Shown piece by piece: positions 1 to 64,000 of a stretch of 64,000 nt of DNA; within the stretch, counting starts at the first letter, position 1, and each line of letters opens with the position of its first letter. The notes beneath the pieces are model-generated. The model was not told the DNA's origin, made no database searches, and was given only the letters and a program-made list of their open reading frames with translations. Source of the DNA: Haloarcula sp. DT43. GTDB lineage: Archaea > Halobacteriota > Halobacteria > Halobacteriales > Haloarculaceae. The DNA is taken from contig NZ_JAYMGZ010000001.1 of the NCBI RefSeq assembly GCF_037078405.1, forward strand, positions 930,001 to 994,000. Direction: 5' to 3'. The translations under genes were made by a program, and so were the position numbers.

Positions 1-1
1 G

Positions 2-664
2 GCGGAGAAACGCGAGCGACGCGACGAACTACAAAACTCCATCGGCGGCGTCAGGAACGAAATCGAGGAGCTGGAGTCGCTGCGGGAGCGTCGCGAGGAC
101 CTCGAAACGACCCTGGAGCGACTCGAAACGCTGTACGAGGAGACCGAGCGGCTCCAGGAGATGTACGGCACGCTCCGGGCGGAACTGCGCCAGCGCAACG
201 TCGAGACGCTCGAACGGATGCTCAACCGGACGTTCGACCTGGTGTACCAGAACGATTCGTACTCCCACATCGAACTCGACGGGCAGTACCGTCTCACGGT
301 GTACCAGAAGGACGGCGAGCCGCTGGAGCCCGAACAGCTCTCCGGCGGGGAGCGGGCGCTGTTCAACCTCAGCCTGCGGTGTGCCATCTACCGCCTGCTC
401 GCGGAGGGCATCGAGGGTGCCGCGCCGATGCCGCCGCTCATCCTCGACGAGCCGACGGTGTTCCTGGACTCGGGTCACGTCACGCAACTGCTCGATCTCG
501 TCGAGTACATGCGCGACGAGGTCGGCGTCGAGCAGATTCTCGTGGTCAGCCACGACGAGGAACTGGTCGGTGCGGCCGACGACCTCGTCCGTGTCGAGAA
601 GGACGCCACGACCAACCGCTCGCGGGTCGAACAGGTCGTGGCGACGGTGGCGGAACTGGCCTGA
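2..664 (+). CDS. rad50: DNA double-strand break repair ATPase Rad50, C-terminal part (5' truncated by window)
   Basis: The visible 220 codons are the C-terminal third of Rad50, the SMC-like ATPase that partners Mre11 in double-strand break processing. An acidic coiled-coil segment (about residues 1-65 of the fragment) leads into the C-terminal ATPase lobe, with the ABC signature [13 protein letters not shown], Walker B with D-loop ([12 protein letters not shown]) and the switch histidine in VVSHDEEL. The N-terminal Walker A and zinc hook lie left of the window, so no start is assigned. It is convergent with the small gene that ends at 679. Identification is firm; only completeness is unknown. 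Confidence 0.95.
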
Positions 665-678
665 CCGCGGCGGCGTTC

Positions 679-1101
679 TCAGTCGCGGAGGCGGGCCAGT
701 CCGTCGCTCGTCGTCTCGGTCGTCTCGTAGCCCCGCTGGCCGTGGACCGTCGCTTCGGCGATGAGGCCGGCGGCGCGGAACTCCGCCAACAGCCCGTGCA
801 GGTCGCTCTCACAGAGGTCGTACGCGGAGAGCAGTTCCTGCACCGAGAGCGGGCCGCGGTCGTCGAGTTCGACGAGCAGACCCAGGGACCGGTCGTCGTG
901 GGTCGCCGTGAGGACGCGGCGCGCGGCGTCGGGCACGGCCGTCGCGGCCGTGGCAAGCGGCGACTCGCCCTCGACGGGTTCGAGGTCGGCGTTCGGGACG
1001 TGTCGCTGCTCGCCGGTTTCGGGGTTCCGGACGAGGCTCGCGTCGGCGGACTCCTTCAGCAGTACGTAGCGCGTGCCGTCGTCGTCCCGCACAGTACGCA
1101 T
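679..1101 (-). CDS. conserved haloarchaeal protein with winged-helix-like C-terminal half
   Basis: A 140-residue acidic soluble protein. The N-terminal half (MRTVRDDDGTRYVLLKES, then RNPETGEQRHVPN) looks like a small beta-rich module. Residues about 75-140 read as a winged helix: GPLSVQELLSAYDL, then LHGLLAEFRAAGLIAEA, then a wing. I chose the ATG at 1101 over the upstream in-frame ATG at 1164 because the intervening residues are low-complexity and lack acidic haloarchaeal composition. It lies between rad50 and polB and ends 15 bp from the rad50 stop. Its function is unknown; a DNA-repair link would be inference from position only. Confidence 0.8.
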   Translation of the reverse strand: MRTVRDDDGTRYVLLKESADASLVRNPETGEQRHVPNADLEPVEGESPLATAATAVPDAARRVLTATHDDRSLGLLVELDDRGPLSVQELLSAYDLCESDLHGLLAEFRAAGLIAEATVHGQRGYETTETTSDGLARLRD

Positions 1102-1126
1102 GGGGTCTGATAGCCGGTCGGCCCCG

Positions 1127-1525
1127 TTAGCCGTTGTGGTCGCCCGGCTCCGCGCCGTCGGCACCGGCCTCCGTCGCCCCGGTCCCGTCCTCGTCGTCGG
1201 ATTTCCGCTCTCGCTCGAACTGGACGTACCGGAACGTCCCGTAGCCGAACGCGATGACGCCGACGAGGAAGATACGAACCCCGAGGTCGACTCGCCCCTC
1301 GAAGTACGCCAGCATCGGCCCGAGCGAGAGGGCGAGCAGCGCGACGTTGAAGACGATGACGAGCCTGACGAACAGCCCCGTGGCGTCGCTGTTGTAGTCG
1401 CCGCCGGACGGGGACGGCGCGTCCGGCCCGAGGCTCTCCGGGTCGAACTCCTCTGGCTCGTACTCGCTTTTCTCCGAGAGGACGCCGCTGCGCTCGTTCG
1501 GGTCGTCCTCGTCGGGGATGTCCAT
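1127..1525 (-). CDS. small integral membrane protein, unknown function
   Basis: A 132-residue protein with an acidic soluble N-terminus (about residues 1-48), two predicted transmembrane helices (around FVRLVIVFNVALLALSLGPM and LGVRIFLVGVIAFGYG), then a basic stretch FRYVQFERERK and an acidic tail. The ATG at 1525 is preferred over the preceding in-frame GTG at 1528. It is one of three short minus-strand genes packed between rad50 and polB; its start is 41 bp from the next stop at 1566. No catalytic motif is visible and no function is proposed. Confidence 0.8.
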   Translation of the reverse strand: MDIPDEDDPNERSGVLSEKSEYEPEEFDPESLGPDAPSPSGGDYNSDATGLFVRLVIVFNVALLALSLGPMLAYFEGRVDLGVRIFLVGVIAFGYGTFRYVQFERERKSDDEDGTGATEAGADGAEPGDHNG

Positions 1526-1565
1526 CACACTAACTACGACAGGTGGAGGCTAAAAGTACTTCCTG

Positions 1566-1757
1566 TCAGGCGATCTCCTGTAGGGTCAGCGCCGTATCGG
1601 TCTGCAACCACGCGAGGGGGTTCTCCGCGTCGTAGAACACTGTCCCCTCCTCGGTCTCGTAGGTCTCGGTCGTCTGGATGGCGTCCGGGAGCGCCGGCTC
1701 CGACCGCAGTTCTTCGGACCTATCCGCCTCGCCGTGGGGGGATGCGTGGTGCGACAT
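1566..1757 (-). CDS. small conserved haloarchaeal protein (63 aa)
   Basis: A 63-residue acidic protein beginning MSHHASPHGEAD and ending WLQTDTALTLQEIA. The central YETEEGTVFYDAENPLAW reads as a short beta-rich core that could bind a partner. It is divergent from polB, whose start is 108 bp away, so the two share the 1758-1864 promoter region. No recognised function. The length, acidic composition and codon bias argue that it is real. Confidence 0.7.
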   Translation of the reverse strand: MSHHASPHGEADRSEELRSEPALPDAIQTTETYETEEGTVFYDAENPLAWLQTDTALTLQEIA

Positions 1758-1864
1758 TAGCCGTCAAACTTGGGTATGGTACTCGATGGCATATACTTTC
1801 TGCCTGTGGCAATACCCCGTCGACCGTCGGTGTTTTTATGCGGCATCTCGAAGCATCCCCAAGA

Positions 1865-4663
1865 ATGAGTGACGGGACCCAGGGCACGCTGGGGGACTTC
1901 GCGCAGGACGCCGAGGCGGACCGCCCGGTCGCCGACGAGGCGGCAGCCATCGCCGGCAATGGGAACGGCGGGACGAGCGTCGTCGACATCGACGAGCGTC
2001 AGTTCCCGCCCGTGGAAGAGACCGTCGAATTCGTCGTCACGCAGGTCGATTACACCATCGAGGGCCAGGGCGACGACGAGTTCCCGGTCGTCCACGTCTT
2101 CGGGCGCACCGACGACAACGAGCCAGTCCACGCGCGCGTCTTCGATTTCAAGCCCTACTTCTACGCGCCGACCGACAGCGTCACCGAGGACGAACTCCGG
2201 CAGTACGACAGCATCACCGGGTGGGAGGCGGTCGACGAGGACGGCGAGCCCTACGAGTCGATTCGCGGCGAGCGCCTGACGAAGATATTCGGGCGGACGC
2301 CACGCGACGTGGGGCAAATACGCGACGAATTCGACCACTACGAGGCGGACATCCTCTTCCCCAACCGCCTGCTCATCGACAAGGACATCACCAGCGGCGT
2401 GCGCGTGCCCGCCCGCGAACTCGACGACGGGAGCCTGAAGGTCCACCACGAGGAAGTCACGCCGACCGAGGTCACCGCTGACCTGCGGGTGAACACCTTC
2501 GACATCGAGGTCGACGACCGCCAGGGCTTCCCCGAGGACGGCGAGGAGCCGATAATCTGTCTCACGTCCCACGACTCCTACCGCGACGAGTACGTCGTCT
2601 GGCTGTACGAGTCCCCCGACGGCATCGACGGGCCCGAGGCGCTGGCCGGCTACGACCCGATTCGAGAGGCCTTCGAGGCCGACGTGCGCGTCTTCGCGGA
2701 GGAAGAAGCCATGCTGGAGGCGTTCGTCGACTACGTCGTCGACACCGACCCGGACGTGCTCACGGGGTGGAACTTCGACGACTTCGACGCGCCGTACTTC
2801 CTGGACCGCCTGGAGGCACTCCAGAGCTACGACCACGATTACGACCTGTCCGTCGACCGCCTCTCGCGGGTCGACGAGGTCTGGCGCTCGGGCTGGGGCG
2901 GCCCGGACATCAAGGGTCGGGTCGTCTTCGACCTCCTCTATGCCTACAAGCGCACGCAGTTCACCGAACTCGAATCCTACCGGCTCGACGCCGTCGGCGA
3001 GCAGGAACTCGGCGTCGGCAAGGAGCGCTACACCGGCGATATCGGCGACCTCTGGGAGCAAGACCCCGAGCAGTTGCTGGAGTACAATCTCCGGGACGTG
3101 GAGCTGTGTGTCGAACTCGACCGCGAGCAGGACATCGTCGACTTCTGGGACGAGGTCCGCACCTTCGTCGGCTGCAAGCTCGAAGACGCGACGACGCCCG
3201 GCGACGCCGTCGACATGTACGTGCTGCACAAACTGTACGGCGAGTACGCGCTGCCTTCGAAAGGACAGCAGGCCAGCGAGGACTACGAGGGCGGGGCTGT
3301 CTTCGACCCGATCACGGGCGTTCGCGAGAACGTCACCGTACTGGACCTGAAGTCGCTGTATCCGATGTGCATGGTGACGACGAACGCCAGCCCGGAGACG
3401 AAGGTCGACCCCGATGCCTACGACGGCGACACCTACCGCGCGCCCAACGGCACCCACTTCCGGAAGGAACCGGACGGCGTCATCCGGGAGATGGTCGACG
3501 AACTCTTATCAGAGCGCGAAGAAAAGAAGGCGCTCCGAAATGACTATTCGCCGGATAATCCGGAGTACGAGCGCTATGACCGGCAGCAAGCGGCGGTGAA
3601 GGTGATAATGAATTCGTTATATGGGGTCCTGGGATGGGACCGCTTTCGCCTCTACGACAAGGAGATGGGCGCGGCCGTCACCGCCACCGGCCGCGAGGTC
3701 ATCGACTACACCGACGAAGTCGTCGAAACCGAAGGGTACGAGGTCGTATATGGAGACACCGACTCCGTCATGCTCCAGGTCGGCGACATCGGCCCAGACG
3801 ATGTCGAGGGCGACGTGGCGGTCACCGACGAGATGCGCGAGAAACATCCCGAGATGAGCGACGACGAACTCGAACTCATCGCCGCGACCATCGCGAAGGG
3901 ATTCGAACTGGAAGAGACCATCAACGCCTCCTACGACGAGTTTGCCACCGAGCGACTCAACGCCGACGAGCACCGCTTCGAAATCGAGTTCGAGAAGCTC
4001 TACCGCCGGTTCTTCCAGGCGGGCAAGAAGAAGCGCTACGCGGGCAACATCGTCTGGAAGGAGGGCAAACACGTCGACGACATCGACATCACGGGCTTCG
4101 AGTATCAGCGCTCGGACATCGCGCCCATCACCAAACGGGTCCAGAAGGAGGTCATCGACCGCATCGTCCGCGGCGAGGACGCCGAGTCCGTCAAGCAGTA
4201 CGTCAGCGACGTCATCGAGGACTACCAGGACGGGAACGTCGACTACGACGACGTGGGTATCCCCGGCGGCATCGGCAAGAAACTGGACAACTACGACACA
4301 GACACCGCGCAGGTCCGCGGCGCGAAGTACGCGAACATGCTGCTGGGGACCAACTTCCAGAGCGGGTCGAAGCCAAAGCGCCTCTATCTCGACCGGGTCC
4401 ACTCCGACTTCTTCCAACGCATCGAGGAAGAGGAAGGGCTGGACCCCCAGCGGGACCCGCTGTACGGCGAGTTCCGCCGGGACCCCGACGTAATCTGTTT
4501 CGAGTACGCCGACCAGATTCCGGCGGAGTTCGAGGTCGACTGGGACAAGATGCTCGACAAGACGCTCAAAGGGCCGATTGCCCGTATCCTCGAAGCGCTG
4601 GACATCTCCTGGGAGGAGGTCAAATCCGGCCAGGAGCAGACCGGTCTCGGGAGCTTCATGTAA
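1865..4663 (+). CDS. polB: replicative DNA polymerase, family B (PolB1), intein-free
   Basis: A 932-residue B-family polymerase for chromosomal replication and repair, with 3'-5' exonuclease. In order: ExoI FDIEVDD, ExoII NFDDFDAPYF, polymerase motif A DLKSLYPMC, motif B KVIMNSLYGVLGW (Asn583) and motif C YGDTDSV. Two PCNA-binding (PIP-like) motifs are visible, QGTLGDF near residue 6 and QTGLGSFM at the extreme C-terminus. The ATG at 1865 is chosen because the protein then begins MSDGTQGTLGDF; the longer open frame upstream is an antisense shadow of the small minus-strand genes. Motifs B and C, common intein sites in archaeal polB, are uninterrupted, but the surrounding codons are atypically AT-rich (see findings). 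Confidence 0.97.
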   Translation: MSDGTQGTLGDFAQDAEADRPVADEAAAIAGNGNGGTSVVDIDERQFPPVEETVEFVVTQVDYTIEGQGDDEFPVVHVFGRTDDNEPVHARVFDFKPYFYAPTDSVTEDELRQYDSITGWEAVDEDGEPYESIRGERLTKIFGRTPRDVGQIRDEFDHYEADILFPNRLLIDKDITSGVRVPARELDDGSLKVHHEEVTPTEVTADLRVNTFDIEVDDRQGFPEDGEEPIICLTSHDSYRDEYVVWLYESPDGIDGPEALAGYDPIREAFEADVRVFAEEEAMLEAFVDYVVDTDPDVLTGWNFDDFDAPYFLDRLEALQSYDHDYDLSVDRLSRVDEVWRSGWGGPDIKGRVVFDLLYAYKRTQFTELESYRLDAVGEQELGVGKERYTGDIGDLWEQDPEQLLEYNLRDVELCVELDREQDIVDFWDEVRTFVGCKLEDATTPGDAVDMYVLHKLYGEYALPSKGQQASEDYEGGAVFDPITGVRENVTVLDLKSLYPMCMVTTNASPETKVDPDAYDGDTYRAPNGTHFRKEPDGVIREMVDELLSEREEKKALRNDYSPDNPEYERYDRQQAAVKVIMNSLYGVLGWDRFRLYDKEMGAAVTATGREVIDYTDEVVETEGYEVVYGDTDSVMLQVGDIGPDDVEGDVAVTDEMREKHPEMSDDELELIAATIAKGFELEETINASYDEFATERLNADEHRFEIEFEKLYRRFFQAGKKKRYAGNIVWKEGKHVDDIDITGFEYQRSDIAPITKRVQKEVIDRIVRGEDAESVKQYVSDVIEDYQDGNVDYDDVGIPGGIGKKLDNYDTDTAQVRGAKYANMLLGTNFQSGSKPKRLYLDRVHSDFFQRIEEEEGLDPQRDPLYGEFRRDPDVICFEYADQIPAEFEVDWDKMLDKTLKGPIARILEALDISWEEVKSGQEQTGLGSFM

Positions 4664-4680
4664 CCCGACGCCGACGACGG

Positions 4681-4690
4681 TTTTTCTCTC
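4681..4690 (+). terminator. polB oligo-T terminator
   Basis: Seventeen bases after the polB stop there is a run of five T followed by CTCTC, then a sharply AT-rich stretch before sufC. Oligo-T tracts are the usual archaeal intrinsic termination signal. No strong hairpin precedes it. Confidence 0.5.
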
Positions 4691-4788
4691 GAAAAAATAT
4701 TATTTCTATATACTGAACTGCATTTCACGTCAATGCGAAAGCTTCATGGGTGAAACGGACCTTCTTTCGGTTGACCTAAGAGATACCT

Positions 4789-5721
4789 ATGGCTACACTC
4801 GAAATCAACAATCTCCACGCAGAAGTCGCAGAAGAGGACGGTGAGACGATTCTCCGCGGTGTCGACCTGGAAGTCGAATCCGGCGAGATTCACGCGCTGA
4901 TGGGCCCCAACGGCTCGGGGAAGTCGACGACGGCGAAGATTATCGCCGGCCACCCGGCCTACGAGGTAACCGACGGCGAAGTGCTCATCCACCTCGAGGA
5001 AGACGAGTTCGGTGACGAGGAAATCCCGGAGGACCTCCGAACCTGGAACCTGCTCGACCTGGAACCGAACGAGCGCGCCGCGCTCGGCATCTTCCTCGGC
5101 TTCCAGTACCCGGCCGAAATCGAGGGCGTCACGATGGTGAACTTCCTGCGGACCGCGCTCAACGCCAAGCTCGAAGAGCGCGAGGAACTCTTCGAGGACG
5201 ACGACGAGGAAGACGAAGCCGACGCAGAGGGCGGCGACACCAACGAGGACGCCGCCGGCTACGACACCTCCCCGATGGAAGGCAACGTCGAAGAGGGCGA
5301 AATCGGCGTCGCCGAGTTCCAGGAAATCCTCCAGGAGAAGATGGAGCAACTGGACATGGACGAGAAGTTCGCGTCCCGGTATCTCAACGCCGGCTTCTCC
5401 GGCGGCGAGAAGAAGCAAAACGAGGTGCTCCAGGCCGCCATCCTCGAACCGTCCATCGCCGTGCTCGACGAAATCGACTCCGGGCTGGACATCGACCGGC
5501 TGCAGGACGTCTCCAACGGCATCAACGCGCTCCGTGACGAGCAGGGCGCGGGCATCCTCCAGATTACCCACTACCAGCGCATCCTCGACTACGTCGAACC
5601 CGACCACGTCCACGTGATGCTCGACGGCCAGATAGCCACCTCCGGCGGCGCGGAACTCGCCGAGAAGCTCGAAGACGAGGGGTACGACTGGGTCCGAGAG
5701 GAAGCCTACGAGGCCGCGTAA
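4789..5721 (+). CDS. sufC: Fe-S cluster assembly ATPase SufC
   Basis: ABC-type ATPase of the SUF iron-sulfur cluster scaffold, which binds SufB-SufD and drives cluster assembly in the cytoplasm. Walker [10 protein letters not shown] (about residues 39-47), signature [12 protein letters not shown] and Walker [13 protein letters not shown] are all present. At 310 residues it is longer than bacterial SufC (about 250) because of an acidic insert at about residues 130-175, between the Q-loop region ([10 protein letters not shown]) and the signature motif. It is the first gene of sufCBD, 36 bp before sufB. The leader at 4691-4788 is AT-rich (TATA-like TATATA near 4709) and holds short complementary arms. 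Confidence 0.96.
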
Positions 5722-5757
5722 CGCCCTTCCGTACACAGCGATAACACTACACACACT

Positions 5758-7188
5758 ATGAGTTCAGACCAAGACCACCTCAAAGAAACCGACACCGAGA
5801 AGCGCTTCGAGTTCAAGAAAGAGGAGAAATCCGCCTTCGAAGCCGAGAAGGGCCTCACGGAGGAGACCATCCGGGTCATCTCCGAAGACAAGGACGAGCC
5901 CGAATGGATGCTCGAGCGCCGCCTGCGCGCGCTCGAACAGTACAAGGAGATGCCGATGCCGGACGACTGGCCGGGCGCGCCCGACCTCTCCGAGGTCGAC
6001 GTCGACGAAATCGTCCCGTACATCCGCCCCGACATCGAGACACGCGGCGGCGTCGACGACTGGAACGACCTCCCGGAGGAGATTCAGGACACCTTCGACA
6101 AACTGGGCATCCCGGAAGCCGAGAAGAACGCGCTCTCGGGCGTCGGTGCGCAGTACGAGTCCGAAATCGTCTACCAGAACATGCAGGAGCGCTGGGAGGA
6201 GAAGGGCGTCATCTTCTGTGACATGGACAAGGCCGTCCAGGAGCACGAAGACATCCTCAAAGAGTACTTCATGACCAAGGCCGTGCCGCCGAGTGACAAC
6301 AAGTTCGCGGCGCTGCACGGCGCAATCTGGTCCGGCGGGTCGTTCGTCTACGTCCCCGAGGACACCACGGTCGACATGCCGGTCCAGGCGTACTTCCGCA
6401 TGAACTCCGACGGCATGGGCCAGTTCGAGCACACGCTCATCATCGCCGAGGAGAACTCCGAGGTCCACTACATCGAGGGCTGTTCCGCCCCGAAGTACTC
6501 GGAGTTCAACCTTCACTCCGGCGGCGTCGAAGTGTTCGTCAAGGAGAACGCCCACGTCCAGTACTCGACCGTCCAGAACTGGTCGAAGAACACGTACAAC
6601 CTCAACACCAAGCGCGCCATCTGCGAGGCCGACGGCACGATGGAGTGGGTCTCCGGGTCGATGGGGTCGAAGGCCACGATGCTGTATCCCTCCACCGTCC
6701 TCAAGGGGCCGGGCGCGACGGACAACCACATCACCATCGCCTTCGCCGGCGAGGGCCAGGACATCGACACGGGCGCGAAAGTTTATCACAACGCCCCCGA
6801 GACGAAGTCCACCATCGAGTCGAAGTCCATCAGCAAGGACGGCGGCCGCACGAACTACCGCGGCCTCGTCCACATCGCCGACGGTGCCGAGGACTCCTCG
6901 ACCTCCGTCGAGTGTGACGCCCTGATGTTCGACAACGAGTCCACCTCGGACACGATGCCGTACATGGAGATTCAGGAGTCCAAGGTCGATGTCGCCCACG
7001 AGGCGACCGTCGGCAAAATCGGCGACGAGGACGTCTTCTATCTGCAGTCCCGCGGCCTGGACGACGACGACGCGAAGCAGATGATCGTCGCCGGCTTCAT
7101 CGAGCCCATCACGGAAGAACTGCCCATCGAGTACGCCGTCGAACTGAACCGCCTCATCGAACTGGAGATGGAGGGGTCGCTCGGATAA
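5758..7188 (+). CDS. sufB: Fe-S cluster assembly scaffold SufB
   Basis: SufB core scaffold subunit (476 aa), which accepts persulfide sulfur and assembles Fe-S clusters with SufC and SufD. It carries the long parallel beta-helix with recognisable SufB blocks: FCDMDKAVQEH, YIEGCSAPKYSEFNLH, NLNTKRAICEADGTMEW and, near the C-terminus, SVECDALMFDNES, which contains the conserved cysteine of the SufB/SufD interface. The acidic N-terminal helix (KETDTEKRFEFKKEEKSAF) is typical of archaeal SufB. It lies 36 bp after sufC and only 2 bp before the sufD start, so the operon is translationally compact. Confidence 0.96.
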   Translation: MSSDQDHLKETDTEKRFEFKKEEKSAFEAEKGLTEETIRVISEDKDEPEWMLERRLRALEQYKEMPMPDDWPGAPDLSEVDVDEIVPYIRPDIETRGGVDDWNDLPEEIQDTFDKLGIPEAEKNALSGVGAQYESEIVYQNMQERWEEKGVIFCDMDKAVQEHEDILKEYFMTKAVPPSDNKFAALHGAIWSGGSFVYVPEDTTVDMPVQAYFRMNSDGMGQFEHTLIIAEENSEVHYIEGCSAPKYSEFNLHSGGVEVFVKENAHVQYSTVQNWSKNTYNLNTKRAICEADGTMEWVSGSMGSKATMLYPSTVLKGPGATDNHITIAFAGEGQDIDTGAKVYHNAPETKSTIESKSISKDGGRTNYRGLVHIADGAEDSSTSVECDALMFDNESTSDTMPYMEIQESKVDVAHEATVGKIGDEDVFYLQSRGLDDDDAKQMIVAGFIEPITEELPIEYAVELNRLIELEMEGSLG

Positions 7189-7190
7189 CC

Positions 7191-8402
7191 ATGAGCACGC
7201 AGGTACACGCCAATCTCACAGAGTCCCAGGTGGAACAGATTTCAGACGACCTCGGCGAGCCCGAGTGGCTGCTGGAGACGCGCAAGGAGGCGCTCGCGGC
7301 GCTGGACGACCTCGACATGCCGGAGGTCATCCGGACGCCGGGTCGCACCTGGACGAACCTCGACGCGCTCGACTACGAGTCGCTGGTCGACCCGCTCGAG
7401 TACGCACAGGACAAGGACCGCGTCGACGCCGAGGGCGTCGAGGTGCTGTCCTGGAGCGAGGCGCTCGACGAGCACGCGGACCTCGTCGAGGAGCACTTCG
7501 GCAGCGTCGTCGACCCGCAGCGGGACTACCTCACCGCGCTGTCGACGGCCCTGTTCTCCGCCGGGACGGTCGTCTACGTCCCCGAGGGCGTCGACGCCGA
7601 GGACGTGAAGATTCGGACGACGATGAACAGCCAGTCGCTGTTCAACTACACGCTCGTCCTCGCCGAGGAGTCCTCGTCGGTGACGATTCTGGAACGCCAG
7701 GGGACCGGCGAGACGACCGACGGCGACCAGTACTACTCCGGTATCGTCGAGGTCGTCGCCGAGGAGAACGCCTACGTCCAGTACGGCGCGCTCCAGAACC
7801 TCTCGGAGGAGACCTACAACTTCCAAGTCAAGCGCGGCCACGCCGACACCTACGCCACCGTCAACTGGATCGACGGCAACATCGGCTCCCGCCTGACCAA
7901 GTCCAGCGTCGAGACCCGGCTGCTGGGTGACGCCTCCGAGTCACAGATTCTCGGCGCGTTCTTCGGTCACGAGGACCAGCACTTCGACATCGGGTCGCGG
8001 GTCTGGCACGAGGCCGAACACACCGTCGCCGACCTCGTCACTCGCGGCGTCCTCGACGACGAGGCCCGCTCGGTGTACGAGGGGGTCCAGGACGTGGGTC
8101 GAGAGGCCTGGGACACCAGCTCCTACCAGCGTGAGAACACGCTCATGCTCTCCGACGAGTCCGAGGCCGACGCGTCGCCGAAGCTCATCATCAACAATCA
8201 CGACACCGAGGCCTCCCACTCTGCGACGGTCGGGCAGGTCGACGAAGAGGACATGTTCTACATGACCTCCCGTGGCGTCAACCCCGAGGCGGCGAAGAAC
8301 ATGCTCGTCGAGGGCTTCTTCGTCCCCGTGCTCGAAGAGGTGCAGGTCGACGAACTCCGCGAGGACCTCGACCAGCTCATCTACGAGCGGCTTCGGGAGT
8401 AG
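7191..8402 (+). CDS. sufD: Fe-S cluster assembly protein SufD
   Basis: SufD (403 aa), the partner of SufB in the SufBC2D complex. Diagnostic blocks include VVYVPEGV, YVQYGALQNLSEETYNF, a beta-helix region ending in ASHSATVGQVDEEDMFYMTSRGV, and NMLVEGFFVPVLEEV. It resembles SufB in its C-terminal half but lacks the SufB cysteine block GCSAPKYS, which supports SufD over a second SufB. The start lies 2 bp after the sufB stop, indicating cotranscription and probable translational coupling. No sufE or sufS follows; sulfur donation must come from elsewhere in the genome. Confidence 0.93.
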   Translation: MSTQVHANLTESQVEQISDDLGEPEWLLETRKEALAALDDLDMPEVIRTPGRTWTNLDALDYESLVDPLEYAQDKDRVDAEGVEVLSWSEALDEHADLVEEHFGSVVDPQRDYLTALSTALFSAGTVVYVPEGVDAEDVKIRTTMNSQSLFNYTLVLAEESSSVTILERQGTGETTDGDQYYSGIVEVVAEENAYVQYGALQNLSEETYNFQVKRGHADTYATVNWIDGNIGSRLTKSSVETRLLGDASESQILGAFFGHEDQHFDIGSRVWHEAEHTVADLVTRGVLDDEARSVYEGVQDVGREAWDTSSYQRENTLMLSDESEADASPKLIINNHDTEASHSATVGQVDEEDMFYMTSRGVNPEAAKNMLVEGFFVPVLEEVQVDELREDLDQLIYERLRE

Positions 8403-8551
8403 CGCGACGGCTCCGCAGTCCCGGAACCTTTCTCGTCGATATTCGGTGGGAGCCGTCGCCACGGCGAGCGGTCGACAGGCCGCGCGTGTGGCGAGAACGC
8501 GGGTCAGACGACAGGGAACCGCTTAAGTCCGGGCCTCCCCGAACTACGTGT

Positions 8552-8590
8552 ATGACCGTAGCACAGCGCCGAGCGGGGGTATTGCCGTGA
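8552..8590 (+). other. possible leaderless 12-codon upstream ORF overlapping the next gene
   Basis: An ATG at 8552 opens a 12-residue frame (MTVAQRRAGVLP) whose TGA (8588-8590) overlaps the GTG start of the rubrerythrin-like gene as GTGA. A TATA-like CTTAAG lies at 8522-8527, the spacing at which haloarchaeal leaderless transcripts start near 8552. It may serve as a leader peptide or a re-initiation device, or be coincidental. Confidence 0.35.
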
Positions 8591-9069
8591 GCCTTACACA
8601 GCCGGTCGCGTCCGACCATCAACTCGCCCGGCTGCTGCAAATCGGCATCGTCCTCGAAGAAGTCGTCGAGGCACGGGCGGCGAAACACGCCGAGGAGACG
8701 AACGCCGAACACGAGCAGGCGGTGCTTGACCTCCTCGAACACGCCGAGACGGAGTCGGCCGACCACCGACGCCGGCTGGAGGCGCTCATCGACGACCTCG
8801 AAGCGGACACCGTCCCGTTCGAGGAGATAGAGATGCTGGTCGAGGCCCAGTACGAGGCCGACGAGGACTTCGACGGCGTGCTGTACGACCAGCTCTGTAA
8901 CGAGGAGACCGCGTACAAGTTCTACGACGACCTCATCGAGGCAATCGAGGCGTCCGACGTGACGTTCACTATCGACCGCGAGCGACTGCTCGACGTGCTG
9001 TCGGACATCCGCGAGGAGGAGGCTGAGGGCGTCGAAGAAGTGACCGACCTGATGGAGGACTACCAATGA
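8587..9069 (+). CDS. ferritin-like (rubrerythrin-type) four-helix protein
   Basis: A 160-residue, strongly acidic, all-helical protein starting at GTG 8587 (VSLTQPVASDHQLARLL). The four helices carry a rubrerythrin-like pattern of acidic and His residues: LEEVVEARAAKH, ETESADH, EETAYKFY and IREEEAEGVEE. A diiron or metal site is therefore plausible, though the last His ligand is not evident. Its stop overlaps the start of the DtxR-family regulator (ATGA), so the two are coupled. It sits directly downstream of sufCBD, which suggests a role in iron storage, oxidative-stress protection or metal sensing. The GTG is chosen because the upstream in-frame GTG at 8548 adds poor-quality sequence. Confidence 0.85.
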   Translation: MSLTQPVASDHQLARLLQIGIVLEEVVEARAAKHAEETNAEHEQAVLDLLEHAETESADHRRRLEALIDDLEADTVPFEEIEMLVEAQYEADEDFDGVLYDQLCNEETAYKFYDDLIEAIEASDVTFTIDRERLLDVLSDIREEEAEGVEEVTDLMEDYQ

Positions 9070-9500
9070 ACACCCAGGCCCAGTACCTGAAAGCGATATA
9101 TCTCACACAGCAGCAAGCGGACGGTCCGGCGTCCACCGGCGACGTGGCCGACATGCTCGACGTCAGCCCGGCCAGCGCCAACGAGATGATCGGGAAACTC
9201 GAAAACCGGGGGCTGCTGAACCACGAGAAGTACAAGGGCGTCGACCTCACGGACGACGGCATCGCACAGGCCCGCGAGGCCCTCCAGAACTACTGCATCA
9301 TCGAGCGGTTCCTCATCGAGGTGCTCGAAGTCGAGGAGTTCCGGACCGAGGCGAAGCAACTGGAGGGGGTCATCGACGAGACGGTCGCCGAGCGCCTCGA
9401 TACGATTATCGACCGCAAACCGCAGTGCCCGGACTGTTTCGACCCCGAGGGCGACGTCTGTGGTTTGCTGGAAGTCGAGGCGGAAGTCACCAGCGACTGA
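9066..9500 (+). CDS. DtxR/SirR-family metal-dependent transcriptional regulator
   Basis: A 144-residue DtxR-type repressor. Residues 1-60 form the winged helix (AQYLKAIYLTQQ, then GDVADMLDVSPASANEMIGKL, wing LLNHEKYKGV), followed by the dimerisation/metal-binding helices (IIERFLIEVLEVEEF). The C-terminus has a short motif PQCPDCF and a further Cys (DVCGL), typical of haloarchaeal SirR-like proteins, in place of a full SH3 domain. It overlaps the ferritin-like gene by 4 bp and closes the suf-linked iron block, so control of iron or Mn genes, possibly including suf, is likely by inference. Confidence 0.9.
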   Translation: MNTQAQYLKAIYLTQQQADGPASTGDVADMLDVSPASANEMIGKLENRGLLNHEKYKGVDLTDDGIAQAREALQNYCIIERFLIEVLEVEEFRTEAKQLEGVIDETVAERLDTIIDRKPQCPDCFDPEGDVCGLLEVEAEVTSD

Positions 9501-9555
9501 CCGCCCGCTCTCGAAGCGTTCAAGTGCGTTCCGGCGGTTCTCAACACTGTGGCGT

Positions 9556-9628
9556 AGTCCCGTGGTGTAGTGGCCAATCATAAGGGCCTTTGGAGCCCTT
9601 GACGGCGGTTCGAATCCGCCCGGGACTA
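9556..9628 (+). tRNA. tRNA-Gln (anticodon UUG)
   Basis: A complete 73-nt cloverleaf without intron or encoded CCA. The acceptor stem AGTCCCG pairs perfectly with CGGGACT, followed by discriminator A. The anticodon stem AGGGC/GCCCT encloses loop CTTTGGA, giving anticodon TTG at 9590-9592. The T-arm is GGCGG TTCGAAT CCGCC. I found no copy of its 3' end nearby, so there is no sign of an integrated element here. Confidence 0.97.
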
Positions 9629-9776
9629 TCTTCTGAGGCGACCGTACAGCGTCGACGCCAGAGTTGACTGCCGCCGGGCTACGAAGCGTGGGACTGGTGC
9701 ATGAATAGCACAACGCGTGTCCCAAATCCTGACATCGAACTGTAGATTTATGATGTTCCGTGCCAACTAGTGGCAT

Positions 9777-10505
9777 ATGCAAATCAGGGAGGCAGTGCCG
9801 TCGGACCGGCCGGCAATCCGTGACGTGGCGCGTCGCTCGCTGGAAGCGTCGTATTCGCTGGGGCCGAGCGCCATTACGAGTGCCATCGAGGAGTGGTACG
9901 ACGAGGAGCGACTCGAAGAGATACTCGACGAGGGGACCGACCGACTGATTCTCGTCGCCGAACAGGGCGGACAGGTGGTCGGCCTCTCCGAGAGCGTCCT
10001 CTCGGGCGACAGCATCGGGACGATTCTCTGGCTGCACGTCGACCCGGCGTACCGCGGCGAGGGTGTCGGGTCGGCACTGTTCGACGAGACGCACCGGGAA
10101 CTCCACGACCGCGGGGCCGAGACGCTCCAGGGGCGCGTGCTGGCCGACAACGTCGAGGGTAACAGTTTCTACGAGGACCGCGGCTTCAAGCGCGCCGGGA
10201 CGGGCGAGGTCGACGTCGCCGGGCGGACCTACGTCGAGAACCTCTATACCGACGCGGAGGAACTCGGCCGCGAACCGATAACAGACGACGGCCGGACGGT
10301 GTACGTCGACCACAACAACCACGAGTCAGGGTCGATGGCCCCGTTCCACGTCGTTCACGTCGCGGAGGAGGGCAGTGACCGGTACGGCTACTTCTGCAGC
10401 AACTGCGAGACACTGGCGAACGCGATGGACTCGATGGGCCGCATCGAGTGCGACAACTGCGGGAACGTCCGCAAGCCGATGCGCTGGGACGCCGCCTACC
10501 TCTAG
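9777..10505 (+). CDS. GNAT N-acetyltransferase fused to a C-terminal zinc ribbon
   Basis: Residues 1-155 form a GNAT fold, with the acetyl-CoA-binding signature VDPAYRGEGVGSALF (motif A) and NSFYEDRGF (motif B). Residues about 175-242 are a separate module with two CxxC knuckles, CSNCETL and CDNCGNV, which probably bind zinc. The N-terminal half likely acetylates a small molecule or a protein N-terminus; the ribbon may supply substrate or nucleic-acid recognition. The substrate is not deducible. A TATA-like element at about 9744-9751 precedes the ATG. The stop overlaps the stop of the convergent membrane-protein gene in a shared CTAG. Confidence 0.9.
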   Translation: MQIREAVPSDRPAIRDVARRSLEASYSLGPSAITSAIEEWYDEERLEEILDEGTDRLILVAEQGGQVVGLSESVLSGDSIGTILWLHVDPAYRGEGVGSALFDETHRELHDRGAETLQGRVLADNVEGNSFYEDRGFKRAGTGEVDVAGRTYVENLYTDAEELGREPITDDGRTVYVDHNNHESGSMAPFHVVHVAEEGSDRYGYFCSNCETLANAMDSMGRIECDNCGNVRKPMRWDAAYL

Positions 10506-10696
10506 GGTGACTGGCCCCCCGCTCGCTGTGACGACTCCTGTCTGTTCGCCGGGAGCAGTATGAGCCTGTAGTACAGTCCGAACAGACAGATGGCGATACC
10601 GATGCCGACGAGCACGTCGGTGACTGCGTGCTGGTTTATGGCGTGCGTGACGACGGCCGGGTCGCCGACGGGCGTGTGGAGTGGCTGGAGAGGCAT
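10502..10696 (-). CDS. small single-span membrane protein
   Basis: A 64-residue protein with one clear transmembrane helix (about residues 27-49, VLVGIGIAICLFGLYYRLIL), a short N-terminal segment and a polar C-terminus. It is convergent with the GNAT gene, and their stop codons interleave at 10502-10505. An AT-rich promoter region (10703-10730) lies upstream. Function unknown. Confidence 0.6.
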   Translation of the reverse strand: MPLQPLHTPVGDPAVVTHAINQHAVTDVLVGIGIAICLFGLYYRLILLPANRQESSQRAGGQSP

Positions 10697-10735
10697 ATGT
10701 ACTGATTTATTTATTAGATGTAAAAAGCCGGACCA

Positions 10736-10939
10736 ATGTTCCCAGCCGCTGGGAACCAGTCAGCGGAGAGCGACCACACCAGAGACGGAACCGTAGACTG
10801 CACTGGGAGCTGTCTCCCGGCTGAACAGTTCCGCCCGAAACCCGGGCTTGTGGGGCCGTTCCCAGCCGGAAACCCCGGCTGTGGCTGTCGTTTGCCCTGT
10901 CGTAACGCTAAAGAGTCGAACGTACGTCTATATGTGTAA
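10736..10939 (+). other. possible small Cys-rich ORF in a hairpin-rich intergenic region
   Basis: An open frame of 67 codons with six Cys (including DCTGSC and GCGCRLPC) begins at ATG 10736. A TATA-like TTTATTTA is centred about 27 nt upstream, as expected for a leaderless haloarchaeal gene. Against it: the codon choice is less GC3-biased than in neighbours, and the frame coincides with several hairpins that could themselves be the functional element. I rate coding and non-coding interpretations as comparable. Confidence 0.25.
10739..10880 (+). other. cluster of hairpins, candidate structured RNA or operator region
   Basis: A 17-nt dyad TTCCCAGC-C-GCTGGGAA lies at 10739-10755. Further stems follow: GCCCG-aaacc-CGGGC at about 10831-10845 and AGCCGG-aaacc-CCGGCT at about 10864-10880. 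The two later loops have nearly the same sequence. The region lies between divergent genes (small membrane protein and HD hydrolase). Confidence 0.35.
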
Positions 10940-10974
10940 GATGAACATCGGAATCCGTCGCCGGAGGTGGTGCT

Positions 10975-11691
10975 GTGGGCGTCGAGATTAGGGAGTCACC
11001 TGTCTCGGCCGACGCGTTCGAGGACATGAAGGAGTTCGTCCACGACTACCTCGCGGCGAGCGTCGAAAACGAAGAAGAGGGCGGTCGGATGCGCTGGTAC
11101 CCGTGGCACTCCGCGGAATACCGCTTCAACCACATCCTCAACGTCGTCGACATCGCGACGACAATCGCCCGCAAGGAAGGCGCGAACGTTGACGTGACAC
11201 GCGTGGCGGCGCTGTTTCACGACATCGCGAAACTGGAAGCCGAGCAGGACCTCCACGCGGAGGCAGGCGCTCGGATAGCCCGCGAGTACCTGACGGCACA
11301 CGGTGACTACCCCGAATCGTTCGTCGAACAGGTCTGTTCCGCCGTCGAGGCCCACTCCTACCAGGGGCCGCTGAGCGACTTGCCCCTGGAAGTCCAGTGT
11401 CTCATCGAGGCGGACATCCTGGACAAGGTCGGCGCGAACGGGACCGCCCTGATGCTGTTGCGCATGGGCTACGAGTCCCGAACCCACATGGACGCGGCCG
11501 AGATGGTCGACCGCGTCATCGAGCGCGGCGAGGACGCCCGCGACCGCGTCGAGAGCGACACGGCCGAATCCATCGTCCACCAGCGGCTCAAGCGGACCCG
11601 CTGGTTCCAGGAGTGGCTGACGATGGAGGTCGCCGAGATGGCCGTCGAGGACGACCTCGACGACGTGGCGACCGGGATGGGCGACTCATAG
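10975..11691 (+). CDS. HD-domain metal-dependent phosphohydrolase
   Basis: A 238-residue HD-superfamily hydrolase. The metal-site motif is visible as H...HD: HSAEYRFNHILNVV, LFHDIAKLEAEQD, and later CSAVEAHSY and EADILDKVG. The family hydrolyses phosphate esters or nucleotides, but the substrate is unknown. The GTG start at 10975 is supported by a strong Shine-Dalgarno GGAGGTGG at 10963-10970 and a TATA-like CTATATGT at 10928-10935, implying a short leader. This is an SD-led gene among mostly leaderless neighbours. Its stop overlaps the convergent LysE gene by 6 bp. Confidence 0.88.
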   Translation: MGVEIRESPVSADAFEDMKEFVHDYLAASVENEEEGGRMRWYPWHSAEYRFNHILNVVDIATTIARKEGANVDVTRVAALFHDIAKLEAEQDLHAEAGARIAREYLTAHGDYPESFVEQVCSAVEAHSYQGPLSDLPLEVQCLIEADILDKVGANGTALMLLRMGYESRTHMDAAEMVDRVIERGEDARDRVESDTAESIVHQRLKRTRWFQEWLTMEVAEMAVEDDLDDVATGMGDS

Positions 11692-12375
11692 CGCCCGCAG
11701 CAGGAAGAGGACGCCGGTCCCGGCGAGGACGGCGGCGCTGACCCACGCGACAAGCGGCGCGAGCCGTTCGATGCGCGCTCTCGCGGCGACAATCGCCGCC
11801 GGAAACCCCGTAATCCAGAGGCCGATGCCGCCGAAGAACCCGCCCAGCAGCACTGGGTGGCCGGTCTGGACGGTTAGCGCGTCGGTCCCTATCGCCGGCA
11901 CGTACGACGCCACGTCGACGACACCCGGTTCGAGGAGACCGACGCCGACGGTGAGCCAGAACGCGACCTGGTACGGGTTCGTCAGCGCCAGGGCGAACGC
12001 CTTCCGGAAGCCGCGGCTGTCTCCGGCCGTGACTGACGGCTCTGCCCCGGCGATGGCGTGTGCGTCCTGAACTGCGCCGTAGGCGAACCACAGCATCAGG
12101 AGCCCGCCGGCACCGACCATCACGCGCCGGAGGCCCGGTGTCTCGGTGACGACCGTGGCGACGCCCAGCACCGCGAGCACGAAGAAGCAGGCGTCCGCGG
12201 TCATCGCACCGAGGCCGGCGAAGAAGCCGGCCCGCCAGCCCCTGAGCGCGCTCTCCTCGGCGATGACGGCGTTCATCGGGCCCGGCGGCGCGGCCAGCGC
12301 GAGGCCGAACAGGACGCCACCCAGAGCGGTCGGAACGAGCGAGAGCGCGCCGAGTTGGAGCAACGGGTGATGCAT
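11686..12375 (-). CDS. LysE-family amino-acid/metabolite exporter
   Basis: A 229-residue membrane protein with six hydrophobic segments and the LysE/RhtB opening FGLALAAPPGPMNAVIAEES, followed by RAGFFAGLGAMTADACFF. The family exports amino acids or related metabolites by proton antiport; the substrate cannot be read from the sequence. It is convergent with the HD hydrolase, overlapping by 6 bp, and shares a short region with the terminator of the coiled-coil gene. Confidence 0.88.
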   Translation of the reverse strand: MHHPLLQLGALSLVPTALGGVLFGLALAAPPGPMNAVIAEESALRGWRAGFFAGLGAMTADACFFVLAVLGVATVVTETPGLRRVMVGAGGLLMLWFAYGAVQDAHAIAGAEPSVTAGDSRGFRKAFALALTNPYQVAFWLTVGVGLLEPGVVDVASYVPAIGTDALTVQTGHPVLLGGFFGGIGLWITGFPAAIVAARARIERLAPLVAWVSAAVLAGTGVLFLLRAL

Positions 12376-12386
12376 CTATAGTCCGT

Positions 12387-12393
12387 AAAAAAC
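12387..12393 (-). terminator. oligo-T terminator after the coiled-coil gene
   Basis: Read on the minus strand, a run of six T follows 20 bases after the coiled-coil gene stop, the usual archaeal termination signal. Confidence 0.45.
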
Positions 12394-12412
12394 AGAGAGA
12401 GAATCCCGCGAA

Positions 12413-13303
12413 TTACAGCTTGCCGGCCTTCTGGAGCTTCATCAGGTCCTCGGTGTCGAGGGTCTCGCCTTCCTTGAACTTCTGGTAGATCTCCTCGGCT
12501 TCCTCGCGTGCGGCTTCCTGCTTCTCTTCGCGCTGGGAGCGCTCCTGCTCCTCTTCCTTCTTGTCGAGTTCGCGGAGGCGCTTCTGGACGCGGACGAAGT
12601 CCTCGTGGTGCTGGTCAGCCGCTTCCTGGGCCTCGACGAACTCCTCGTGTTTCTCGTCGGCCTCGTCACGGATTTCGTCGGCCTCGCGGTAGGCCTCTAT
12701 CATCTCGTTGTGGTGCTTCTGGGCCTCGTCGGCCAGTTCCGTGACCTTCTGGTGGTGCTTCGAGGCTTCGGAGCGGACCTCTTCGGCCTCCTCTTTGAGC
12801 TCTTCGAGGTCGCCGCCCTGGTCGAGCTTCTCCTGTTTCTCCTGGAGCTTCTCGCGCTTGGTCTCGATTTTCTCGATGAGCTCCTTCTCGTCCTCCGAGG
12901 AGAGCACTTCGGTCTGTTGCTTGAACTCGAGGTCCTCGATTTCCTCCTTGAGCTGTTCGACCGACGTGCCCTCGTCGAGTTCGAGGTCGTTCTTGAGCTT
13001 GTCGACCTTGTCGAAGAGCTCGTTGGCCTCGGCGTTGAGCTCGTTGCGCTTGTCCTTGTGCTCCTGGACCTGCTCGTTGAGCTCGTCGCGCTTCTCGCGG
13101 TGTTCCTGGGCTTCGTCGACCTTCTCGCGCGTCTTCGCGTTCAGGTCGTCCCGTGCGGAGGCCCGCTCGGACGCCATCTGGTTCAGCTCGTTGCGGCGGT
13201 CGCGGAGCTGGCCGGCGAGTTTGATGAGCTCGCCCTTCGATTTGTTTTCAAGATCCTCTTCTGTTACTGTAACGTTCTTCGATTCGTCTATCGAGTCTGC
13301 CAT
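12413..13303 (-). CDS. long coiled-coil protein (COG1340-like)
   Basis: A 296-residue, highly charged protein that is almost entirely heptad-repeat coiled coil, with blocks such as ELNQMASERASARDDLN, KRDELNEQVQEHKDKRNEL and VRSEASKHHQKVTELADE. It resembles the uncharacterised archaeal coiled-coil family COG1340, often grouped with SMC-like or scaffold roles. No ATPase head, membrane span or signal peptide is seen. A short C-terminal region (EGETLDTEDLMKLQKAGKL) is typical of the family. A Shine-Dalgarno-like GAGGT lies 7 nt before the ATG. The upstream 267-bp region is dyad-rich. Confidence 0.85.
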   Translation of the reverse strand: MADSIDESKNVTVTEEDLENKSKGELIKLAGQLRDRRNELNQMASERASARDDLNAKTREKVDEAQEHREKRDELNEQVQEHKDKRNELNAEANELFDKVDKLKNDLELDEGTSVEQLKEEIEDLEFKQQTEVLSSEDEKELIEKIETKREKLQEKQEKLDQGGDLEELKEEAEEVRSEASKHHQKVTELADEAQKHHNEMIEAYREADEIRDEADEKHEEFVEAQEAADQHHEDFVRVQKRLRELDKKEEEQERSQREEKQEAAREEAEEIYQKFKEGETLDTEDLMKLQKAGKL

Positions 13304-13416
13304 TGTTGAAACCTCTATGCCATCACCGCTTCAGCACAGACAGTCGGCCCACTACTGAGGGGCTGACACCAATAACAAGGGTTCCCTCTCATGTTGGGCT
13401 GAAAGCGATACTGCCT

Positions 13417-13546
13417 GAACGCGGAAGCGTTCTGGTGTCTACAATTAGAGGTGGATATTGTTTAAACATTCCGGTGCACCGAATACCGCGTCAACCTCTC
13501 ACACCCTCTATTTCGGGTGGTGTGACGGTCGGTACCGTACCGACCG
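13417..13546. promoter_or_regulatory. dyad-rich intergenic region (five inverted repeats)
   Basis: Between the GH2-like stop and the coiled-coil start lie GAACGC-ggaa-GCGTTC (13417-13432), palindrome TGTTTAAACA (13459-13468), CGGTGCACCG (13472-13481), TCACACC...GGTGTGA (to 13525) and a perfect 10-bp-arm dyad CGGTCGGTAC-C-GTACCGACCG (13526-13546). They may act as terminator/RNA processing structures of the upstream gene or as operators of the downstream one. Confidence 0.5.
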
Positions 13547-13570
13547 ACCCTTGTATATCACGGACGTATA

Positions 13571-15436
13571 TTATTCGCTAATACGGTATTCGTTTTTCAC
13601 GACGGTCCGGCCGTCGGTGGCGGCCAGCGTTACGTCGTCGCCGGCCGAAAGCCTGAGCGTCTCGACGGTGACGCGGGCGAACGGGCCGACGGTGTGTTCG
13701 GCCTGTTCACGGTCGCCGTTGCGGTCCCACTCCACCGTGAGGTCCGCTCTCTCCGGGCGGTCGTGGAGGACGACGATGTCCTGTGTGCCGGGGGTCGTGC
13801 CGGTGAGGACGACCTGCGTCGGCTCGTAGCTGTCGGCGAGCACGCCGAAGGCCGTCTTCTCGGTCCCATCCGCGGCGAGCAGCCCCATGCCCGCGTCGCC
13901 GACGTCCCGGAGGCTGTCGACGACGACGAGCGGGGCGGAGCGCCGCCGGAGCGTCTCGGCGACCGCGCGGACGACGCCGGCCTGGTACGCCTGCGACGCG
14001 TCGAGGCCGCCGTCGACGCGGCGGTCGTGACAGGCGCTGTCGAACCCGGGACTGTCGCCCGGGTCCGGCGTCCCCAGCGCCCCGGCCCCGAAGCCCGCGA
14101 CGACGTCGCCGACGCCGAACTGCGAACAGAGCCACGGGAGGTCGGCCGCGTCGCCGTACTGCCACCCCGGGTAGAGGGTGGCCGCGTCGGGGTCGATTCC
14201 GGGCGGGCCGACGACCGGGAACGTCGGCACGGAGTCGACGGCCGCGGCCACCGATTCGGCGGCCGCCGCGTCGTAGCTGGCCCGCCAGGCGCGCCACCGG
14301 AAGCGCAGTCGGTCGAGGAATCCCGACCCCAGTCCGTCGGCGTACGGCGACACCGCCTCGTCGTGAACGCCGACCGCGGCGAAACTGGGGTGCCGTGCGT
14401 AGGCCGCGTCGAGCCGCGCCGCGAGGTCCCGCCCGCGCTCCGCGTCGAACGAGCCGGGGCCGGACAGCGGGAGGTCCTGCCAGAGCAGGACGCCGCGGTC
14501 GTCACAGGCGCGGACCACCTCGGGCGGCGTCCCCTGTGCCCGGACCCGAACGAGGTTCGCGTTGGCCTCGACGGCCCGCGCGACGTCCTCGACGGTCGGG
14601 TCCAGCAGCGTCACGCCACGAACCGGCACGGCCTCGCCGTTGACCCGCAGACCGTCGTCATAGGAGACGGTGCGCAGTCCCGTCGTCGCCGAGTGCTCGT
14701 CGTCCCCGAGCTTCGCCCTGAGGACGTACCGGGACTGCTCGCCGCGGTCGTGGGGCCACCACAGCGACGGGTCGCGCACGTCCACGGTGTACGTCACCGT
14801 CGTCCGCTCGTCGTCGGTCGAGACGCGCGCTCGGTCCATCATCCCGCCGCCGCGCACGTCCCCTTCCGGCCGCAGCGAGAGCGTGACCCGGTCGTCCAGG
14901 GGCTCCTCGGTCAGAACCGTCGCCGACATCTCGACCGCGGCGTCGCCGTCCGCGGATACGTGTGGTTCGACCGATAGCTCGCTGACGCAGGGGTCCGGTC
15001 GGGTTTCGAGGCTCGCTTCCCACCAGACCCCCGGGACGCGGCGCTCCGCCGGGAGCCGGTCGGTCGCGTGCAGGCCGCCAAAGCGGTCCTCGGGTGCGCG
15101 ACACTCCACGACGACCCGGTACTGCTCCCTCTCGGGGAGTCGAACGCGGAGCGGCTCGAAGTAGGCGTCGTGGCTGGCGAGCAACTCACCGTTGCACCAC
15201 ACGCGTGTGTGTGCGAAGGTCCCGTGCAGTGCCAGCAGGGTGTGTGCGTCGCTCCCGTCCCGTGGGTCGGCGAACGTCGTCTCGTACGCCACGGCCTCGG
15301 CCCCGGCGAACTGCTCGGGCCGACCGGGCACCGACACCGGTTCCCACGCGTCCGGGGACGGCATCTCGTCGTCCGGCGCAACCGCCGCGCCGCGCCACTC
15401 CAGCGACATACCTTGTGGCCCGTTCTCCGGGGGCAT
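13571..15436 (-). CDS. glycoside hydrolase family 2-like protein with altered nucleophile
   Basis: A 621-residue protein with GH2 architecture: N-terminal sugar-binding jelly roll (WEPVSVPGRPEQFAGAEAVAYETTF, LLALHGTFAHTRVWCNGELLASHD), an immunoglobulin-like middle, and a TIM barrel (VPVRGVTLLDP, ACDDRGVLLWQDLPL). The acid/base region is HPSFAAVGVHDEA (Glu360). The position expected to carry the nucleophile in S-E-F-G is S-Q-F-G, with Gln439 encoded by CAG at 14120-14122. The protein may therefore be a non-catalytic carbohydrate binder or use another mechanism. No signal peptide is seen, so it is probably cytoplasmic. An alternative start is ATG 15409. Three tandem TTCACT units lie upstream. 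Confidence 0.8.
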   Translation of the reverse strand: MPPENGPQGMSLEWRGAAVAPDDEMPSPDAWEPVSVPGRPEQFAGAEAVAYETTFADPRDGSDAHTLLALHGTFAHTRVWCNGELLASHDAYFEPLRVRLPEREQYRVVVECRAPEDRFGGLHATDRLPAERRVPGVWWEASLETRPDPCVSELSVEPHVSADGDAAVEMSATVLTEEPLDDRVTLSLRPEGDVRGGGMMDRARVSTDDERTTVTYTVDVRDPSLWWPHDRGEQSRYVLRAKLGDDEHSATTGLRTVSYDDGLRVNGEAVPVRGVTLLDPTVEDVARAVEANANLVRVRAQGTPPEVVRACDDRGVLLWQDLPLSGPGSFDAERGRDLAARLDAAYARHPSFAAVGVHDEAVSPYADGLGSGFLDRLRFRWRAWRASYDAAAAESVAAAVDSVPTFPVVGPPGIDPDAATLYPGWQYGDAADLPWLCSQFGVGDVVAGFGAGALGTPDPGDSPGFDSACHDRRVDGGLDASQAYQAGVVRAVAETLRRRSAPLVVVDSLRDVGDAGMGLLAADGTEKTAFGVLADSYEPTQVVLTGTTPGTQDIVVLHDRPERADLTVEWDRNGDREQAEHTVGPFARVTVETLRLSAGDDVTLAATDGRTVVKNEYRISE

Positions 15437-15453
15437 ATCCTTTACCCCACGGC

Positions 15454-15471
15454 TTCACTTTCACTTTCACT
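15454..15471. repeat. three tandem TTCACT units in a divergent promoter region
   Basis: Three perfect head-to-tail hexamers TTCACT lie 18 bp upstream of the GH2-like ATG (as GTGAAA-type units on its strand) and 46 bp upstream of the small zinc protein. This may be a regulator-binding array or simple slippage. Confidence 0.5.
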
Positions 15472-15517
15472 CCGGGGATGGCTCGCCTTGACATGGGTCG
15501 CTTCCGACTACCTACGC

Positions 15518-15691
15518 ATGCTCACCGAACTGCACGAGGCGGCGACCCCGACCTGTGAGGCCCAGCACTGCGAGCGCCCGCTCGGCGAGCCGGCGCTGGT
15601 CTTCGAGACCGACGCCGGCCGCCGCGAGGCCCACGAGTGCGCCTGTGGTGCGGTGACGGTTACCGTCGTCCGCTCCGAGTCGTCCCGCTGA
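15518..15691 (+). CDS. small zinc-finger-like protein (57 aa)
   Basis: A 57-residue protein with four Cys arranged as CEAQHCE (residues about 13-18) and CACG (about 43-46), plus nearby His, consistent with a single zinc ribbon: MLTELHEAATPTCEAQHCER, then EPALVFETD, then EAHECACGAVTV. The ATG at 15518 starts the region of proper haloarchaeal codon bias; the upstream open frame is antisense to the GH2-like gene. It is followed 26 bp later by the DUF371 gene, so the two may be cotranscribed. Function unknown. Confidence 0.65.
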   Translation: MLTELHEAATPTCEAQHCERPLGEPALVFETDAGRREAHECACGAVTVTVVRSESSR

Positions 15692-15717
15692 AGTGCGCCC
15701 GGCGGTGACCGGGAGGT

Positions 15718-16149
15718 ATGACACACGAGGAAGTGGTCCGCGCGAGCGGCCACGAGAACGTCTCCGGCGACCACGCGAGCACGCTGGAAGTGACGAGCGA
15801 CGACTTCCTGACGCCCGCGGGCGACTGCATCCTCGCTATCGAGGCCGACCGCGTCCCCGCCGACTTCGACGACGAGTTTGTGGCGGCCTGTCAGGACGCC
15901 GACGCGACCGTCACGGCGACCATCGCGGCCGGCGACCACAGCGTCACCGTGACCGGGACCGGCCACCCCGACCTGACCTTCGAGAGCGACCGGAGCCACG
16001 TCCTCCGGACGAGCGACTACGTCGACGACCGGACCGTCCTGGTCAACGCCGACGCGGCGGCCGGCGACGTGGACCGGGACCTCGTCGCCGCGCTCGCCGA
16101 CGGCAGTGAGGCGACGCTGACGCTGACGGTCCAGTCGGGTAGCGACTGA
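15718..16149 (+). CDS. DUF371-family protein
   Basis: A 143-residue archaeal protein matching the DUF371/COG2090 family: GHENVSGDHASTLEVTSDDFLTPAGDCILAI and the later GHPDLTFESDRSHVLRTSDYVDDRTVLVNAD. It is a soluble beta-rich fold, with the conserved GH..V near the start and the DRT..V block at the end of the family core. Function is unknown. It is convergent with the thermosome gene. Confidence 0.85.
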   Translation: MTHEEVVRASGHENVSGDHASTLEVTSDDFLTPAGDCILAIEADRVPADFDDEFVAACQDADATVTATIAAGDHSVTVTGTGHPDLTFESDRSHVLRTSDYVDDRTVLVNADAAAGDVDRDLVAALADGSEATLTLTVQSGSD

Positions 16150-16192
16150 GCAGCCGCTTCCGTCGGCGGTCGCGCCGCTGTTCGGCGTCGCC

Positions 16193-16202
16193 AAAAGAAA
16201 AC
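16193..16202 (-). terminator. T-rich terminator after the thermosome gene
   Basis: On the minus strand, about 30 bases past the thermosome stop, the tract GTTTTCTTTT is found between the convergent DUF371 and thermosome genes. Confidence 0.45.
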
Positions 16203-16232
16203 AGGTATTGCTGCTTGGCTCGCGGCGAGTCT

Positions 16233-17813
16233 CTAGCTCGACGAGATGACGTCGTCAATGCGGACGATCATCGTCGCCGCCTCGGTGGCGGAGTCGACGG
16301 CCTCGCGCTTGACGGCGGCGGGGTCGAGGATGCCGTACTCGACGGGGTCACCGACGACGCCGGTCTGTCCCTCGCTGATGACGCCGGCGATGCCCTCGCT
16401 CTCGTGTTCGGCGCGGAGGTCGACGAGCGCGTCGATGGCGTCGAGGCCCGTGTTCTCCGCGAGCGTGCGGGGCAGCACGTCGACGGCGTCGGCGAACGCC
16501 TCGACGGCGAGCTGCTTGCGGCCCTCGATGGACGCCGCTTCCGAGCGGATGTGGTCGGCGATGGCGATTTCGGTCGCGCCTGCGCCGGGGACCACGCCGC
16601 CGGCGTCGAGCGCGGCGATGACGGTGTCGAGCGCGTCGTTGAGTGCGCGTTCGAGCTCGTCGACGACGTGTTCGGTGGAGCCGCGAGCGATGATGGTGAC
16701 GGACTCGGCGGTCGCGCCGCCGGTGATGAACGTCACTTCGTCGTCGCCCTGTTTCTCGACGTCGACGCTGTCGGCGTGGCCGAGCGCGTCCTCGTCGAGG
16801 GCTTCGAGCGAGCCGACGCGCTTCGCGCCGGTGGCCTCGACGATGTCCTTGGCGGTCGAGGAGCTGATGCCGTCGGCGACGAAGACACCCGCCTTGGCGA
16901 GCTGGGAGGCGACGCGGTCGGCGACGTCCTCGGTGACGAAGGCGACGTCAGCGCCGCTCTCGACGACGTCCTCGGCGTAGCCCGACAGCTCCTGCTCCTC
17001 GGCGTCGAGGGCGGCGTTGAGCTGGTCGACGCTGGAGACGTTGTACTCGGCGTCGATGTTGCTCTCGCGGACGTCGAGCTCGGTGTCGATGACCGCGATG
17101 GACGCGTCCTCGACCGAGGTCGGCATGTTGTCGTGGACGGTCGTCTCGTCGACGATGACGCCCTCGACGAGCTCCGTCGCGGAGGAGGCCGCGCCCGTCT
17201 GGGCGTGGACCTCGATGTTGTCCCGACGGACGCCGTTGTCGCTCTTGGCGTGGCGGACGGCGTCGACGACGACTTCGGCGAGGCGCTCGGCCTCGACGTC
17301 GCCGGTGCCCTTGCCGGTCATCGAGGACTCGGCGACCTCGACCAGCGTCTCGTCGTCGAGGTCCACGTCGAGGACGACCTCGTTGATGGCCTCCTGTGCG
17401 AGTTCCGCGGCGGCGGAGTACCCCTCGACGATTGTCGTCGGGTGGACGTCGTCGTCGAGCAGGTCCTCGGCTTTCGTCAGCAGTTCCCCGGCCAGCACGG
17501 ACGCCGTCGTCGTCCCGTCGCCCACTTCGTCCTCCTGGGTCTGGGCGACCTCGACGATCATCTGGGCCGCGGGGTGCTCGATGTCCATCTCGGAGAGGAT
17601 GGTCGCCCCGTCGTTGGTGATGACCACGTCGCCGTCGTCGGAGACGAGCATCTTGTCCATGCCGCGGGGACCGAGCGTGGTCCGTACGGACTCGCTTACG
17701 GCCTTTCCGGCGGAGATGTTCGATGACTGTGCGTCCTTTCCGTGTGTGCGCTGGGCGTCCTCATCAAGGATGAAAAGAGGCTGGCCGCCCATGCGTCGCT
17801 GGCCAGATGACAT
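16233..17813 (-). CDS. thermosome subunit (group II chaperonin), tail-less variant
   Basis: A 526-residue ATP-dependent group II chaperonin subunit, part of a double-ring complex that folds proteins in the cytosol. Motifs visible: [20 protein letters not shown], nucleotide-binding [14 protein letters not shown], and the apical/hinge blocks. Two deviations: there is no Gly-Gly-Met repeat tail (it ends [11 protein letters not shown]), and the usual VPGGGA of the equatorial ATP site reads VPGAGA. Both suggest the divergent third-type subunit (CCT3-like in Haloferax) and not a major one. A strong TATA lies at 17851-17859; an oligo-T terminator follows. Confidence 0.94.
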
Positions 17814-17850
17814 ATGTGTTGAACCTCACTTAAGACAAGGCAAGCGGTTC

Positions 17851-17859
17851 TATATAAAG
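17851..17859 (-). promoter_or_regulatory. thermosome TATA box
   Basis: CTTTATATA on the minus strand, centred about 42 bp upstream of the thermosome ATG, predicts a leader of roughly 15 nt. Confidence 0.65.
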
Positions 17860-17903
17860 CTTTCTAACACTGCGGGCCGCTCGTCGGGCGACAGCGCCGC
17901 CCT

Positions 17904-17925
17904 GTCCGTCCAATTCCGGACGGAC
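17904..17925. promoter_or_regulatory. 8-bp-arm dyad, candidate operator in a divergent promoter
   Basis: GTCCGTCC-aattcc-GGACGGAC is a perfect inverted repeat ending 10 bp upstream of the TATA-like TTTAATATA (about 17936-17944) of the amidohydrolase-like gene. It also lies upstream of the thermosome promoter, so one regulator could control both. Confidence 0.5.
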
Positions 17926-17967
17926 CTGCACATGTTTTAATATAGGGGTATACACACCGTACAGTAG

Positions 17968-18777
17968 ATGCTGGAGCTGGAGCACGGGTTCCGCGTCGTC
18001 GACGTACACGCGCGCTTAGAGCCCGACGAACAGCGCCGACCCCAGGAGGGAATGGGCGACCCGGAACGGCTCGAACGGGAGATGCATCAGGCGGGCGTGG
18101 TCCGCTCCGTCGTCTTCCCCGGCGAGCGCGAGGGCTCGTATCTCAAGGCGAACAACGCCGTCGCCCGGATGACCGTCGAGCGGCCGCTGGTCGCCTTCGC
18201 CAGGGTCAACGGCGCACGCGACCCGGGGAGCGGTCCCGGGTCGACCCTCCGGAACCTCGCGAGCAGTCGCACGGAGACCCACACCTCGCCGGCTGACATC
18301 GAGCAGTACGCCTACGACGACCGCTTCTACGGCTTCAAGCTCCACCCGCCGACCGACGGACTGCCCGACGAGGACGTGCTTGCGGAACTGGAGTCGGTTT
18401 CGCTGCCCGTCATCGTCCACGGCGGCGAGGCGTTCCCGCCCGAAGCCGTCGCCGAGTCGCTACTGACGTACGACTTCCCGGTCGTCCTCTCGCATTTCGG
18501 CGCGCACCCGCTCCGGCGGGACCTGATGGAACAGGCTATCGACCTGCTCGAAACGCACGACCAGTTGCACCTCGACACCAGCGCGGTCCGCTATCGCCGA
18601 CCCATGGAGCGGGCGATACTGGAACATCCAGACCGGGTTCTGTTCGGGAGCGGCGTTCCCGGCGTTCACCCGAACGTGGCCGTGATGGAGATTCTGACGC
18701 TCGACGTGCCAGAAGACGCGATGCGCAAGGTGTTCTCGAACAACCCCAGCCGGGTCATCGAGGCGCTGGCTCCCTGA
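17968..18777 (+). CDS. amidohydrolase-2-like TIM-barrel protein with altered metal ligands
   Basis: A 269-residue protein with the amidohydrolase-2 barrel pattern: VDVHARL (strand 1), YGFKLHPPTDGLPDED, VIVHGGEAFPPE, VVLSHFGAHP and VLFGSGVPGVHP. In active family members strand 1 normally carries D-x-H-x-H and the last motif G-S-D; here these read DVHAR and FGSG, so two metal or catalytic ligands are replaced. The fold call is firm, but hydrolase activity is doubtful. The ATG sits about 28 bp after a TATA box, indicating a leaderless transcript. It is divergent from the thermosome. Confidence 0.75.
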   Translation: MLELEHGFRVVDVHARLEPDEQRRPQEGMGDPERLEREMHQAGVVRSVVFPGEREGSYLKANNAVARMTVERPLVAFARVNGARDPGSGPGSTLRNLASSRTETHTSPADIEQYAYDDRFYGFKLHPPTDGLPDEDVLAELESVSLPVIVHGGEAFPPEAVAESLLTYDFPVVLSHFGAHPLRRDLMEQAIDLLETHDQLHLDTSAVRYRRPMERAILEHPDRVLFGSGVPGVHPNVAVMEILTLDVPEDAMRKVFSNNPSRVIEALAP

Positions 18778-18811
18778 CCGTCCGACGGCGTCCCGCCGGC
18801 CCGGACCACGC

Positions 18812-19717
18812 CTACCGCCAGTCGTAGACGGTTACCGCGCGGTCCGCGCGCGCGGAGCGCCCGTTCGGGTTCCGCCGTGGCGTCCGGTCGGTCACGCGCG
18901 CCCGTACGCCGTCGACGACTCCGGCCCCGACGCCGCCGAACACGTCCTGCCCGTTCCCGAGCCACTGGGACGGCGTCGTCTCCCCCCGAACGACGTCTAG
19001 CAGCGCGTTCTTGGCGTCGCCCACCGCGTGGCTGAAGAGCCGGCGCAGGACGGTCGGCCGGAGGTTGTAGTTCTTCACCAGCCGATAGGCCAGCGAGCGG
19101 TACTTCCAGTTCCAGTCGGTCTCCGCGATGCCGCCGTCGGCCTCGAACTCGCGGCTGACGCACATCTCCGTGCTCCAGGCGACGCCGTAGTCGCCGGCGG
19201 CCATCCGGTGTGCGAAGTCCCGGGCGCTGCCGACGTTCAGGTACTCGTCGAACCCGTCCAGGGCCTCCAGCACGTCGGCGTCGAAGGCGACGTTCCCGGG
19301 GTTGAAGTACGTCACGTCGCGGCCGGCTATCGTCCGCGTCTCCTCCGTCTCGGTCGTCATCCCGGTCCGCAGCTGCTGGTGTGTCGGCCCGGTAATCGCC
19401 CGGGCGGCCCCCGAGAGCCCGCGCTTGACCGCGTCGGCCCAGCCGGACTCGACCGAGAGCGACTGGTGGACGAGCGCGACGACGTCCCCCGTCGCCCGGT
19501 CGAGTCCGGCGTTGCGGGCGACCGTGACCGAGCGGTCGGCGATTTCGACGAGCACGGACACGTCGTTCCGGTCACGGACCATCCCGGTCGTACCGTCGGC
19601 CGAGGGGCCGTTGACGACGATGATTTCCGCGTCCGGGACCTGCTCGGTGAGTGCGTCCAGACAGCCGGCCAGTTCCTCCCGGCCGTTCAACGTCGGGACC
19701 ACTACCGAGATATCCAT
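18812..19717 (-). CDS. family 2 glycosyltransferase
   Basis: A 301-residue GT-A glycosyltransferase: ISVVVPTLNGREELAGCLDAL at the N-terminus (nucleotide-sugar fold), IIVVNGPSADGT, and ARNAGLDRATGDVVALVHQSL where a DxD-like metal motif would sit; the acidic residues there are replaced by H-Q. The later YFNPGNVAFDADVLEALDGFDE is the acceptor-side block. No membrane helix is evident. It probably acts in surface glycan or lipid glycosylation, with unknown donor and acceptor. It precedes (in its own direction) nothing cotranscribed; its neighbour the methyltransferase lies upstream on the same strand. Confidence 0.85.
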   Translation of the reverse strand: MDISVVVPTLNGREELAGCLDALTEQVPDAEIIVVNGPSADGTTGMVRDRNDVSVLVEIADRSVTVARNAGLDRATGDVVALVHQSLSVESGWADAVKRGLSGAARAITGPTHQQLRTGMTTETEETRTIAGRDVTYFNPGNVAFDADVLEALDGFDEYLNVGSARDFAHRMAAGDYGVAWSTEMCVSREFEADGGIAETDWNWKYRSLAYRLVKNYNLRPTVLRRLFSHAVGDAKNALLDVVRGETTPSQWLGNGQDVFGGVGAGVVDGVRARVTDRTPRRNPNGRSARADRAVTVYDWR

Positions 19718-19789
19718 ACCTCTGGGTACGACGGCGAAGGCGCTTAAAAGTCGCGGGAAACGGCTACCGGCGTTCGGGGAACACCCATG

Positions 19790-20494
19790 CTACACGTGGG
19801 TGTTCCAGTACGACACCGAGGCCATCTTCTCGCCGAGGGGCGTCCCACCAAGCGCCGTGTCGATGGACCGGAAGGAGGCCGCCAGTTCGTTCGGAATCTT
19901 CCGGTAGAAGCCGTAGGGAAGCAGCCAGTCGTGGTTCGCGTCGGTCAGTTCCAGCCCGGCACCGTCCAGCAGTCGGTCGATCTCCCAGCGCGAGTAGAGC
20001 CGCGACCCCATCGGGAGCGCCCAGTTGTATATCGACCGGGTCGAAAACCGGTTGAACGTATCGAAGAAGACCTGTTCCTTCGAGACGCGGCGCATCTCCG
20101 CGAGGAACGCCGCGGGCGTGTCCGCAAGGTGGAAAAAGCGCATCGCAAACACGGTGTCGAAATGGTCGTCGGGGAACGGGAGCCGCGCCGCGTCGCCCCG
20201 CATGAACTCGACGTGGTCGTCGACGCCGGTCGCCTGTGCCTTCTCGCGGCCCTGCTGGAGCATCGGGCCCGAGATGTCCAGGCCAGTGATGTTCGCGCCG
20301 CGCTCGGCCAGCATCACGGTGAACCGTCCCGTGCCGCAGGCTACCTCAAGCACGTCCTTGTCGGCCACGGGACCGATGGCGTCGAGGACGGCCTGCTTCT
20401 CGCGTCGGTCAATCAGCCGACCGCCGCGGGAGAACCGCTTGGCCTCGTACTCTTCGGCCACGGTGTCGGCCTGATACCACTCCTGCCCTTTCAC
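19790..20494 (-). CDS. class I SAM-dependent methyltransferase
   Basis: A 234-residue methyltransferase with the SAM-binding motif I VLEVACGTGRFTVMLAERG, motif II-like GLDISGPML and motif IV VFAMRFFHL. The GTG start at 20494 (VKGQEWYQADTVAEEYEAKRF) is chosen over the in-frame ATG at 20626, because the extra 44 residues are basic and low-quality and a TATA-like TTTTATC lies about 29 bp upstream of the GTG. The substrate is unknown; similarity in layout to UbiE/MenG-type enzymes suggests a small hydrophobic acceptor, but that is weak. Confidence 0.85.
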   Translation of the reverse strand: MKGQEWYQADTVAEEYEAKRFSRGGRLIDRREKQAVLDAIGPVADKDVLEVACGTGRFTVMLAERGANITGLDISGPMLQQGREKAQATGVDDHVEFMRGDAARLPFPDDHFDTVFAMRFFHLADTPAAFLAEMRRVSKEQVFFDTFNRFSTRSIYNWALPMGSRLYSRWEIDRLLDGAGLELTDANHDWLLPYGFYRKIPNELAASFRSIDTALGGTPLGEKMASVSYWNTHV

Positions 20495-20732
20495 GGTGTA
20501 TTGCTCACCCCGCGGGGGATAAAACGATACTGGAATCCCCTTTCGCCGGTCGCGCCGTCTCCGGGGCCTCCCCGTCTTCGGCCCCGCGTTACCCGAGGCC
20601 ACCTCGCGGACGCCGACGGAAACCACACGATATCGGACCTGTATAAGGGTACATTAAACACTTCATAGAATCTGTATTGTTTGGTCATGCATATAGCCAA
20701 GTTTTACCAGTAAGTCTTGAATATCACCCACT

Positions 20733-21002
20733 ATGAGCGCATTAACTGAAAACGCTGCACCAGCACCTTTCACCGACGAGGAGTTCCGCGACACCCTGCG
20801 TGAGCTCCCGCCGAGCGCGAAGCTCGTGGCGAAGGTGCTGGAAGACGACGCGCCGTTGTCACAGGGCGAACTGGCCGAGAACTCACTGCTCCCCGACCGG
20901 ACCGTCAGGTACGCACTGAACCGGCTGGAGGAGTCCGACCTGGTCGACTCCCGGTACAGCTTCACCGACGCGCGCAAACAGGTTTATTTCCTCACGGTCT
21001 GA
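20733..21002 (+). CDS. small winged-helix transcriptional regulator (89 aa)
   Basis: An 89-residue single wHTH protein: PPSAKLVAKVLEDDAPLSQGE (helices 1-2), LAENSLLPDRTVRYALNRLEE (recognition helix) and SRYSFTDARKQVYFL (wing). It resembles MarR/ArsR-like haloarchaeal one-domain regulators without a ligand domain. A TATA-like TTTTACC about 27 bp before the ATG predicts a leaderless mRNA. It is followed 10 bp later by the MBL hydrolase gene, so it may regulate or be cotranscribed with it. The targets are unknown. Confidence 0.85.
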   Translation: MSALTENAAPAPFTDEEFRDTLRELPPSAKLVAKVLEDDAPLSQGELAENSLLPDRTVRYALNRLEESDLVDSRYSFTDARKQVYFLTV

Positions 21003-21011
21003 CCCGCCGGC

Positions 21012-21797
21012 ATGGACTGGCAGCGGGCCGACGTGCCCGTCCCGACACGGGCACCGACCGGCACCACGGCAGCGTACGTTTGCGGCGACGAAACGGCTCT
21101 TCTCGTAGACCCCGCGGATACCGACGATGCGCTGGATACCCTTCTCAGTGACCGCACCATCGACCACATCGCGCTCACGCACCACCACCCCGACCACGCC
21201 GGTGCCGTCGCCCACTACGCCGGGGAGACGGACGCGACGGTCTGGGCGCGCCGGGGCCGAGCGGCCGACTTCGAGGCCGCGACCGGCGTCACCCCCGACA
21301 GGCTGTTCGCCGAGGGGACGACGATTCCGACCGACGCAGGTCCCGTGACCGTCCTCGACACACCGGGCCACGCCCCGGAGCACGTCGCCTTCGCGACCGA
21401 CAGGGCCGTCGTCTCCGGCGACCTCGCCGTCGCCGAGGGCAGCGTCGTCGTCGGCGCGCCGGAGGGCGACGTGCGGGCCTACCTCGCGTCGCTGCGCCGC
21501 CTCCACGCCAGACGCCCCGACGTGCTGTTGCCGGGTCACGGTCCCCGAGTCGAGACCCCCAGAGCGACCTGCCGACGGCTCATCGGTCACCGACTGGCGC
21601 GCGAGCGACGCGTCCGTGATGCCGTCGAAGACGGTGCCGCCACGCTGGACGAAATTCTCGACGCCGCCTACGAGAAGGACCTCGACGGCGTGCGCGACCT
21701 GGCCCGCGCGACAGTGTTGGCTCACCTCGAGAAACTCGCCGTCGAAGGCGCGGTCTCGTGGGACGGCGACCGGGCCGTGCCGAACCCGGCGGAGTGA
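21012..21797 (+). CDS. metallo-beta-lactamase-fold hydrolase
   Basis: A 261-residue MBL-fold enzyme. Metal ligands are visible in THHHPDHAGAV (HxHxDH), DTPGHAPEHV, the bridging Asp in VSGDLAV and the final His in LLPGHGPRV. Residues about 190-255 form a C-terminal helical/winged extension (ARATVLAHLEKLAVEGAVSW), as in LACTB2-like or glyoxalase-like hydrolases with a nucleic-acid- or substrate-gating domain. The substrate is unknown; a thioester or RNA is possible. It lies 10 bp after the wHTH gene and 33 bp before the YkgJ-type gene, consistent with one operon. Confidence 0.9.
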   Translation: MDWQRADVPVPTRAPTGTTAAYVCGDETALLVDPADTDDALDTLLSDRTIDHIALTHHHPDHAGAVAHYAGETDATVWARRGRAADFEAATGVTPDRLFAEGTTIPTDAGPVTVLDTPGHAPEHVAFATDRAVVSGDLAVAEGSVVVGAPEGDVRAYLASLRRLHARRPDVLLPGHGPRVETPRATCRRLIGHRLARERRVRDAVEDGAATLDEILDAAYEKDLDGVRDLARATVLAHLEKLAVEGAVSWDGDRAVPNPAE

Positions 21798-21830
21798 CGC
21801 CTTTTTGCCCGTCGGCCCGCTACCTCGGCT

Positions 21831-22535
21831 GTGGACTCCCTGGAAACCGAACTCGAACGGGCGCGTGCCCTCGACGAGGCGGCCCTGGCCGACGCTATCG
21901 AGACCATCGGGTTCGAGTGCACCCGCTGTGGCGCTTGCTGTAAGGCCGAGTCGGCGTGTGGTGAGAGCGCCGACGCCAGCGACCAGTCCGACGGGACCGA
22001 GGCCGAACCCCACACCGCCACGGTGTTCCCCGACGAAATCCGGCAGCTACAGGCGGCCGGGGAGTACGACTTTCGTGACGTGGCGCGGCCGATGCCGTAC
22101 GGCTTGGCCGACGGTCCGGACGGTCCCGAGGGCGAGACCTTCGAGTGGGCGCTCCAGACCGACGACTGCGGGGACTGTACTTTCTACGCCGAGGGCGACG
22201 ACGGCACGGGGGCCTGTACGGTCCACGGCGACCGCCCGCTCATCTGCCGGACCTACCCGTTCAGCGTCGCGCTCGGCGGGACGAGCCAGCCGATGGGCGA
22301 GGCGGTCGACGAGGAGGGGATGGTCCGAGCACACGAGTGCGAGGGGCTCGGCCGGGACATCGACAGAGATGACGCCGAAGAACTGGCCACGGCGCTGAAA
22401 GAACGCGCCGTTCGAGAACTCGAAGAGGCCATCGGCGTCCGCGACAACTACCGGCCCGTCGACCCGTCGGCGGGACAGGTCGTCGTCCACGACTCGGAGG
22501 GGGCAAAGCGCCCCGACGGCAGTCCATACGAGTGA
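21831..22535 (+). CDS. YkgJ/CxxCxxCC-type cysteine-cluster protein
   Basis: A 234-residue protein with the hallmark cysteine cluster CTRCGACCKAESAC near residues 27-42 and two further Cys groups, DDCGDCTFY and GACTVHGDRPLICRTYPF. This matches the UPF0153/YkgJ family, thought to bind zinc or an Fe-S cluster; its role is unresolved. An acidic insert (about residues 43-62) separates the first cluster from the conserved VFPDEIRQL. The GTG start at 21831 is used. It is probably in the operon of the wHTH and MBL genes and is convergent with the TRAM gene. Confidence 0.88.
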   Translation: MDSLETELERARALDEAALADAIETIGFECTRCGACCKAESACGESADASDQSDGTEAEPHTATVFPDEIRQLQAAGEYDFRDVARPMPYGLADGPDGPEGETFEWALQTDDCGDCTFYAEGDDGTGACTVHGDRPLICRTYPFSVALGGTSQPMGEAVDEEGMVRAHECEGLGRDIDRDDAEELATALKERAVRELEEAIGVRDNYRPVDPSAGQVVVHDSEGAKRPDGSPYE

Positions 22536-22578
22536 CTGTGGTCGGCGTCGCTGTGTCGGCCGGGCGACGACGGCGGCC

Positions 22579-22977
22579 TCAGACGTCGTCGATGACCTCG
22601 CCGACCGCGAAGTTCGACTTGACCTCGGTGACCTCTATCTTGACCCGGTCGCCGATTTCGGCCCCGGGAACGATGATGACGTAGCCGCGCTCGACGCGGG
22701 CGATGCCGTCGCCCTGCTTCCCGATGTCCTCGATTTCGACGTAGCGCGTCTCACCCGGTTCGACCGGCGGCTGTGGCTGGTCCGGCGGCGTCTCTGACAC
22801 CGTCTCCTCGTCGGTCTCCGTCCCCTCGTCGGCGGCGATGAGCGCGACGCGGTAGGTGCCGCCCGACTCGACTGCGCCCGTCTCGACCTCTCGACGCGGG
22901 ACCTCCACGACGTACCGGTCCCCCTCGTCGCGGATATCGGCACTGAACAGACACAGCAGTTGATCCGAGATTTCCAA
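22579..22977 (-). CDS. TRAM-domain protein with TTG start
   Basis: A 132-residue protein whose C-terminal 60 residues form a TRAM RNA-binding domain: ETRYVEIEDIGKQGDGIARV, then GYVIIVPGAEIGDRVKIEVTEV, then FAVGEVID. The N-terminal part (EISDQLLCLFSADI, then YVVEVPRREVETGAVESG) is a haloarchaeal extension. I place the start at TTG 22977 because a near-consensus Shine-Dalgarno GGAGGT lies 8 nt upstream and a TATA-like TTTAGT about 45 bp upstream. The alternative ATG at 23013 would precede the predicted transcription start. It likely binds tRNA, rRNA or mRNA; single-TRAM proteins act as RNA chaperones in archaea. Confidence 0.85.
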   Translation of the reverse strand: MEISDQLLCLFSADIRDEGDRYVVEVPRREVETGAVESGGTYRVALIAADEGTETDEETVSETPPDQPQPPVEPGETRYVEIEDIGKQGDGIARVERGYVIIVPGAEIGDRVKIEVTEVKSNFAVGEVIDDV

Positions 22978-23085
22978 TGTGATAGACCTCCGTTCGGCCA
23001 CAAAACGGGCCATTACTAAAGAACTGCCGGAGCGAGCGACCGCTGCCGGCCCGCTGGACTCGACGGGCGACCGTGGTGTTTCCCG

Positions 23086-23226
23086 CCTGTACCAACCGCC
23101 CGCCGCGTGGCCCAACTCGCGGCTGTATCCCCGCACCGGGCGGCCGAAAACCGCACGACGGCGAGCCGTTAACCGTCTGTACCAAATCCAATAAGGGTGT
23201 CTCGGCACTGCTAGTACCTGTACTAA
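23086..23226 (+). promoter_or_regulatory. three YCTGTACYAA repeats and a palindrome upstream of a wHTH gene
   Basis: CCTGTACCAA (23086-23095), TCTGTACCAA (23176-23185) and CCTGTACTAA (23217-23226) lie between the divergent TRAM and wHTH genes. The last one is half of the dyad TAGTAC-ct-GTACTA (23212-23225), which abuts the wHTH start codon, an arrangement suited to autoregulation. Confidence 0.5.
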
Positions 23227-23468
23227 TGAGCGCCACCGCACAAGCCCCCGACAGCCCCCTCTCGGACAAGCAGCGACGGATTCTGGAGTATCTCCGTTCC
23301 AACGCCGACGACCAGACGTACTTCAAATCCCGGCTCATCGGCGACGAACTCGGACTCTCGGCGAAGGAAGTCGGGACGAACATGACGGCCATCGCCGACG
23401 GCGACCACGACGTGGCCGTCGAGAAGTGGGGGTACTCGTCTTCGACGACCTGGATGGTCGAGGCCTGA
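23226..23468 (+). CDS. small winged-helix DNA-binding protein (80 aa)
   Basis: An 80-residue wHTH protein: SDKQRRILEYLRSNADDQTY (helix 1), LIGDELGLSAKEVGTNMTAI (HTH) and VEKWGYSSSTTWMVE (wing). It is a conserved haloarchaeal small regulator type with no ligand domain. The ATG at 23226 is preceded immediately by a 14-bp dyad, and the recurring half-site TGTACYAA lies upstream, so negative autoregulation is plausible. It is divergent from the TRAM protein gene. The regulon is unknown. Confidence 0.8.
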   Translation: MSATAQAPDSPLSDKQRRILEYLRSNADDQTYFKSRLIGDELGLSAKEVGTNMTAIADGDHDVAVEKWGYSSSTTWMVEA

Positions 23469-23622
23469 GCCCGCCGAACGAGCGGTACTGGAGCCCGTGC
23501 AGAGACGGTTCGGTGTCGTCGCTCACTTCTCCCGTCAGCTACAATCCCCTGAGATGTGCCCTTCTGTCGCGAGAACTGAGTGTACACATTCATAACAACT
23601 GGCGGCATAGTCGGACCCAGTA

Positions 23623-25488
23623 ATGGGAGAGGCTGGGTCCCCGATTCGAGTGCTCCACGTCGACGACGACCTGCAGTACGCGGAGACGACGGCGGCGTTT
23701 CTCGAACGAGAGCGGGCCGCGTTCGATATCGAGACCGCGACGAGCGCGTCGGAGGGGCTGGCACGGCTCGACTCGGCGACGTTCGACTGCGTCGTCTCGG
23801 ACTACGAGATGCCCGGCGAGAGCGGTATCGCGTTCCTCGAATCCGTCCGCGAGGAGTACCCGGACCTCCCGTTCATCCTGTACACGGGCCGGGGCAGCGA
23901 AGCGGTCGCCGGCGACGCCGTCTCCGCCGGCGTCACCGACTACCTGCAGAAGACGTCCGACACCAGTCACTACGCACTCCTGGCCAACCGCATCGCCAAC
24001 GCCGTCCAGCAGTACCGGTCACAGCGCGCCCTCGAAGAGAGCACGGACCGGCTGTCGCTGTTTATCGAACAGTCGCCGCTGGGCTTTGTCGAGTACGACC
24101 CGGAGTTCGAAATCGTCCGGGTCAACGACACTCTCACAGAGATATTCGGCTACGCCGAGGACGAACTGCTCGGGGAGACGTGGGAGGTGTTCGTGAGTCC
24201 GGAGAGCTACGACGACGTCGACGCGGTCACCTCCGCCCTCAGCGAGGCCAGCGGCGGCTACCACAGCATCGACGAGAACGTCCGGAAGGACGGCGAGCGT
24301 ATCATGGTCGAGTGGCACAACCGCCTCGTCACCGACGACACGGGCGACGTCGTCACTATCTTCTCGCACTGTCAGGAGGTCACCGAGCGCATCGAGCGCG
24401 AGCGGAACCTCGCGCAGCTGCAGGACTTCTTCGCCGAGGCGGAGGAACTTGGCGACCTCGGAGCCTGGGAGTTCGACGAGACCGGCGTCTCGACCTGGAC
24501 GGAGGGGACCCGTCGCATCCACGAGGTCGGCGACGACTTCGACCCGACGGTCGAGGACGGGCTGTCGTTTTACCACCCCGAAGACAGGGAGCGGGTCGCG
24601 GACGCCGTCGAGGCGGCCCTCGAAGACGGCGACCCCTACGACGTACAGGCCAGGCTCATCACCGCCACCGGCGAGTGCCGATGGGTCCGGTCCCGCGGGA
24701 AGCGAATCGAGGACGCGGAGCACCGCACGGTCCGGGGGTTCATCCAGGACATCACCGAACAGATGGAGCGCGAACGCAGGCTCCGCCTCCAGAACGAGCG
24801 CCTCGAATCCTTCGCCAGCGTCGTCAGCCACGACCTCCAGGGGCCGCTGACGGTCGCGCAGGGCCACCTGGAACTGGCCCGCCAGGAGGAGACCGACGAC
24901 CACCTCGACAGCGTCGACAGCGCCCACCAGCGGATGCAGACGCTCATCGACGACATCCTGACGCTCGCACGCGACGGCCGCGAGGCGACGACCACCGAGC
25001 CGGTCGACCTACACACCGCCGCGACCGCGTGTTGGCAGACCGTCGAAACCGGGGACGCGACCCTGGAGACCGACACCGAGAGCGTCGTCGTCGCGGACCC
25101 CCGACGGCTGCGTCGCCTGCTTGAGAACCTGTTCCGGAACAGCGTCGCACACGGGTCCCTCCCGTCGCAGGTGGACGAGAGCGTGGACCGCAGTTCCACG
25201 CCGCCCCAGTCAGACGCCGTCGTCGAGCGCGGCGACGGCGTGACGGTCACCGTCGGCGATCTCGACGACGGCAGCGGGTTCTACGTCGCCGACGACGGGC
25301 CAGGCGTCCCCGAGGACGAGCGGGACGCGGTGTTCGAAGCCGGCTACTCGACCGCATCCGACGGCACCGGCTTCGGCCTCGCAATCGTCGCCGACATCGC
25401 CGCCGTCCACGGGTGGGAGGTGAGCGTGACCGACAGCGAGTCGGGCGGGGCCAGGTTCGAGATAACGGGCGTCAGTACCGGTCCCTAG
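23623..25488 (+). CDS. hybrid receiver-PAS-PAS histidine kinase
   Basis: A 621-residue cytosolic signalling protein. Residues about 8-125 are a CheY-like receiver with acidic pocket DDD (14-16) and phospho-acceptor Asp60 in VVSDYEMPG. Two PAS/PAC domains follow (about 145-275, starting LFIEQSPLGFVEYDPEF, and about 285-395, with DITEQ at the second PAC end). The HisKA motif FASVVSHDLQGPL carries His403. The HATPase_c domain ends with DDGPGVP and DGTGFGLAIVADIAAVHGW. There are no transmembrane helices, so it senses an internal signal (redox, light or ligand). No dedicated output regulator is adjacent. Confidence 0.93.
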   Translation: MGEAGSPIRVLHVDDDLQYAETTAAFLERERAAFDIETATSASEGLARLDSATFDCVVSDYEMPGESGIAFLESVREEYPDLPFILYTGRGSEAVAGDAVSAGVTDYLQKTSDTSHYALLANRIANAVQQYRSQRALEESTDRLSLFIEQSPLGFVEYDPEFEIVRVNDTLTEIFGYAEDELLGETWEVFVSPESYDDVDAVTSALSEASGGYHSIDENVRKDGERIMVEWHNRLVTDDTGDVVTIFSHCQEVTERIERERNLAQLQDFFAEAEELGDLGAWEFDETGVSTWTEGTRRIHEVGDDFDPTVEDGLSFYHPEDRERVADAVEAALEDGDPYDVQARLITATGECRWVRSRGKRIEDAEHRTVRGFIQDITEQMERERRLRLQNERLESFASVVSHDLQGPLTVAQGHLELARQEETDDHLDSVDSAHQRMQTLIDDILTLARDGREATTTEPVDLHTAATACWQTVETGDATLETDTESVVVADPRRLRRLLENLFRNSVAHGSLPSQVDESVDRSSTPPQSDAVVERGDGVTVTVGDLDDGSGFYVADDGPGVPEDERDAVFEAGYSTASDGTGFGLAIVADIAAVHGWEVSVTDSESGGARFEITGVSTGP

Positions 25489-25519
25489 AAGCGGGCGTGG
25501 CGCCGACCGGTCACGAGCG

Positions 25520-26125
25520 TCACGGGTCGTACCGCAGTAGTGAGTCGGCCTCGCCGGCCAAGGCGGCGACGTCGTCACCGAACGAGTCGGCGTACCGGAT
25601 GAGCAGCGTCAGCACGGTCTCTGGCTCGGTGACCGCGTACCCGTCCTCCCGGGAGAGGAGGCCGGCCGCCTCCAGGTCGGCGGCGTACTTGCTCACCGTC
25701 GGCCGCGAGACGTCCAGTTCGCTCGCCAGTTCCGAGGCCGTCACGTCCGGGTGTCGCAGGAGCGTGACCAGCATCCCGCGGGCGGTCGAGCGACGCAGGT
25801 AGCCAAGCGCCACCTGCTCGAACTCGGAGAACTGGCCGGCCGGGAAGTACCGCCGGTAGTCGCCGTCCTTCTGTGAGGCGACGACGCCCTCGGTCTCCAG
25901 CCGGTGGAGGTGGTGCTGGGCCTCGCCGGTCCCGAGTTTGAGGTCGTCACGGAGCTTCGAGAAGTGCGTTCCGGGGTGGGCCGAGACGTACCCGGCGATG
26001 GCGTCGGGCGCGTCACTCTCGCTCCCGTCGTCGGCGAACCGGGCGAAGGGGCTGGCGGCACCGAGGGCGGCGAAGCGACGGAGCGTCGCCCGCTTGTCCT
26101 CGTCTACGTCGCCCTCACGCGTCAT
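25520..26125 (-). CDS. two-domain winged-helix transcriptional regulator
   Basis: A 201-residue protein with two wHTH units. The first (about residues 45-100: IAGYVSAHPGTHFSKLRDDL, GTGEAQHHLHRLETEGVV) and the second (about 112-170: MLVTLLRHPDVTASELASEL, SRPTVSKYAADLEAAGLL) are both ArsR/MarR-like. A C-terminal helix (ETVLTLLIRYADSFGDD) may mediate dimerisation. This tandem-wHTH layout is common in haloarchaea. Targets are unknown. It is the last gene of the strand block SPFH-NfeD and convergent with the histidine kinase. Confidence 0.88.
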   Translation of the reverse strand: MTREGDVDEDKRATLRRFAALGAASPFARFADDGSESDAPDAIAGYVSAHPGTHFSKLRDDLKLGTGEAQHHLHRLETEGVVASQKDGDYRRYFPAGQFSEFEQVALGYLRRSTARGMLVTLLRHPDVTASELASELDVSRPTVSKYAADLEAAGLLSREDGYAVTEPETVLTLLIRYADSFGDDVAALAGEADSLLRYDP

Positions 26126-26171
26126 TGCTACCGAAAAGGTGGGTCGGTAATAAAACGTCTTCGCCTGGCTA

Positions 26172-27362
26172 TCAGGACTGACTGTCCTTGTCGACCTCGG
26201 AAGGCTGGGCCGTGTCGTCGGGGCCGCCGGCCACGTCCGTCTGTGACCCGCCCTCGAACTCGGCGTCCATCTCCTCGATGACGTCGTCGGCGTTGTCGAC
26301 GCCGGAGTCCTCGCCGTGTTTTATCTTCTGGGCTTCCTCTTCCATGGCTTCGACGTCGACCTGCGCCTCCTCGTCTATCTGGCCGAGTATCTCCTCGATG
26401 TCGTCCAGACCGAGCATCTCGCGGGTCTCGTCGTCGAAGTCGAGCGCCTCCAGCGAGTGGCCGTTCTCCTTCACATCCGAGCCCTGGAGGTGCTTGCCGT
26501 AGCGGCCCACGAGCGACGTGAGTTCCTGCGGGAGGATGAACTTCGTCGACTCGCCCTGGCCGATTTCGGCCAGCGTCTCCATCCCCTTGTCGATGACGGC
26601 GCGCTCGCCCATCGACTCGGCGGATTTGGCGCGCAGGACCGTCGAGATGGCGTCACCCTGCGCCTCCAGAATCTGGCTCTGTTTCTCACCCTGGGCGCGG
26701 ATGATGTTGGACTGCTTGTCACCTTCCGCCGTCTCGATGGCGGAGCGCCGCTCACCCTGGGCTTCCAGAATCATGGCGCGGCGTTTCCGCTCGGCGGAGG
26801 TCTGTTGCTCCATGGCCTGCTGGACGTCCTTCGAGGGGTTGACCTCGCGGACCTCGACGCTCTCGACGCGGACGCCCCACTCGTCGGTGGGTTCGTCCAG
26901 TTCCTTGCGGATGCGGGCGTTGATTTCGCCGCGCTTGTTGAGCGTGTCGTCCAGTTCCATGTCGCCCAGGACGGCGCGGAGGGTGGTCTGGGCGAGGTTG
27001 GAGACGGCGCGCTCGTAGTTGTCGACTTCGAGGAAGGCCTTCTTCGGGTCCATCACCTTGATGTAGACGACGGCGTCGGCGGTCACCGGCGAGTTGTCGC
27101 GGGTGATGGCCTCCTGTCGCGGCACGTCGAGCGTCTGGGTACGCATGTCGAACCGCGTCACGTCCGAGACGAAGGGGTAGATGAAGTGAATCCCCTGGTC
27201 GAGGACGCCGCGATAGGTGCCGAGGACCGTGTAGGCACCCTTCTGGTACGGGCGGATGATTACGACGCTCGAATAGACGAGCGCGATAGCCAACAGGAGG
27301 AAAATCACCGTGACGAAGCCGATGAGTCCTCCCAGACCTTGCAGCGGTGTCGCGGGGAACAT
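26172..27362 (-). CDS. SPFH/band 7 (stomatin-prohibitin) membrane protein
   Basis: A 396-residue SPFH protein. An N-terminal transmembrane helix (about residues 10-33) is followed by the band 7 domain (VVIIRPYQKGAYTVLGTYR, MRTQTLDVPRQEAITRDN, VRVESVEVREVNPSKDV), a long coiled coil with AQGE repeats (EAQGERRSAIETAEGDKQSN), and an unusually acidic C-terminal tail of about 100 residues. Such proteins oligomerise at the membrane to form microdomains and regulate proteases or channels. The NfeD-type partner lies directly upstream on the same strand, the classical stomatin-NfeD pair. Confidence 0.94.
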   Translation of the reverse strand: MFPATPLQGLGGLIGFVTVIFLLLAIALVYSSVVIIRPYQKGAYTVLGTYRGVLDQGIHFIYPFVSDVTRFDMRTQTLDVPRQEAITRDNSPVTADAVVYIKVMDPKKAFLEVDNYERAVSNLAQTTLRAVLGDMELDDTLNKRGEINARIRKELDEPTDEWGVRVESVEVREVNPSKDVQQAMEQQTSAERKRRAMILEAQGERRSAIETAEGDKQSNIIRAQGEKQSQILEAQGDAISTVLRAKSAESMGERAVIDKGMETLAEIGQGESTKFILPQELTSLVGRYGKHLQGSDVKENGHSLEALDFDDETREMLGLDDIEEILGQIDEEAQVDVEAMEEEAQKIKHGEDSGVDNADDVIEEMDAEFEGGSQTDVAGGPDDTAQPSEVDKDSQS

Positions 27363-27433
27363 GACAGTCAGAACTCCGGAGCGCGCAAGGAAAAGGCTTC
27401 GGTGTCCCTGTCACAAACTACCGAATCACACAC

Positions 27434-28024
27434 CTACGCTCGCTCGGACTCTCGCTCCGGCTCGGCGTCCGCGTCGCTCCGGTCGCGTTCGAGCGCGCGG
27501 TCGATTTCGTCGCTCGTCGACGCGACCGCCTCGACTTTCAGGACGTTCCCGCCGCCGGGGTCGACGACGATGACCTCCGCCCCTTCTTCGATTGGGTCGC
27601 CCGTGCTCCGGGCCTGGTAGTACGGATTGAAACCGCCGTCCTCCAGTTTGACCTCGCCGTCGCTTCGGGTCACGCGCTCTGTCACGGTCCCGAACTGGCC
27701 CGTCAGCGAGTCGGAACTGAGCGTCTGGCCCCGGCCCGGCGCGGCGAAGTCGAGCTTCCGGTAGCCCCAGAGCGTGACCGCCGTCGTCGCCAGCACGACC
27801 ACCGTGAGGATGAGCGGGGCGAGCAGGCCCAGACTCGCGGGGATGAACAGCCCGACCAGTCCCGCGGTCAGCAGGGCCACGCCGAGGACGAAAAAGTGTG
27901 TCCCGGGGGCGAGCGCTTCGCCCACGATGAGGCCCGCGCCGGCCAGGAACAGCAGGATGGAGAGCGACATACCTAACAGTGGTTCGGCCTGCAGTAGGGC
28001 AACCGCCGCCAGCGGGTTCACCAT
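27434..28024 (-). CDS. NfeD-like membrane protein
   Basis: A 196-residue protein with four hydrophobic segments in residues about 15-90 (LSILLFLAGAGLIVGEAL, FFVLGVALLTAGLVGLF, LAPLILTVVVLATTAVTL) and a C-terminal OB-fold NfeD domain (LTGQFGTVTERV, VKLEDGGFNPYYQARS, EEGAEVIVVDPGGG). It is the partner of the SPFH protein 71 bp downstream; the NfeD OB-fold is thought to regulate stomatin assemblies. An internal ATG (MSLSILLF) is an alternative start, but the codons upstream of it look coding. Confidence 0.9.
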   Translation of the reverse strand: MVNPLAAVALLQAEPLLGMSLSILLFLAGAGLIVGEALAPGTHFFVLGVALLTAGLVGLFIPASLGLLAPLILTVVVLATTAVTLWGYRKLDFAAPGRGQTLSSDSLTGQFGTVTERVTRSDGEVKLEDGGFNPYYQARSTGDPIEEGAEVIVVDPGGGNVLKVEAVASTSDEIDRALERDRSDADAEPERESERA

Positions 28025-28078
28025 GCCCCGACTTAGTGTCGGAGCAGGATTAAGTGTCGGGGTCGGGCGCGGACGGGC

Positions 28079-28441
28079 TCACGCGTCGCTCGTCCGGACG
28101 AAAAAGCCGTACAGCGCCGCGGTTCCGAGCGCCACGGCCAGGACCACGCCGCCGAGCACGGACGGCGCGTACATCTCCGCCCCGAGGAACATCCGTCCGA
28201 GCGCGAGCACCGCGATACAGACCCCGAGCGCGACGAAGACCACGTTCTCCGGCTTCGGCGTGTCGGGGGTCACCTCCAGGTCCGGGGCGAACGAGCCGGC
28301 GACCGCGCCCTCCTCGTCGTCGGCCGCGTGCCCGTCCTCCTCGACCTGAATCACGTCGGCTTCCGTCGCCAGTTCGTACTCCTCGGTGAAGGTGTCGTCG
28401 TGAGCGGCCGTCCCGTCCCGAGCGGCCCCGTCGTCGTCCAT
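28079..28441 (-). CDS. small membrane protein with acidic N-terminus
   Basis: A 120-residue protein: a very acidic soluble N-terminal half (residues 1-65) and two transmembrane helices (VVFVALGVCIAVLALGRMF and SVLGGVVLAVALGTAALYGF). It lies between metG and nfeD on the same strand, 40 bp after the metG gene's stop side and 54 bp before NfeD. It is a conserved haloarchaeal layout with no recognised function. Confidence 0.75.
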   Translation of the reverse strand: MDDDGAARDGTAAHDDTFTEEYELATEADVIQVEEDGHAADDEEGAVAGSFAPDLEVTPDTPKPENVVFVALGVCIAVLALGRMFLGAEMYAPSVLGGVVLAVALGTAALYGFFVRTSDA

Positions 28442-28481
28442 ACCCGCCGTACGGGGCGCGCCTACAAAAGCGCTGGCGACG

Positions 28482-30602
28482 CTACTTGATTCGCGTCCCC
28501 AGGGGGGCGTCCTCGTGGGTCGTCAGCAAATCGGCCTCGTCGCCGGCCGCGAGCACCATCCCGTTGGACTCGACGCCGAACAACTCGGCTTTCTCCATGT
28601 TCGCGAGCAGGATGACCCGCGTCCCGGGCAGGTCCTCGGCGTCGTGCAGTTGCCGGAGGCCGGCGACGACCTGCCGGACCTCGTGGCCGATGTCGACCTC
28701 CAGGCGTAGGAGCTTGTCCGCGCCCTCGACCGGCTCGGCGCTGCGAATCTCGCCGACGCGCATGTCGACGCCCTCGAAGTCCTCGAAACTGATGCGGTCC
28801 TCGACGAGGGGCTGGAGGTCGACGTCGCCGCTCGCTTCGTCCTCGTCGTCCTCGGCTTCGTCGTCGCTGGCCGCCTCAACGCGCTCCTGTAGCTCCTCGT
28901 TCAGCGCCTCGATGTGGTCGTCCTCGACCTGCTCGAACAGCTCCGCGGGCTCGCCGAACTCGGCCGGCGGCGCGTCGAGCGCGCTGTCGAGGGTCACGTC
29001 GGCGACCGACCCCTGCTCGCCCAGTTGGCCCCACAGGCGCTCGGCCTTGCCCGGCAGGACGGGCTGCATGAGCACCGCGACGGCCTTCGTCAGCTGGACG
29101 CAGTCGCGGATGACCTGCTCGGCCTCCTCGGGGTCGTCGTTGACGAGGTTCCACGGCTCGTTGCGCTGAATGTACTCGTTGCCGTAGTTCGAGAGTTCGA
29201 TGGCGATTTCGGCGAGTTCGCGCACGTCGTACTCGCGGACGGCGGCCTCGAAGTCGTCGATGGCCTCCTCGATGCGTTCGCGCACGTCGTCGCTGACGGG
29301 CGCGTCGGGCGTGCCGTCGTAGTTGCGCTCGGCGAACAGCAGCGAGCGGTAGATGAAGTTCCCGACGTTGCCGACGAGTTCGCCGTTGACGCGCTCCTGG
29401 AAGCGGTCCCAGGAGAAGTCCACGTCCGTGTCAAGCTCTGCGCCGGTCGCGATGTAGTACCGGAACAGGTCGGGATGGAAGCCGGCGTCGAGGTACTCGT
29501 CGGCCCAGACCGCGCGGTTGCGCGAGGTCGAGAGGGCCTTGCCGTCGATGCCGACGAAGCCGGTCGCCAGGATGGCCCGGGGCTCGTTGTAGCCCGCGCC
29601 GCGCAGCATGGCGGGCCAGAAGACGGCGTGGTGCTGGATGATGTCGCGGCCGATGACGTGGATTATCTCGCCGTTGTCCTCGCTCCAGTCGTCGTCCCAC
29701 GCGGGGCCGTGGCGCTCTTCGCCGCCGACAGTCCAGACGTCTTCCCAGTCGTACTCGTCGGTACCGACCCGCTCGGAGTACTGCCGGGTGGAGGCGACGT
29801 ACTCGATGGGCGCGTCGACCCAGACGTACAGCACGAGGTCCTCCCCACCGTCGGCCTCGTCGGGATAGTCGACGCCCCAGTCCATGTCCCGCGTGATACA
29901 GAGGTCCTGAAGGTCGCCCTCTATCCACTCGCGGGGCTGGTTCTGAGCGTTGTCGGTCCCCTCCAGGCGGTCGAGGAAGCCCTGGAGGTACGACTGGAAG
30001 TCCGACAGTCGGAGGAACTTGTGCTCGCGCGTGCGGTACTCGGCGGGGTTGCCGGTCAGCGTCGAGACGGGGTCCTCTATCTCGCCGGGTTCGAGGTGGC
30101 GCTGACAGCCCTCGTCGCACTCGTCGCCGCGGGCCTGCTCGCCGCAGTAGGGACAGGTCCCCTCGACGTAGCGGTCGGGCAGGGGCTGGTCCTCCTCGGT
30201 GTCCCAGGCGACCTGGATCTCCTTCTCGTGGACGTGGTCGTTCTCGACCCACGAGCGGACGAACTCCTGGGTGAGTTCGACGTTAGTCGCGTCGTCGGTG
30301 TGGCCGTAGTTGTCGAACTCGATGTTGAACTGCGGGAACGTCTCGGCGTAGGTCTCGTGGAAGTTGAGGGCGAACTCGCGGGGCTCGACGCCCTCTTCGG
30401 CGGCGTTGACCGCCACCGGCGTGCCGTGCATGTCCGACCCGGAGACGAACGCCGTCTGCTGGCCGATGCGTCGCAGCGCGCGCGAGAGCGCGTCGCCGTC
30501 GACGTACGTCCGGAGGTGGCCGACGTGCAGGTCGCCGTTGGCGTACGGCAACCCACAGGTCACGACCGCCGGCTGGTCCGTCGGGAACTCGTCGTGGCTC
30601 AT
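28482..30602 (-). CDS. metG: methionyl-tRNA synthetase
   Basis: A 706-residue class I aminoacyl-tRNA synthetase that charges tRNA-Met. The HIGH motif appears as YANGDLHVGHLRTY, the zinc knuckle as CPYCGEQARGDECDEGC (about residues 145-160), and the KMSKS loop as KALSTSRNRA, the form without the second Lys. The anticodon-binding domain is at about 400-560. An acidic linker (DDEAEDDEDEASGD) leads to the C-terminal OB-fold tRNA-binding domain (FEGVDMRVGEIRSAEPV ... NMEKAELFGVESNGMVL), here fused rather than encoded separately. Identification is secure. Confidence 0.97.
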   Translation of the reverse strand: MSHDEFPTDQPAVVTCGLPYANGDLHVGHLRTYVDGDALSRALRRIGQQTAFVSGSDMHGTPVAVNAAEEGVEPREFALNFHETYAETFPQFNIEFDNYGHTDDATNVELTQEFVRSWVENDHVHEKEIQVAWDTEEDQPLPDRYVEGTCPYCGEQARGDECDEGCQRHLEPGEIEDPVSTLTGNPAEYRTREHKFLRLSDFQSYLQGFLDRLEGTDNAQNQPREWIEGDLQDLCITRDMDWGVDYPDEADGGEDLVLYVWVDAPIEYVASTRQYSERVGTDEYDWEDVWTVGGEERHGPAWDDDWSEDNGEIIHVIGRDIIQHHAVFWPAMLRGAGYNEPRAILATGFVGIDGKALSTSRNRAVWADEYLDAGFHPDLFRYYIATGAELDTDVDFSWDRFQERVNGELVGNVGNFIYRSLLFAERNYDGTPDAPVSDDVRERIEEAIDDFEAAVREYDVRELAEIAIELSNYGNEYIQRNEPWNLVNDDPEEAEQVIRDCVQLTKAVAVLMQPVLPGKAERLWGQLGEQGSVADVTLDSALDAPPAEFGEPAELFEQVEDDHIEALNEELQERVEAASDDEAEDDEDEASGDVDLQPLVEDRISFEDFEGVDMRVGEIRSAEPVEGADKLLRLEVDIGHEVRQVVAGLRQLHDAEDLPGTRVILLANMEKAELFGVESNGMVLAAGDEADLLTTHEDAPLGTRIK

Positions 30603-30663
30603 ACCTGTTCGTGTGCCACCGACGGGTCAAAAGGGGGTTGGTTTCGCCGTGCCGGCCGCGCCG

Positions 30664-31263
30664 TCACAGCAGCGCGAGCGTGCCGCCGGCGAGCCCGAGC
30701 GTCACCAGCAGGCGGCCGGCGCTGCCGAAGAACGTCGCCGCGCCGAACCGGTAGTAGTCCCGCTCCAGGACCGTGAACGCGTAGATAGAGAGCGTATCGG
30801 GGAAGAAGGGGACACACAGCGCGAGCGCCAGGCCGACGTAGCCGTACTTCTGTGCCAGCTGGACGGTCTTTCGCTCGGACCACTCGATGAGGTTGAACCG
30901 CGAGCGCTGAATCCAGCGGATGAGCGGGCCGTACTCCTTCGCTTCCTGTCCGATGTGGAAGGCGACGAGACTCCCGAGGGCCTTCCCGGTCGCGCTGGCG
31001 AGGATAATCGCCGCCAGGTTCCCGTTCGTGGAGAGTCCGAGCCGCAGGGTCTCCGCCGGGACCAGCACGACCTCGCTCGGGAGCGGGAGGATGAACGCGA
31101 TGAGAAACGAGTACACCGCGATGATTCCCAGTCCGGTCGGGCCGGTGGCCGTACAGACGGCCTCCTCGAGCGGCGTCAGGGGCGTGCCGGCGGTCGTGCA
31201 GTCGCCGATGAAGGCAACGAACGCCGATGTCGGTACTACCAGGTCCACGACCCTCTGTAGCAA
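30664..31263 (-). CDS. DedA/YqaA-like (VTT domain) membrane protein
   Basis: A 199-residue integral membrane protein with four to five hydrophobic segments and the VTT-type pattern FILPLPSEVVLVPAE near residue 58, a re-entrant-loop signature, and LALCVPFFPDTLSIYAF near residue 150. Related proteins scramble or transport lipids or move small ions. No partner gene is apparent; metG is 62 bp downstream on the same strand. The region upstream contains the duplicated 3' end of the decarboxylase gene. Confidence 0.82.
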   Translation of the reverse strand: MLQRVVDLVVPTSAFVAFIGDCTTAGTPLTPLEEAVCTATGPTGLGIIAVYSFLIAFILPLPSEVVLVPAETLRLGLSTNGNLAAIILASATGKALGSLVAFHIGQEAKEYGPLIRWIQRSRFNLIEWSERKTVQLAQKYGYVGLALALCVPFFPDTLSIYAFTVLERDYYRFGAATFFGSAGRLLVTLGLAGGTLALL

Positions 31264-31366
31264 ACAGGCCCTTCTAAACCTTCGTATTACTGCTCGGGAG
31301 TTCTCAATATCGGTCCGTTCGAGACGCGGGCACGCCGTCTGTTATCCGGGCGAACACGGGCGAATC

Positions 31367-31420
31367 AATACCAGTCGAGGTCGGCCACGAACGACCGCAG
31401 CATCGACCGCGTCACGTGGG
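31367..31420 (-). repeat. 54-bp copy of the mfnA 3' end (copy 1, distal)
   Basis: This segment is identical to 31588-31641 and, read on the minus strand, encodes [17 protein letters not shown]. After a 6-bp deletion the match continues 7 bp further (to 31427), so about 61 bp are homologous. The stop after the copy is TGA, whereas the gene uses TAG. It resembles one half of an att-type duplication. Confidence 0.9.
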
Positions 31421-31587
31421 ACACCACCTTTTTCTGCGTCGGGTGTCCTCGGCCGCGGAGCGGCCTGTGGGCACCACTCCTCGAAAAACGTGGGCGAAAA
31501 CGAGCGACTGCTCGGGGACCCCCTCGCAGTCGGTGAATGCCCCTCGCTCCGCTCGGGGCGACATCTCCCATGCCTCGAGGGTGAGCT
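31421..31587. other. 167-bp spacer between the direct repeats, possible element remnant
   Basis: This gene-free sequence between the two 54-bp copies contains hairpin-prone tracts (for example GCCCC...GGGGC near 31541-31561) and CTCGAAAAACGTGGGCGAAAACG. No open frame with haloarchaeal codon bias is visible. It may be the scar of an excised integrative element or a small non-autonomous insertion. The rest of the 31264-31587 gap holds nothing else recognisable. Confidence 0.5.
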
Positions 31588-32638
31588 AATACCAGTCGAG
31601 GTCGGCCACGAACGACCGCAGCATCGACCGCGTCACGTGGGGCATACACACCACGCGCATCTCGCCCGCGCCGGTCTTCGAGACCCGCCACCCGCGCTCG
31701 CGGAGCTCGTCGGTCATCGGCATCGAGAGGTCCGCCGCGACCAGCGGGAGCTCCGGGCCGATGACCTCGTGGCCCCGGGCCGACAGCTGCTCGGCCAGCC
31801 AGTCGGCGTTGGCCATCGACGTCTCGTACTGCTGGCGGTAGCCCGCCGGCCACAGCGCCTCCATCGCCGCGACGGCCGAGGCGACGCCCGCGCCCGAGCG
31901 TGTCCCCGTCAGCGTCAGTTGGTCCGTCGATTCGAGATACGGCGTCTCGACGGCGAGTTCGTCCAGCAGCGTCCGGTCGCGGGCCAGCAGCCCGCCCGCG
32001 GGAACCGCCGCCTGGCCGACCTTGTGGGGGTCGATGGTCATCGTGTCCACGTCGGCGTGGCCGAAGTGCCAGTCGTGGTCGGTAAAGGGGAGGTAGAAGC
32101 CGCCCCAGGCGGCGTCGACGTGACAGAGTGCGTCGACGGTTTCGGCGAGGTCGGCGATGGCCGGAATCGGGTCGACGTAGCCGTACTCGGTCGAGCCGGC
32201 GACGCCGACCACACAGACCGTGTCCTCGTCCACGAGTTCCGCCATCGCCTCCACGTTGGCGCGGTAGTCGGTCGCCGGCGCGGTCCGCAGTTCCACGCCG
32301 AGCACGTCGGCGGCCTTGGTAAAGGAAAAGTGCGCGTGGACGGGCGCGACGACGTTCGGGTCGTCGGTGTCGGCGCGGTTCCGGGCGATGCGTACCGCCT
32401 GGAGGTTGGCCTCCGTCCCGCCCGAGGCGACGTAGCCCGCGGGCTCGGCCAGCCCGGTCAGTTCGCCGAGGTAGTCGACGGCCTCCCGTTCCAGGTCGGC
32501 GACCGTCTCGTAGGTCCCCGGGTCCCCTGGGTTCGTGGCGAGGAAGCGCTCGGCCGCCTCGCGCGCCGCGGGGTGGGGGACGGTACACATCGACGAGAGG
32601 ACGCGGTCGAAATCCTGTGGCTCGGCCCGCTGGAGCAT
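31586..32638 (-). CDS. mfnA: PLP-dependent L-aspartate/L-tyrosine decarboxylase (MfnA family)
   Basis: A 350-residue group II PLP decarboxylase. The PLP lysine lies in [17 protein letters not shown]; earlier blocks are [20 protein letters not shown] and [15 protein letters not shown] (PLP Asp). In haloarchaea, which lack methanofuran, this family most likely acts as aspartate 1-decarboxylase, supplying beta-alanine for CoA; the beta-alanine ligase is encoded at 37068. Tyrosine decarboxylation cannot be excluded. The last 17 codons are duplicated 221 bp downstream as an exact 54-bp repeat, which does not alter the protein. Confidence 0.92.
31588..31641 (-). repeat. 54-bp repeat within mfnA 3' end (copy 2, in gene)
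   Basis: The functional copy: it encodes the C-terminal [17 protein letters not shown] of the decarboxylase followed by TAG. It is identical over 54 bp to 31367-31420, in direct orientation, with start-to-start distance 221 bp. Confidence 0.9.
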
Positions 32639-32684
32639 CTAACCTGCATATGGCGGGTGGCCGGTTTATGCGTTGTGCTCGGGG

Positions 32685-33590
32685 CTACCAGTTCGAGGGC
32701 CCGATTTTCTTCGTCGCCTTCGCGCGAAAGCCAGTGGGGCCGATGCGGGACTCGAAGACGGTCTGGCGCTCGGTGTCGAGCGCGCCGCCGAAGGAGCCGA
32801 CCCGCATCGTCCGGTACGTCTCGAACCCCTTGTCGTTGGAGTAGAAGTAGACGCTGCCGTGCAACAGGCCGTGGATGAGTTCGTCCGAGCGGACCGCGGC
32901 CGCGGGCCGGTCGAGCTTCACGAACGCGACGGTCCCCCAGTTGACGACGGCCTCGCGCAGCCCCATCAGGAACGCCACCTCGCGGTTCTTCGGGAGGCCG
33001 AACTCCGTCGCCCGTTCGAGGTCGGTCAGCGAGTCGACGACGACGAGCGTGTCCGCGGCTTCGGTCACCTGCTCGCCCAGGGATTCGAGGAACTTCTCGA
33101 AGGTCTCGTCCGACGGTTCCGACGAGGGGTCCGGCTCCGCGCCGGGCTGTTCGATGTCGTCGGCCGAGCGCCGGGCGTCGAACAGCGCGTCCGGGACGGG
33201 GAGCAGTTCCATGTACCGCTGGGAGAAGTCCGCGACGGTCATGTGCTCCGTGAGCGCCTCGAACTGGTAGCCGTCGAGCACGGCGTCGAGTTCGCTGTAG
33301 ACGTGTTCGCGGTCGTGTGAGAGCGTGATGTAGGTCACAGAGTCCGGAATCGTCTCGCTGCGCCGGGCGATGCCGTTCGGGACCATCTCCGGGCGGTGTT
33401 TCGCGAGCATCAGCGTCGCGAGGCTGGTGTAGGTGAAGGCGTCGCCGCCCGCGTCGGCCGCCCCGGCCAGCAGGACCGTGCTCCCGGTCGGAACCCCCCG
33501 AACCTGTCCGTCCAGTCCGGGGATGCCGAAGGGGATGTACGACACGCCGGAGCTGATACTCTTGGCTTCCGGCGTCGATTCGGGTGCCAT
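32685..33590 (-). CDS. RecA/RadA-superfamily (KaiC-like) protein with degenerate Walker A
   Basis: A 301-residue protein with a RecA/KaiC-like core: GIPGLDGQVRGVPTGSTVLLAGAADAGGDAFTYT at the P-loop position, ADTLVVVDSLTDLERA as Walker B, and a C-terminal VYFYSNDKGFETYRTMRVGSFGG. The P-loop reads GAADAGGDAF in place of GxxxxGK[ST], so canonical ATP binding is lost. An acidic insert (about residues 150-170) is haloarchaeal. Related haloarchaeal proteins are labelled HTR-like, suggesting a signalling role, but this is not shown. It lies 46 bp upstream of mfnA on the same strand. Confidence 0.8.
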   Translation of the reverse strand: MAPESTPEAKSISSGVSYIPFGIPGLDGQVRGVPTGSTVLLAGAADAGGDAFTYTSLATLMLAKHRPEMVPNGIARRSETIPDSVTYITLSHDREHVYSELDAVLDGYQFEALTEHMTVADFSQRYMELLPVPDALFDARRSADDIEQPGAEPDPSSEPSDETFEKFLESLGEQVTEAADTLVVVDSLTDLERATEFGLPKNREVAFLMGLREAVVNWGTVAFVKLDRPAAAVRSDELIHGLLHGSVYFYSNDKGFETYRTMRVGSFGGALDTERQTVFESRIGPTGFRAKATKKIGPSNW

Positions 33591-33633
33591 ACCGCAACGA
33601 GAGCAACGGCGCTGAAAAACTTGCTGGCTACGC

Positions 33634-35943
33634 TCAGCGGACCGATTCCAGCAGGAGGCGCTGCTCCACGCGCTTGACCTCGTGCTGGACGTCGCGGACG
33701 GCGTCGATGTTCGGCGAGATGGAGGTGACCCCCTCGTCGACGAGGAAGTTCACCATCTGTGGCTTCGAGGCCGCCTGTCCGCAGATGCTCGTCGACACGT
33801 CGTGCTCGCGGCAGGTCCCGATGACCTGGCTCATGAGCTCGAGGACGGCCGGGTGCAGTTCGTCGAAGCGGTCGGCGACGTTGCCGTTGTTGCGGTCGAC
33901 GGCCAGCGTGTACTGGGTGAGGTCGTTCGTCCCGAAGGAGACGAAGTCGATGCCGGCCTCGCAGATTTCCTCGATGGACAGCGCGCTCGCCGGCGTCTCG
34001 ACCATGACGCCCCAGTCGCGCTTCTCGGGGTCGATGCCGACCTCCTGCATCAGCGCCTTCGCCCGCAGGATGTCCTCGGCGTCGGTCACAAGCGGGAGCA
34101 TCAGCTCGACGTTGTCGTAGCCGAGGTCGTACAGGCGCTCGAACGCGCGGAGTTCGAGCTTGAACTCGCCGGGCCGGTCCAGCGAGCGGCGGATGCCGCG
34201 ATAGCCCAGCATCGGGTTGTGCTCGCTGGGCTCGTCCTCGCCGCCCTGGAGCTGTCGGAACTCGTCGGATGGCGCATCGAGGGTCCGGACCCGTACCGGC
34301 CGCGGGTAGAACGCCTCGGCGACCGAGCGGACGCCCTCGACGATTTCGTCGACGTAGGCGCGCTCGCCGTGGTCTTCGACGTAACGGGACGGCGTCTTGT
34401 CCGTCGAGAGAATCATGTGCTCGATGCGGAGCAGGCCGACGCCGTCGGCCCCCGTCGCGGCGGCCCGTTCGGCGGCCTCCGGGATAGAGACGTTGACCTT
34501 GACCTCCGTGCCGGTCATCGGCTTGACCGCCGAGTGCGCCTCGACCGGTGCGGCGTCGCCCTCGTCCTCGCTCGTCTCCGGGACTTTCGCCCCTTTCTCG
34601 ACCGTTCCCTTGTCGCCGTCGAGCGTGACCGTCTCGCCGTCACGGAGCTTCTGTGTCGCGTCCTCGGCCCCGACGACGGCCGGCACGCCGAGTTCGCGCG
34701 AGACGATGGCGGCGTGGCTGGTCATCCCGCCCTCGTCGGTGATGATGCCGTTGGCGCGTTTCATCGCCGGCACCATGTCCGGCGTCGTCATCTCGGCGAC
34801 GATGATGTCGCCGTCCTCGACCTTGTCGAGGTTGTCGAGCTTGTCGACGATGCGGACGACGCCGGTGACCCGGCCTGGCGCGGAGCCGATGCCGGACAGC
34901 CGGACCGAGTCCGACTGGCTCTCCATCGCTCCGCCGTCGGCGACGCCCGACTGGGCTCCCGGCGGCTGGCTCTCGGCCTCGGTGGCCGAGCCGGCGCTCC
35001 CCTCGGGGTCGTCGATGGTGGTGATGGGCCGGGACTGCAGCAGGTACACCTCGCCCTCGTAGACCGCCCACTCCACGTCCTGTGGGGTGTCGTAGTGGTC
35101 CTCGACGCGCTCGCCGACCTCCATGAGCCGGTGAATCTCCTCGTCGGAGAGGACCCGCTCCTTGCGCTTTTCCTCCGGGACGGACCGCTCTATCGTCTCG
35201 CCGTCCTCCCCGCGGACGCACATCACCTTCTTGTCGGCGACGGTCACCTCGTCGATGGTGCCCGTCTCGCGGTCGATGATGTAGTTGTCGGGCGAGACCG
35301 CGCCGGAGACGACCGCTTCGCCCAGTCCCCACGCGGCCTCGATGATGGCCGTCGGGCCGCCGGTCGAGGGGTGACTGGTGAACATGACGCCCGACTTCTC
35401 GGCGTCGACCATCTGCTGGACGACGACGGCGATGTCCACGGCGTCGTGAGCGAAGTCGTTCTCGTTGCGGTAGTAGATGGCTCGCTGGGTGAAAAGCGAC
35501 GCCCAGCACTCCTTGACTCGCTGCAGGAGGTCCGCACGCGAGACGTTCAGGTACGTGTCCTGCTGGCCCGCGAAGGAGGCGTCCGGGAGGTCCTCCGCGG
35601 TCGCCGAGGACCGGACGGCCACGTCCTCGTCGCCCATCTCGTCGTAGGCGGCCAGCAGGTCCTCGCGGACCGACGGCGGTGTGTCCGTTTCCAGAATCAG
35701 CTCCTGGGCGCGCTCGGCCGCCTCGGCCAGCGCCTGCGAGTCGTCGCTGTCGACATCGACGGCCTCGAACAGCGGCTCGTCGATTCCAGTTGCTTCGATG
35801 AACGACCGATACGTGTCGGCGGTAACGACGAACGCCGACGGAACGGGCAGGCCCGCTCCGGTCAGTTCTCCGAGAGACGCCGCCTTGCCGCCGACCCGCG
35901 ACAGGTCGTCGGCACCGATTTCATCGAGCCACAGTGTTGGCAT
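33634..35943 (-). CDS. ppsA: phosphoenolpyruvate synthase
   Basis: A 769-residue enzyme that converts pyruvate and ATP to PEP, AMP and Pi, the entry to gluconeogenesis. The N-terminal ATP-binding domain (VGGKAASLGELTGAGLPVP, VRSSATAEDLPDASFAGQQDTYLN) is followed by an acidic linker, the swivelling phospho-His domain (GGMTSHAAIVSRELGVPAVVG) and the C-terminal PEP-binding barrel (RNPMLGYRGIRRSL-type block HNPMLGYRGIRR, VSFGTNDLTQYTLAVDRN, SICGQAASKP). Length and motifs are complete. A 9-bp-arm dyad at 36012-36031, resembling the haloarchaeal TrmB site, lies upstream, fitting glucose-dependent control. Confidence 0.97.
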   Translation of the reverse strand: MPTLWLDEIGADDLSRVGGKAASLGELTGAGLPVPSAFVVTADTYRSFIEATGIDEPLFEAVDVDSDDSQALAEAAERAQELILETDTPPSVREDLLAAYDEMGDEDVAVRSSATAEDLPDASFAGQQDTYLNVSRADLLQRVKECWASLFTQRAIYYRNENDFAHDAVDIAVVVQQMVDAEKSGVMFTSHPSTGGPTAIIEAAWGLGEAVVSGAVSPDNYIIDRETGTIDEVTVADKKVMCVRGEDGETIERSVPEEKRKERVLSDEEIHRLMEVGERVEDHYDTPQDVEWAVYEGEVYLLQSRPITTIDDPEGSAGSATEAESQPPGAQSGVADGGAMESQSDSVRLSGIGSAPGRVTGVVRIVDKLDNLDKVEDGDIIVAEMTTPDMVPAMKRANGIITDEGGMTSHAAIVSRELGVPAVVGAEDATQKLRDGETVTLDGDKGTVEKGAKVPETSEDEGDAAPVEAHSAVKPMTGTEVKVNVSIPEAAERAAATGADGVGLLRIEHMILSTDKTPSRYVEDHGERAYVDEIVEGVRSVAEAFYPRPVRVRTLDAPSDEFRQLQGGEDEPSEHNPMLGYRGIRRSLDRPGEFKLELRAFERLYDLGYDNVELMLPLVTDAEDILRAKALMQEVGIDPEKRDWGVMVETPASALSIEEICEAGIDFVSFGTNDLTQYTLAVDRNNGNVADRFDELHPAVLELMSQVIGTCREHDVSTSICGQAASKPQMVNFLVDEGVTSISPNIDAVRDVQHEVKRVEQRLLLESVR

Positions 35944-36011
35944 GGACTCACTCGTATCATCTCCAACGACAAGTAAGGAAGTTCCGGTTGCAGCCGGCGG
36001 CGACGCGCCTC

Positions 36012-36031
36012 TTCACTCGATTTCGAGTGAA
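36012..36031. promoter_or_regulatory. dyad upstream of ppsA, TrmB-like candidate operator
   Basis: TTCACTCGA-tt-TCGAGTGAA is a perfect inverted repeat 69-88 bp upstream of the ppsA ATG. On either strand it fits ACT-N7-GAGT, the core of the motif TACT-N7/8-GAGTA reported for Halobacterium TrmB, with symmetrical T-to-C and A-to-G changes at the outer positions. Confidence 0.5.
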
Positions 36032-36059
36032 TCAGGCAGTTACGCCGCCGGTCCCGCAG

Positions 36060-36971
36060 TCAGGCTTCGATAATGTCGTCGTCGTCGACGGCGGGGACGG
36101 TCACCGTTCCGTCCAGCGCGGTCACGCCGCGGCCGCCGACCCACACTTCGTCGCCGTCGGTGTCGACCGAGACGGTTCCGGGCCGGTCCCGGAAGTGGCC
36201 CCCCTCGACGACCACCTGCTCGATGGTGTCGTCGAGCGCCCCGTACCGGCGGACGAACGCGGCACAGGCCCCCGACGCCGCGGCGCTCACCGGCTCCTCG
36301 GTCCGGCTCCCCGCCCGGAACGCCCGGCCGTGGAGCGTCGACCGGCGCGTCGCGTCGCCGCCGACGGTGTCGAACGTGAACGGGTAGACGCCGGCCGCGT
36401 CGGTGCGGTCACAGAGGGCGGCGACGGCGGCCGCGTCCACGGCGAGGCCGCTCAGGTGCTCGAAGTAGTTGACCGGGACCATGAGCCACGGCTGGGCCAC
36501 GCTGGCCGTCACCAGCGGCAGGTCCGCGCCCACGTCTTTGAGCGTGGCTTCGTCGAGCCCGAGCGCGTCCGCGACGTCGCTGTACGGGACGTCCACCTCG
36601 GCGATGTCGGCCCGGCCCTGTTCGACCCAGACCATCCCGTTCTCCTTGGTCTCGACGGTGACTTCGCCCCCGGCGGTGGCAACCGTCCACTCCGCGGCCC
36701 CGACCGTACCGCGCTCGTAGAGGGCCGCGTGCGCCCCGACGGTGGCCGCCGCCGCCTGCTCCAGTTCGCCGCTCGGCGAGAAACAGCGCAGTCGGCGGTC
36801 GGCGTCCGCCGCCGGGCGGACGAACGCCGTCTCGGTGGCCCCCAGCTCGCTGGCGATGGCCCGCATCTGGTCGTCGGCCAGGCCGCCGGCCTCGGGCACG
36901 ACGCCGGTTGGCGTCCCGGCCGTCGGCTCCGCGGCGAACGCGTCAACGAGCAACGCCTGTCGCGTATCCAT
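36060..36971 (-). CDS. PhzF-family isomerase/epimerase-like protein
   Basis: A 303-residue PhzF-fold protein built of two similar halves. The N-terminal block DAFAAEPTAGTPTGVVPEAGGL and the catalytic-Glu motif ELGATETAFVRP are present, as are FSPSGELEQAAAAT (corresponding to the family F-x-P-x-x-E) and ASGACAAFVRRYG in the second half. The family catalyses isomerisations via an acidic residue; the substrate here is unknown. It is divergent from the phosphopantoate ligase gene and lies 116 bp upstream of ppsA on the same strand. Confidence 0.92.
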   Translation of the reverse strand: MDTRQALLVDAFAAEPTAGTPTGVVPEAGGLADDQMRAIASELGATETAFVRPAADADRRLRCFSPSGELEQAAAATVGAHAALYERGTVGAAEWTVATAGGEVTVETKENGMVWVEQGRADIAEVDVPYSDVADALGLDEATLKDVGADLPLVTASVAQPWLMVPVNYFEHLSGLAVDAAAVAALCDRTDAAGVYPFTFDTVGGDATRRSTLHGRAFRAGSRTEEPVSAAASGACAAFVRRYGALDDTIEQVVVEGGHFRDRPGTVSVDTDGDEVWVGGRGVTALDGTVTVPAVDDDDIIEA

Positions 36972-37067
36972 GGCACGGAGTTGTGCTGACCCGCAGATAA
37001 CCTTTTCCGGAGTCGTCGAGACGGCCCTGACGGACGACTTTAGTACAGGGAGCTACCACCGGAGCGT

Positions 37068-37817
37068 ATGAGCGACGACGTCGACCTCCCTGAAAGCCAC
37101 CCCCGCTACGAGTCGCTGCTGACCCGCCACCGCATCGAGGCGGGCGTCGACCGCGGTATCACCTCCCGGCAGGGCCTCATCGCCCAGGGCCGCGGCGAGG
37201 CCTTCGACTACCTGCTTGGCGAGCGGACCATCGACAGCGCCGACGCCGCCGAGCGGGCCGCCGCCGCGCACCTCCTCTCGGCCGACCACGCCGTGATTTC
37301 GGTCAACGGCAACGCCGCCGCCCTCGTCCCCGGCGAACTCGTCGAACTGGCCGAGGTGACCGGCGCGGACCTCGAAGTCAATCTGTTCAACCGCACGGAG
37401 GAGCGCATCGAAGCCATCGCCGCGTACCTCCGCGAACACGGCGCGACAGACGTGAAGGGGCTGACCGCCGACGGCCGTATCCCCGGGCTGGACCACGAGC
37501 GCGCGAAGGTCGACGCCGACGGCATCGGCGCGGCCGACGTGGTGCTGGTCCCGCTGGAGGACGGCGACCGTGCCGAGGCGCTGGGCGAGATGGGCAAGAC
37601 CGAACTCGTCGTCGACCTCAATCCGCGGAGCCGCTCGGCCGAGGTGGCGACGGTGCCTATCGTCGACAACATCATCCGGGCGATACCGAACGTCACCGAG
37701 CACGCCCGGGCCCTCCGTGGCGACCCCGACGCCCAGCGGGCCGCAATCGAGGCCTTCGACGCCGAGGCCGCTCTGACCGACGCCGAGCGGACGATTCGGG
37801 AGGGCGACCTCGAATGA
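37068..37817 (+). CDS. 4-phosphopantoate--beta-alanine ligase (archaeal phosphopantothenate synthetase)
   Basis: A 249-residue archaeal CoA-pathway enzyme (COG1701/DUF137 family) that joins phosphopantoate and beta-alanine using ATP, replacing bacterial PanC/PanK order. Diagnostic blocks: HPRYESLLTRHRIEAGVDRGI, AAHLLSADHAVISVNGNAAALVPGE, VLVPLEDGDRAEALGEMGKTELVVDLNPRSRSA and IVDNIIRAIPNV. Beta-alanine is probably produced by the decarboxylase at 31586. Its stop overlaps the start of the tandem AAA ATPase (ATGA), so the two are translationally coupled, which is unexpected for a biosynthetic enzyme. Confidence 0.93.
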   Translation: MSDDVDLPESHPRYESLLTRHRIEAGVDRGITSRQGLIAQGRGEAFDYLLGERTIDSADAAERAAAAHLLSADHAVISVNGNAAALVPGELVELAEVTGADLEVNLFNRTEERIEAIAAYLREHGATDVKGLTADGRIPGLDHERAKVDADGIGAADVVLVPLEDGDRAEALGEMGKTELVVDLNPRSRSAEVATVPIVDNIIRAIPNVTEHARALRGDPDAQRAAIEAFDAEAALTDAERTIREGDLE

Positions 37818-40363
37818 GCCTGCCGCCGTACATCTACGCCGACCGCCGGGTCCCCGACGAGGAGACCGTCAGGGAGGCCCTCGACCAGCGGACGATGACG
37901 GCCTTCGGCGATACCGAACAGCTGGAGCGGCTTCACCGGGTGTTCTACCCGGTGTTCAAGGTCGATTACGAGTACGAGACGGGCGAGGGCAAGCTGTTCG
38001 GCACGACGCGGAAGTCCGAGACGGCGCTTCTCGACGGGCTCTGGGCGGACAACGACCGGGCCGTCGCCCAGTACGTCGACGACACCGACGCGGAGGTCCG
38101 GCGGCCGACCAGCGACTACGACTTCGGCCGCAACGACCCGGCACTTGGCCGCTCGGTCCTGTTGCAGTTCCAGGTCACCGACGACGACGCCCGGTCGCTG
38201 CTGCCCCAGCGCGTCACGGAGTACCGCGAACAGCGCCGTCGGGATTCGTCAGGGACGGCGAACGTGTTCCTCCGAAAACTGCGCGAGTCCTACGGCCTGC
38301 CCGGCGATTTCGACCCCGACGGGTTCGACGGCGTGACCGCCGTCGACAGGCTGTACCTCCCGTTCTGGCTCGCCGAGTACCACTCACCCGATAGCTCGGA
38401 CGTCAAGCTCGTCACCTTCCGGGACCCCGACGCCCCGACCGAGGAGCTCAAACGCCACGGCTGGCTCGCGGAGTTTCTCAGCGCCGAGCCCCGTCGGCTG
38501 GCCGACTACGGCTACGAGGTCAACCCCGACCGGCTCGAACGGAACATCCGCGAGCGAATCGACCGGCCCGACGAGTCCGGTTCGGCCGGGCCGGGCCGGG
38601 ACACCGGGTCCGACAGCGACGGCGCACCGTCGATAAACCGCGAGCGACCGTCGGACGACGACGCAGTGGTCCAGCCCGACGGCGTCGACATGGAGGCCGA
38701 CGGGCTGGTCGACCCCGACCCCGCCCGGAGCTTCGCCGACGTGGGCGGGATGAGCGACCTGCTGGAGACGCTCAACCACAAGGTCGTCCGGCCGCTGCAG
38801 GACCCGACCGCCTTCGAGGAGTACGGCATCGGCGTCGTCAACGGCGTCCTGTTGCACGGGCCGCCGGGCTGTGGGAAGACCCACGTCGCTGGCGCGCTCG
38901 CGGGCGAGGTCGACCACGCCTTCATCGAGGTGACGCCGGCCGACGTGACGAGCAAGTACATGGGCGAACCCGCACAGAAGGTCGAGGAGCTGTTCCAGAT
39001 AGCCCGCGCGAACGCCCCGTGTATCCTCTTCATCGACGAAATCGACGGCATCGCCGGCGCGCGCGACGGCGACAGCAACATGAACAGCAGCGAGCAGCAA
39101 CTGGTCAACCAACTGCTGACCGAACTGGAGGGCATCGCCGACGAGGACGTGGTCGTGGTCGCCGCGACGAACCTCGTTGAGGACGTCGACGACGCCATCC
39201 GCCGCTCGGGCCGGTTCGACGAACGGGTCGAGGTCCCGCCGCCGGACGCCGAGGCGCGCCGGCAGATTCTGGCGATTCACCTCGCCGGCCGGCCGACGGC
39301 GGCCGACATCGACCTGGACCCCGTCGTCGAGGAGACGGCCGGCTTCGCCGCCAGCGACATCGAACTCCTCGCGGAGGACGCCGCCCGCAAGGCACTGCGG
39401 GCCGACGCCCCAATCGGGACGCCCCATCTCGTGGAGGCCGCCGCGGAAACCGACACCAGCATCCCGGACTGGGTCGACCCCGAGATGGTTGCCGAGGACG
39501 GCGTCGTCCAGCCCGACGGCGTCGACCTGCAGGCCAGTTCGCTGGTCGAGCCCGACCCCGGACGCGACTTCGCCGACGTGGGTGGGATGGGCGAACTGAA
39601 GGCTCGGCTCGACGAGACGGTCATCGACCCGCTGGAGAACGCCGACACCTACGCCGAGTACGGCATCGACGTCCTCTCCGGGCTGTTGCTGTACGGCCCG
39701 CCCGGCTGCGGGAAGACCCATCTCGCCGGCGCGCTCGCGGGCGAACTCGGCCACAGCTTCGTCGAAATCAGCCCCGCGGACGTGACCAGCAAGTGGATGG
39801 GCGAGCCGGCCCGCAACGTCGCCGAGGTGTTCGAGGTGGCCCGCGCGAACGCCCCCTGCGTGCTGTTCATCGACGAAATCGACGGCATCGCGGGCTCGCG
39901 GCGCGGCTCGATGAACACGAGCGAACAGCAACTGGTCAACCAACTGCTGACCGAACTCGAAGGCGCGGCGGCCGAAGACGTGGTCGTGGTCGCCGCGACG
40001 AACTTCGTCGAGGACATCGACGCGGCGCTACGGCGCTCGGGCCGATTCGACGAACGGGTCGAGGTCCCGCCGCCGGACGCCGAGGCGCGCCGGCAGATTC
40101 TGGCGATTCACCTGCGGGACCGGCCCGTCGCCAGCGACATCGACTGGGACGCCGTCGTCGGCCCGACCGCGGGGTACGCCGCCAGCGACCTCGAACTCGT
40201 CGCGGAGGACGCGGCCCGACACGCCCTGCGGGCCGGGTCGGAGATAACCCAGGCGCACCTCGAAACCGCCGTCCGGGAGACCCATTCGAGCATCGCGGAC
40301 TGGGACGACCGGGACCGCTACCAGGGCGCGGAGGGGACGGCGGACCTGGGACTCGGACCGTAG
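37814..40363 (+). CDS. tandem AAA+ ATPase (Cdc48-like) with unusual N-terminal domain
   Basis: An 849-residue protein. Residues 1 to about 270 form a domain unlike the Cdc48 N-domain (LERLHRVFYPVFKVDYEYETG, AVDRLYLPFWLAEYHSPDSS) followed by a disordered acidic linker. Two AAA modules follow, at about 285-560 and 562-840, each with Walker A GPPGCGKTH, Walker B LFIDEIDGIAG, sensor NLVEDVDDA/NFVEDIDAA and arginine finger GRFDERVEV. Both modules are introduced by the same linker, VVQPDGVD..., indicating internal duplication; 68 bp are identical between modules. It is probably a hexameric unfoldase with a distinct substrate. It overlaps the phosphopantoate ligase gene by 4 bp. Confidence 0.92.
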   Translation: MSLPPYIYADRRVPDEETVREALDQRTMTAFGDTEQLERLHRVFYPVFKVDYEYETGEGKLFGTTRKSETALLDGLWADNDRAVAQYVDDTDAEVRRPTSDYDFGRNDPALGRSVLLQFQVTDDDARSLLPQRVTEYREQRRRDSSGTANVFLRKLRESYGLPGDFDPDGFDGVTAVDRLYLPFWLAEYHSPDSSDVKLVTFRDPDAPTEELKRHGWLAEFLSAEPRRLADYGYEVNPDRLERNIRERIDRPDESGSAGPGRDTGSDSDGAPSINRERPSDDDAVVQPDGVDMEADGLVDPDPARSFADVGGMSDLLETLNHKVVRPLQDPTAFEEYGIGVVNGVLLHGPPGCGKTHVAGALAGEVDHAFIEVTPADVTSKYMGEPAQKVEELFQIARANAPCILFIDEIDGIAGARDGDSNMNSSEQQLVNQLLTELEGIADEDVVVVAATNLVEDVDDAIRRSGRFDERVEVPPPDAEARRQILAIHLAGRPTAADIDLDPVVEETAGFAASDIELLAEDAARKALRADAPIGTPHLVEAAAETDTSIPDWVDPEMVAEDGVVQPDGVDLQASSLVEPDPGRDFADVGGMGELKARLDETVIDPLENADTYAEYGIDVLSGLLLYGPPGCGKTHLAGALAGELGHSFVEISPADVTSKWMGEPARNVAEVFEVARANAPCVLFIDEIDGIAGSRRGSMNTSEQQLVNQLLTELEGAAAEDVVVVAATNFVEDIDAALRRSGRFDERVEVPPPDAEARRQILAIHLRDRPVASDIDWDAVVGPTAGYAASDLELVAEDAARHALRAGSEITQAHLETAVRETHSSIADWDDRDRYQGAEGTADLGLGP
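39215..39282 (+). repeat. 68-bp internal repeat of the AAA gene, copy 1
   Basis: Identical to 40046-40113, in the same frame and 831 bp (277 codons) upstream. It encodes the arginine-finger region and following helix of AAA module 1. Confidence 0.9.
40046..40113 (+). repeat. 68-bp internal repeat of the AAA gene, copy 2
   Basis: Copy 2, in AAA module 2. Exact identity including synonymous positions suggests recent gene conversion or selection on the DNA/RNA, since flanking codons differ. Confidence 0.9.
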
Positions 40364-40442
40364 CCGGCGGCGGCTTCCGCTTTCTCGTGGCGTCGGTGCG
40401 GGCGTGTGAGGGTTCAAACGGGGAGAGCCCGTACTGTAGCCG

Positions 40443-40800
40443 ATGCGTGTCTATCCCGGGACCGGCTCCGGCTGGAACTGGGCGTCGGAACCGAGGTGGT
40501 CGCCGTCCTCGAACACGTCGACGCGCTGGCGAACGCCGGCCGTCACGCCTTCCGGCACGCCTACCACCGGGCCGACGACGGCCGGTTCGAAGTGACCGAC
40601 GGCGAGGGCGTGGCCGCGCGGTTCCCCGGCCCGACGGCGATGCGACGGGGCGGCTACCCGCCCGTACCGATGCCGCTGGTCCCCGAGCACCTGTTTCCCG
40701 ACGGCGTGGACCGCTCGCGGTGGGCCGTCTGCCAGCCCGACGGGGAGTCCGACGTGCTGACCGCGACGGGGCTACGGACCTGGAATAGCTGCGAGTGCCG
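40443..40800 (+). pseudogene. coding-like remnant without proper start or stop
   Basis: From about 40480 to 40790 one frame shows strong haloarchaeal GC3 bias and reads LELGVGTEVVAVLEHVDALANAGRH, RADDGRFEVTDGEGVAARF, PLVPEHLFPDGVDRSRWAV. No good start precedes it (the ATG at 40443 is in another frame), and the frame runs on without a stop through the thi4 promoter and into thi4 in the wrong frame. It is best explained as a decayed gene with frameshifts at one or both ends, or as a sequencing indel. Family not recognised. The rest of the 40364-40871 gap holds only the thi4 promoter. Confidence 0.5.
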
Positions 40801-40839
40801 ACCGAGCCGTCGCTCACGTGGGTCACAGTACCAGAACGG

Positions 40840-40872
40840 TTTTGTACCACCGAAAGATATCACTAGGTGGTA
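40840..40872 (+). promoter_or_regulatory. thi4 promoter with TACCACC/GGTGGTA dyad
   Basis: A TATA-like TTTTGTA (40840-40846) sits about 27 bp before the thi4 ATG, implying a leaderless mRNA. The 7-bp inverted repeat TACCACC (40845-40851) and GGTGGTA (40866-40872) brackets the predicted transcription start, a position suited to repression. A TPP riboswitch is not possible with no leader, so protein control (ThiR-type) is likelier. Confidence 0.55.
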
Positions 40873-41807
40873 TGACCGATTCAGACTCCTTCGAGCAGTT
40901 CAGCGACGTCGGCGAGGCGGAAGTCACACGCGCAATCGGCCAGGAGTGGACCGAGGAGTTCATGGACTTCTCGGACTCCGACGTCATCATCGTCGGGGGC
41001 GGCCCCTCGGGGCTGATGGCCGCGAAGGAACTCGCCGAGCGCGGTGTCCAGGTGATGGTCGTCGAGAAGAACAACTACCTCGGCGGCGGCTTCTGGCTCG
41101 GCGGCTTCCTCATGAACAAGGTCACGGTACGGGACCCGGCCCAGCAGGTGCTGGACGAACTCGACGTGGACCACAAGCAGTCCAAGGACAGCGAGGGACT
41201 GTACGTCGCCAACGGGCCGGAGGCCTGTTCGGGGCTCATCAAGGCCGCCTGCGACGCCGGCGCGAAGATGCAGAACATGACGGAGTTCACCGACATCGTC
41301 ATCCGCGAGGACCACCGCGTCGGCGGTATCGTGATGAACTGGACGCCGGTCCACGCGCTGCCCCGCGAAATCACCTGCGTCGATCCCATCGCCGTCGAGG
41401 CCGACCTCGTCATCGACGCGACGGGCCACGACGCGATGGCCGTCAAGAAACTCGACGAGCGCGGCGTCCTGAACGCGCCGGGCCTCGAAGACGAGGCCAG
41501 CGGCATGGACCAGACCGACGACGACACCTACGGCGCGCCCGGCCACGACTCGCCCGGCCACGACTCGATGTGGGTCGGCGAGAGCGAGGACGCCGTCGTC
41601 GAACACACCGGCCTCGCCCACGACGGCCTCGTCGTCACCGGCATGGCCACGGCGACGACCTACGGCCTCCCGCGCATGGGGCCGACGTTCGGCGCGATGC
41701 TGGTCTCCGGGAAGCGCGCCGCGCAGGTTGCGCTGGACGAACTGGAGGTCGACGCCGACCCCGTCGACATCACCAGTCGCGACGCCGCGACACCCGCTGA
41801 CGACTGA
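40872..41807 (+). CDS. thi4: thiamine thiazole synthase Thi4
   Basis: A 311-residue FAD/NAD-dependent Thi4 that makes the thiazole moiety of thiamine from NAD and glycine. The dinucleotide-binding motif [22 protein letters not shown] starts near residue 37. Further blocks: [30 protein letters not shown] and [22 protein letters not shown]. Cys169 ([12 protein letters not shown]) aligns with the sulfur-donating Cys of eukaryotic and haloarchaeal Thi4, whereas methanogen enzymes carry His; a suicidal sulfur transfer is therefore possible. An insert of DSPGHDS-type repeats lies near residue 220. The ATG at 40872 is preferred over 40818. Confidence 0.95.
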
Positions 41808-41928
41808 CGCTCTCCAGAATTTTAACTGCCCAACTTTTTCGCGCTTGCTTGCATATTCGGGCCGAAATATCGCGTCCAAACCAACAATTAAGCGATAGTA
41901 GTGCAGAGATGCTAGGGATTGACAACCA

Positions 41929-42405
41929 ATGTCCGAAGAGATGCAGCGGAGCGACAACGAGTCGGTCGGCGGCGAGCTCGCGGTCCAGCTCTGGAGTCGA
42001 CGTCCGGTCTGTGGCCCACGGACGACAGCTATCGACCGGTTCACGGAACTCGCGGCGGCGGGAGTCGTCGACGACTTCGAGGTACAGACGTGGCCCGAGG
42101 AGGTCCCGGTCGACCCGGAGAGCGAGCACGGCGAGGTGCTGGCGACCATCGACCGGTACGAGCAGTGGGCACAGGAACGCGGGCTGAGCCTCCGACCGCC
42201 CTTCGAGACACGGACCTCGTCGCTGCTGGTCGGCGGGAGCACGGAGGTACTGCGCCTGCCGATGATTGCCGTCGCCGTCTACGCGGACGGCGACCTGGCC
42301 GGGGTCTACCCGTGTAGCGACGGCGAGAGGACGTGGTCGGTCACCGACTGCATCGACGCGCTGACGGCGGACCCGCCCACGCTCCCCCACGACGCGGGGT
42401 CGTGA
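41929..42405 (+). CDS. conserved haloarchaeal protein, unknown function
   Basis: A 158-residue acidic soluble protein. Visible blocks are LAVQLWSRRPVCGPRTTAIDRFTEL, VDDFEVQTWPEEVPVD, IDRYEQWAQERGLSLRPPFETR and VLRLPMIAVAVYADGDLAGVYPCSDGE. This pattern recurs in haloarchaeal paralogous families with a presumed regulatory role, but I cannot assign a function. A TATA-like AATTAAG at about 41887-41893 gives a leader of roughly 15 nt. It follows thi4 by 121 bp on the same strand with its own promoter, so cotranscription is not needed. Confidence 0.75.
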   Translation: MSEEMQRSDNESVGGELAVQLWSRRPVCGPRTTAIDRFTELAAAGVVDDFEVQTWPEEVPVDPESEHGEVLATIDRYEQWAQERGLSLRPPFETRTSSLLVGGSTEVLRLPMIAVAVYADGDLAGVYPCSDGERTWSVTDCIDALTADPPTLPHDAGS

Positions 42406-42507
42406 CGCGCCACCGACCGGTCCCACCCTCCGCTCTGCCGGTCCCGGTGGCCGGTGCAAATCCCGATACGTAACTGATATCACTGGCCGGTACCACCGTT
42501 GAATACC

Positions 42508-43272
42508 ATGGAGTCTGTCACGCTGTACCGTGCCCCGACGACGGTCGTCGACGCCGCGACTGTCGCCGACTGGCTCGGCGCGCGGGTCGAGGCTGCCGTC
42601 TCCGTCCGGGACCGGTTTCTCTCGCGGCACGGCGATTCGGAACTGGCGGAATCGTTCGCACGGGCGCGGGTGCTCTCGCCCTACGACCGCGAGACCGGGA
42701 ACACGATGCTCGGCATCGTTCGTTACGAGGAGCGAGCGCTGGACTCGCCCGAACGGGCCGGTGGCGTCATCTACGACGGGCTGGCCGTCCAGCGGGCGCT
42801 CCACGAGCGACTCCCCGAGGCCGAGCGGTCGCTGGACCACCTCCACGTCCCGCTGCTGGACCGCGTCGTCGGGACCTGGGGCGACCACGACGGCCGCTGG
42901 CACAAGCGCGTCACCGTCCTCGGCCAGCCCGCGGTCGTCTCGGTGCCGGGGCTGTACGAGGCCCCCGCAAAGCCGGAGCAGTACTACAAGGAACAGCAGC
43001 GACACGCCCTGCTCTCCGGCGGGGCACCGCCCCGCGAGGTGCTCGAAAACGAGGTCGAGGGGGCGTTTCTGGTCGAGGACGACCCCCGGACGACCGAGGC
43101 GCTCAAGGGCTACGTCCTGCAGGCCTACCACTACCTCGACACCGGCGAGACGTTCTGCGACGACGAGGCCTGCCGGCTCCACAACCCACACCGCCAGCCC
43201 GGCGTCGTCGCCGCACAGCTCCGGGAGCCCGAGTTCTGTCCCCGTCACGCGGAGCGCTACCGGCCGGCGTGA
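42508..43272 (+). CDS. conserved archaeal protein with C-terminal Cys/His cluster
   Basis: A 254-residue protein opening MESVTLYRAPTTVVDAATVADWLGARV. The first two thirds contain GNTMLGIVRYEERALDSPERAGGVIYDGLAVQ and LDHLHVPLLDRVVGTWGDHDGRWHKR. The C-terminus has a metal-site-like cluster: FCDDEACRLHNPHRQ followed by FCPRHAERY, reminiscent of the Cys motif of archaemetzincin-like putative metallopeptidases. No HExxH is present. ATG 42508 is preferred to the in-frame TTG 42499. A TACCACC half-site like that at thi4 lies 11 bp before the start. Function unresolved. Confidence 0.75.
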   Translation: MESVTLYRAPTTVVDAATVADWLGARVEAAVSVRDRFLSRHGDSELAESFARARVLSPYDRETGNTMLGIVRYEERALDSPERAGGVIYDGLAVQRALHERLPEAERSLDHLHVPLLDRVVGTWGDHDGRWHKRVTVLGQPAVVSVPGLYEAPAKPEQYYKEQQRHALLSGGAPPREVLENEVEGAFLVEDDPRTTEALKGYVLQAYHYLDTGETFCDDEACRLHNPHRQPGVVAAQLREPEFCPRHAERYRPA

Positions 43273-43923
43273 CTACGTGACGGTCCCGCTCAGCAGGCCG
43301 ACGAACCCGCCCGCCATCGTCTCGTAGCGCCTGTCGACTGTCCGCGCGGTCAGCCGCTCGCGGGCCGCCCGGACCCGCCGTTCGAACGCGCTGGCGTGTG
43401 ACCGCGTCGAGAGCCGCGTCCCCGGCGCGGAGAGCCGGACGAACCCCTCGAACGCGAGATTCAGTGGCGCAGCGAGGGCGCTCTGGCTCCGCTGGAAATT
43501 CAACAGTGCGACGCGACCCCCCGAGGCGACGCAGTCACACCACGCGTCGACCGCCGCCGCGGGGTCCTCGAAGATACCGGCGACGAACGTCGCCAGCACG
43601 GCGTCTGCCCCCCGGACCGGCGGTCGGGACGCATCCGCCTGCACGTAGTGGACGCTCCCGCCCGTTCGCGCGGGACGGTCGCGTGCGCGGTCGAGCATCT
43701 CCCGAGTCACGTCGACGCCGACGATGCGCCCCGCCGGCCCGACCCGCTCGCGGAGCGCCGGCACGTTCGCGCCCGTGCCACACCCCATCTCGACGACGGT
43801 GTCGCCGGGGTCGAGCGCCAGCGCGGCCGCCGTCCGGTCGCGCCAGGAGGCCACGCCCGGCACGCTCGCCAGCCAGTCGTACACCCGCGCCCAGCGGCCG
43901 TAGAACGACTGCGCGTCGGTCAC
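43273..43923 (-). CDS. class I SAM-dependent methyltransferase
   Basis: A 216-residue methyltransferase with motif I VVEMGCGTGANVPALRERVG, motif II GVDVTREML and motif IV AVLATFVAGIF. The N-terminal FYGRWARVYDWLASVPG resembles UbiE-like enzymes. Its ATG overlaps the stop of the HTH-ThiN gene (ATGA), so it is coupled to that regulator and may belong to the same process. The substrate is unknown. It is convergent with the Cys/His-cluster gene, 0 bp apart. Confidence 0.87.
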   Translation of the reverse strand: MTDAQSFYGRWARVYDWLASVPGVASWRDRTAAALALDPGDTVVEMGCGTGANVPALRERVGPAGRIVGVDVTREMLDRARDRPARTGGSVHYVQADASRPPVRGADAVLATFVAGIFEDPAAAVDAWCDCVASGGRVALLNFQRSQSALAAPLNLAFEGFVRLSAPGTRLSTRSHASAFERRVRAARERLTARTVDRRYETMAGGFVGLLSGTVT

Positions 43924-44816
43924 AGGATTTCGCGCGCCGTCTCGGCGACCGACACGGCGTCGTCCCCGAGCAGGTACACTACCGGCTCGATACCCATCGC
44001 GCCGGTGTGATAGAGGACGTCGACGCCCGGGTCCTCGGCCAGAGCGGCCGCAACGGCCGGTTCGACGCGCTCCTCGGCGTCGAACTCGACGGCGGTCAGG
44101 CCCTCGTCCCGCAGCGCGGCCACGACGGCCTCGTCGTACCGGACGTTCAGTACGGCGCGGGCGTCGCTCCCGGCGGTCCGTGCCGCCAGCAACAGCGTCG
44201 CGACGTGCTCGCTGACGCCGAACTCGGGGTCAGCCGGGATAGTCGCCCGCCCCTTCACGTCGAGAATCCGCCCCGGGACGGCGGCCACGTCCTCGATGCT
44301 CTCGGCCTCGGGGAGACACTGGACGAGGTTCGACCCGACCGCCGGGATGAGCGTCGCGAACCCGCTGGTGTTTTCCAGCACCGAGAGCCCGCGCCGCACG
44401 GACGCGAGCGTCCGCTCGGCCGACCGCAACTGCGAGTCCGGGTCGTGGACGGCGAACTCGTCGTCGTACTCACCCAGCTCCGGGACCGCCTCCTCGTGTA
44501 ACTGCGCGAGGACGCCGCCGTGTTCGAGTTCGCGGACGAACACCTCCGTCTCGACCAGCGCCTGGACGGGGCTCATGTCGCCGTCGGCCAGCCCGTCGGC
44601 AAGCCGCTCGACCAGCTCCGCCAGCCCGCGGTGGGCCAGCAGGTCGTCGTGGCGCGCCACGTCGCCGTGGACGTACTTCGAGACCGCGCTCTGGCTGATG
44701 CCCAGCAGGTCCGCAACTTCCGACTGGGTCAGGCCACGCTCCCGCAGGGCGTCGGCCAGCAGCGAGCGGAACGTCGGCAGGAAGTCGTCGACGACGATTT
44801 CCTCGATGAACCGCAT
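43920..44816 (-). CDS. HTH-ThiN regulator (ThiR-like), paralogue 1
   Basis: A 298-residue protein with a Cro/XRE-like HTH (about residues 15-55: LADALRERGLTQSEVADLLG, SQSAVSKYVHG), a helical linker, and a C-terminal thiamine-phosphate-synthase-like ThiN domain (about 125-298: LIPAVGSNLVQCLPEAESIEDVAAVPGRI, FGVSEHVATLLLAART, LYHTGAMGIEPVVYLLG). This is the architecture of archaeal ThiR, which senses thiamine phosphates and represses thiamine genes. A second paralogue lies at 51896. It is downstream of dcd and overlaps a methyltransferase gene. Direct GATACC repeats occur 70 bp upstream. Confidence 0.88.
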   Translation of the reverse strand: MRFIEEIVVDDFLPTFRSLLADALRERGLTQSEVADLLGISQSAVSKYVHGDVARHDDLLAHRGLAELVERLADGLADGDMSPVQALVETEVFVRELEHGGVLAQLHEEAVPELGEYDDEFAVHDPDSQLRSAERTLASVRRGLSVLENTSGFATLIPAVGSNLVQCLPEAESIEDVAAVPGRILDVKGRATIPADPEFGVSEHVATLLLAARTAGSDARAVLNVRYDEAVVAALRDEGLTAVEFDAEERVEPAVAAALAEDPGVDVLYHTGAMGIEPVVYLLGDDAVSVAETAREIL

Positions 44817-44848
44817 CTATCGTCGCCCTCCGCCGACCGCTGTCCCGC

Positions 44849-44870
44849 TCATTGGTCGCCTCCGAACTCG
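44849..44870 (-). repeat. 22-bp imperfect copy of the dcd 3' end
   Basis: On the minus strand this reads as codons EFGGDQ plus TGA and matches the true dcd end (44914-44935, EFGGEQ plus TGA) at 20 of 22 positions, 65 bp further downstream. It may be a degraded partial duplication or chance. Confidence 0.45.
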
Positions 44871-44913
44871 ACCTCGGTTCTCACCGATACCGTGATACCA
44901 CGCGTCGCGGGCA

Positions 44914-45501
44914 TCACTGCTCGCCTCCGAACTCGCGGTCGCCCTGTATCTTGCTCGCCTGCGGCCCGGACTGACCCTGGTACTTCGAGCCGCGCTCGGC
45001 CCCGTAGGGCCGGTCGGCGGGCGTCTTGAGTTCCGTGAAGGTGAGCTGGGAGATTCGCATCCCCGGCGTCAGCGCCACCGGCGCGGTGCCGAGGTTCGAC
45101 AGTTCGAGCGTGATTTGTCCCTCGTAGCCGGGGTCACACAGTCCGGCGGTCGCGTGTACCACAATCGCCAGCCGGCCCAGTGACGACCGCCCCTCGACGT
45201 GGGCGATGAGGTCGTCGGGGATGGCGACGCGCTCGTGGGTCGTCCCCAGCACGAAGTCGCCGGGGTGGAGGATGAACTCCCCGCCCTCCTCGATGACGGT
45301 CTCCTCGACGTAGTCGGCGACCTCGTCCTCGGAGTTCGGGTGGATACAGGGGATGTTGGCGTGCTGGAACTCCAGGAACTCCCGGCCGAGCCGGAGGTCG
45401 ATGCTGGCCGGCTGAATCTGGATGTCCGGGTCGTCGAGCGGTTCGACGACGAGGTCACCCTGTTCCAGCCGTCGCAGGATGTCCGCATCGGAGAGTATCA
45501 T
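44914..45501 (-). CDS. dcd: dCTP deaminase
   Basis: A 195-residue trimeric dUTPase-fold enzyme that deaminates dCTP to dUTP (or directly to dUMP in bifunctional archaeal forms). Motifs: [56 protein letters not shown] (catalytic Arg-Ser and Glu region) and [15 protein letters not shown]. The ATG at 45501 starts the typical MILSDADI; the upstream open frame is noise. It supplies dTMP precursors. It is followed by the ThiR-like gene on the same strand. Confidence 0.95.
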
Positions 45502-45542
45502 GAGAGTGGCGTTTGCGGCCGCGGGCCTAAACCTCCCGGTTC

Positions 45543-46265
45543 TCAGGAGGCCAGCACGGGCAGCGTCGCGGCGACGACGGCGATGGTGACCGCGGCGTAC
45601 CTGCCGATTCCGTGGACGACGCGGAGGCCGCCGGCCCACACGTACGCCTGCCAGGCCGCGGTGCCGACCTGTACCGCGAGGAAGGTGAGACCGGAGAGGC
45701 CTGTCTGCAGAGTCCGGACCTGTTCGAGCAGCACCTGTGGCGAGGTAGCGGCGAAATCCGCCCGGGCGGCGAACCCGACGAGCGCCGCCCCGCCGATGGC
45801 AGCGCCGACGACCGAGGGGAGCAGCCCCCAGCCAGTCACCTCCAGTGTCGCCCCGAACCCGGCCGAGCCGCCAGCGGTTTTCGCGCCGACGTACAGGACG
45901 ACGGCGAGGCCGAACCAGACGACGACGAGGCCGACGAGGAGAGCGGGGAGTAGCTCGGCGGCCTGGTCCCAGAGGAGGGCCCCGATTTCGACGGTCTGCG
46001 TCGCCGGTTCGTCACAGCCGGCGACAGTCATCCCGCCGACGCCGCCGTCCTCGCAGAACTGGTCGGGCGGGCGCGCCGGGTTGTCTATCTCCGTTGTTCC
46101 GGTGAACTGGGCGGAAAACAGGCGGAGCGCGAGTCCACCGACGGTTGTCAGGGCCACGGCAGCGCCGAGCGCGAGCCCCGCCCCGCGAACGCCGCCGAGG
46201 TCGTCGCGCCGCTGTTCGAAGAACGCCCCGGGGCGCAGGAGGGCGGTTCGGATGGTGGAGGGCAT
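45543..46265 (-). CDS. Yip1-family integral membrane protein
   Basis: A 240-residue protein with five hydrophobic helices, opening [21 protein letters not shown], the N-terminal amphipathic signature of prokaryotic Yip1-domain proteins. The first helix ([17 protein letters not shown]) is followed by an extracytoplasmic loop with two Cys ([18 protein letters not shown]) that could form a disulfide. The role is unknown. I choose the ATG at 46265; an upstream in-frame ATG at 46313 adds 16 residues not typical of the family. It is divergent from pth2. Confidence 0.8.
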
Positions 46266-46363
46266 CCCCGGGGTGTGCTCGGCCACGGCGTATGTACTCT
46301 GTGGTATGTGCAACCGTGAAGGGAGTCCGACGGGAGTTTAAGTACGGGTGGCCATGTAACCGT

Positions 46364-46702
46364 ATGAAGCAGGCTATCGTCGCGCGGGCCGATATCGGTA
46401 TGGGCGAGGGCAAACTCGCCGCCCAGGTCGCCCACGCCTCGCTGTCGGCCTACGAGGACGCCGGCCCGAAGCCCCGGAAAGCCTGGAAGGGCGCGGGCCA
46501 GAAGAAAGTCGTCCTGAAAGCCACGAGCGAGTCCGAGCTGTTCGAACTCGCGGACGTGGCCGAGCGCGAAGGCCTGCCGCATGCGGTCGTCCGGGACGCC
46601 GGCCACACACAGCTCGACCCGGGAACCGTCACGGCGCTCGCCGTCGGCCCCGCCGAGGACGAGCTGGTGGACCGCGTCACCGGCGACCTGCCGCTGTTCT
46701 GA
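46364..46702 (+). CDS. pth2: peptidyl-tRNA hydrolase, archaeal/eukaryotic type
   Basis: A 112-residue Pth2, which releases peptides from prematurely dissociated peptidyl-tRNA. Motifs: [30 protein letters not shown] (catalytic Lys/His region), [41 protein letters not shown]. Length is standard. A TATA-like TTTAAGT about 27 bp upstream of the ATG indicates a leaderless transcript. It precedes the proteasome genes by 69 bp, which have their own TATA-like element in that gap. Confidence 0.96.
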
Positions 46703-46771
46703 GGGCAGCGGCCCGCGATACGGTTATATAAGAGCAACCCTAACCTCAGGTGAACAACAACACGATACATC

Positions 46772-47506
46772 ATGCAAGGAAACGAACAACAGGCCTACGA
46801 CCGCGGGATAACCATCTTCTCCCCGGACGGACGCCTCTATCAGGTCGAGTACGCACGAGAAGCCGTCAAGCGCGGAACCGCCAGCGTGGGGGTCCGCACC
46901 GAGGACGGCGTGGTCATCGCCGCAGACCGCCACGCCCGGTCGCCGCTCATCGAGCGCGACAGCATCGAGAAGATTCACGAGATCGACTCCCACGTCGGCG
47001 TCGCCAGCGCCGGCCACGTGGCCGACGCGCGCCAGCTCATCGACGTGGCGCGCCGCCAGGCCCAGGTCAACCGCCTGCGCTACGACGAGCCGGCCTCCGT
47101 CGAGTCGCTGACCAAGGAAATCACGGACTACATCCAGCAGTACACCCAGACGGGCGGCGCGCGCCCGTTCGGTGTCGCGCTGCTCGTCGCGGGCATCGAG
47201 GACGGCCAGCCGCGGCTGTTCGAGACGGACCCGTCGGGGACCCCCTACGAGTGGCAGGCCGTCGCCATCGGCGGCTCGCGCGAGGACATCCAGTCGTTCC
47301 TCGAAGACGAGTACGCCGAGGAGATGGACCTCGAAGGCGGCATCGAACTCGCGCTCCGCGCGCTCGCGTCGGTCAACGACGACGGTCTCGACGCGACGGG
47401 CGTCGACATCGCCACCATCGACGTGGAGACCGAGCAGTTCCAGAAGCTCTCGGAGGAGGACATCGCCGAGCGCCTCGAAGAGTTCGAACTCGGAGGTGAG
47501 AACTGA
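46772..47506 (+). CDS. psmA: 20S proteasome alpha subunit
   Basis: A 244-residue alpha-type subunit of the 20S proteasome outer rings. N-terminal gate signature YDRGITIFSPDGRLYQVEYAREAVKRG, VIAADRHARS, and an acidic C-terminus ending ELGGEN. There is no propeptide or catalytic Thr, as expected for alpha. The stop overlaps the psmB start by one base (TGATG), so alpha and beta are translationally coupled for stoichiometric assembly. Confidence 0.97.
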   Translation: MQGNEQQAYDRGITIFSPDGRLYQVEYAREAVKRGTASVGVRTEDGVVIAADRHARSPLIERDSIEKIHEIDSHVGVASAGHVADARQLIDVARRQAQVNRLRYDEPASVESLTKEITDYIQQYTQTGGARPFGVALLVAGIEDGQPRLFETDPSGTPYEWQAVAIGGSREDIQSFLEDEYAEEMDLEGGIELALRALASVNDDGLDATGVDIATIDVETEQFQKLSEEDIAERLEEFELGGEN

Positions 47507-48198
47507 TGTACGACCCCGAGAACCGGCTGACCGACGCCTACGAGCCCGAGGTCGGGACCCTCCCCAACGAGAGCGAGGGCCGCGACGAGGAGAACGTCGT
47601 CAAGACCGGGACCACGACCGTCGGCCTCTCGACCGAGGACGGCGTCATCATCGCCACGGACCGGCGCGCGTCGCTGGGCGGGCGCTTCGTCTCGAACAAG
47701 CAGGTCACGAAGGTCGAGCAGATTCACCCGACGGCCGCGATGACGCTGGTCGGCAGCGTCGGTGGCGCGCAGTCGTTCATCCGCTCCCTGCGGGCCGAGG
47801 CAGACCTCTATGAGGTCCGCCGGAACGAACCGCTCTCGATCCACGCGCTGGCGACGCTCGCGGGCAACTTCGCCCGCGGCGGCCCGTACTTCGCCATCAA
47901 CCCAATCGTGGGCGGCGTCGACGAGGAGGGGAGCCACGTCTACAGCGTCGACCCGGCCGGCGGCGTCCTCCAGGACGACTACACCGTCACCGGCTCCGGG
48001 ACGATGGTCGCGACGGGGACCATCGAGGGACAGTACGACCCCGAGATGAGCCTCGACGAGGCCCGCTCGCTGGCCATCCGCGCCGTCAACGCCGCGGCCG
48101 AGCGTGACACCGGCTCCGGCAACGGCGTCGTCATCGCCGAAATCACCGTCGAGGGCGTCGAGGTCGACGCCTTCGACGACTACGAGTCGGCCGAGTAA
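47506..48198 (+). CDS. psmB: 20S proteasome beta subunit (catalytic)
   Basis: A 230-residue N-terminal nucleophile hydrolase of the proteasome inner rings. A propeptide of 35 residues precedes the predicted autocatalytic cleavage site KTG/TTTVGL, leaving Thr36 as catalytic nucleophile. The conserved Asp and Lys are in VIIATDRRASLG and FVSNKQVTKVEQI, with the SGSGTMVATG-like block TGSGTMVATG later. It overlaps psmA. An oligo-T (48219-48223) follows the stop before the convergent stress-protein gene. Confidence 0.97.
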   Translation: MYDPENRLTDAYEPEVGTLPNESEGRDEENVVKTGTTTVGLSTEDGVIIATDRRASLGGRFVSNKQVTKVEQIHPTAAMTLVGSVGGAQSFIRSLRAEADLYEVRRNEPLSIHALATLAGNFARGGPYFAINPIVGGVDEEGSHVYSVDPAGGVLQDDYTVTGSGTMVATGTIEGQYDPEMSLDEARSLAIRAVNAAAERDTGSGNGVVIAEITVEGVEVDAFDDYESAE

Positions 48199-48218
48199 TC
48201 CGGCCGTCCCGCGTCGGC

Positions 48219-48223
48219 TTTTT
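48219..48223 (+). terminator. oligo-T between psmB and the convergent usp gene
   Basis: Five T residues follow a GC-rich stretch 20 bp after the psmB stop. Confidence 0.4.
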
Positions 48224-48243
48224 CGGGTGCCGTCGGGTAGTCC

Positions 48244-48639
48244 CTACTCGCGCGGCACGACCCGCATCGGATACTCTGACTGCCGCATGATGTCCTGTGC
48301 GACGCTGCCGAAGATGAGCCGGTCAGTCTGGCTCCGCTTGCGGACGCCGATGACGAGTTCGTCGGCGTCGACCTCCGCCGCGATGTCGAAGATGTCCGTC
48401 GCGGGACTGTTGCCCCGGATTATCTGGTAGGTCTCTACGGACACCAGGTCGCCCAGTCGGTCCGAGACGACTTCGAGCGCGGCCTTCCCGTCGGCGACCG
48501 CCGCCGACGACGTGCTGTCGCCGCCGCGCTGGGAGTTGACCGCGTAGACGCTGTCGTCGGGGTCAAGCACCCCTTCGAGGTACGAACACAGCGTTTCGCT
48601 GACTGTCTCGGAGTTCGTCGCGAGCACGAAGGTCTGCAT
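48244..48639 (-). CDS. universal stress protein (UspA family)
   Basis: A 131-residue single-domain Usp: MQTFVLATNSETVSETLCSYLE at the N-terminus, EVDADELVIGVRKRSQTDRLIFGSVAQDIMRQSEYPMRVV at the C-terminus. The latter includes the family's ATP-loop region G-x9-G-S, here partially conserved (GVRKRSQTDRLIFGS). It may bind ATP or act as a stress-inducible dimer. The ATG at 48639 is chosen over the longer frame, whose added 16 residues are non-acidic. Confidence 0.88.
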   Translation of the reverse strand: MQTFVLATNSETVSETLCSYLEGVLDPDDSVYAVNSQRGGDSTSSAAVADGKAALEVVSDRLGDLVSVETYQIIRGNSPATDIFDIAAEVDADELVIGVRKRSQTDRLIFGSVAQDIMRQSEYPMRVVPRE

Positions 48640-48680
48640 ACGCCGAGGTGCGACCGCCGCCGTTATAAGTGTGGTTCTAG

Positions 48681-48830
48681 TTACCAATTCGCATTTGAGT
48701 GTCCCTCCGTGACGACCAGCCAGCAGACCGCCAGAAAGACCGCGAGGACGAGCAGTATCGACCCCCAGACGAGCGCCCCGAAGGCCGTCGAGCCCAGCGC
48801 GGCGAGGGGAAGCGCGGCTGTCGCGGTCAT
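48681..48830 (-). CDS. 49-residue single-span membrane peptide, symporter accessory protein candidate
   Basis: A small protein with one helix (LAALGSTAFGALVWGSILLVLAVFLAVCWLVV, about residues 8-40) and a polar C-terminal tail EGHSNANW. Its ATG overlaps the stop of the symporter gene as ATGA, which fixes the start and implies coupled translation. Small accessory subunits are known for some SSS symporters, so this is probably one, but the assignment rests on context. It is the last gene of the tenA-tenA-symporter operon. Confidence 0.7.
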   Translation of the reverse strand: MTATAALPLAALGSTAFGALVWGSILLVLAVFLAVCWLVVTEGHSNANW

Positions 48831-50335
48831 CGCTCGGACCCCCCGTCGGCCACCGGGTCGTCGAGCGCCCGGACCTCCCGACCGAGGTCGTCGAGGTCGG
48901 CGTCGGCCCCGCCCAGTAGCGTCGCCACGGCGGTGAGTGCGGCCGAGACCAGCGTCGCGCCGGCGAAGGCGGTCAGGAACGACGGCGCTGGGAGGACGCT
49001 GCCGACGACCGGGACTGTTGTGACCAGGCCACGCAGCGACGGGAAGTACGCGAAGCCGACGACCAGGCCGGCGACCCCCGAGACCATCGCGCCCGGGCCG
49101 GTGAGCCGCTCGGTGTAGAGACCGGCGAGGAACGGGACGAAGACAGCGGCGGCCAGCAGGTCGGCAGTCAGGAACAACTGGAGGACGCTGTACCCCTGTG
49201 CGCCGATGGCCATCGCGGCGAGGGCGACGCCGACTGTCAGCCCGCGCCCGCCCAGCCAGAGGGTCCGCTGGTCGGGGTCGTCGAGCAGTCGGGCGAGGTC
49301 GGCGGTGACGACGCTGGCGATGGCGTTGAACATCGTGTCGGCGGAGCTCATCACCAGCAACACGGCGAGGACGACGACGGCGAGGGTCACCCACGCGGGG
49401 AACGCCTTCGCGACCACGAGGAAGAAGGCGATGCTCGCGGAGCCCGATTCGGTGAGGCCGAGCCCCGCCGCGGCGATGCCGAACAGCCCGGAGAGCAGGA
49501 GCATCGGGACGACCACGACGGCGGCGATGCCCAGCCCGCGCCGCAAGGTGCGTTCGCCGTCGGCGGCGTACACCCGCTGCCAGACGCCCTGGTTCAGCAT
49601 GTTCGCACCGAGGAGGGCGAACGCGACGTACAGGCCGAACTCCAGTCCGGGACCGAACCCGGGGTCGAGCAGCGTCGGGTCGGCCGACACCACCGTCGCG
49701 TGGAGCCCGCTCGTCCCGCCCAGCGAGAGCAGCGCGCCGCCGAAGCCGACGGCCAGGAGCGGCAGGATGACCAGCGTCTGGACGGTGTCGGTGACGATGC
49801 TGGCGAGCAGGCCGCCGTAGGTCGTGTAGACGAGGACGAACCCCCCGACGAGCAGCGAGGTCTGCCAGAGCGGCACGTCCGCGACGAGCGCGAGCGCGCC
49901 GGCGATGCCGGTCATCTCCGCGGCGAGGAAGATGAACATGTAGAACACCGAGACGACCAGGACGAGCAGGTACATCCCGGTGCCAAAGCGGGCGTAGGCG
50001 AACTCGGTCAGCGAGTGGCCCGCGGGCATCACCTCGCGGATGCGAGCGCCGACCGGCACGAAGAGCGCGAGCGGAATCGCGCTGCCGATGGCGTAGCCCA
50101 GGACGGCGGGCAACCCGCCGAAAGCGGCCCCGGCCTCGGCTGGGCTCAGCAGAATCCAGACGCCCATCATCGACGCGATGACCGTCGCGGCGAGGGTCCC
50201 GCTGCCGGCCGAGTCACGCGCCGAGATGTACGACTCCACCGAGTCGATGCGGCCGCGCGCGGCCAGGAGGCCGACGCCGGTGAACACGAGGACTGTGGCC
50301 GCGGTCAGGCCGAGCGCCACGGTCGAGGAGACCAT
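48827..50335 (-). CDS. sodium:solute symporter (SSS family), probable thiamine-precursor transporter
   Basis: A 502-residue SSS-family transporter with about 13 transmembrane helices. Typical blocks are SVESYISARDSAGSGTLAATVIASMMGVWILLSP at helix 1, AYARFGTGMYLLVLVVSVFYMF, VYTTYGGLLASIVTDTVQ (Na+-site region) and LLVMSSADTMFNAIASVVTADL. The start ATG immediately follows the tenA stop with no gap (TAGATG). The operon (two TenA proteins, divergent ThiR) suggests that it imports a pyrimidine or thiamine degradation product for salvage; substrate is inference. Confidence 0.88.
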   Translation of the reverse strand: MVSSTVALGLTAATVLVFTGVGLLAARGRIDSVESYISARDSAGSGTLAATVIASMMGVWILLSPAEAGAAFGGLPAVLGYAIGSAIPLALFVPVGARIREVMPAGHSLTEFAYARFGTGMYLLVLVVSVFYMFIFLAAEMTGIAGALALVADVPLWQTSLLVGGFVLVYTTYGGLLASIVTDTVQTLVILPLLAVGFGGALLSLGGTSGLHATVVSADPTLLDPGFGPGLEFGLYVAFALLGANMLNQGVWQRVYAADGERTLRRGLGIAAVVVVPMLLLSGLFGIAAAGLGLTESGSASIAFFLVVAKAFPAWVTLAVVVLAVLLVMSSADTMFNAIASVVTADLARLLDDPDQRTLWLGGRGLTVGVALAAMAIGAQGYSVLQLFLTADLLAAAVFVPFLAGLYTERLTGPGAMVSGVAGLVVGFAYFPSLRGLVTTVPVVGSVLPAPSFLTAFAGATLVSAALTAVATLLGGADADLDDLGREVRALDDPVADGGSER

Positions 50336-51082
50336 CTACGGGCTCACCTCGCTGTCGGCCGCGTCGTAGGCCGTCTCGAAGAACTGCCGTTCGAGCGCGA
50401 CCGTGCGCTCGAACAGCGACGCGACGCGGGCCGCCCGCCGCGGCGAGAGCGTCGGGCCGACGGCGTCGAGTTCGCCCCGGAGCCAGTCGACGAACGCGAC
50501 GAACGGCTCGACCGCGTGGAGGTCCACCCACTCGGCGAAGTAGAAGGGCAGCCCCGTCCCGGCGCTGGGCGGGCCGCCCGGGTCGCCGTGCGCCGCGGCG
50601 GCCGCCGTCGCCCACGACTCGTATATCCACTCGGCGGGGACGAGCACGGCCAGCGTCTCCGCGTAGCCGCCCTCCCGCGCGGCCCGGCCCAGCAGGTCGA
50701 CGAACGCCGCCGTCGTCGGCGTCGGCTCGGGGTCCTGCCAGTCCGGTTCGTCGACCCCCAGCGCCGCGAAGGAGCGCTCGAAGTAGTCGTCTTCCTCGTC
50801 GGTCACGGTATCGAGGAACTCGACGAGGCGGCGCTTGGCCGCCATGTCCGGAGCCTGTCCGACCGCGTGGCCGAACGTCCCGACGAGTTCGCCGACGAAG
50901 GCGTAGTCCTGCACCAGGTAGTGTGCGAACGCGCCCTCGTCGAGCGTGCCGGCCCCGAGTTCTTCGACGAATCGGTGCCCGACGGCGGCGTCCCAGTCGG
51001 GCTGATTCCGCTCGCGGAGCCAATCGGTGAACTGGGGGTCCGTGACGCGGTCGGCGTAGGCCGCGTACGCCTCGGTCGTCAT
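50336..51082 (-). CDS. TenA-family protein, TenA_E type
   Basis: A 248-residue TenA/PQQC-fold all-helical protein. The segment AVLVPAEWIYESWATAA takes the place of the catalytic-Cys block of TenA_C, with Ala-Glu instead of Cys, the hallmark of TenA_E enzymes that act on thiamine-derived pyrimidines. Other blocks: FAHYLVQDYAFVGELVGTFGHA and FYFAEWVDLHAVEPF, FERTVALERQFFETAY. The start overlaps the stop of the upstream tenA by 4 bp. It is probably involved in hydrolysing aminopyrimidines to HMP for thiamine salvage. Confidence 0.9.
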   Translation of the reverse strand: MTTEAYAAYADRVTDPQFTDWLRERNQPDWDAAVGHRFVEELGAGTLDEGAFAHYLVQDYAFVGELVGTFGHAVGQAPDMAAKRRLVEFLDTVTDEEDDYFERSFAALGVDEPDWQDPEPTPTTAAFVDLLGRAAREGGYAETLAVLVPAEWIYESWATAAAAAHGDPGGPPSAGTGLPFYFAEWVDLHAVEPFVAFVDWLRGELDAVGPTLSPRRAARVASLFERTVALERQFFETAYDAADSEVSP

Positions 51083-51738
51083 AGCGCCCACCCCTCCCGC
51101 GTGTAGGCCATCTCCCAGAACCGGTGTTCGAGCTTCGCGCTCGTCAGGAACGCCGCCTCCATGGCGTCGTGCTGGCCGGGATAGCGCTCGCCACAGCGGT
51201 CGACGTAGGCCCGACACCACTCGGTCGCCTCGCGGAACTCCGCGCCGGTGTACTGCTCGATGAACGGCGTGTAGCGGTGCTCCTCCTCGGCCAGGTCGGC
51301 CATGTGGGCGGCCACGTCGAGGTAGCCCTGCATGCAGGGGTACAGCGCCGCGGCGATTTCGGCCTCGTGGCCCTCGTAGGCCGTCCGGACGAGGAAGTTC
51401 GTGTACGCCAGACAGGTCGGGGCCTTCTCGGTCGACTCCAGGTCGGCCTCGGAGACGCCGTAGTCGGCCGCGAACTCCCGGTGGAGGTCCATCTCGGTGT
51501 CGAGCACTTGGTGGGCGACGCCGAGCAGGTGCGCCATCGTCGACTCGTCGCGCGCCGTCGCCCCCGCGAGCGCGAACAGTCGCGCGTAGTCCTGCAGGTA
51601 CCGGTAGTCCTGTTTCACCCAGTGCTCGAACGCCGACTCGTCGAGCGTCCCGTGGGCCAGTTCGGTGACGAACGGGTGCGCCTTCTGTGCCGCCCAGATG
51701 CTTTCGCCGATGTCGAGCAGGTGGTCGCTGAACGCCAT
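51079..51738 (-). CDS. tenA: thiaminase II/TenA, TenA_C type
   Basis: A 219-residue TenA with the catalytic Cys in AAALYPCMQGYLDVAAHM, followed by the Glu motif KLEHRFWEMAY near the C-terminus; HWVKQDYRYLQDYARLFALA is the family's N-terminal signature. It hydrolyses aminomethyl-pyrimidine breakdown products to HMP. It is the first gene of a four-gene operon with a TATA-like GATATAATAC at 51765-51774 (minus) and is divergent from the thiR paralogue. The presence of both Cys- and Glu-type TenA in one operon is notable. Confidence 0.92.
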   Translation of the reverse strand: MAFSDHLLDIGESIWAAQKAHPFVTELAHGTLDESAFEHWVKQDYRYLQDYARLFALAGATARDESTMAHLLGVAHQVLDTEMDLHREFAADYGVSEADLESTEKAPTCLAYTNFLVRTAYEGHEAEIAAALYPCMQGYLDVAAHMADLAEEEHRYTPFIEQYTGAEFREATEWCRAYVDRCGERYPGQHDAMEAAFLTSAKLEHRFWEMAYTREGWAL

Positions 51739-51764
51739 TGGTAGTCGACGCGACGCGGCCCTGC

Positions 51765-51796
51765 GTATTATATCCTGCTAATACAACTTGGTTGTA
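51765..51796. promoter_or_regulatory. tenA promoter and TACAAC/GTTGTA dyad between tenA and thiR
   Basis: On the minus strand a TATA-like GATATAATAC (51765-51774) precedes tenA by about 32 bp. Directly upstream of it lies the dyad TACAAC-ttg-GTTGTA (51782-51796). Its half-site TACMAC is shared with the thi4 dyad TACCAC/GTGGTA, although the spacing differs. Confidence 0.5.
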
Positions 51797-51895
51797 CAGC
51801 GCGCGGCGGGGGGTGCCCGACGGCCGGCCCGGCTGTGGGCGACCTTCGTTGCACAGTCCCAACTGCTAAGCGAACCACGACCCTCACTCCCGGCA

Positions 51896-52816
51896 ATGAC
51901 ACTGCAGTTGCCGAGCGAAATCGTGGTCGAGCGGTTCCTCCCGACCGCCCGGGCGATGCTCGCGACGGAGCTCGACGAGAAGGGGTGGACCCAGCAGGAC
52001 ATCGCCGACCAGCTCGGGGTGACACAGGCCGCGGTGAGCAAGTACGCCAGCGGCTCGGTCACCGTCGAGGAGCGGTTCCGGGAGGACGCCCGGATGCGAC
52101 AGACCATCGAGCGCATCGCCGACGGCCTGGCCGCGGGCGAGATGGACGAGTACGCGGTGCTCGGCGAACTGCTCGCGCTGGTCCGGGAGTTCGAGGACCG
52201 CGGCCCCATCTGTGCGGTCCACGAGGAGGAGATGCCGGCGCTACGGGGGCTGGGCTGTGACCTCTGCGTTCGCGGGACCGACACCGCGGTGCTGGAGGAG
52301 CGGGCTGTCCTGTCGTCGGTCCGGCGGGCGACCCGCCTGCTGGCGGACAGCGCCGTCGTCGACGCCATCCCGAACGTGGGGATGAACGTCGGCATGGCCC
52401 TGCCGGACGCCGAGGACGCCCTCGACGTGGCGGCGGTCCCCGGACGGATTCACGACCTCCGGGGGCGGGTCAACGTCCCGTCGAACCCGGAGTTCGGGGC
52501 GTCGGAACACGTCGCCCGGACGATTCTGGCCGCGTCTGCGGTCGACCCCACGCGCCGGGCGGCGCTCAATCTCGTGACCGACGAGGCGGTCCTCGATGCG
52601 GCCCGCGAACGGGGCGTCGAGCCGCTGGAGTTCGACGCCGGCTACGAGGACCGGGCCGACCGCCTCGAAGCGGCGTTCCGGGAGCGGAGCGCGGTCCCCC
52701 GGGTCATCTACCACACCGGCGCGTTCGGTATCGAACCGATAACCTACGTCTTCGGCGAGACGGCGGACGAGGCCGCCGAGTTCGCGGTCGACCTCCTCGA
52801 CGCGGCCGGCGCGTAG
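51896..52816 (+). CDS. HTH-ThiN regulator (ThiR), paralogue 2
   Basis: A 306-residue protein starting MTLQLPSEIVVERFLPTARAM. The HTH is at about residues 18-58 (LATELDEKGWTQQDIADQLG, TQAAVSKYASG). A small Cys segment (RGLGCDLC) sits in the linker near residue 120. The C-terminal ThiN domain spans about 140-306 (IPNVGMNVGMALPDAEDALDVAAVPGRIHD, GASEHVARTILAAS, IYHTGAFGIEPITYVFG). It is divergently transcribed from the tenA operon, as expected for its local regulator. The ATG at 51896 is leaderless relative to a TATA-like GCTAAG at about 51865-51870. Confidence 0.9.
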   Translation: MTLQLPSEIVVERFLPTARAMLATELDEKGWTQQDIADQLGVTQAAVSKYASGSVTVEERFREDARMRQTIERIADGLAAGEMDEYAVLGELLALVREFEDRGPICAVHEEEMPALRGLGCDLCVRGTDTAVLEERAVLSSVRRATRLLADSAVVDAIPNVGMNVGMALPDAEDALDVAAVPGRIHDLRGRVNVPSNPEFGASEHVARTILAASAVDPTRRAALNLVTDEAVLDAARERGVEPLEFDAGYEDRADRLEAAFRERSAVPRVIYHTGAFGIEPITYVFGETADEAAEFAVDLLDAAGA

Positions 52817-52823
52817 TCCGCCG

Positions 52824-53795
52824 TCAGAACCAGCCGGTCTCGGGGTCGACGGGGTTTTCGGGCTCCTCGCCCCGCAGGGCCCGGACGACGTCCTCGACGA
52901 CGGTCTCTGTCACCTCGACCCGGGACTCCTCGGAGTACCACGCGACGTGGGGGCTGCAGACGACGCTGTCGAGGTCGTGCAGCGACGACTCCCCCGGAGG
53001 CTCGGCCTCGCGTACGTCCAGTCCGGCCCCGCCGAGGTCCCCGCTGACGAGCGCGTCGTACAGCGCCGCCTCGTCGACCAGCCCGCCCCGAGCCGTGTTC
53101 ACGAGCAACGCGTCGTCGGCCATGCGGTCGAGGGCGTCCGCGTCGACCAGCCCCCGCGTCTCGTCGGTCAGCGGCGCGTGCAGCGAGACGACGTCGGACT
53201 CGGCCAGCAGCGTCTCCAACGTGACCGATTCGACGCCGAGGTCGCCCATCCGATACTCGGGGACGTACGGGTCGTAGGCGATTACGTCCACGTCGAAACC
53301 CCGGAGCTTCGCGGCGAACCGCCTCGCCAGTTTGCCGAAGGCGACGAGGCCGACGGTGCTGCCGGCGATGCGATGCATCGGCTGGCCGACTGACCACTCC
53401 CACTCGCCGCTTTTCACCGACCGGTCGAACGTCGGTATCTTCCGCAGGCAGGCGAGCGTGAGCGCGAACGCGTGGGTCGATACCTCCTCGACGGAGTACG
53501 CGGGGACGTTGACGACCGTCACGCCGGCGTCGACCGCCGCCCGCACGTCGATGTTGTCCACGCCGATGCCGGCCCGACCCACCACTTTGAGCGAGTCGGC
53601 GGCGTCGACGACCTCGGCCGTGACCTGCGTGCCGGCGTCGACGACCAGCGCGTCCGCGCCGTCGACCGCGCGTGCGACGGCCGCCGGCTCCTTGGCCCCC
53701 GTCGTCTCGACGGTCGCGTCGACCGCGTCCAGTACCGCCGTCCGCGTCTCCTCGTCCATCACCTTGGTGTCGGAGACGATGACTCGATACGACAT
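52824..53795 (-). CDS. D-isomer-specific 2-hydroxyacid dehydrogenase (C-terminal-binding-protein-like)
   Basis: A 323-residue NAD-dependent dehydrogenase. Substrate-domain block VVGRAGIGVDNIDV, nucleotide-binding segment STVGLVAFGKLARRFAAKL followed by YDPYV (Asp selecting NAD), catalytic Arg in VNTARGGLVDE, Glu in DVREAEPP and His in VCSPHVAWYSEES. The Gly-rich loop reads GLVAFG rather than G-x-G-x-x-G, a feature of the CtBP-like subgroup. The substrate is unknown. It is convergent with thiR, the stops 7 bp apart. Confidence 0.9.
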   Translation of the reverse strand: MSYRVIVSDTKVMDEETRTAVLDAVDATVETTGAKEPAAVARAVDGADALVVDAGTQVTAEVVDAADSLKVVGRAGIGVDNIDVRAAVDAGVTVVNVPAYSVEEVSTHAFALTLACLRKIPTFDRSVKSGEWEWSVGQPMHRIAGSTVGLVAFGKLARRFAAKLRGFDVDVIAYDPYVPEYRMGDLGVESVTLETLLAESDVVSLHAPLTDETRGLVDADALDRMADDALLVNTARGGLVDEAALYDALVSGDLGGAGLDVREAEPPGESSLHDLDSVVCSPHVAWYSEESRVEVTETVVEDVVRALRGEEPENPVDPETGWF

Positions 53796-53963
53796 ACCAT
53801 GGCTTGCCGCGGCCCCGAAATAAAGTCACCCGTCGGGTCTGGGGGGGCTGTCACACCTCGCTGCCCTCGGCAGTCAACCGTCCGCACTGACCTGTGCCAC
53901 GAGGTCTCTGGCCGATTGCCCCTTCTTCGACCGTTAAGTTGCTGGCGGAACTGCGCTCCGACA

Positions 53964-55313
53964 ATGGCACCCGAGACGGGGGCCGAGGAGGACGTGGACC
54001 TGCTCGACTCCTTCCGGCAGTTCTTCGCGCTGGAGCGGGACGTGCTTGTGTTGTCGCTGTCCATGCTCGCGTTCAGCCTCGCGTTCCAGATGACGAGCCG
54101 GTACGTCCCCGAGTACATGCGGCTCTTGGGGGCCAGCGCGGGCGTCATCGGCCTGTACGGCAGCGTCGGGAACCTCATCAGCGCGGTGTACCCCTACCCC
54201 GGCGGGGCGGTGTCCGACCGCGTCGGCTCGCGGCTGGCGCTGACCGCCTTCGCGACGCTTGCGACGGCCGGCTTCGGCGTCTGGTACCTCGCCTCCGTCG
54301 TCGGCGACATCGCGCTCGGGACGGTGACGCTGCCGGCCTGGACGCTCGTGTTCGTCGGCCTCTTTCTGGCACAGGCTTGGAAGTCCTTCGGGCTGGGTGC
54401 GACCTTCGCCATCGTCAAACAGAGCGTCCCGCCCGAGCGGCTGGCGATGGGGTTTGCCAGCACGGAGGTGTTCCGCCGCATCGGCTTCCTGCTCGGGCCG
54501 CTGGCCGCCGCGGCGCTGCTCGCCACGACCGCGACGTTCGTCGGGGGCTTCCAGCGCGTGCTGGCGGTCGCGCTGGCCTGTGGCCTCGTCGCCACCGTCG
54601 CCCAGCACGTCCTCTACGACGCCAGCGAGGACACGCTCGGGAAGTCCTTCGAGGGCATCGACCAGATACGCGCCGACCTGCGGACGATGCCGGCGACGCT
54701 CCGCCCGCTCCTGGTCGCGGACACGTTCGTCCGCTTCGCCAACGGGATGGTGTACGTCTTCTTCGTCATCGTCGTCACGGAGTTCCTCTCGGTCGGGTTC
54801 ACCGGCTTCGGCGTCCAGTTGCGCCCCGACGCCTTCTTCGGCGTCCTGCTCGGCGTCGAGATGGTCGTCGCCATCCTCTCGATGGCCCCCGTGGCGAAAC
54901 TCTCCGAGTGGGCCGGCCTCAAGCCCGCCGTCGCACTGGGCTTTCTCGTCTACGCCGTGTTCCCGCTCTTGCTCGTCTTCGCGCCGGGCGACCAGTGGGT
55001 CCTGGTGCTCCTGTTCGCGTTCTCGGGACTGCGGTTTGCCGGCCTGCCCGCCCACAAGGCGCTCATCGTCGGCCCCGCCGAACGGGACACCGGCGGTCGC
55101 GTCACCGGGACCTACTACCTGATTCGGAACACGCTGGTCATCCCGAGCGCCGCGCTCGGGGGCTGGCTGTACGGCAGCGAGTGGGTCGTCGCCGTCGGTG
55201 AGGCGACGCTACGGGCCGGCCCCGAACTCGCCTTCGGCGTCGCTACCGCCGTCGGGCTGGCCGGCGTCGCCTACTTCGTCGCCTTCGGTCGGGAGTTCGA
55301 GGCGTACAACTAG
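53964..55313 (+). CDS. MFS transporter
   Basis: A 449-residue major facilitator with about 12 helices. The cytoplasmic loop motif after helix 2 reads YPGGAVSDRVGSR (MFS A-motif), and the central loop EDTLGKSFEGIDQIRADLRTM separates two six-helix halves. The first 30 residues are acidic (MAPETGAEEDVDLLDS). The ATG at 53964 follows a TATA-like GTTAAGT by about 27 bp, so the longer upstream open frame is rejected. The substrate is unknown; no adjacent catabolic gene hints at one. Confidence 0.9.
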   Translation: MAPETGAEEDVDLLDSFRQFFALERDVLVLSLSMLAFSLAFQMTSRYVPEYMRLLGASAGVIGLYGSVGNLISAVYPYPGGAVSDRVGSRLALTAFATLATAGFGVWYLASVVGDIALGTVTLPAWTLVFVGLFLAQAWKSFGLGATFAIVKQSVPPERLAMGFASTEVFRRIGFLLGPLAAAALLATTATFVGGFQRVLAVALACGLVATVAQHVLYDASEDTLGKSFEGIDQIRADLRTMPATLRPLLVADTFVRFANGMVYVFFVIVVTEFLSVGFTGFGVQLRPDAFFGVLLGVEMVVAILSMAPVAKLSEWAGLKPAVALGFLVYAVFPLLLVFAPGDQWVLVLLFAFSGLRFAGLPAHKALIVGPAERDTGGRVTGTYYLIRNTLVIPSAALGGWLYGSEWVVAVGEATLRAGPELAFGVATAVGLAGVAYFVAFGREFEAYN

Positions 55314-55321
55314 GGCCGTGT

Positions 55322-55450
55322 CTACCACTCCTCGCGGGGCGGGAACTCCTCGCCACAGCGCGGACAGTACCGCATCGGTGCGCGGGACTCCTGGCCGTCC
55401 CTGTCGAACGTTATCTCCCGGCCACAGCTCTCACATGCTAGCTTTGGCAT
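55322..55450 (-). CDS. 42-residue zinc-ribbon protein
   Basis: A tiny protein with two CxxC knuckles, CESCGRE and CPRCGEEF, spaced about 22 residues, sufficient for one zinc ion: MPKLACESCGREITFDRD, then APMRYCPRCGEEF. Such CPxCG-type mini-proteins are common in haloarchaea and several act as regulators. The ATG is at 55450. It is convergent with the MFS gene, the stops 9 bp apart, and divergent from truD. Confidence 0.72.
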   Translation of the reverse strand: MPKLACESCGREITFDRDGQESRAPMRYCPRCGEEFPPREEW

Positions 55451-55596
55451 CGTGGTGTTCTCGGGTCGCCCGCACAGCCACGACCCGGTCACGGATACAG
55501 TGTGTGCCGTGATAACACTAGGTATCGGCCGCAGCGCGGGTCGACGCCGCGTCCGCAAGCGCCAGCCATAAGCGCCGAGCCACGAACAGTCGACCA

Positions 55597-56973
55597 ATGC
55601 AAGCGGCCCACCCCATCGAGCGAGCGGTCGGCATGGAGTACTACGTCAGCGACGCCGACGGGGTAGGCGGCCGTCTCCGCGCCTCCCCGGCCGACTTCCG
55701 GGTCCGGGAACTGGAGGCGTTCGATACCGAACCGGTCGACGCCGACACCGGCGCGTACCCGCATCTCGTCTTCCGGGCGGAGCTTCGCAACTGGGAGACC
55801 AACGACTTCGCCAGCGAGCTATCGGACCGACTGGGCATCTCCCGCGAGCGGGTGTCGTGGGCGGGGACGAAGGACAAGCGCGCGGTCACGACCCAGCTGT
55901 TCTCGGTGAAAGGCGTCGCGGCCGAGGACCTGCCGGAAATCGGCGGCACGGACATCGAGGTCGTCGGCCGCGCCGGCCGTCCCATCCTCTTTGGCGACCT
56001 GGCCGGCAACGCCTTCGAAATCGTCGTCCGGGAGACCGAGAACGCCGACGCCGCCGCGAGCGTCGTGGCGGACCTTCAGGCGTTCGCCACCGGGGACGAC
56101 CCGACCGCGGGCGAGGGCGGCGAAACCGCCCTCCCGGACGGTGAGACAACGGTCGGCGTGCCCAACTACTTCGGTCAGCAGCGGTTCGGGTCGCGCCGGC
56201 CGGTCACCCACGAGGTCGGGCTGGCTATCGCCCGCGGCGAGTGGGAGGACGCGGTCCTGGCCTACGTCGGGAACCCCCACGAGCGCGAACCGGAGTCGAC
56301 CCGAGAGGCGCGCGCGTACGTCGACGAAACCCGCGACTGGGCCGGCGCGCTGGACAGGCTCCCGGGGGCGCTGGGCTACGAACGCTCCATCTGTCACCGG
56401 CTGGTCGAGAACGGGGCAGCGGAGCCGGCGGACTTCCGCGACGCCTTGGAGGCCCTGCCGTCGAACCTCCAGTCGCTGTTCGTCAACGCCGCTCAGTCGT
56501 ACGTCTTCAACCGCATCCTCTCGGAGCGGCTGGAGCGGGGGCTCCCCTTCGACCGGCCGGTCGAGGGCGACGTGGTCTGTTTCCGGGACGGCGACGCCCC
56601 CGAGGACTTCCCGATTCCCGACGCCGACCGCACCCAGGAGGTCACGGCAAAGCGGCTCTCGACCGTCGAGCGCCACTGCGAGCGCGGGCGGGCCTTCGTC
56701 ACGGCGCCGCTGGTCGGGACCGACACCGAACTCGGCGGCGGCGAACCGGGCGACATCGCCCGCGGGGTCCTCGACGACCTCGGGCTCGAACGCGGCGACT
56801 TCGACCTCCCCGGCGCGTTCGACAGCGACGGGACGCGCCGCGCGATACTGCTCCGGACCGACCTCGGCGTCGACCGTGCCGGCGACGACCTGACGTTCTC
56901 CTTCTCGTTGCCGAAGGGGAGCTACGCGACGGTCCTCCTCCGGGAGTTCCGCAAGGGCGACCCGGACGCATAG
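55597..56973 (+). CDS. truD: tRNA pseudouridine(13) synthase TruD
   Basis: A 458-residue TruD-family pseudouridine synthase acting at tRNA U13 (and possibly other sites in archaea). The catalytic Asp is in [14 protein letters not shown] (about residue 88), with [22 protein letters not shown] and [20 protein letters not shown] also diagnostic. The TRUD insertion domain (about 170-340) and an acidic surface are typical. An internal ATG at residue 13 ([13 protein letters not shown]) is an alternative start. It is followed after 72 bp by the phosphoribosyltransferase. Confidence 0.95.
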
Positions 56974-57045
56974 CAGGCCCTTCGGGCGCTCGGTAAATGA
57001 CGCGGAATATGCAACGGTTAAGTCCGGCCACACACGCCATCTCGT

Positions 57046-57741
57046 ATGGGCGAGCTACCGGACGAGTTCTCGTGTACCATCACCGACTGGGAGTACATCT
57101 ACAGCCTCTGTCGAGACGTGGCCGACGACGTGAAAGCCGCCGCGTTCGAGCCCGACGTGGTCGTCGCGCTGGCACGGGGCGGCTGGTTCGGCGGGCGCTG
57201 TCTCTGTGACTTCCTCGGGCTGGACGACTTAGCGAGCCTGAAAGTCGAGCACTACGTCGGGACCGCGGCGAAAGGCGAGGAGGCACAGATAAAGTACCCG
57301 CTGGCCGACGGTGCGGTCGAGGGCAAGGACGTGCTGGTCGTCGACGACATCGCCGACACCGGTCAGTCAATCGAGACGGCCGCCGAGTGCGTCCGCGACC
57401 GAAACCCCAGCAGCGTCCGAACGGCGACGCTCCAGTTGCTCCAGACGAGCGACCACGAACCGGAGTTCGTCGGCGAGCGCCTCGACGAGTGGACCTGGGT
57501 CGTCTACCCCTGGAACTTCGTCGAGGACATGGTCGAGCTCGTCGCGGGCGTGATGGCAAAGAGCGACCTGGAGACGCACACGGAAGCCGACATCCGCCGC
57601 CTGCTGCGGGAGTACCACGGCGTTGGCCGCACGGACCTGGAAATCGCCCAGCCGGACCGACTGGGCGAGGTCACCGCGGAGATGGAACGGCGCGGCGTCG
57701 CCGAAGCGGCCGGCGACGGCTGGCGACTCGCCGACGACTGA
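57046..57741 (+). CDS. phosphoribosyltransferase (PRTase fold, purine-type)
   Basis: A 231-residue type I PRTase. The PRPP-binding loop is KDVLVVDDIADTGQSIETA, preceded by VVVALARGGWFGGRCLCDFLG (PPi loop region). After the catalytic core (about residues 15-165) there is a C-terminal helical extension of 60 residues (ADIRRLLREYHGVGRTDLEI ... GDGWRLADD). It resembles archaeal hypoxanthine/xanthine PRTases, but the extension is not part of the minimal fold and could be a regulatory wing. The substrate is not certain. Confidence 0.88.
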   Translation: MGELPDEFSCTITDWEYIYSLCRDVADDVKAAAFEPDVVVALARGGWFGGRCLCDFLGLDDLASLKVEHYVGTAAKGEEAQIKYPLADGAVEGKDVLVVDDIADTGQSIETAAECVRDRNPSSVRTATLQLLQTSDHEPEFVGERLDEWTWVVYPWNFVEDMVELVAGVMAKSDLETHTEADIRRLLREYHGVGRTDLEIAQPDRLGEVTAEMERRGVAEAAGDGWRLADD

Positions 57742-57860
57742 GACGGGGCGGCGTCGCTCACTCCGGCGGCAGTCGCTGTAGAAACGGGCACGGCAGTCGC
57801 TCCACCCGGGGTCGACGGAACCGAACGGCTAGCGCCGTCCGTCGCTAGTCGGGCGCTCCA

Positions 57861-57974
57861 CTAGCGGCGGGCACGGCCGTCGTCGCGGACGTACTCTAAC
57901 GCGCTGACGAACTGCTCTTTGTCGACCCGGTCGCCGGACTCCTCGAGTCGTTCGCGGATTTTCGTCGGGGTCAT
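57861..57974 (-). CDS. 37-residue conserved-type mini-protein
   Basis: Starting at ATG 57974, this short gene encodes MTPTKIRERLEESGDRVDKE and then a helix with FVSALEYVRDDGRA. A TATA-like AGTTATACC on the minus strand about 58003-58011 puts the transcription start near 57980, so the upstream ATG at 57989 is less likely. It is convergent with the phosphoribosyltransferase. Function unknown; the helical KIRERLEE pattern could mediate protein contacts. Confidence 0.5.
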   Translation of the reverse strand: MTPTKIRERLEESGDRVDKEQFVSALEYVRDDGRARR

Positions 57975-58114
57975 GTGTGTTGGTAACATGGGCCTGTGTC
58001 GGTATAACTCTTTCCGCTCCGCTAACAGGTTCGGCGCGAGACGTCCGACTCGAAGTACGGCGTGGGGCCGGCCCCGGCTCGAACCGCCGGACCGGGACAC
58101 CCCCCGTCCAGGGA

Positions 58115-58126
58115 ATATATTTAATA
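58115..58126 (+). promoter_or_regulatory. strong TATA box for the RNase H-like gene
   Basis: ATATATTTAATA is centred about 28 bp before the ATG at 58149, one of the best TATA matches in the window, implying a leaderless, well-expressed transcript. Confidence 0.65.
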
Positions 58127-58148
58127 CCCTGCTTACCCAACGGAAACT

Positions 58149-58811
58149 ATGGCCGCTTACGGCCGGCCGTCACTTCGAGACCTGTTCGATGAATCACCGA
58201 CGCCGCACATCGCGCATCCGCCGCGGAGTCACCATCGAGACTTCTACGTTGCCACAGACGGGTCGTTCAGACCCCACAACGGCACGACATCGACCGCCAG
58301 CGGGTCGAACGGCCCGACGGGCGGGCTGGGTGTCGTCGTCGAGACCCTCGACGGTGAGCGCGTGGTCAGGCTGTCGGTCCCGGACACCTGTCCCGACAAC
58401 AACGTCGCCGAGTACCGGGCGCTCCACCTCGGACTCGACGTGCTGGCGAGACGGGCGCCGCCCGACGCCCGCGTCGGACTCCTCATCGACCACGACCAGC
58501 TCGCCGAGAACGTGAACGCGGAGGTGCTCGCCGCCCACGGCTCCGACTACGACCCGCCACACGCCGTTTCGGTCCCGCCGGCGACGGGGCTACACTGGCG
58601 CGGCATCCAGGCCCGCATCAACGGGTTCGGCGAGGTCCGCGCCGCGCGGATTTCCGGCGACCGCAACCCCGCGCATCCGCTGGCGAACGCACCTGACCAG
58701 TACGCCCACGTCAACGGCGAACCGGACCGGTGTGTCCTCCCTGACGCGCCGACCGTAAACGAACGCGTCCCGCCGCCGTCGCGCGCCGAGCGCGGCGGGG
58801 CGTCGGACTGA
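58149..58811 (+). CDS. RNase H-fold protein
   Basis: A 220-residue protein with an RNase HI-like core at about residues 30-150: FYVATDGSFRP (first catalytic Asp), GGLGVVVETLDGE (strands 2-3), NNVAEYRALHLGLDVLARR (catalytic Glu) and VGLLIDHDQLAENVN (second Asp). The final Asp/His region is harder to place, and the C-terminal 70 residues are Pro/Arg-rich. It is related to archaeal RNase HI-type proteins that remove RNA primers or R-loops, but with a longer N-terminus and tail. Activity is likely but not certain. Confidence 0.75.
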   Translation: MAAYGRPSLRDLFDESPTPHIAHPPRSHHRDFYVATDGSFRPHNGTTSTASGSNGPTGGLGVVVETLDGERVVRLSVPDTCPDNNVAEYRALHLGLDVLARRAPPDARVGLLIDHDQLAENVNAEVLAAHGSDYDPPHAVSVPPATGLHWRGIQARINGFGEVRAARISGDRNPAHPLANAPDQYAHVNGEPDRCVLPDAPTVNERVPPPSRAERGGASD

Positions 58812-59189
58812 CGGAACCTGGCCGGCCAAAGCCGGCGACACGCAAGAGCTCTCTCACATCGCGGTTACTGCTCTGTTTCTCCACCTCGTCGCTATCGCTC
58901 CGTTCCCCACTTCGCTGTCACCGCTCAGTTGCATCTGCGTTTGCCAACCCGTCCTGGACCACTACGGATAGTTACATACATCTGCGCTTCGGTGAGAAAA
59001 GCACGCTCACGGGTGGAAAGCTCCGTAACGACCCGCTCCATGCTGTTGTATCAGATACTCGTCAATGTCTCTCTATCTCATAACTTATGGAGATTATCAG
59101 CTACGTTCTCACGTACGTTCGGAAAACGTCATACTGACCAAATTTTAAGTGGTAAAAATAGAATAGTTTACAGTGGGAGGTGAATTACG
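58812..59189. other. 378-bp gene-poor AT-richer region, left edge of low-GC island
   Basis: The composition shifts from GC-rich to AT-rich after about 58,850. No frame shows haloarchaeal codon bias (the 84-codon frame from TTG 58929 has random codon use). The end contains the promoter of the next gene: TATA-like TTTTAAGT at about 59144-59151 and a perfect Shine-Dalgarno GGAGGTGA at 59177-59184. Confidence 0.5.
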
Positions 59190-59450
59190 TTGAGTACCAG
59201 AACTGACGGACCAGATGGTTTCGGCGGACAGTTCTTCGAGCAGCTGGTGCCGCGTCGGCGACTGACGCGGCACGACTTCGTTCTCGCCGTCATTCCCGCG
59301 GTGTTCGCCCTCACACTCGTTGCCGCGGCTGTTCTGGACCTCTCGATTCAGGCGGCAATTGCTGGCGCATCACTTGTTGGCGCTGTGGCCGTTGTCGATG
59401 CACTCTTCCTCCACCCACCGACCCGCGGTCAACGGCGAGGCGAGACGTGA
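59190..59450 (+). CDS. small two-span membrane protein with TTG start
   Basis: An 86-residue protein. The TTG start at 59190 is supported by the Shine-Dalgarno GGAGGTGA 5 nt upstream. Sequence: a soluble N-terminal part (STRTDGPDGFGGQFFEQLVP), then two helices (FVLAVIPAVFALTLVAAAVL and AAIAGASLVGAVAVVDALFL), then a basic tail. The combination of perfect SD and TTG start is unusual here. It lies within the low-GC island, though its own codons are fairly GC-rich. Function unknown. Confidence 0.65.
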   Translation: MSTRTDGPDGFGGQFFEQLVPRRRLTRHDFVLAVIPAVFALTLVAAAVLDLSIQAAIAGASLVGAVAVVDALFLHPPTRGQRRGET

Positions 59451-59610
59451 CATCGCGTTCCGGCATCGAGCCAGAACGCCGTGTCTTTTAGAGGGGCCAC
59501 TCTGTGTCCCTCGATAGAAGCGGATCAGAGTATCATACAATTCCCACAAGTGTTGCTTTCAGTCAGAATAGTCTGAATAGACTGCACAGTAGGACTGCGA
59601 ACCAAGCAAT

Positions 59611-60075
59611 CTACGCTTTTCTCCCCAATAATCTAAGTATTAGTCCGAGCAGAACAAACCCGGCCCCGATGAGGCCGATGAGTGCGCCCCCGAGTTGAGC
59701 AATGGGACAGCCAAGGCAGTCAGATCTGTACGTCCACACTAAGTAGTATTTGCCATCATGCTGAACGTATGTGTCCCATGTTGTATCATCGTAATATTCA
59801 AACTCTGGTGGGAGGCGACTCGTGTTGGTGGTGGTCACTTTTGTGGTATTCTTTGCTGTCAAGAATAGCGATTGAGCCCTATCAGAGAGATTCGAAAATG
59901 TGTAATAGTGGTCATGTCCGTCTATCTGATCGACCTCTTCTGCAGTAGCTGGTTCGACGGTGATTGTGTACTCCGTGACAGGAATCATTGAGAATACGAC
60001 GGCGCTCCCGCCGATGAAAAAGCATCCAAGAAGCATCCAGAACAGAGGTGTGAGTAATCTTTGATCAGAGGGCAT
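59611..60075 (-). CDS. low-GC membrane protein, likely acquired
   Basis: A 154-residue protein with an N-terminal transmembrane helix (PLFWMLLGCFFIGGSAVVFSMI), an extracytoplasmic domain of about 90 residues rich in Thr/Asn (KNTTKVTTTNTSRL has N-glycosylation-type sequons), and a C-terminal hydrophobic hairpin (LGGALIGLIGAGFVLLGLIL). Two Cys (CLGC) precede the last helix. Codon usage (TAT, AAT, ACT, GAT, TTT frequent) is clearly unlike neighbouring genes, pointing to horizontal origin. No recognised function. Confidence 0.7.
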   Translation of the reverse strand: MPSDQRLLTPLFWMLLGCFFIGGSAVVFSMIPVTEYTITVEPATAEEVDQIDGHDHYYTFSNLSDRAQSLFLTAKNTTKVTTTNTSRLPPEFEYYDDTTWDTYVQHDGKYYLVWTYRSDCLGCPIAQLGGALIGLIGAGFVLLGLILRLLGRKA

Positions 60076-60291
60076 TCAGTCGGAGTATTGCTGGTTGCGA
60101 TATATGTTTTCGGCCGTCAATCACGCCACCGGAAATAGTTGGAAGTATAGGACTGGAGCATGTCTTCAAGCCATTCGATAGGGTTTGAATGATCAACATT
60201 TGGTCTGTACTACCGTTTCAACTCGGATCTGACAACAGTTCTATGACACCCTCACAAACGGATACGTTCCTGCGAAAAGACGGGTAGTCGG
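60076..60291. other. AT-rich intergenic region, right edge of the low-GC island
   Basis: This is 216 bp between the acquired membrane protein and maeB, AT-rich with no coding frame. It contains the promoter of the membrane protein (CGATATATG near 60100 on the plus strand, readable on minus as CATATATCG). Beyond 60,290 the composition returns to the chromosomal norm. Confidence 0.5.
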
Positions 60292-62544
60292 TTACTCCTG
60301 CTGAGCGTCGACGACGGCGACGCCGGCGAGGTTCACGATGTCTTTGACCTCGTCGCCGCGCTGGAGGACGTGGACGGGCTTGTCCATGCCGACCAGCATC
60401 GGCCCGATGGCCTCGGCACCGCCCAGCCGCTGGAGCAGTTTGTAGCCGATGTTGCCCGCTTCCAGGTTCGGGAACACGAGGACGTTCGCGGGGTCGTCGA
60501 GTTCGGAGAACTCGTAGGTGTCCTGCAAGATGTCCTCCACGACGGCAGTGTCGGCCTGCATCTCGCCGTCGACCGGGAAGTCCACGCGGTCGTCGCTTTG
60601 CAGGCGTGAAACCGCTCGGCGAATCTTCTTCGTCCCGGGGTTGTCGACGCTGCCGAAGTTCGAGTACGACAGCATCGCCGCCCGCGGTTCGACGTTGAAC
60701 CGACGGGCCAGCTCCCCGGTGTGTCGGGTGACCTCCTCCAGTACGTCCGTGTCGGGGTCCTGATTAACGGTGGTGTCGGCACAGAAGATGACGCGGTTCT
60801 TGAACGTCAGCATGTAGACGCCGGCCGCGTAGTCGGCGTCGTCGGCCGTGCCGATGACCTGCAGCGGCGGCCGTAGCGCCGATGGATAGTGGTGGGTCAG
60901 GCCGGTCAGCATCGCGTCGGCGTCGCCCATCTCGACCATCACGCTGCCGAGGTAGTTCCCGTCCCGGACCAGTTCCTCGGCCTCGCGGCGCGTGATGCCT
61001 TTGCGCTGGCGAATCTCGTACAGCCGGTCGGCGTAGTCGGCCACATCGGCGGTCTCGGGGTCGACGACGACGGGGTCGAACTCCAGGCCGAACTTCCGGC
61101 GCGTGGACTCGATGCGGTCGGCGTCGCCGATGAGAATCGGCTCGGCGATGCCCTGCTCGACCAGCTGGTAGGCCGCCCGAATCATCTTCTCGTCGTGGCC
61201 CTCGGCGAGGACGACCCGCTGTGGGTCGCTCTTTGCCTTGTTGAGCACGACGCGCATCATCTCGCGGGACTTGCCCAGGCGGGCCTCGAGTTTCTCGACG
61301 TAGGCGTCGGTGTCGATTTCCGTCCGCGCCGCGCCGCTCTCGATTGCGGCCTCGGCGACCGCGGGCGTCACCTCGAAGAGGACCCGCGGGTCGAGGGGTT
61401 TCGGGATGATGTAGTCCGGGCCGAACTGCAGGGGCTGGTCGCCGTAGGCCTTGACGACCTCGTCGGGGACGTCCTGCTTGGCGAGGTCCGCGAGCGCGCG
61501 GGCCGCGGCGACCTTCATCTCCTCGTTGATCTCGGTCGCACGCACGTCGAGCGCGCCTCGGAAGATGAACGGGAAACCGAGGACGTTGTTCACCTGATTG
61601 GGGTAGTCAGAGCGGCCGGTGGCCATGATGACTGTGTCGTCGCGGGCCGCTTTGGCGTCCTCGTAGGCGATTTCGGGGTCCGGATTGGCCATCGCGAAGA
61701 TGATGGGGTCGCTGGCCATCGACCGCACCATCTCCTGGTCGACGATGCCGCCGACCGAGAGGCCGACGAACACGTCCGCCCCCTCCATCGCGTCGGCGAG
61801 GCCGCCCTCGGGGATGTCGCGGGCGAACTCCTGTTTGAACTCGTTGAGTTCCTCGTGTTTCGCACGCTCCTCGGTGATGATGCCCGAGGAGTCACACATC
61901 GTGATGTTGTCCTTCGAGACGCCCAGCGAGACGTAGAACTTCGCCGAGGCGATGGCCGACGCGCCGGCACCGGAGAAGACGACGTCCAGTTCGTCCAGTT
62001 CCTTCCCGGCGATGTCGGCCGCGTTGACCATCGCCGCCCCGGAGATTATCGCGGTACCGTGTTGGTCATCGTGGAACACCGGGATGTCCAGTTCCTCGCT
62101 GAGTCGGCGCTCCACCTCGAAACACTCCGGGGCGGCGATGTCTTCGAGGTTGATGCCGCCGAAGGTCGGCTCCATCGCCTGGACCGTCTGTATCATCGCC
62201 TCGGCGTCGTCGGCGTCCAGTTCCACGTCGAAGACGTCGATGTCGGCGAAGCGCTTGAACAGCACGCCCTTCCCCTCCATAACTGGCTTGCCGGCCTCCG
62301 GGCCGATGTCGCCCAGGCCGAGCACCGCCGACCCGTCCGAGACGACCCCGACGAGGTTCCCCTTCGCGGTGTACTCGAAGGCCCGCTCGGGGTCCTTGTC
62401 GATTTCCCGACAGGGTGCCGCGACGCCGGGAGAGTACGCCAGCGAGAGGTCACGCTGTGTGTTCGTCGGCTTCGTCGTCGCTATCTCTATCTTGCCCGGC
62501 GGCTCGCTCCGGTGGTACTCCAGTGCGTCCTCGTCAAGTCCCAT
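60292..62544 (-). CDS. maeB: NADP-dependent malic enzyme with phosphotransacetylase-like domain
   Basis: A 750-residue MaeB-type enzyme that converts malate to pyruvate, with NADPH production. The malic enzyme half (residues 1 to about 430) contains [63 protein letters not shown] and the Rossmann [12 protein letters not shown]. The second half (about 430-750) is a phosphate-acetyltransferase-like domain ([28 protein letters not shown]-type [28 protein letters not shown]), which lacks Pta activity in characterised MaeB and serves allosteric regulation. Length is standard. Confidence 0.96.
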
Positions 62545-62701
62545 ACCCCGACGTCGAACCCAACTGTAAAAAAGACAAGTTTACCGTCAACGGACGAGCG
62601 GTACAACGACAGCTGTCGAATACAGTCGCCGAGTGGCGGTCTACGGCACCGGAACGTCCCGTCAATTGGAAAACAGCCGCCGGCTGTGCCGCCCGCGCCC
62701 C

Positions 62702-64000
62702 TCAGTTCGCGTTGGTGAGTTCGCCGACCCGGGCGGTGAGTTCGGTGACCGCGTCCTCCTGCTGGTCGGCCGCCTCGACGATTTCCTTCGTCGCCGACTC
62801 GGCCTCCTGGGCGTGGGTCTGGGCGTCTTCGACCATCGAAGTCACGTCCTCGATAGCGCTCGCCTGGTCGTCGTTGGCGTCGGCGACCTCCTGGATGCCC
62901 CGCGTCGCCTCCTCGACGGCGTCGGAGATACGGTCCAGCGCGTCCAGTGCGTCCGAAATCTCGGACTCCGCGTGCTCGACCTGTTCGTGGGTGGTCCCGA
63001 CCATGTCCGCGGTCTCGTTCGCCTGCGCCTGAATCGTCGTGATGCTGGTCGATATCTCCGAGGCGTACTCGCTCGTTTCGTTGGCGAGTGTCTTCACCTC
63101 GTCGGCGACGACGGCGAACCCGCTCCCGCTCTCGCCGGCGCGGGCCGCCTCGATGTTGGCGTTCAGCGCGAGCATGTTCGTCTGCTCGGCCACGTCGGCG
63201 ATTATCTCGACGATTTCGCTGACTTCGTCCATCTGTTCGTCGAGGTCGGTGACGGTGTCGACGAGGTCGTCGCTCGTCTCGGCGAGCCCGTCCGTGACCT
63301 CCATGACCGCTTCGCCGGCGTCCGACCCGTCCTCGGCGGCCTCTCTCGCCCGTTTGGCCGCCGACGCGACCTCGCTCGACGTCGCGGCGACCTCCTCCAT
63401 CCCGGCCCCGATGTTCTGGATGTTGTCGGCCGCCTCCGACAGGGCCTCGGTCTGTTCGGTGACCCGGCTCTCGACGGTTTCGGCTGACGAGTTCGTCTGT
63501 TCGATGGCGACTGCGAGCTGCTGGGCCTGTTCGTCGACCTTGTCCGCCAGCCGCTCGACCTGTTCGGCCATGTCGTTGAGCGAGGTGACGACCTCACACA
63601 GCTGGTCGTCGACGTACTCGGCACCGTCGGACCGGTCGAACGACGCCCGGGCGTCGAGCTGGCCGCTCTCGAGCGCGGCCATGGTCGATTTGACCTCCTC
63701 GACCAGGTTCGTCACCGCCTCGTGACGGTTGGCCTCGTCGGTCCGGTCCTGGACCATCTCGACGACGGCGATGAGTTCGCCGTCCTCGTCGTAGATGGGG
63801 GCGGCGCTGAACGAGATGTTGCGCTCGTTGCCGTGCTGGTCGGCCATCACGCTCGTATCGCGGTACAGCGTGAAGTCCTCGCCCTCGACCTTCGGCACGT
63901 CGTACTCCGTGTGAGTGGTCTCGGGCGCGTCGAGGACCTTGTCGGCGAGGGTCTTCCCGCGTCGCCCGTCCGGGTAAAACGCCATGCTCGCCATCTCCAT
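62702..64000 (-). CDS. halobacterial transducer/methyl-accepting chemotaxis protein, C-terminal part (truncated by window)
   Basis: The 432 visible residues include the end of a PAS domain (FSAAPIYDEDGELIAVVEMVQDRTDEANR), a HAMP-like/linker helix and a full cytoplasmic MCP signalling domain with the hairpin tip ADVAEQTNMLALNANIEAARAGESGSGFAVVADEVKTLA near residue 270. Gln/Glu pairs along the helices are likely methylation sites. The N-terminus lies right of 64,000, so whether it is membrane-bound or soluble (as with PAS-type Htr proteins) cannot be said. It signals to CheA/CheW. It is followed by 157 bp before maeB, on the same strand. Confidence 0.93.
   Translation of the reverse strand: MEMASMAFYPDGRRGKTLADKVLDAPETTHTEYDVPKVEGEDFTLYRDTSVMADQHGNERNISFSAAPIYDEDGELIAVVEMVQDRTDEANRHEAVTNLVEEVKSTMAALESGQLDARASFDRSDGAEYVDDQLCEVVTSLNDMAEQVERLADKVDEQAQQLAVAIEQTNSSAETVESRVTEQTEALSEAADNIQNIGAGMEEVAATSSEVASAAKRAREAAEDGSDAGEAVMEVTDGLAETSDDLVDTVTDLDEQMDEVSEIVEIIADVAEQTNMLALNANIEAARAGESGSGFAVVADEVKTLANETSEYASEISTSITTIQAQANETADMVGTTHEQVEHAESEISDALDALDRISDAVEEATRGIQEVADANDDQASAIEDVTSMVEDAQTHAQEAESATKEIVEAADQQEDAVTELTARVGELTNAN

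Follow-up and report, generated by a model that had tools for sequence, protein, structure and literature searches.

A predicted thiamine salvage operon of Haloarcula with a candidate ThiV-type symporter and a conserved single-span microprotein

The window analysed here is a stretch of 64,000 nucleotides from Haloarcula sp. DT43; named relatives whose symporters are 87-93% identical to the one described below likewise point to the genus Haloarcula. Its features of interest are listed in Table 1. Four minus-strand genes form an operon, two of them for TenA proteins, one for an SSS symporter and one for a 49-residue peptide, and the gene of an HTH-ThiN protein diverges from it. The operon is compact: tenA_C and tenA_E overlap by the 4 bp of an ATGA, as do the symporter and peptide genes, and 0 bp separate tenA_E from the symporter gene. 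All five genes were found as a first-pass annotation of this DNA had described them, and the identities it had assigned are borne out by Pfam matches to TENA_THI-4 (twice), SSF, and ThiN together with HTH_3.

Table 1. Features of the operon, its putative regulator and the thi4 gene (positions within the window)
Feature	Position	Strand	Evidence
HTH_3 + ThiN protein, ThiR-type regulator, 306 aa	51896..52816	+	Pfam ThiN E 1.2e-51, HTH_3 E 2e-6
Operator-like site TGTACAACCAAGTTGTATTAGCAG	51775..51798	-	contains perfect palindrome TACAACttgGTTGTA at 51782-51796
TenA_C (thiaminase II / aminopyrimidine hydrolase), 219 aa	51079..51738	-	Pfam TENA_THI-4 E 6.4e-45
TenA_E (Cys-less TenA), 248 aa	50336..51082	-	Pfam TENA_THI-4 E 6.9e-24
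SSS symporter, candidate ThiV type, 502 aa	48827..50335	-	Pfam SSF E 1.7e-22
49-aa single-span peptide, probable symporter accessory subunit	48681..48830	-	family alignment and exclusive linkage
Thi4 (thiazole synthase), probably same regulon	40872..41807	+	Pfam Thi4 E 9e-60; motif sites at start

The two TenA proteins differ at the active site. TenA_C, which also matches NCBIfam TIGR04306 above its cut-off, has an ALYPC motif whose cysteine aligns with the catalytic cysteine of B. subtilis TenA (ALLPC). The closest solved relative of TenA_E is the Cys-less TenA of S. pneumoniae (1z72, E 6e-30), and in this alignment the cysteine is replaced, PAEW standing where TenA_C has its cysteine, with a glutamate in the PAEW / IAEG motif. 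Alignment to solved TenA proteins thus confirms the earlier assignment of a catalytic cysteine to the first TenA and of Ala-Glu in its place to the second. Most of the TenA_E sequences of marine archaea belong to haloarchaea (PMC10470507).

The third gene product belongs to the SSS family by both sequence and fold. Its match to Pfam SSF is above the cut-off, and it scores 118.8 bits against TIGR00813, below that model's own cut-off of 184. An AF2 model of the protein (mean pLDDT 87) has the SSS fold; its nearest solved folds include the choline transporter CHT1 (VIA-align Z 40.5, rmsd 3.2, 469 residues aligned) and SGLT2 solved with MAP17 (VIA-align Z about 31). The structural match to SGLT2 stops near SGLT2 residue 559, and with numbering from TM0 the last helix of the model is TM12. 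Judged from this model, the symporter appears to lack the TM13 that MAP17 binds in SGLT2; that the 49-residue peptide occupies the place of the missing TM13 is speculation.

Together with 67 other symporter loci from 242 Halobacteria genomes and 80 named loci, the set compared comprises 148 loci, 88 of them non-redundant. The linkage is conserved, with one or two TenA genes directly upstream of the symporter at 59 of the 88. Most of the 29 symporters without an adjacent TenA retain the peptide and an operator-like site. It had been suggested at first pass that the two TenA enzymes process the imported compound one after the other; given these 29 loci, such sequential action is possible, not required.

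The genome encodes three ThiN proteins. The one encoded divergently from the operon has the architecture of ThiR, with an N-terminal HTH and a C-terminal ThiN domain. The palindrome in the intergenic region that it shares with the operon is conserved in most Haloarcula, and an exact match to TACAACNNNGTTGTA occurs only once in the genome, in this region. An initial motif for the tenA-linked loci was rejected because it had captured coding sequence of the divergent regulator. The motif that was retained, gTATAACt.gGTTATATTA, was trained on short upstream regions of tenA-linked loci only, and is not fully de novo because its seed came from a run on all loci. It gives its best score in the 64 kb at the operator-like site of the operon (28.2 bits), passes the 95th percentile of AT-rich controls in the upstream regions of 28 of the 29 TenA-free symporters (median scores 17.2 versus 2.6 bits), and has two sites at the start of thi4 (40843-40866 and 40856-40879). 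The version derived from all loci also has sites at thiDN (13.8 bits) and, in a relative, at thiC (21.4 bits). Part of the motif coincides with a TATA-like sequence, and a search with Rfam found no TPP riboswitch near the operon. A motif shared by symporter operons, thi4, the relative's thiC and thiDN is consistent with a putative ThiR regulon, and as far as can be judged from sequence the local ThiR control proposed at first pass fits this pattern.

Several other observations in the window concern the regulator and its motif. A second HTH-ThiN paralogue, 43% identical, is encoded about 7 kb away near Thi4 (43920-44816, minus strand) and has no motif site upstream. A thiamine-type motif site at 42471-42494 lies directly upstream of a gene for a DUF7001/DUF6775 probable metallopeptidase (42499-43272), which is a possible new member of the regulon. 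The second-best match, at 20690-20713 (21.7 bits), falls between methyltransferase-like and MBL-fold-like ORFs, and no thiamine gene was recognised around it.

The genome encodes Thi4 and a ThiN protein of the size of ThiDN, and it lacks thiC, which a search found in 12 of 14 Haloarcula genomes. At the usual place of thiC (G000:C4:560473-560555, locus L263) both flanks are intact on one contig and lie about 80 bp apart, versus about 1.5 kb in a relative. Because thiC is missing, an external source of pyrimidine or thiamine is predicted to be needed. The genome also encodes a ThiB-type thiamine ABC binding protein, so the operon is not the sole possible route for vitamin B1. The symporter as a class-wide replacement for lost thiC was considered and rejected, there being no association between the two (37/31 versus 112/62, Fisher p 0.19).

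Downstream of the symporter, many of the 67 loci have a hydrophobic ORF of 30-49 aa with the pattern FAxLxWGSxxLVxxVFxY that starts on the symporter stop codon. Members of this peptide family, which we call A1, are 30-54 residues long; F17, W22 and G23 are invariant in an alignment of 39 of them, and basic residues are confined to the C-terminal side. A conserved helix face was not significant (p 0.31). Homologues occupy the same place at 94 of the 148 symporter loci, or 57 of 88 after removal of near-duplicates, and the dN/dS within Haloarcula is 0.16, which indicates purifying selection; together these results exclude a chance ORF. The start codon of the peptide gene overlaps the stop codon of the symporter gene in all 52 resolved non-redundant cases; the overlap is 4 bp in 35 of them, 1 bp in 16 and 7 bp in one. 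A profile of the family gave 41 matches at E<=1e-7 in the 242 Halobacteria genomes, 40 of them directly downstream of this type of symporter. The weaker matches (E>=0.001) are short fragments, most of them parts of longer frames. The 41st match does not represent a peptide free of the symporter: it lies behind tenA_C at the same type of locus, with the symporter deleted. This locus, from a Halococcus-like genome (L253 of G208, about 5100-5960), has the peptide-like remnant between tenA_C and a ThiD-like ORF. The invariant residues, the downstream position and the restriction of all strong matches to this type of locus uphold the earlier reading of the peptide as a real and conserved partner of the symporter.

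No match over cut-off was found for the peptide in Pfam, NCBIfam or the PDB, and none for its family outside Halobacteria among 393 genomes sampled from the phylum. Weak matches to KdpF, CcmD and NF038354 were judged to be single-helix noise; the last of these, a 'putative transporter small subunit', was hit by three of the 39 members with a best E of 0.09, short of its curated cut-off.

The peptide is absent from 31 of the 88 symporter loci, in several separate clades that include Haloferax, and is therefore not always needed. Nor do the symporters without it carry an extra C-terminal helix that could substitute for it, and the 'obligate small subunit' of the first-pass annotation finds no support. 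The Haloferax symporters without the peptide (L208, L210, L212-L215, L217 and L227) have TenA genes present. On the symporter tree the presence of the peptide is scattered, with at least nine changes, a distribution compatible with repeated loss of an old partner, the count of changes being unable to separate gain from loss. A tie to TenA rather than to the symporter was rejected, the peptide being found with TenA at 35 loci and without it at 22 (p 0.16). Because it is conserved across haloarchaea only at the symporter locus, the peptide is probably a dedicated small subunit of the symporter, and its reading as an accessory subunit is well supported by genomics.

The TenA linkage and the thiamine-gene motif upstream make the symporter a candidate of the ThiV type, that is, a pyrimidine importer, for which transport of HMP or a related pyrimidine is predicted. 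We consider it probable that the locus encodes a ThiR-controlled pyrimidine importer, composed of ThiV and a small accessory subunit comparable to the SGLT2-MAP17 pair, that feeds TenA and ThiDN. The operon would then respond to thiamine and serve to take up and salvage the pyrimidine moiety of vitamin B1. Driven by the sodium gradient, the symporter, a haloarchaeal ThiV, would import HMP, the aminopyrimidine AmMP or the formylaminopyrimidine FAMP; TenA_E and TenA_C would convert FAMP and AmMP to HMP, which ThiDN would phosphorylate and join to the thiazole that Thi4 supplies. Repression would be exerted by the HTH-ThiN protein from the shared intergenic palindrome when thiamine phosphates are sufficient. 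The peptide is predicted to be a translationally coupled single-span subunit that packs against the symporter and, like MAP17 with SGLT2, may help it to fold, stay stable or function. The linkage to TenA, the motif at TenA-free symporters, thi4, thiC and thiDN, the loss of thiC, the linkage and coupling of the peptide, its retention irrespective of TenA, its low dN/dS, the placement of its basic residues and the analogy with SGLT-MAP17 all speak for this proposal; the loci without the peptide, the lack of a thiC association, the ThiB route, the TATA-like overlap and the lack of a conserved helix face speak against it.

A serious competitor, to which we give appreciable but smaller weight, is that the symporter imports HMP or thiamine and TenA only repairs intracellular thiamine breakdown products, so that the operon is joined by regulation and not by pathway. 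This would agree with the symporters that have no adjacent TenA, nearly all of which have an operator-like site, with the reported specificity of SAR11 ThiV for HMP (PMC11452348), and with the existence of an organism that has TenA_E but is unable to use external FAMP (PMC10470507), whereas the tight coupling of both TenA genes in many haloarchaea suggests that AmMP and FAMP enter too. Which transporters import FAMP and AmMP has been stated as an open question (PMC10470507), and a symporter in a tight operon with both forms of TenA is a strong candidate.

It is unlikely, in our judgement, that the peptide acts negatively on the symporter, as an inhibitor or a turnover tag limiting uptake, and not as a stabilising subunit. 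Inhibition of transporters by small membrane proteins is known, and repeated absence with no visible change of the symporter C-terminus fits a dispensable modulator; fixed translational coupling and exclusive linkage, in turn, are more typical of stoichiometric subunits, which is an argument that falls short of decisive. That the symporter transports proline or some other solute and is linked to TenA incidentally is very improbable, for the annotation 'sodium:proline symporter' in the RefSeq records checked is set against a distant PutP score of 34 bits, where the cut-off is 515, and against TenA linkage and a thiamine-gene motif across genera. Since the public records call the symporter a proline transporter and leave the peptide unannotated or as a 'hypothetical protein' in those checked, the microprotein family is easily missed.

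A haloarchaeal ThiV is said to have been predicted already by comparative genomics of thiamine genes in 2002. In SAR11, ThiV is an SSS symporter and likely HMP importer (PMC11452348); it adjoins tenA in Pelagibacterales and is an established putative HMP importer (PMC10881298, PMC11452348), so that the first-pass view of an SSS transporter in this role as unusual is not borne out. The Haloarcula symporter resembles it in being an SSS protein with a tenA neighbour, a thiC-deficient genome and, by prediction, thiamine-linked regulation. The two differ in that SAR11 uses a TPP riboswitch, whereas the Haloarcula locus has a ThiN-domain regulator and no riboswitch, and no small peptide is mentioned for SAR11. 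The TenA proteins correspond to the known Cys and Cys-less salvage enzymes, with residues aligned to solved TenA; here, however, they form a tandem pair beside a presumed importer. HTH-ThiN proteins are ThiR regulators according to the work cited in PMC12029414 (Rodionov 2017; Hwang 2017), and the protein described here is like them in its HTH and ThiN domains, adjacent thiamine genes and putative palindromic operator. Overall the operon is the haloarchaeal form of a salvage scheme whose parts, ThiV, TenA enzymes and ThiR regulation, are known in kind, and its new element is the symporter's dedicated, conserved microprotein.

For this microprotein there are two parallels. MetS is a tiny single-span partner of MetP, a LeuT-fold sodium transporter of the NSS family, and is similar in kind; the transporter family is different, and the peptide was rejected as a MetS / MaAIMP_sms protein (PF16951) on finding no match over cut-off in its own genome or in 97 haloarchaeal genomes. 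In human SSS/SLC5, MAP17 is an essential single-span auxiliary subunit of SGLT2 that packs on TM13 (PMC10803289). Both systems pair an SSS symporter with a single-span partner, with no sequence relation found between them; MAP17 sits on TM13, whereas the haloarchaeal symporter model ends after TM12, and the haloarchaeal partner, unlike MAP17, is encoded in the same operon as its symporter. We suggest, tentatively, that haloarchaeal ThiV may be a two-component symporter, in which an SSS permease requires a single-span microprotein of an unnamed family for full transport, and that the pair may be the FAMP and AmMP importer that has been missing. If true, it would be a prokaryotic counterpart of SGLT2-MAP17 within the SSS family, and a conserved microprotein linked to a single SSS symporter would offer a prokaryotic model, simple in its genetics, of the way in which MAP17-like single-span partners support this large family of transporters.
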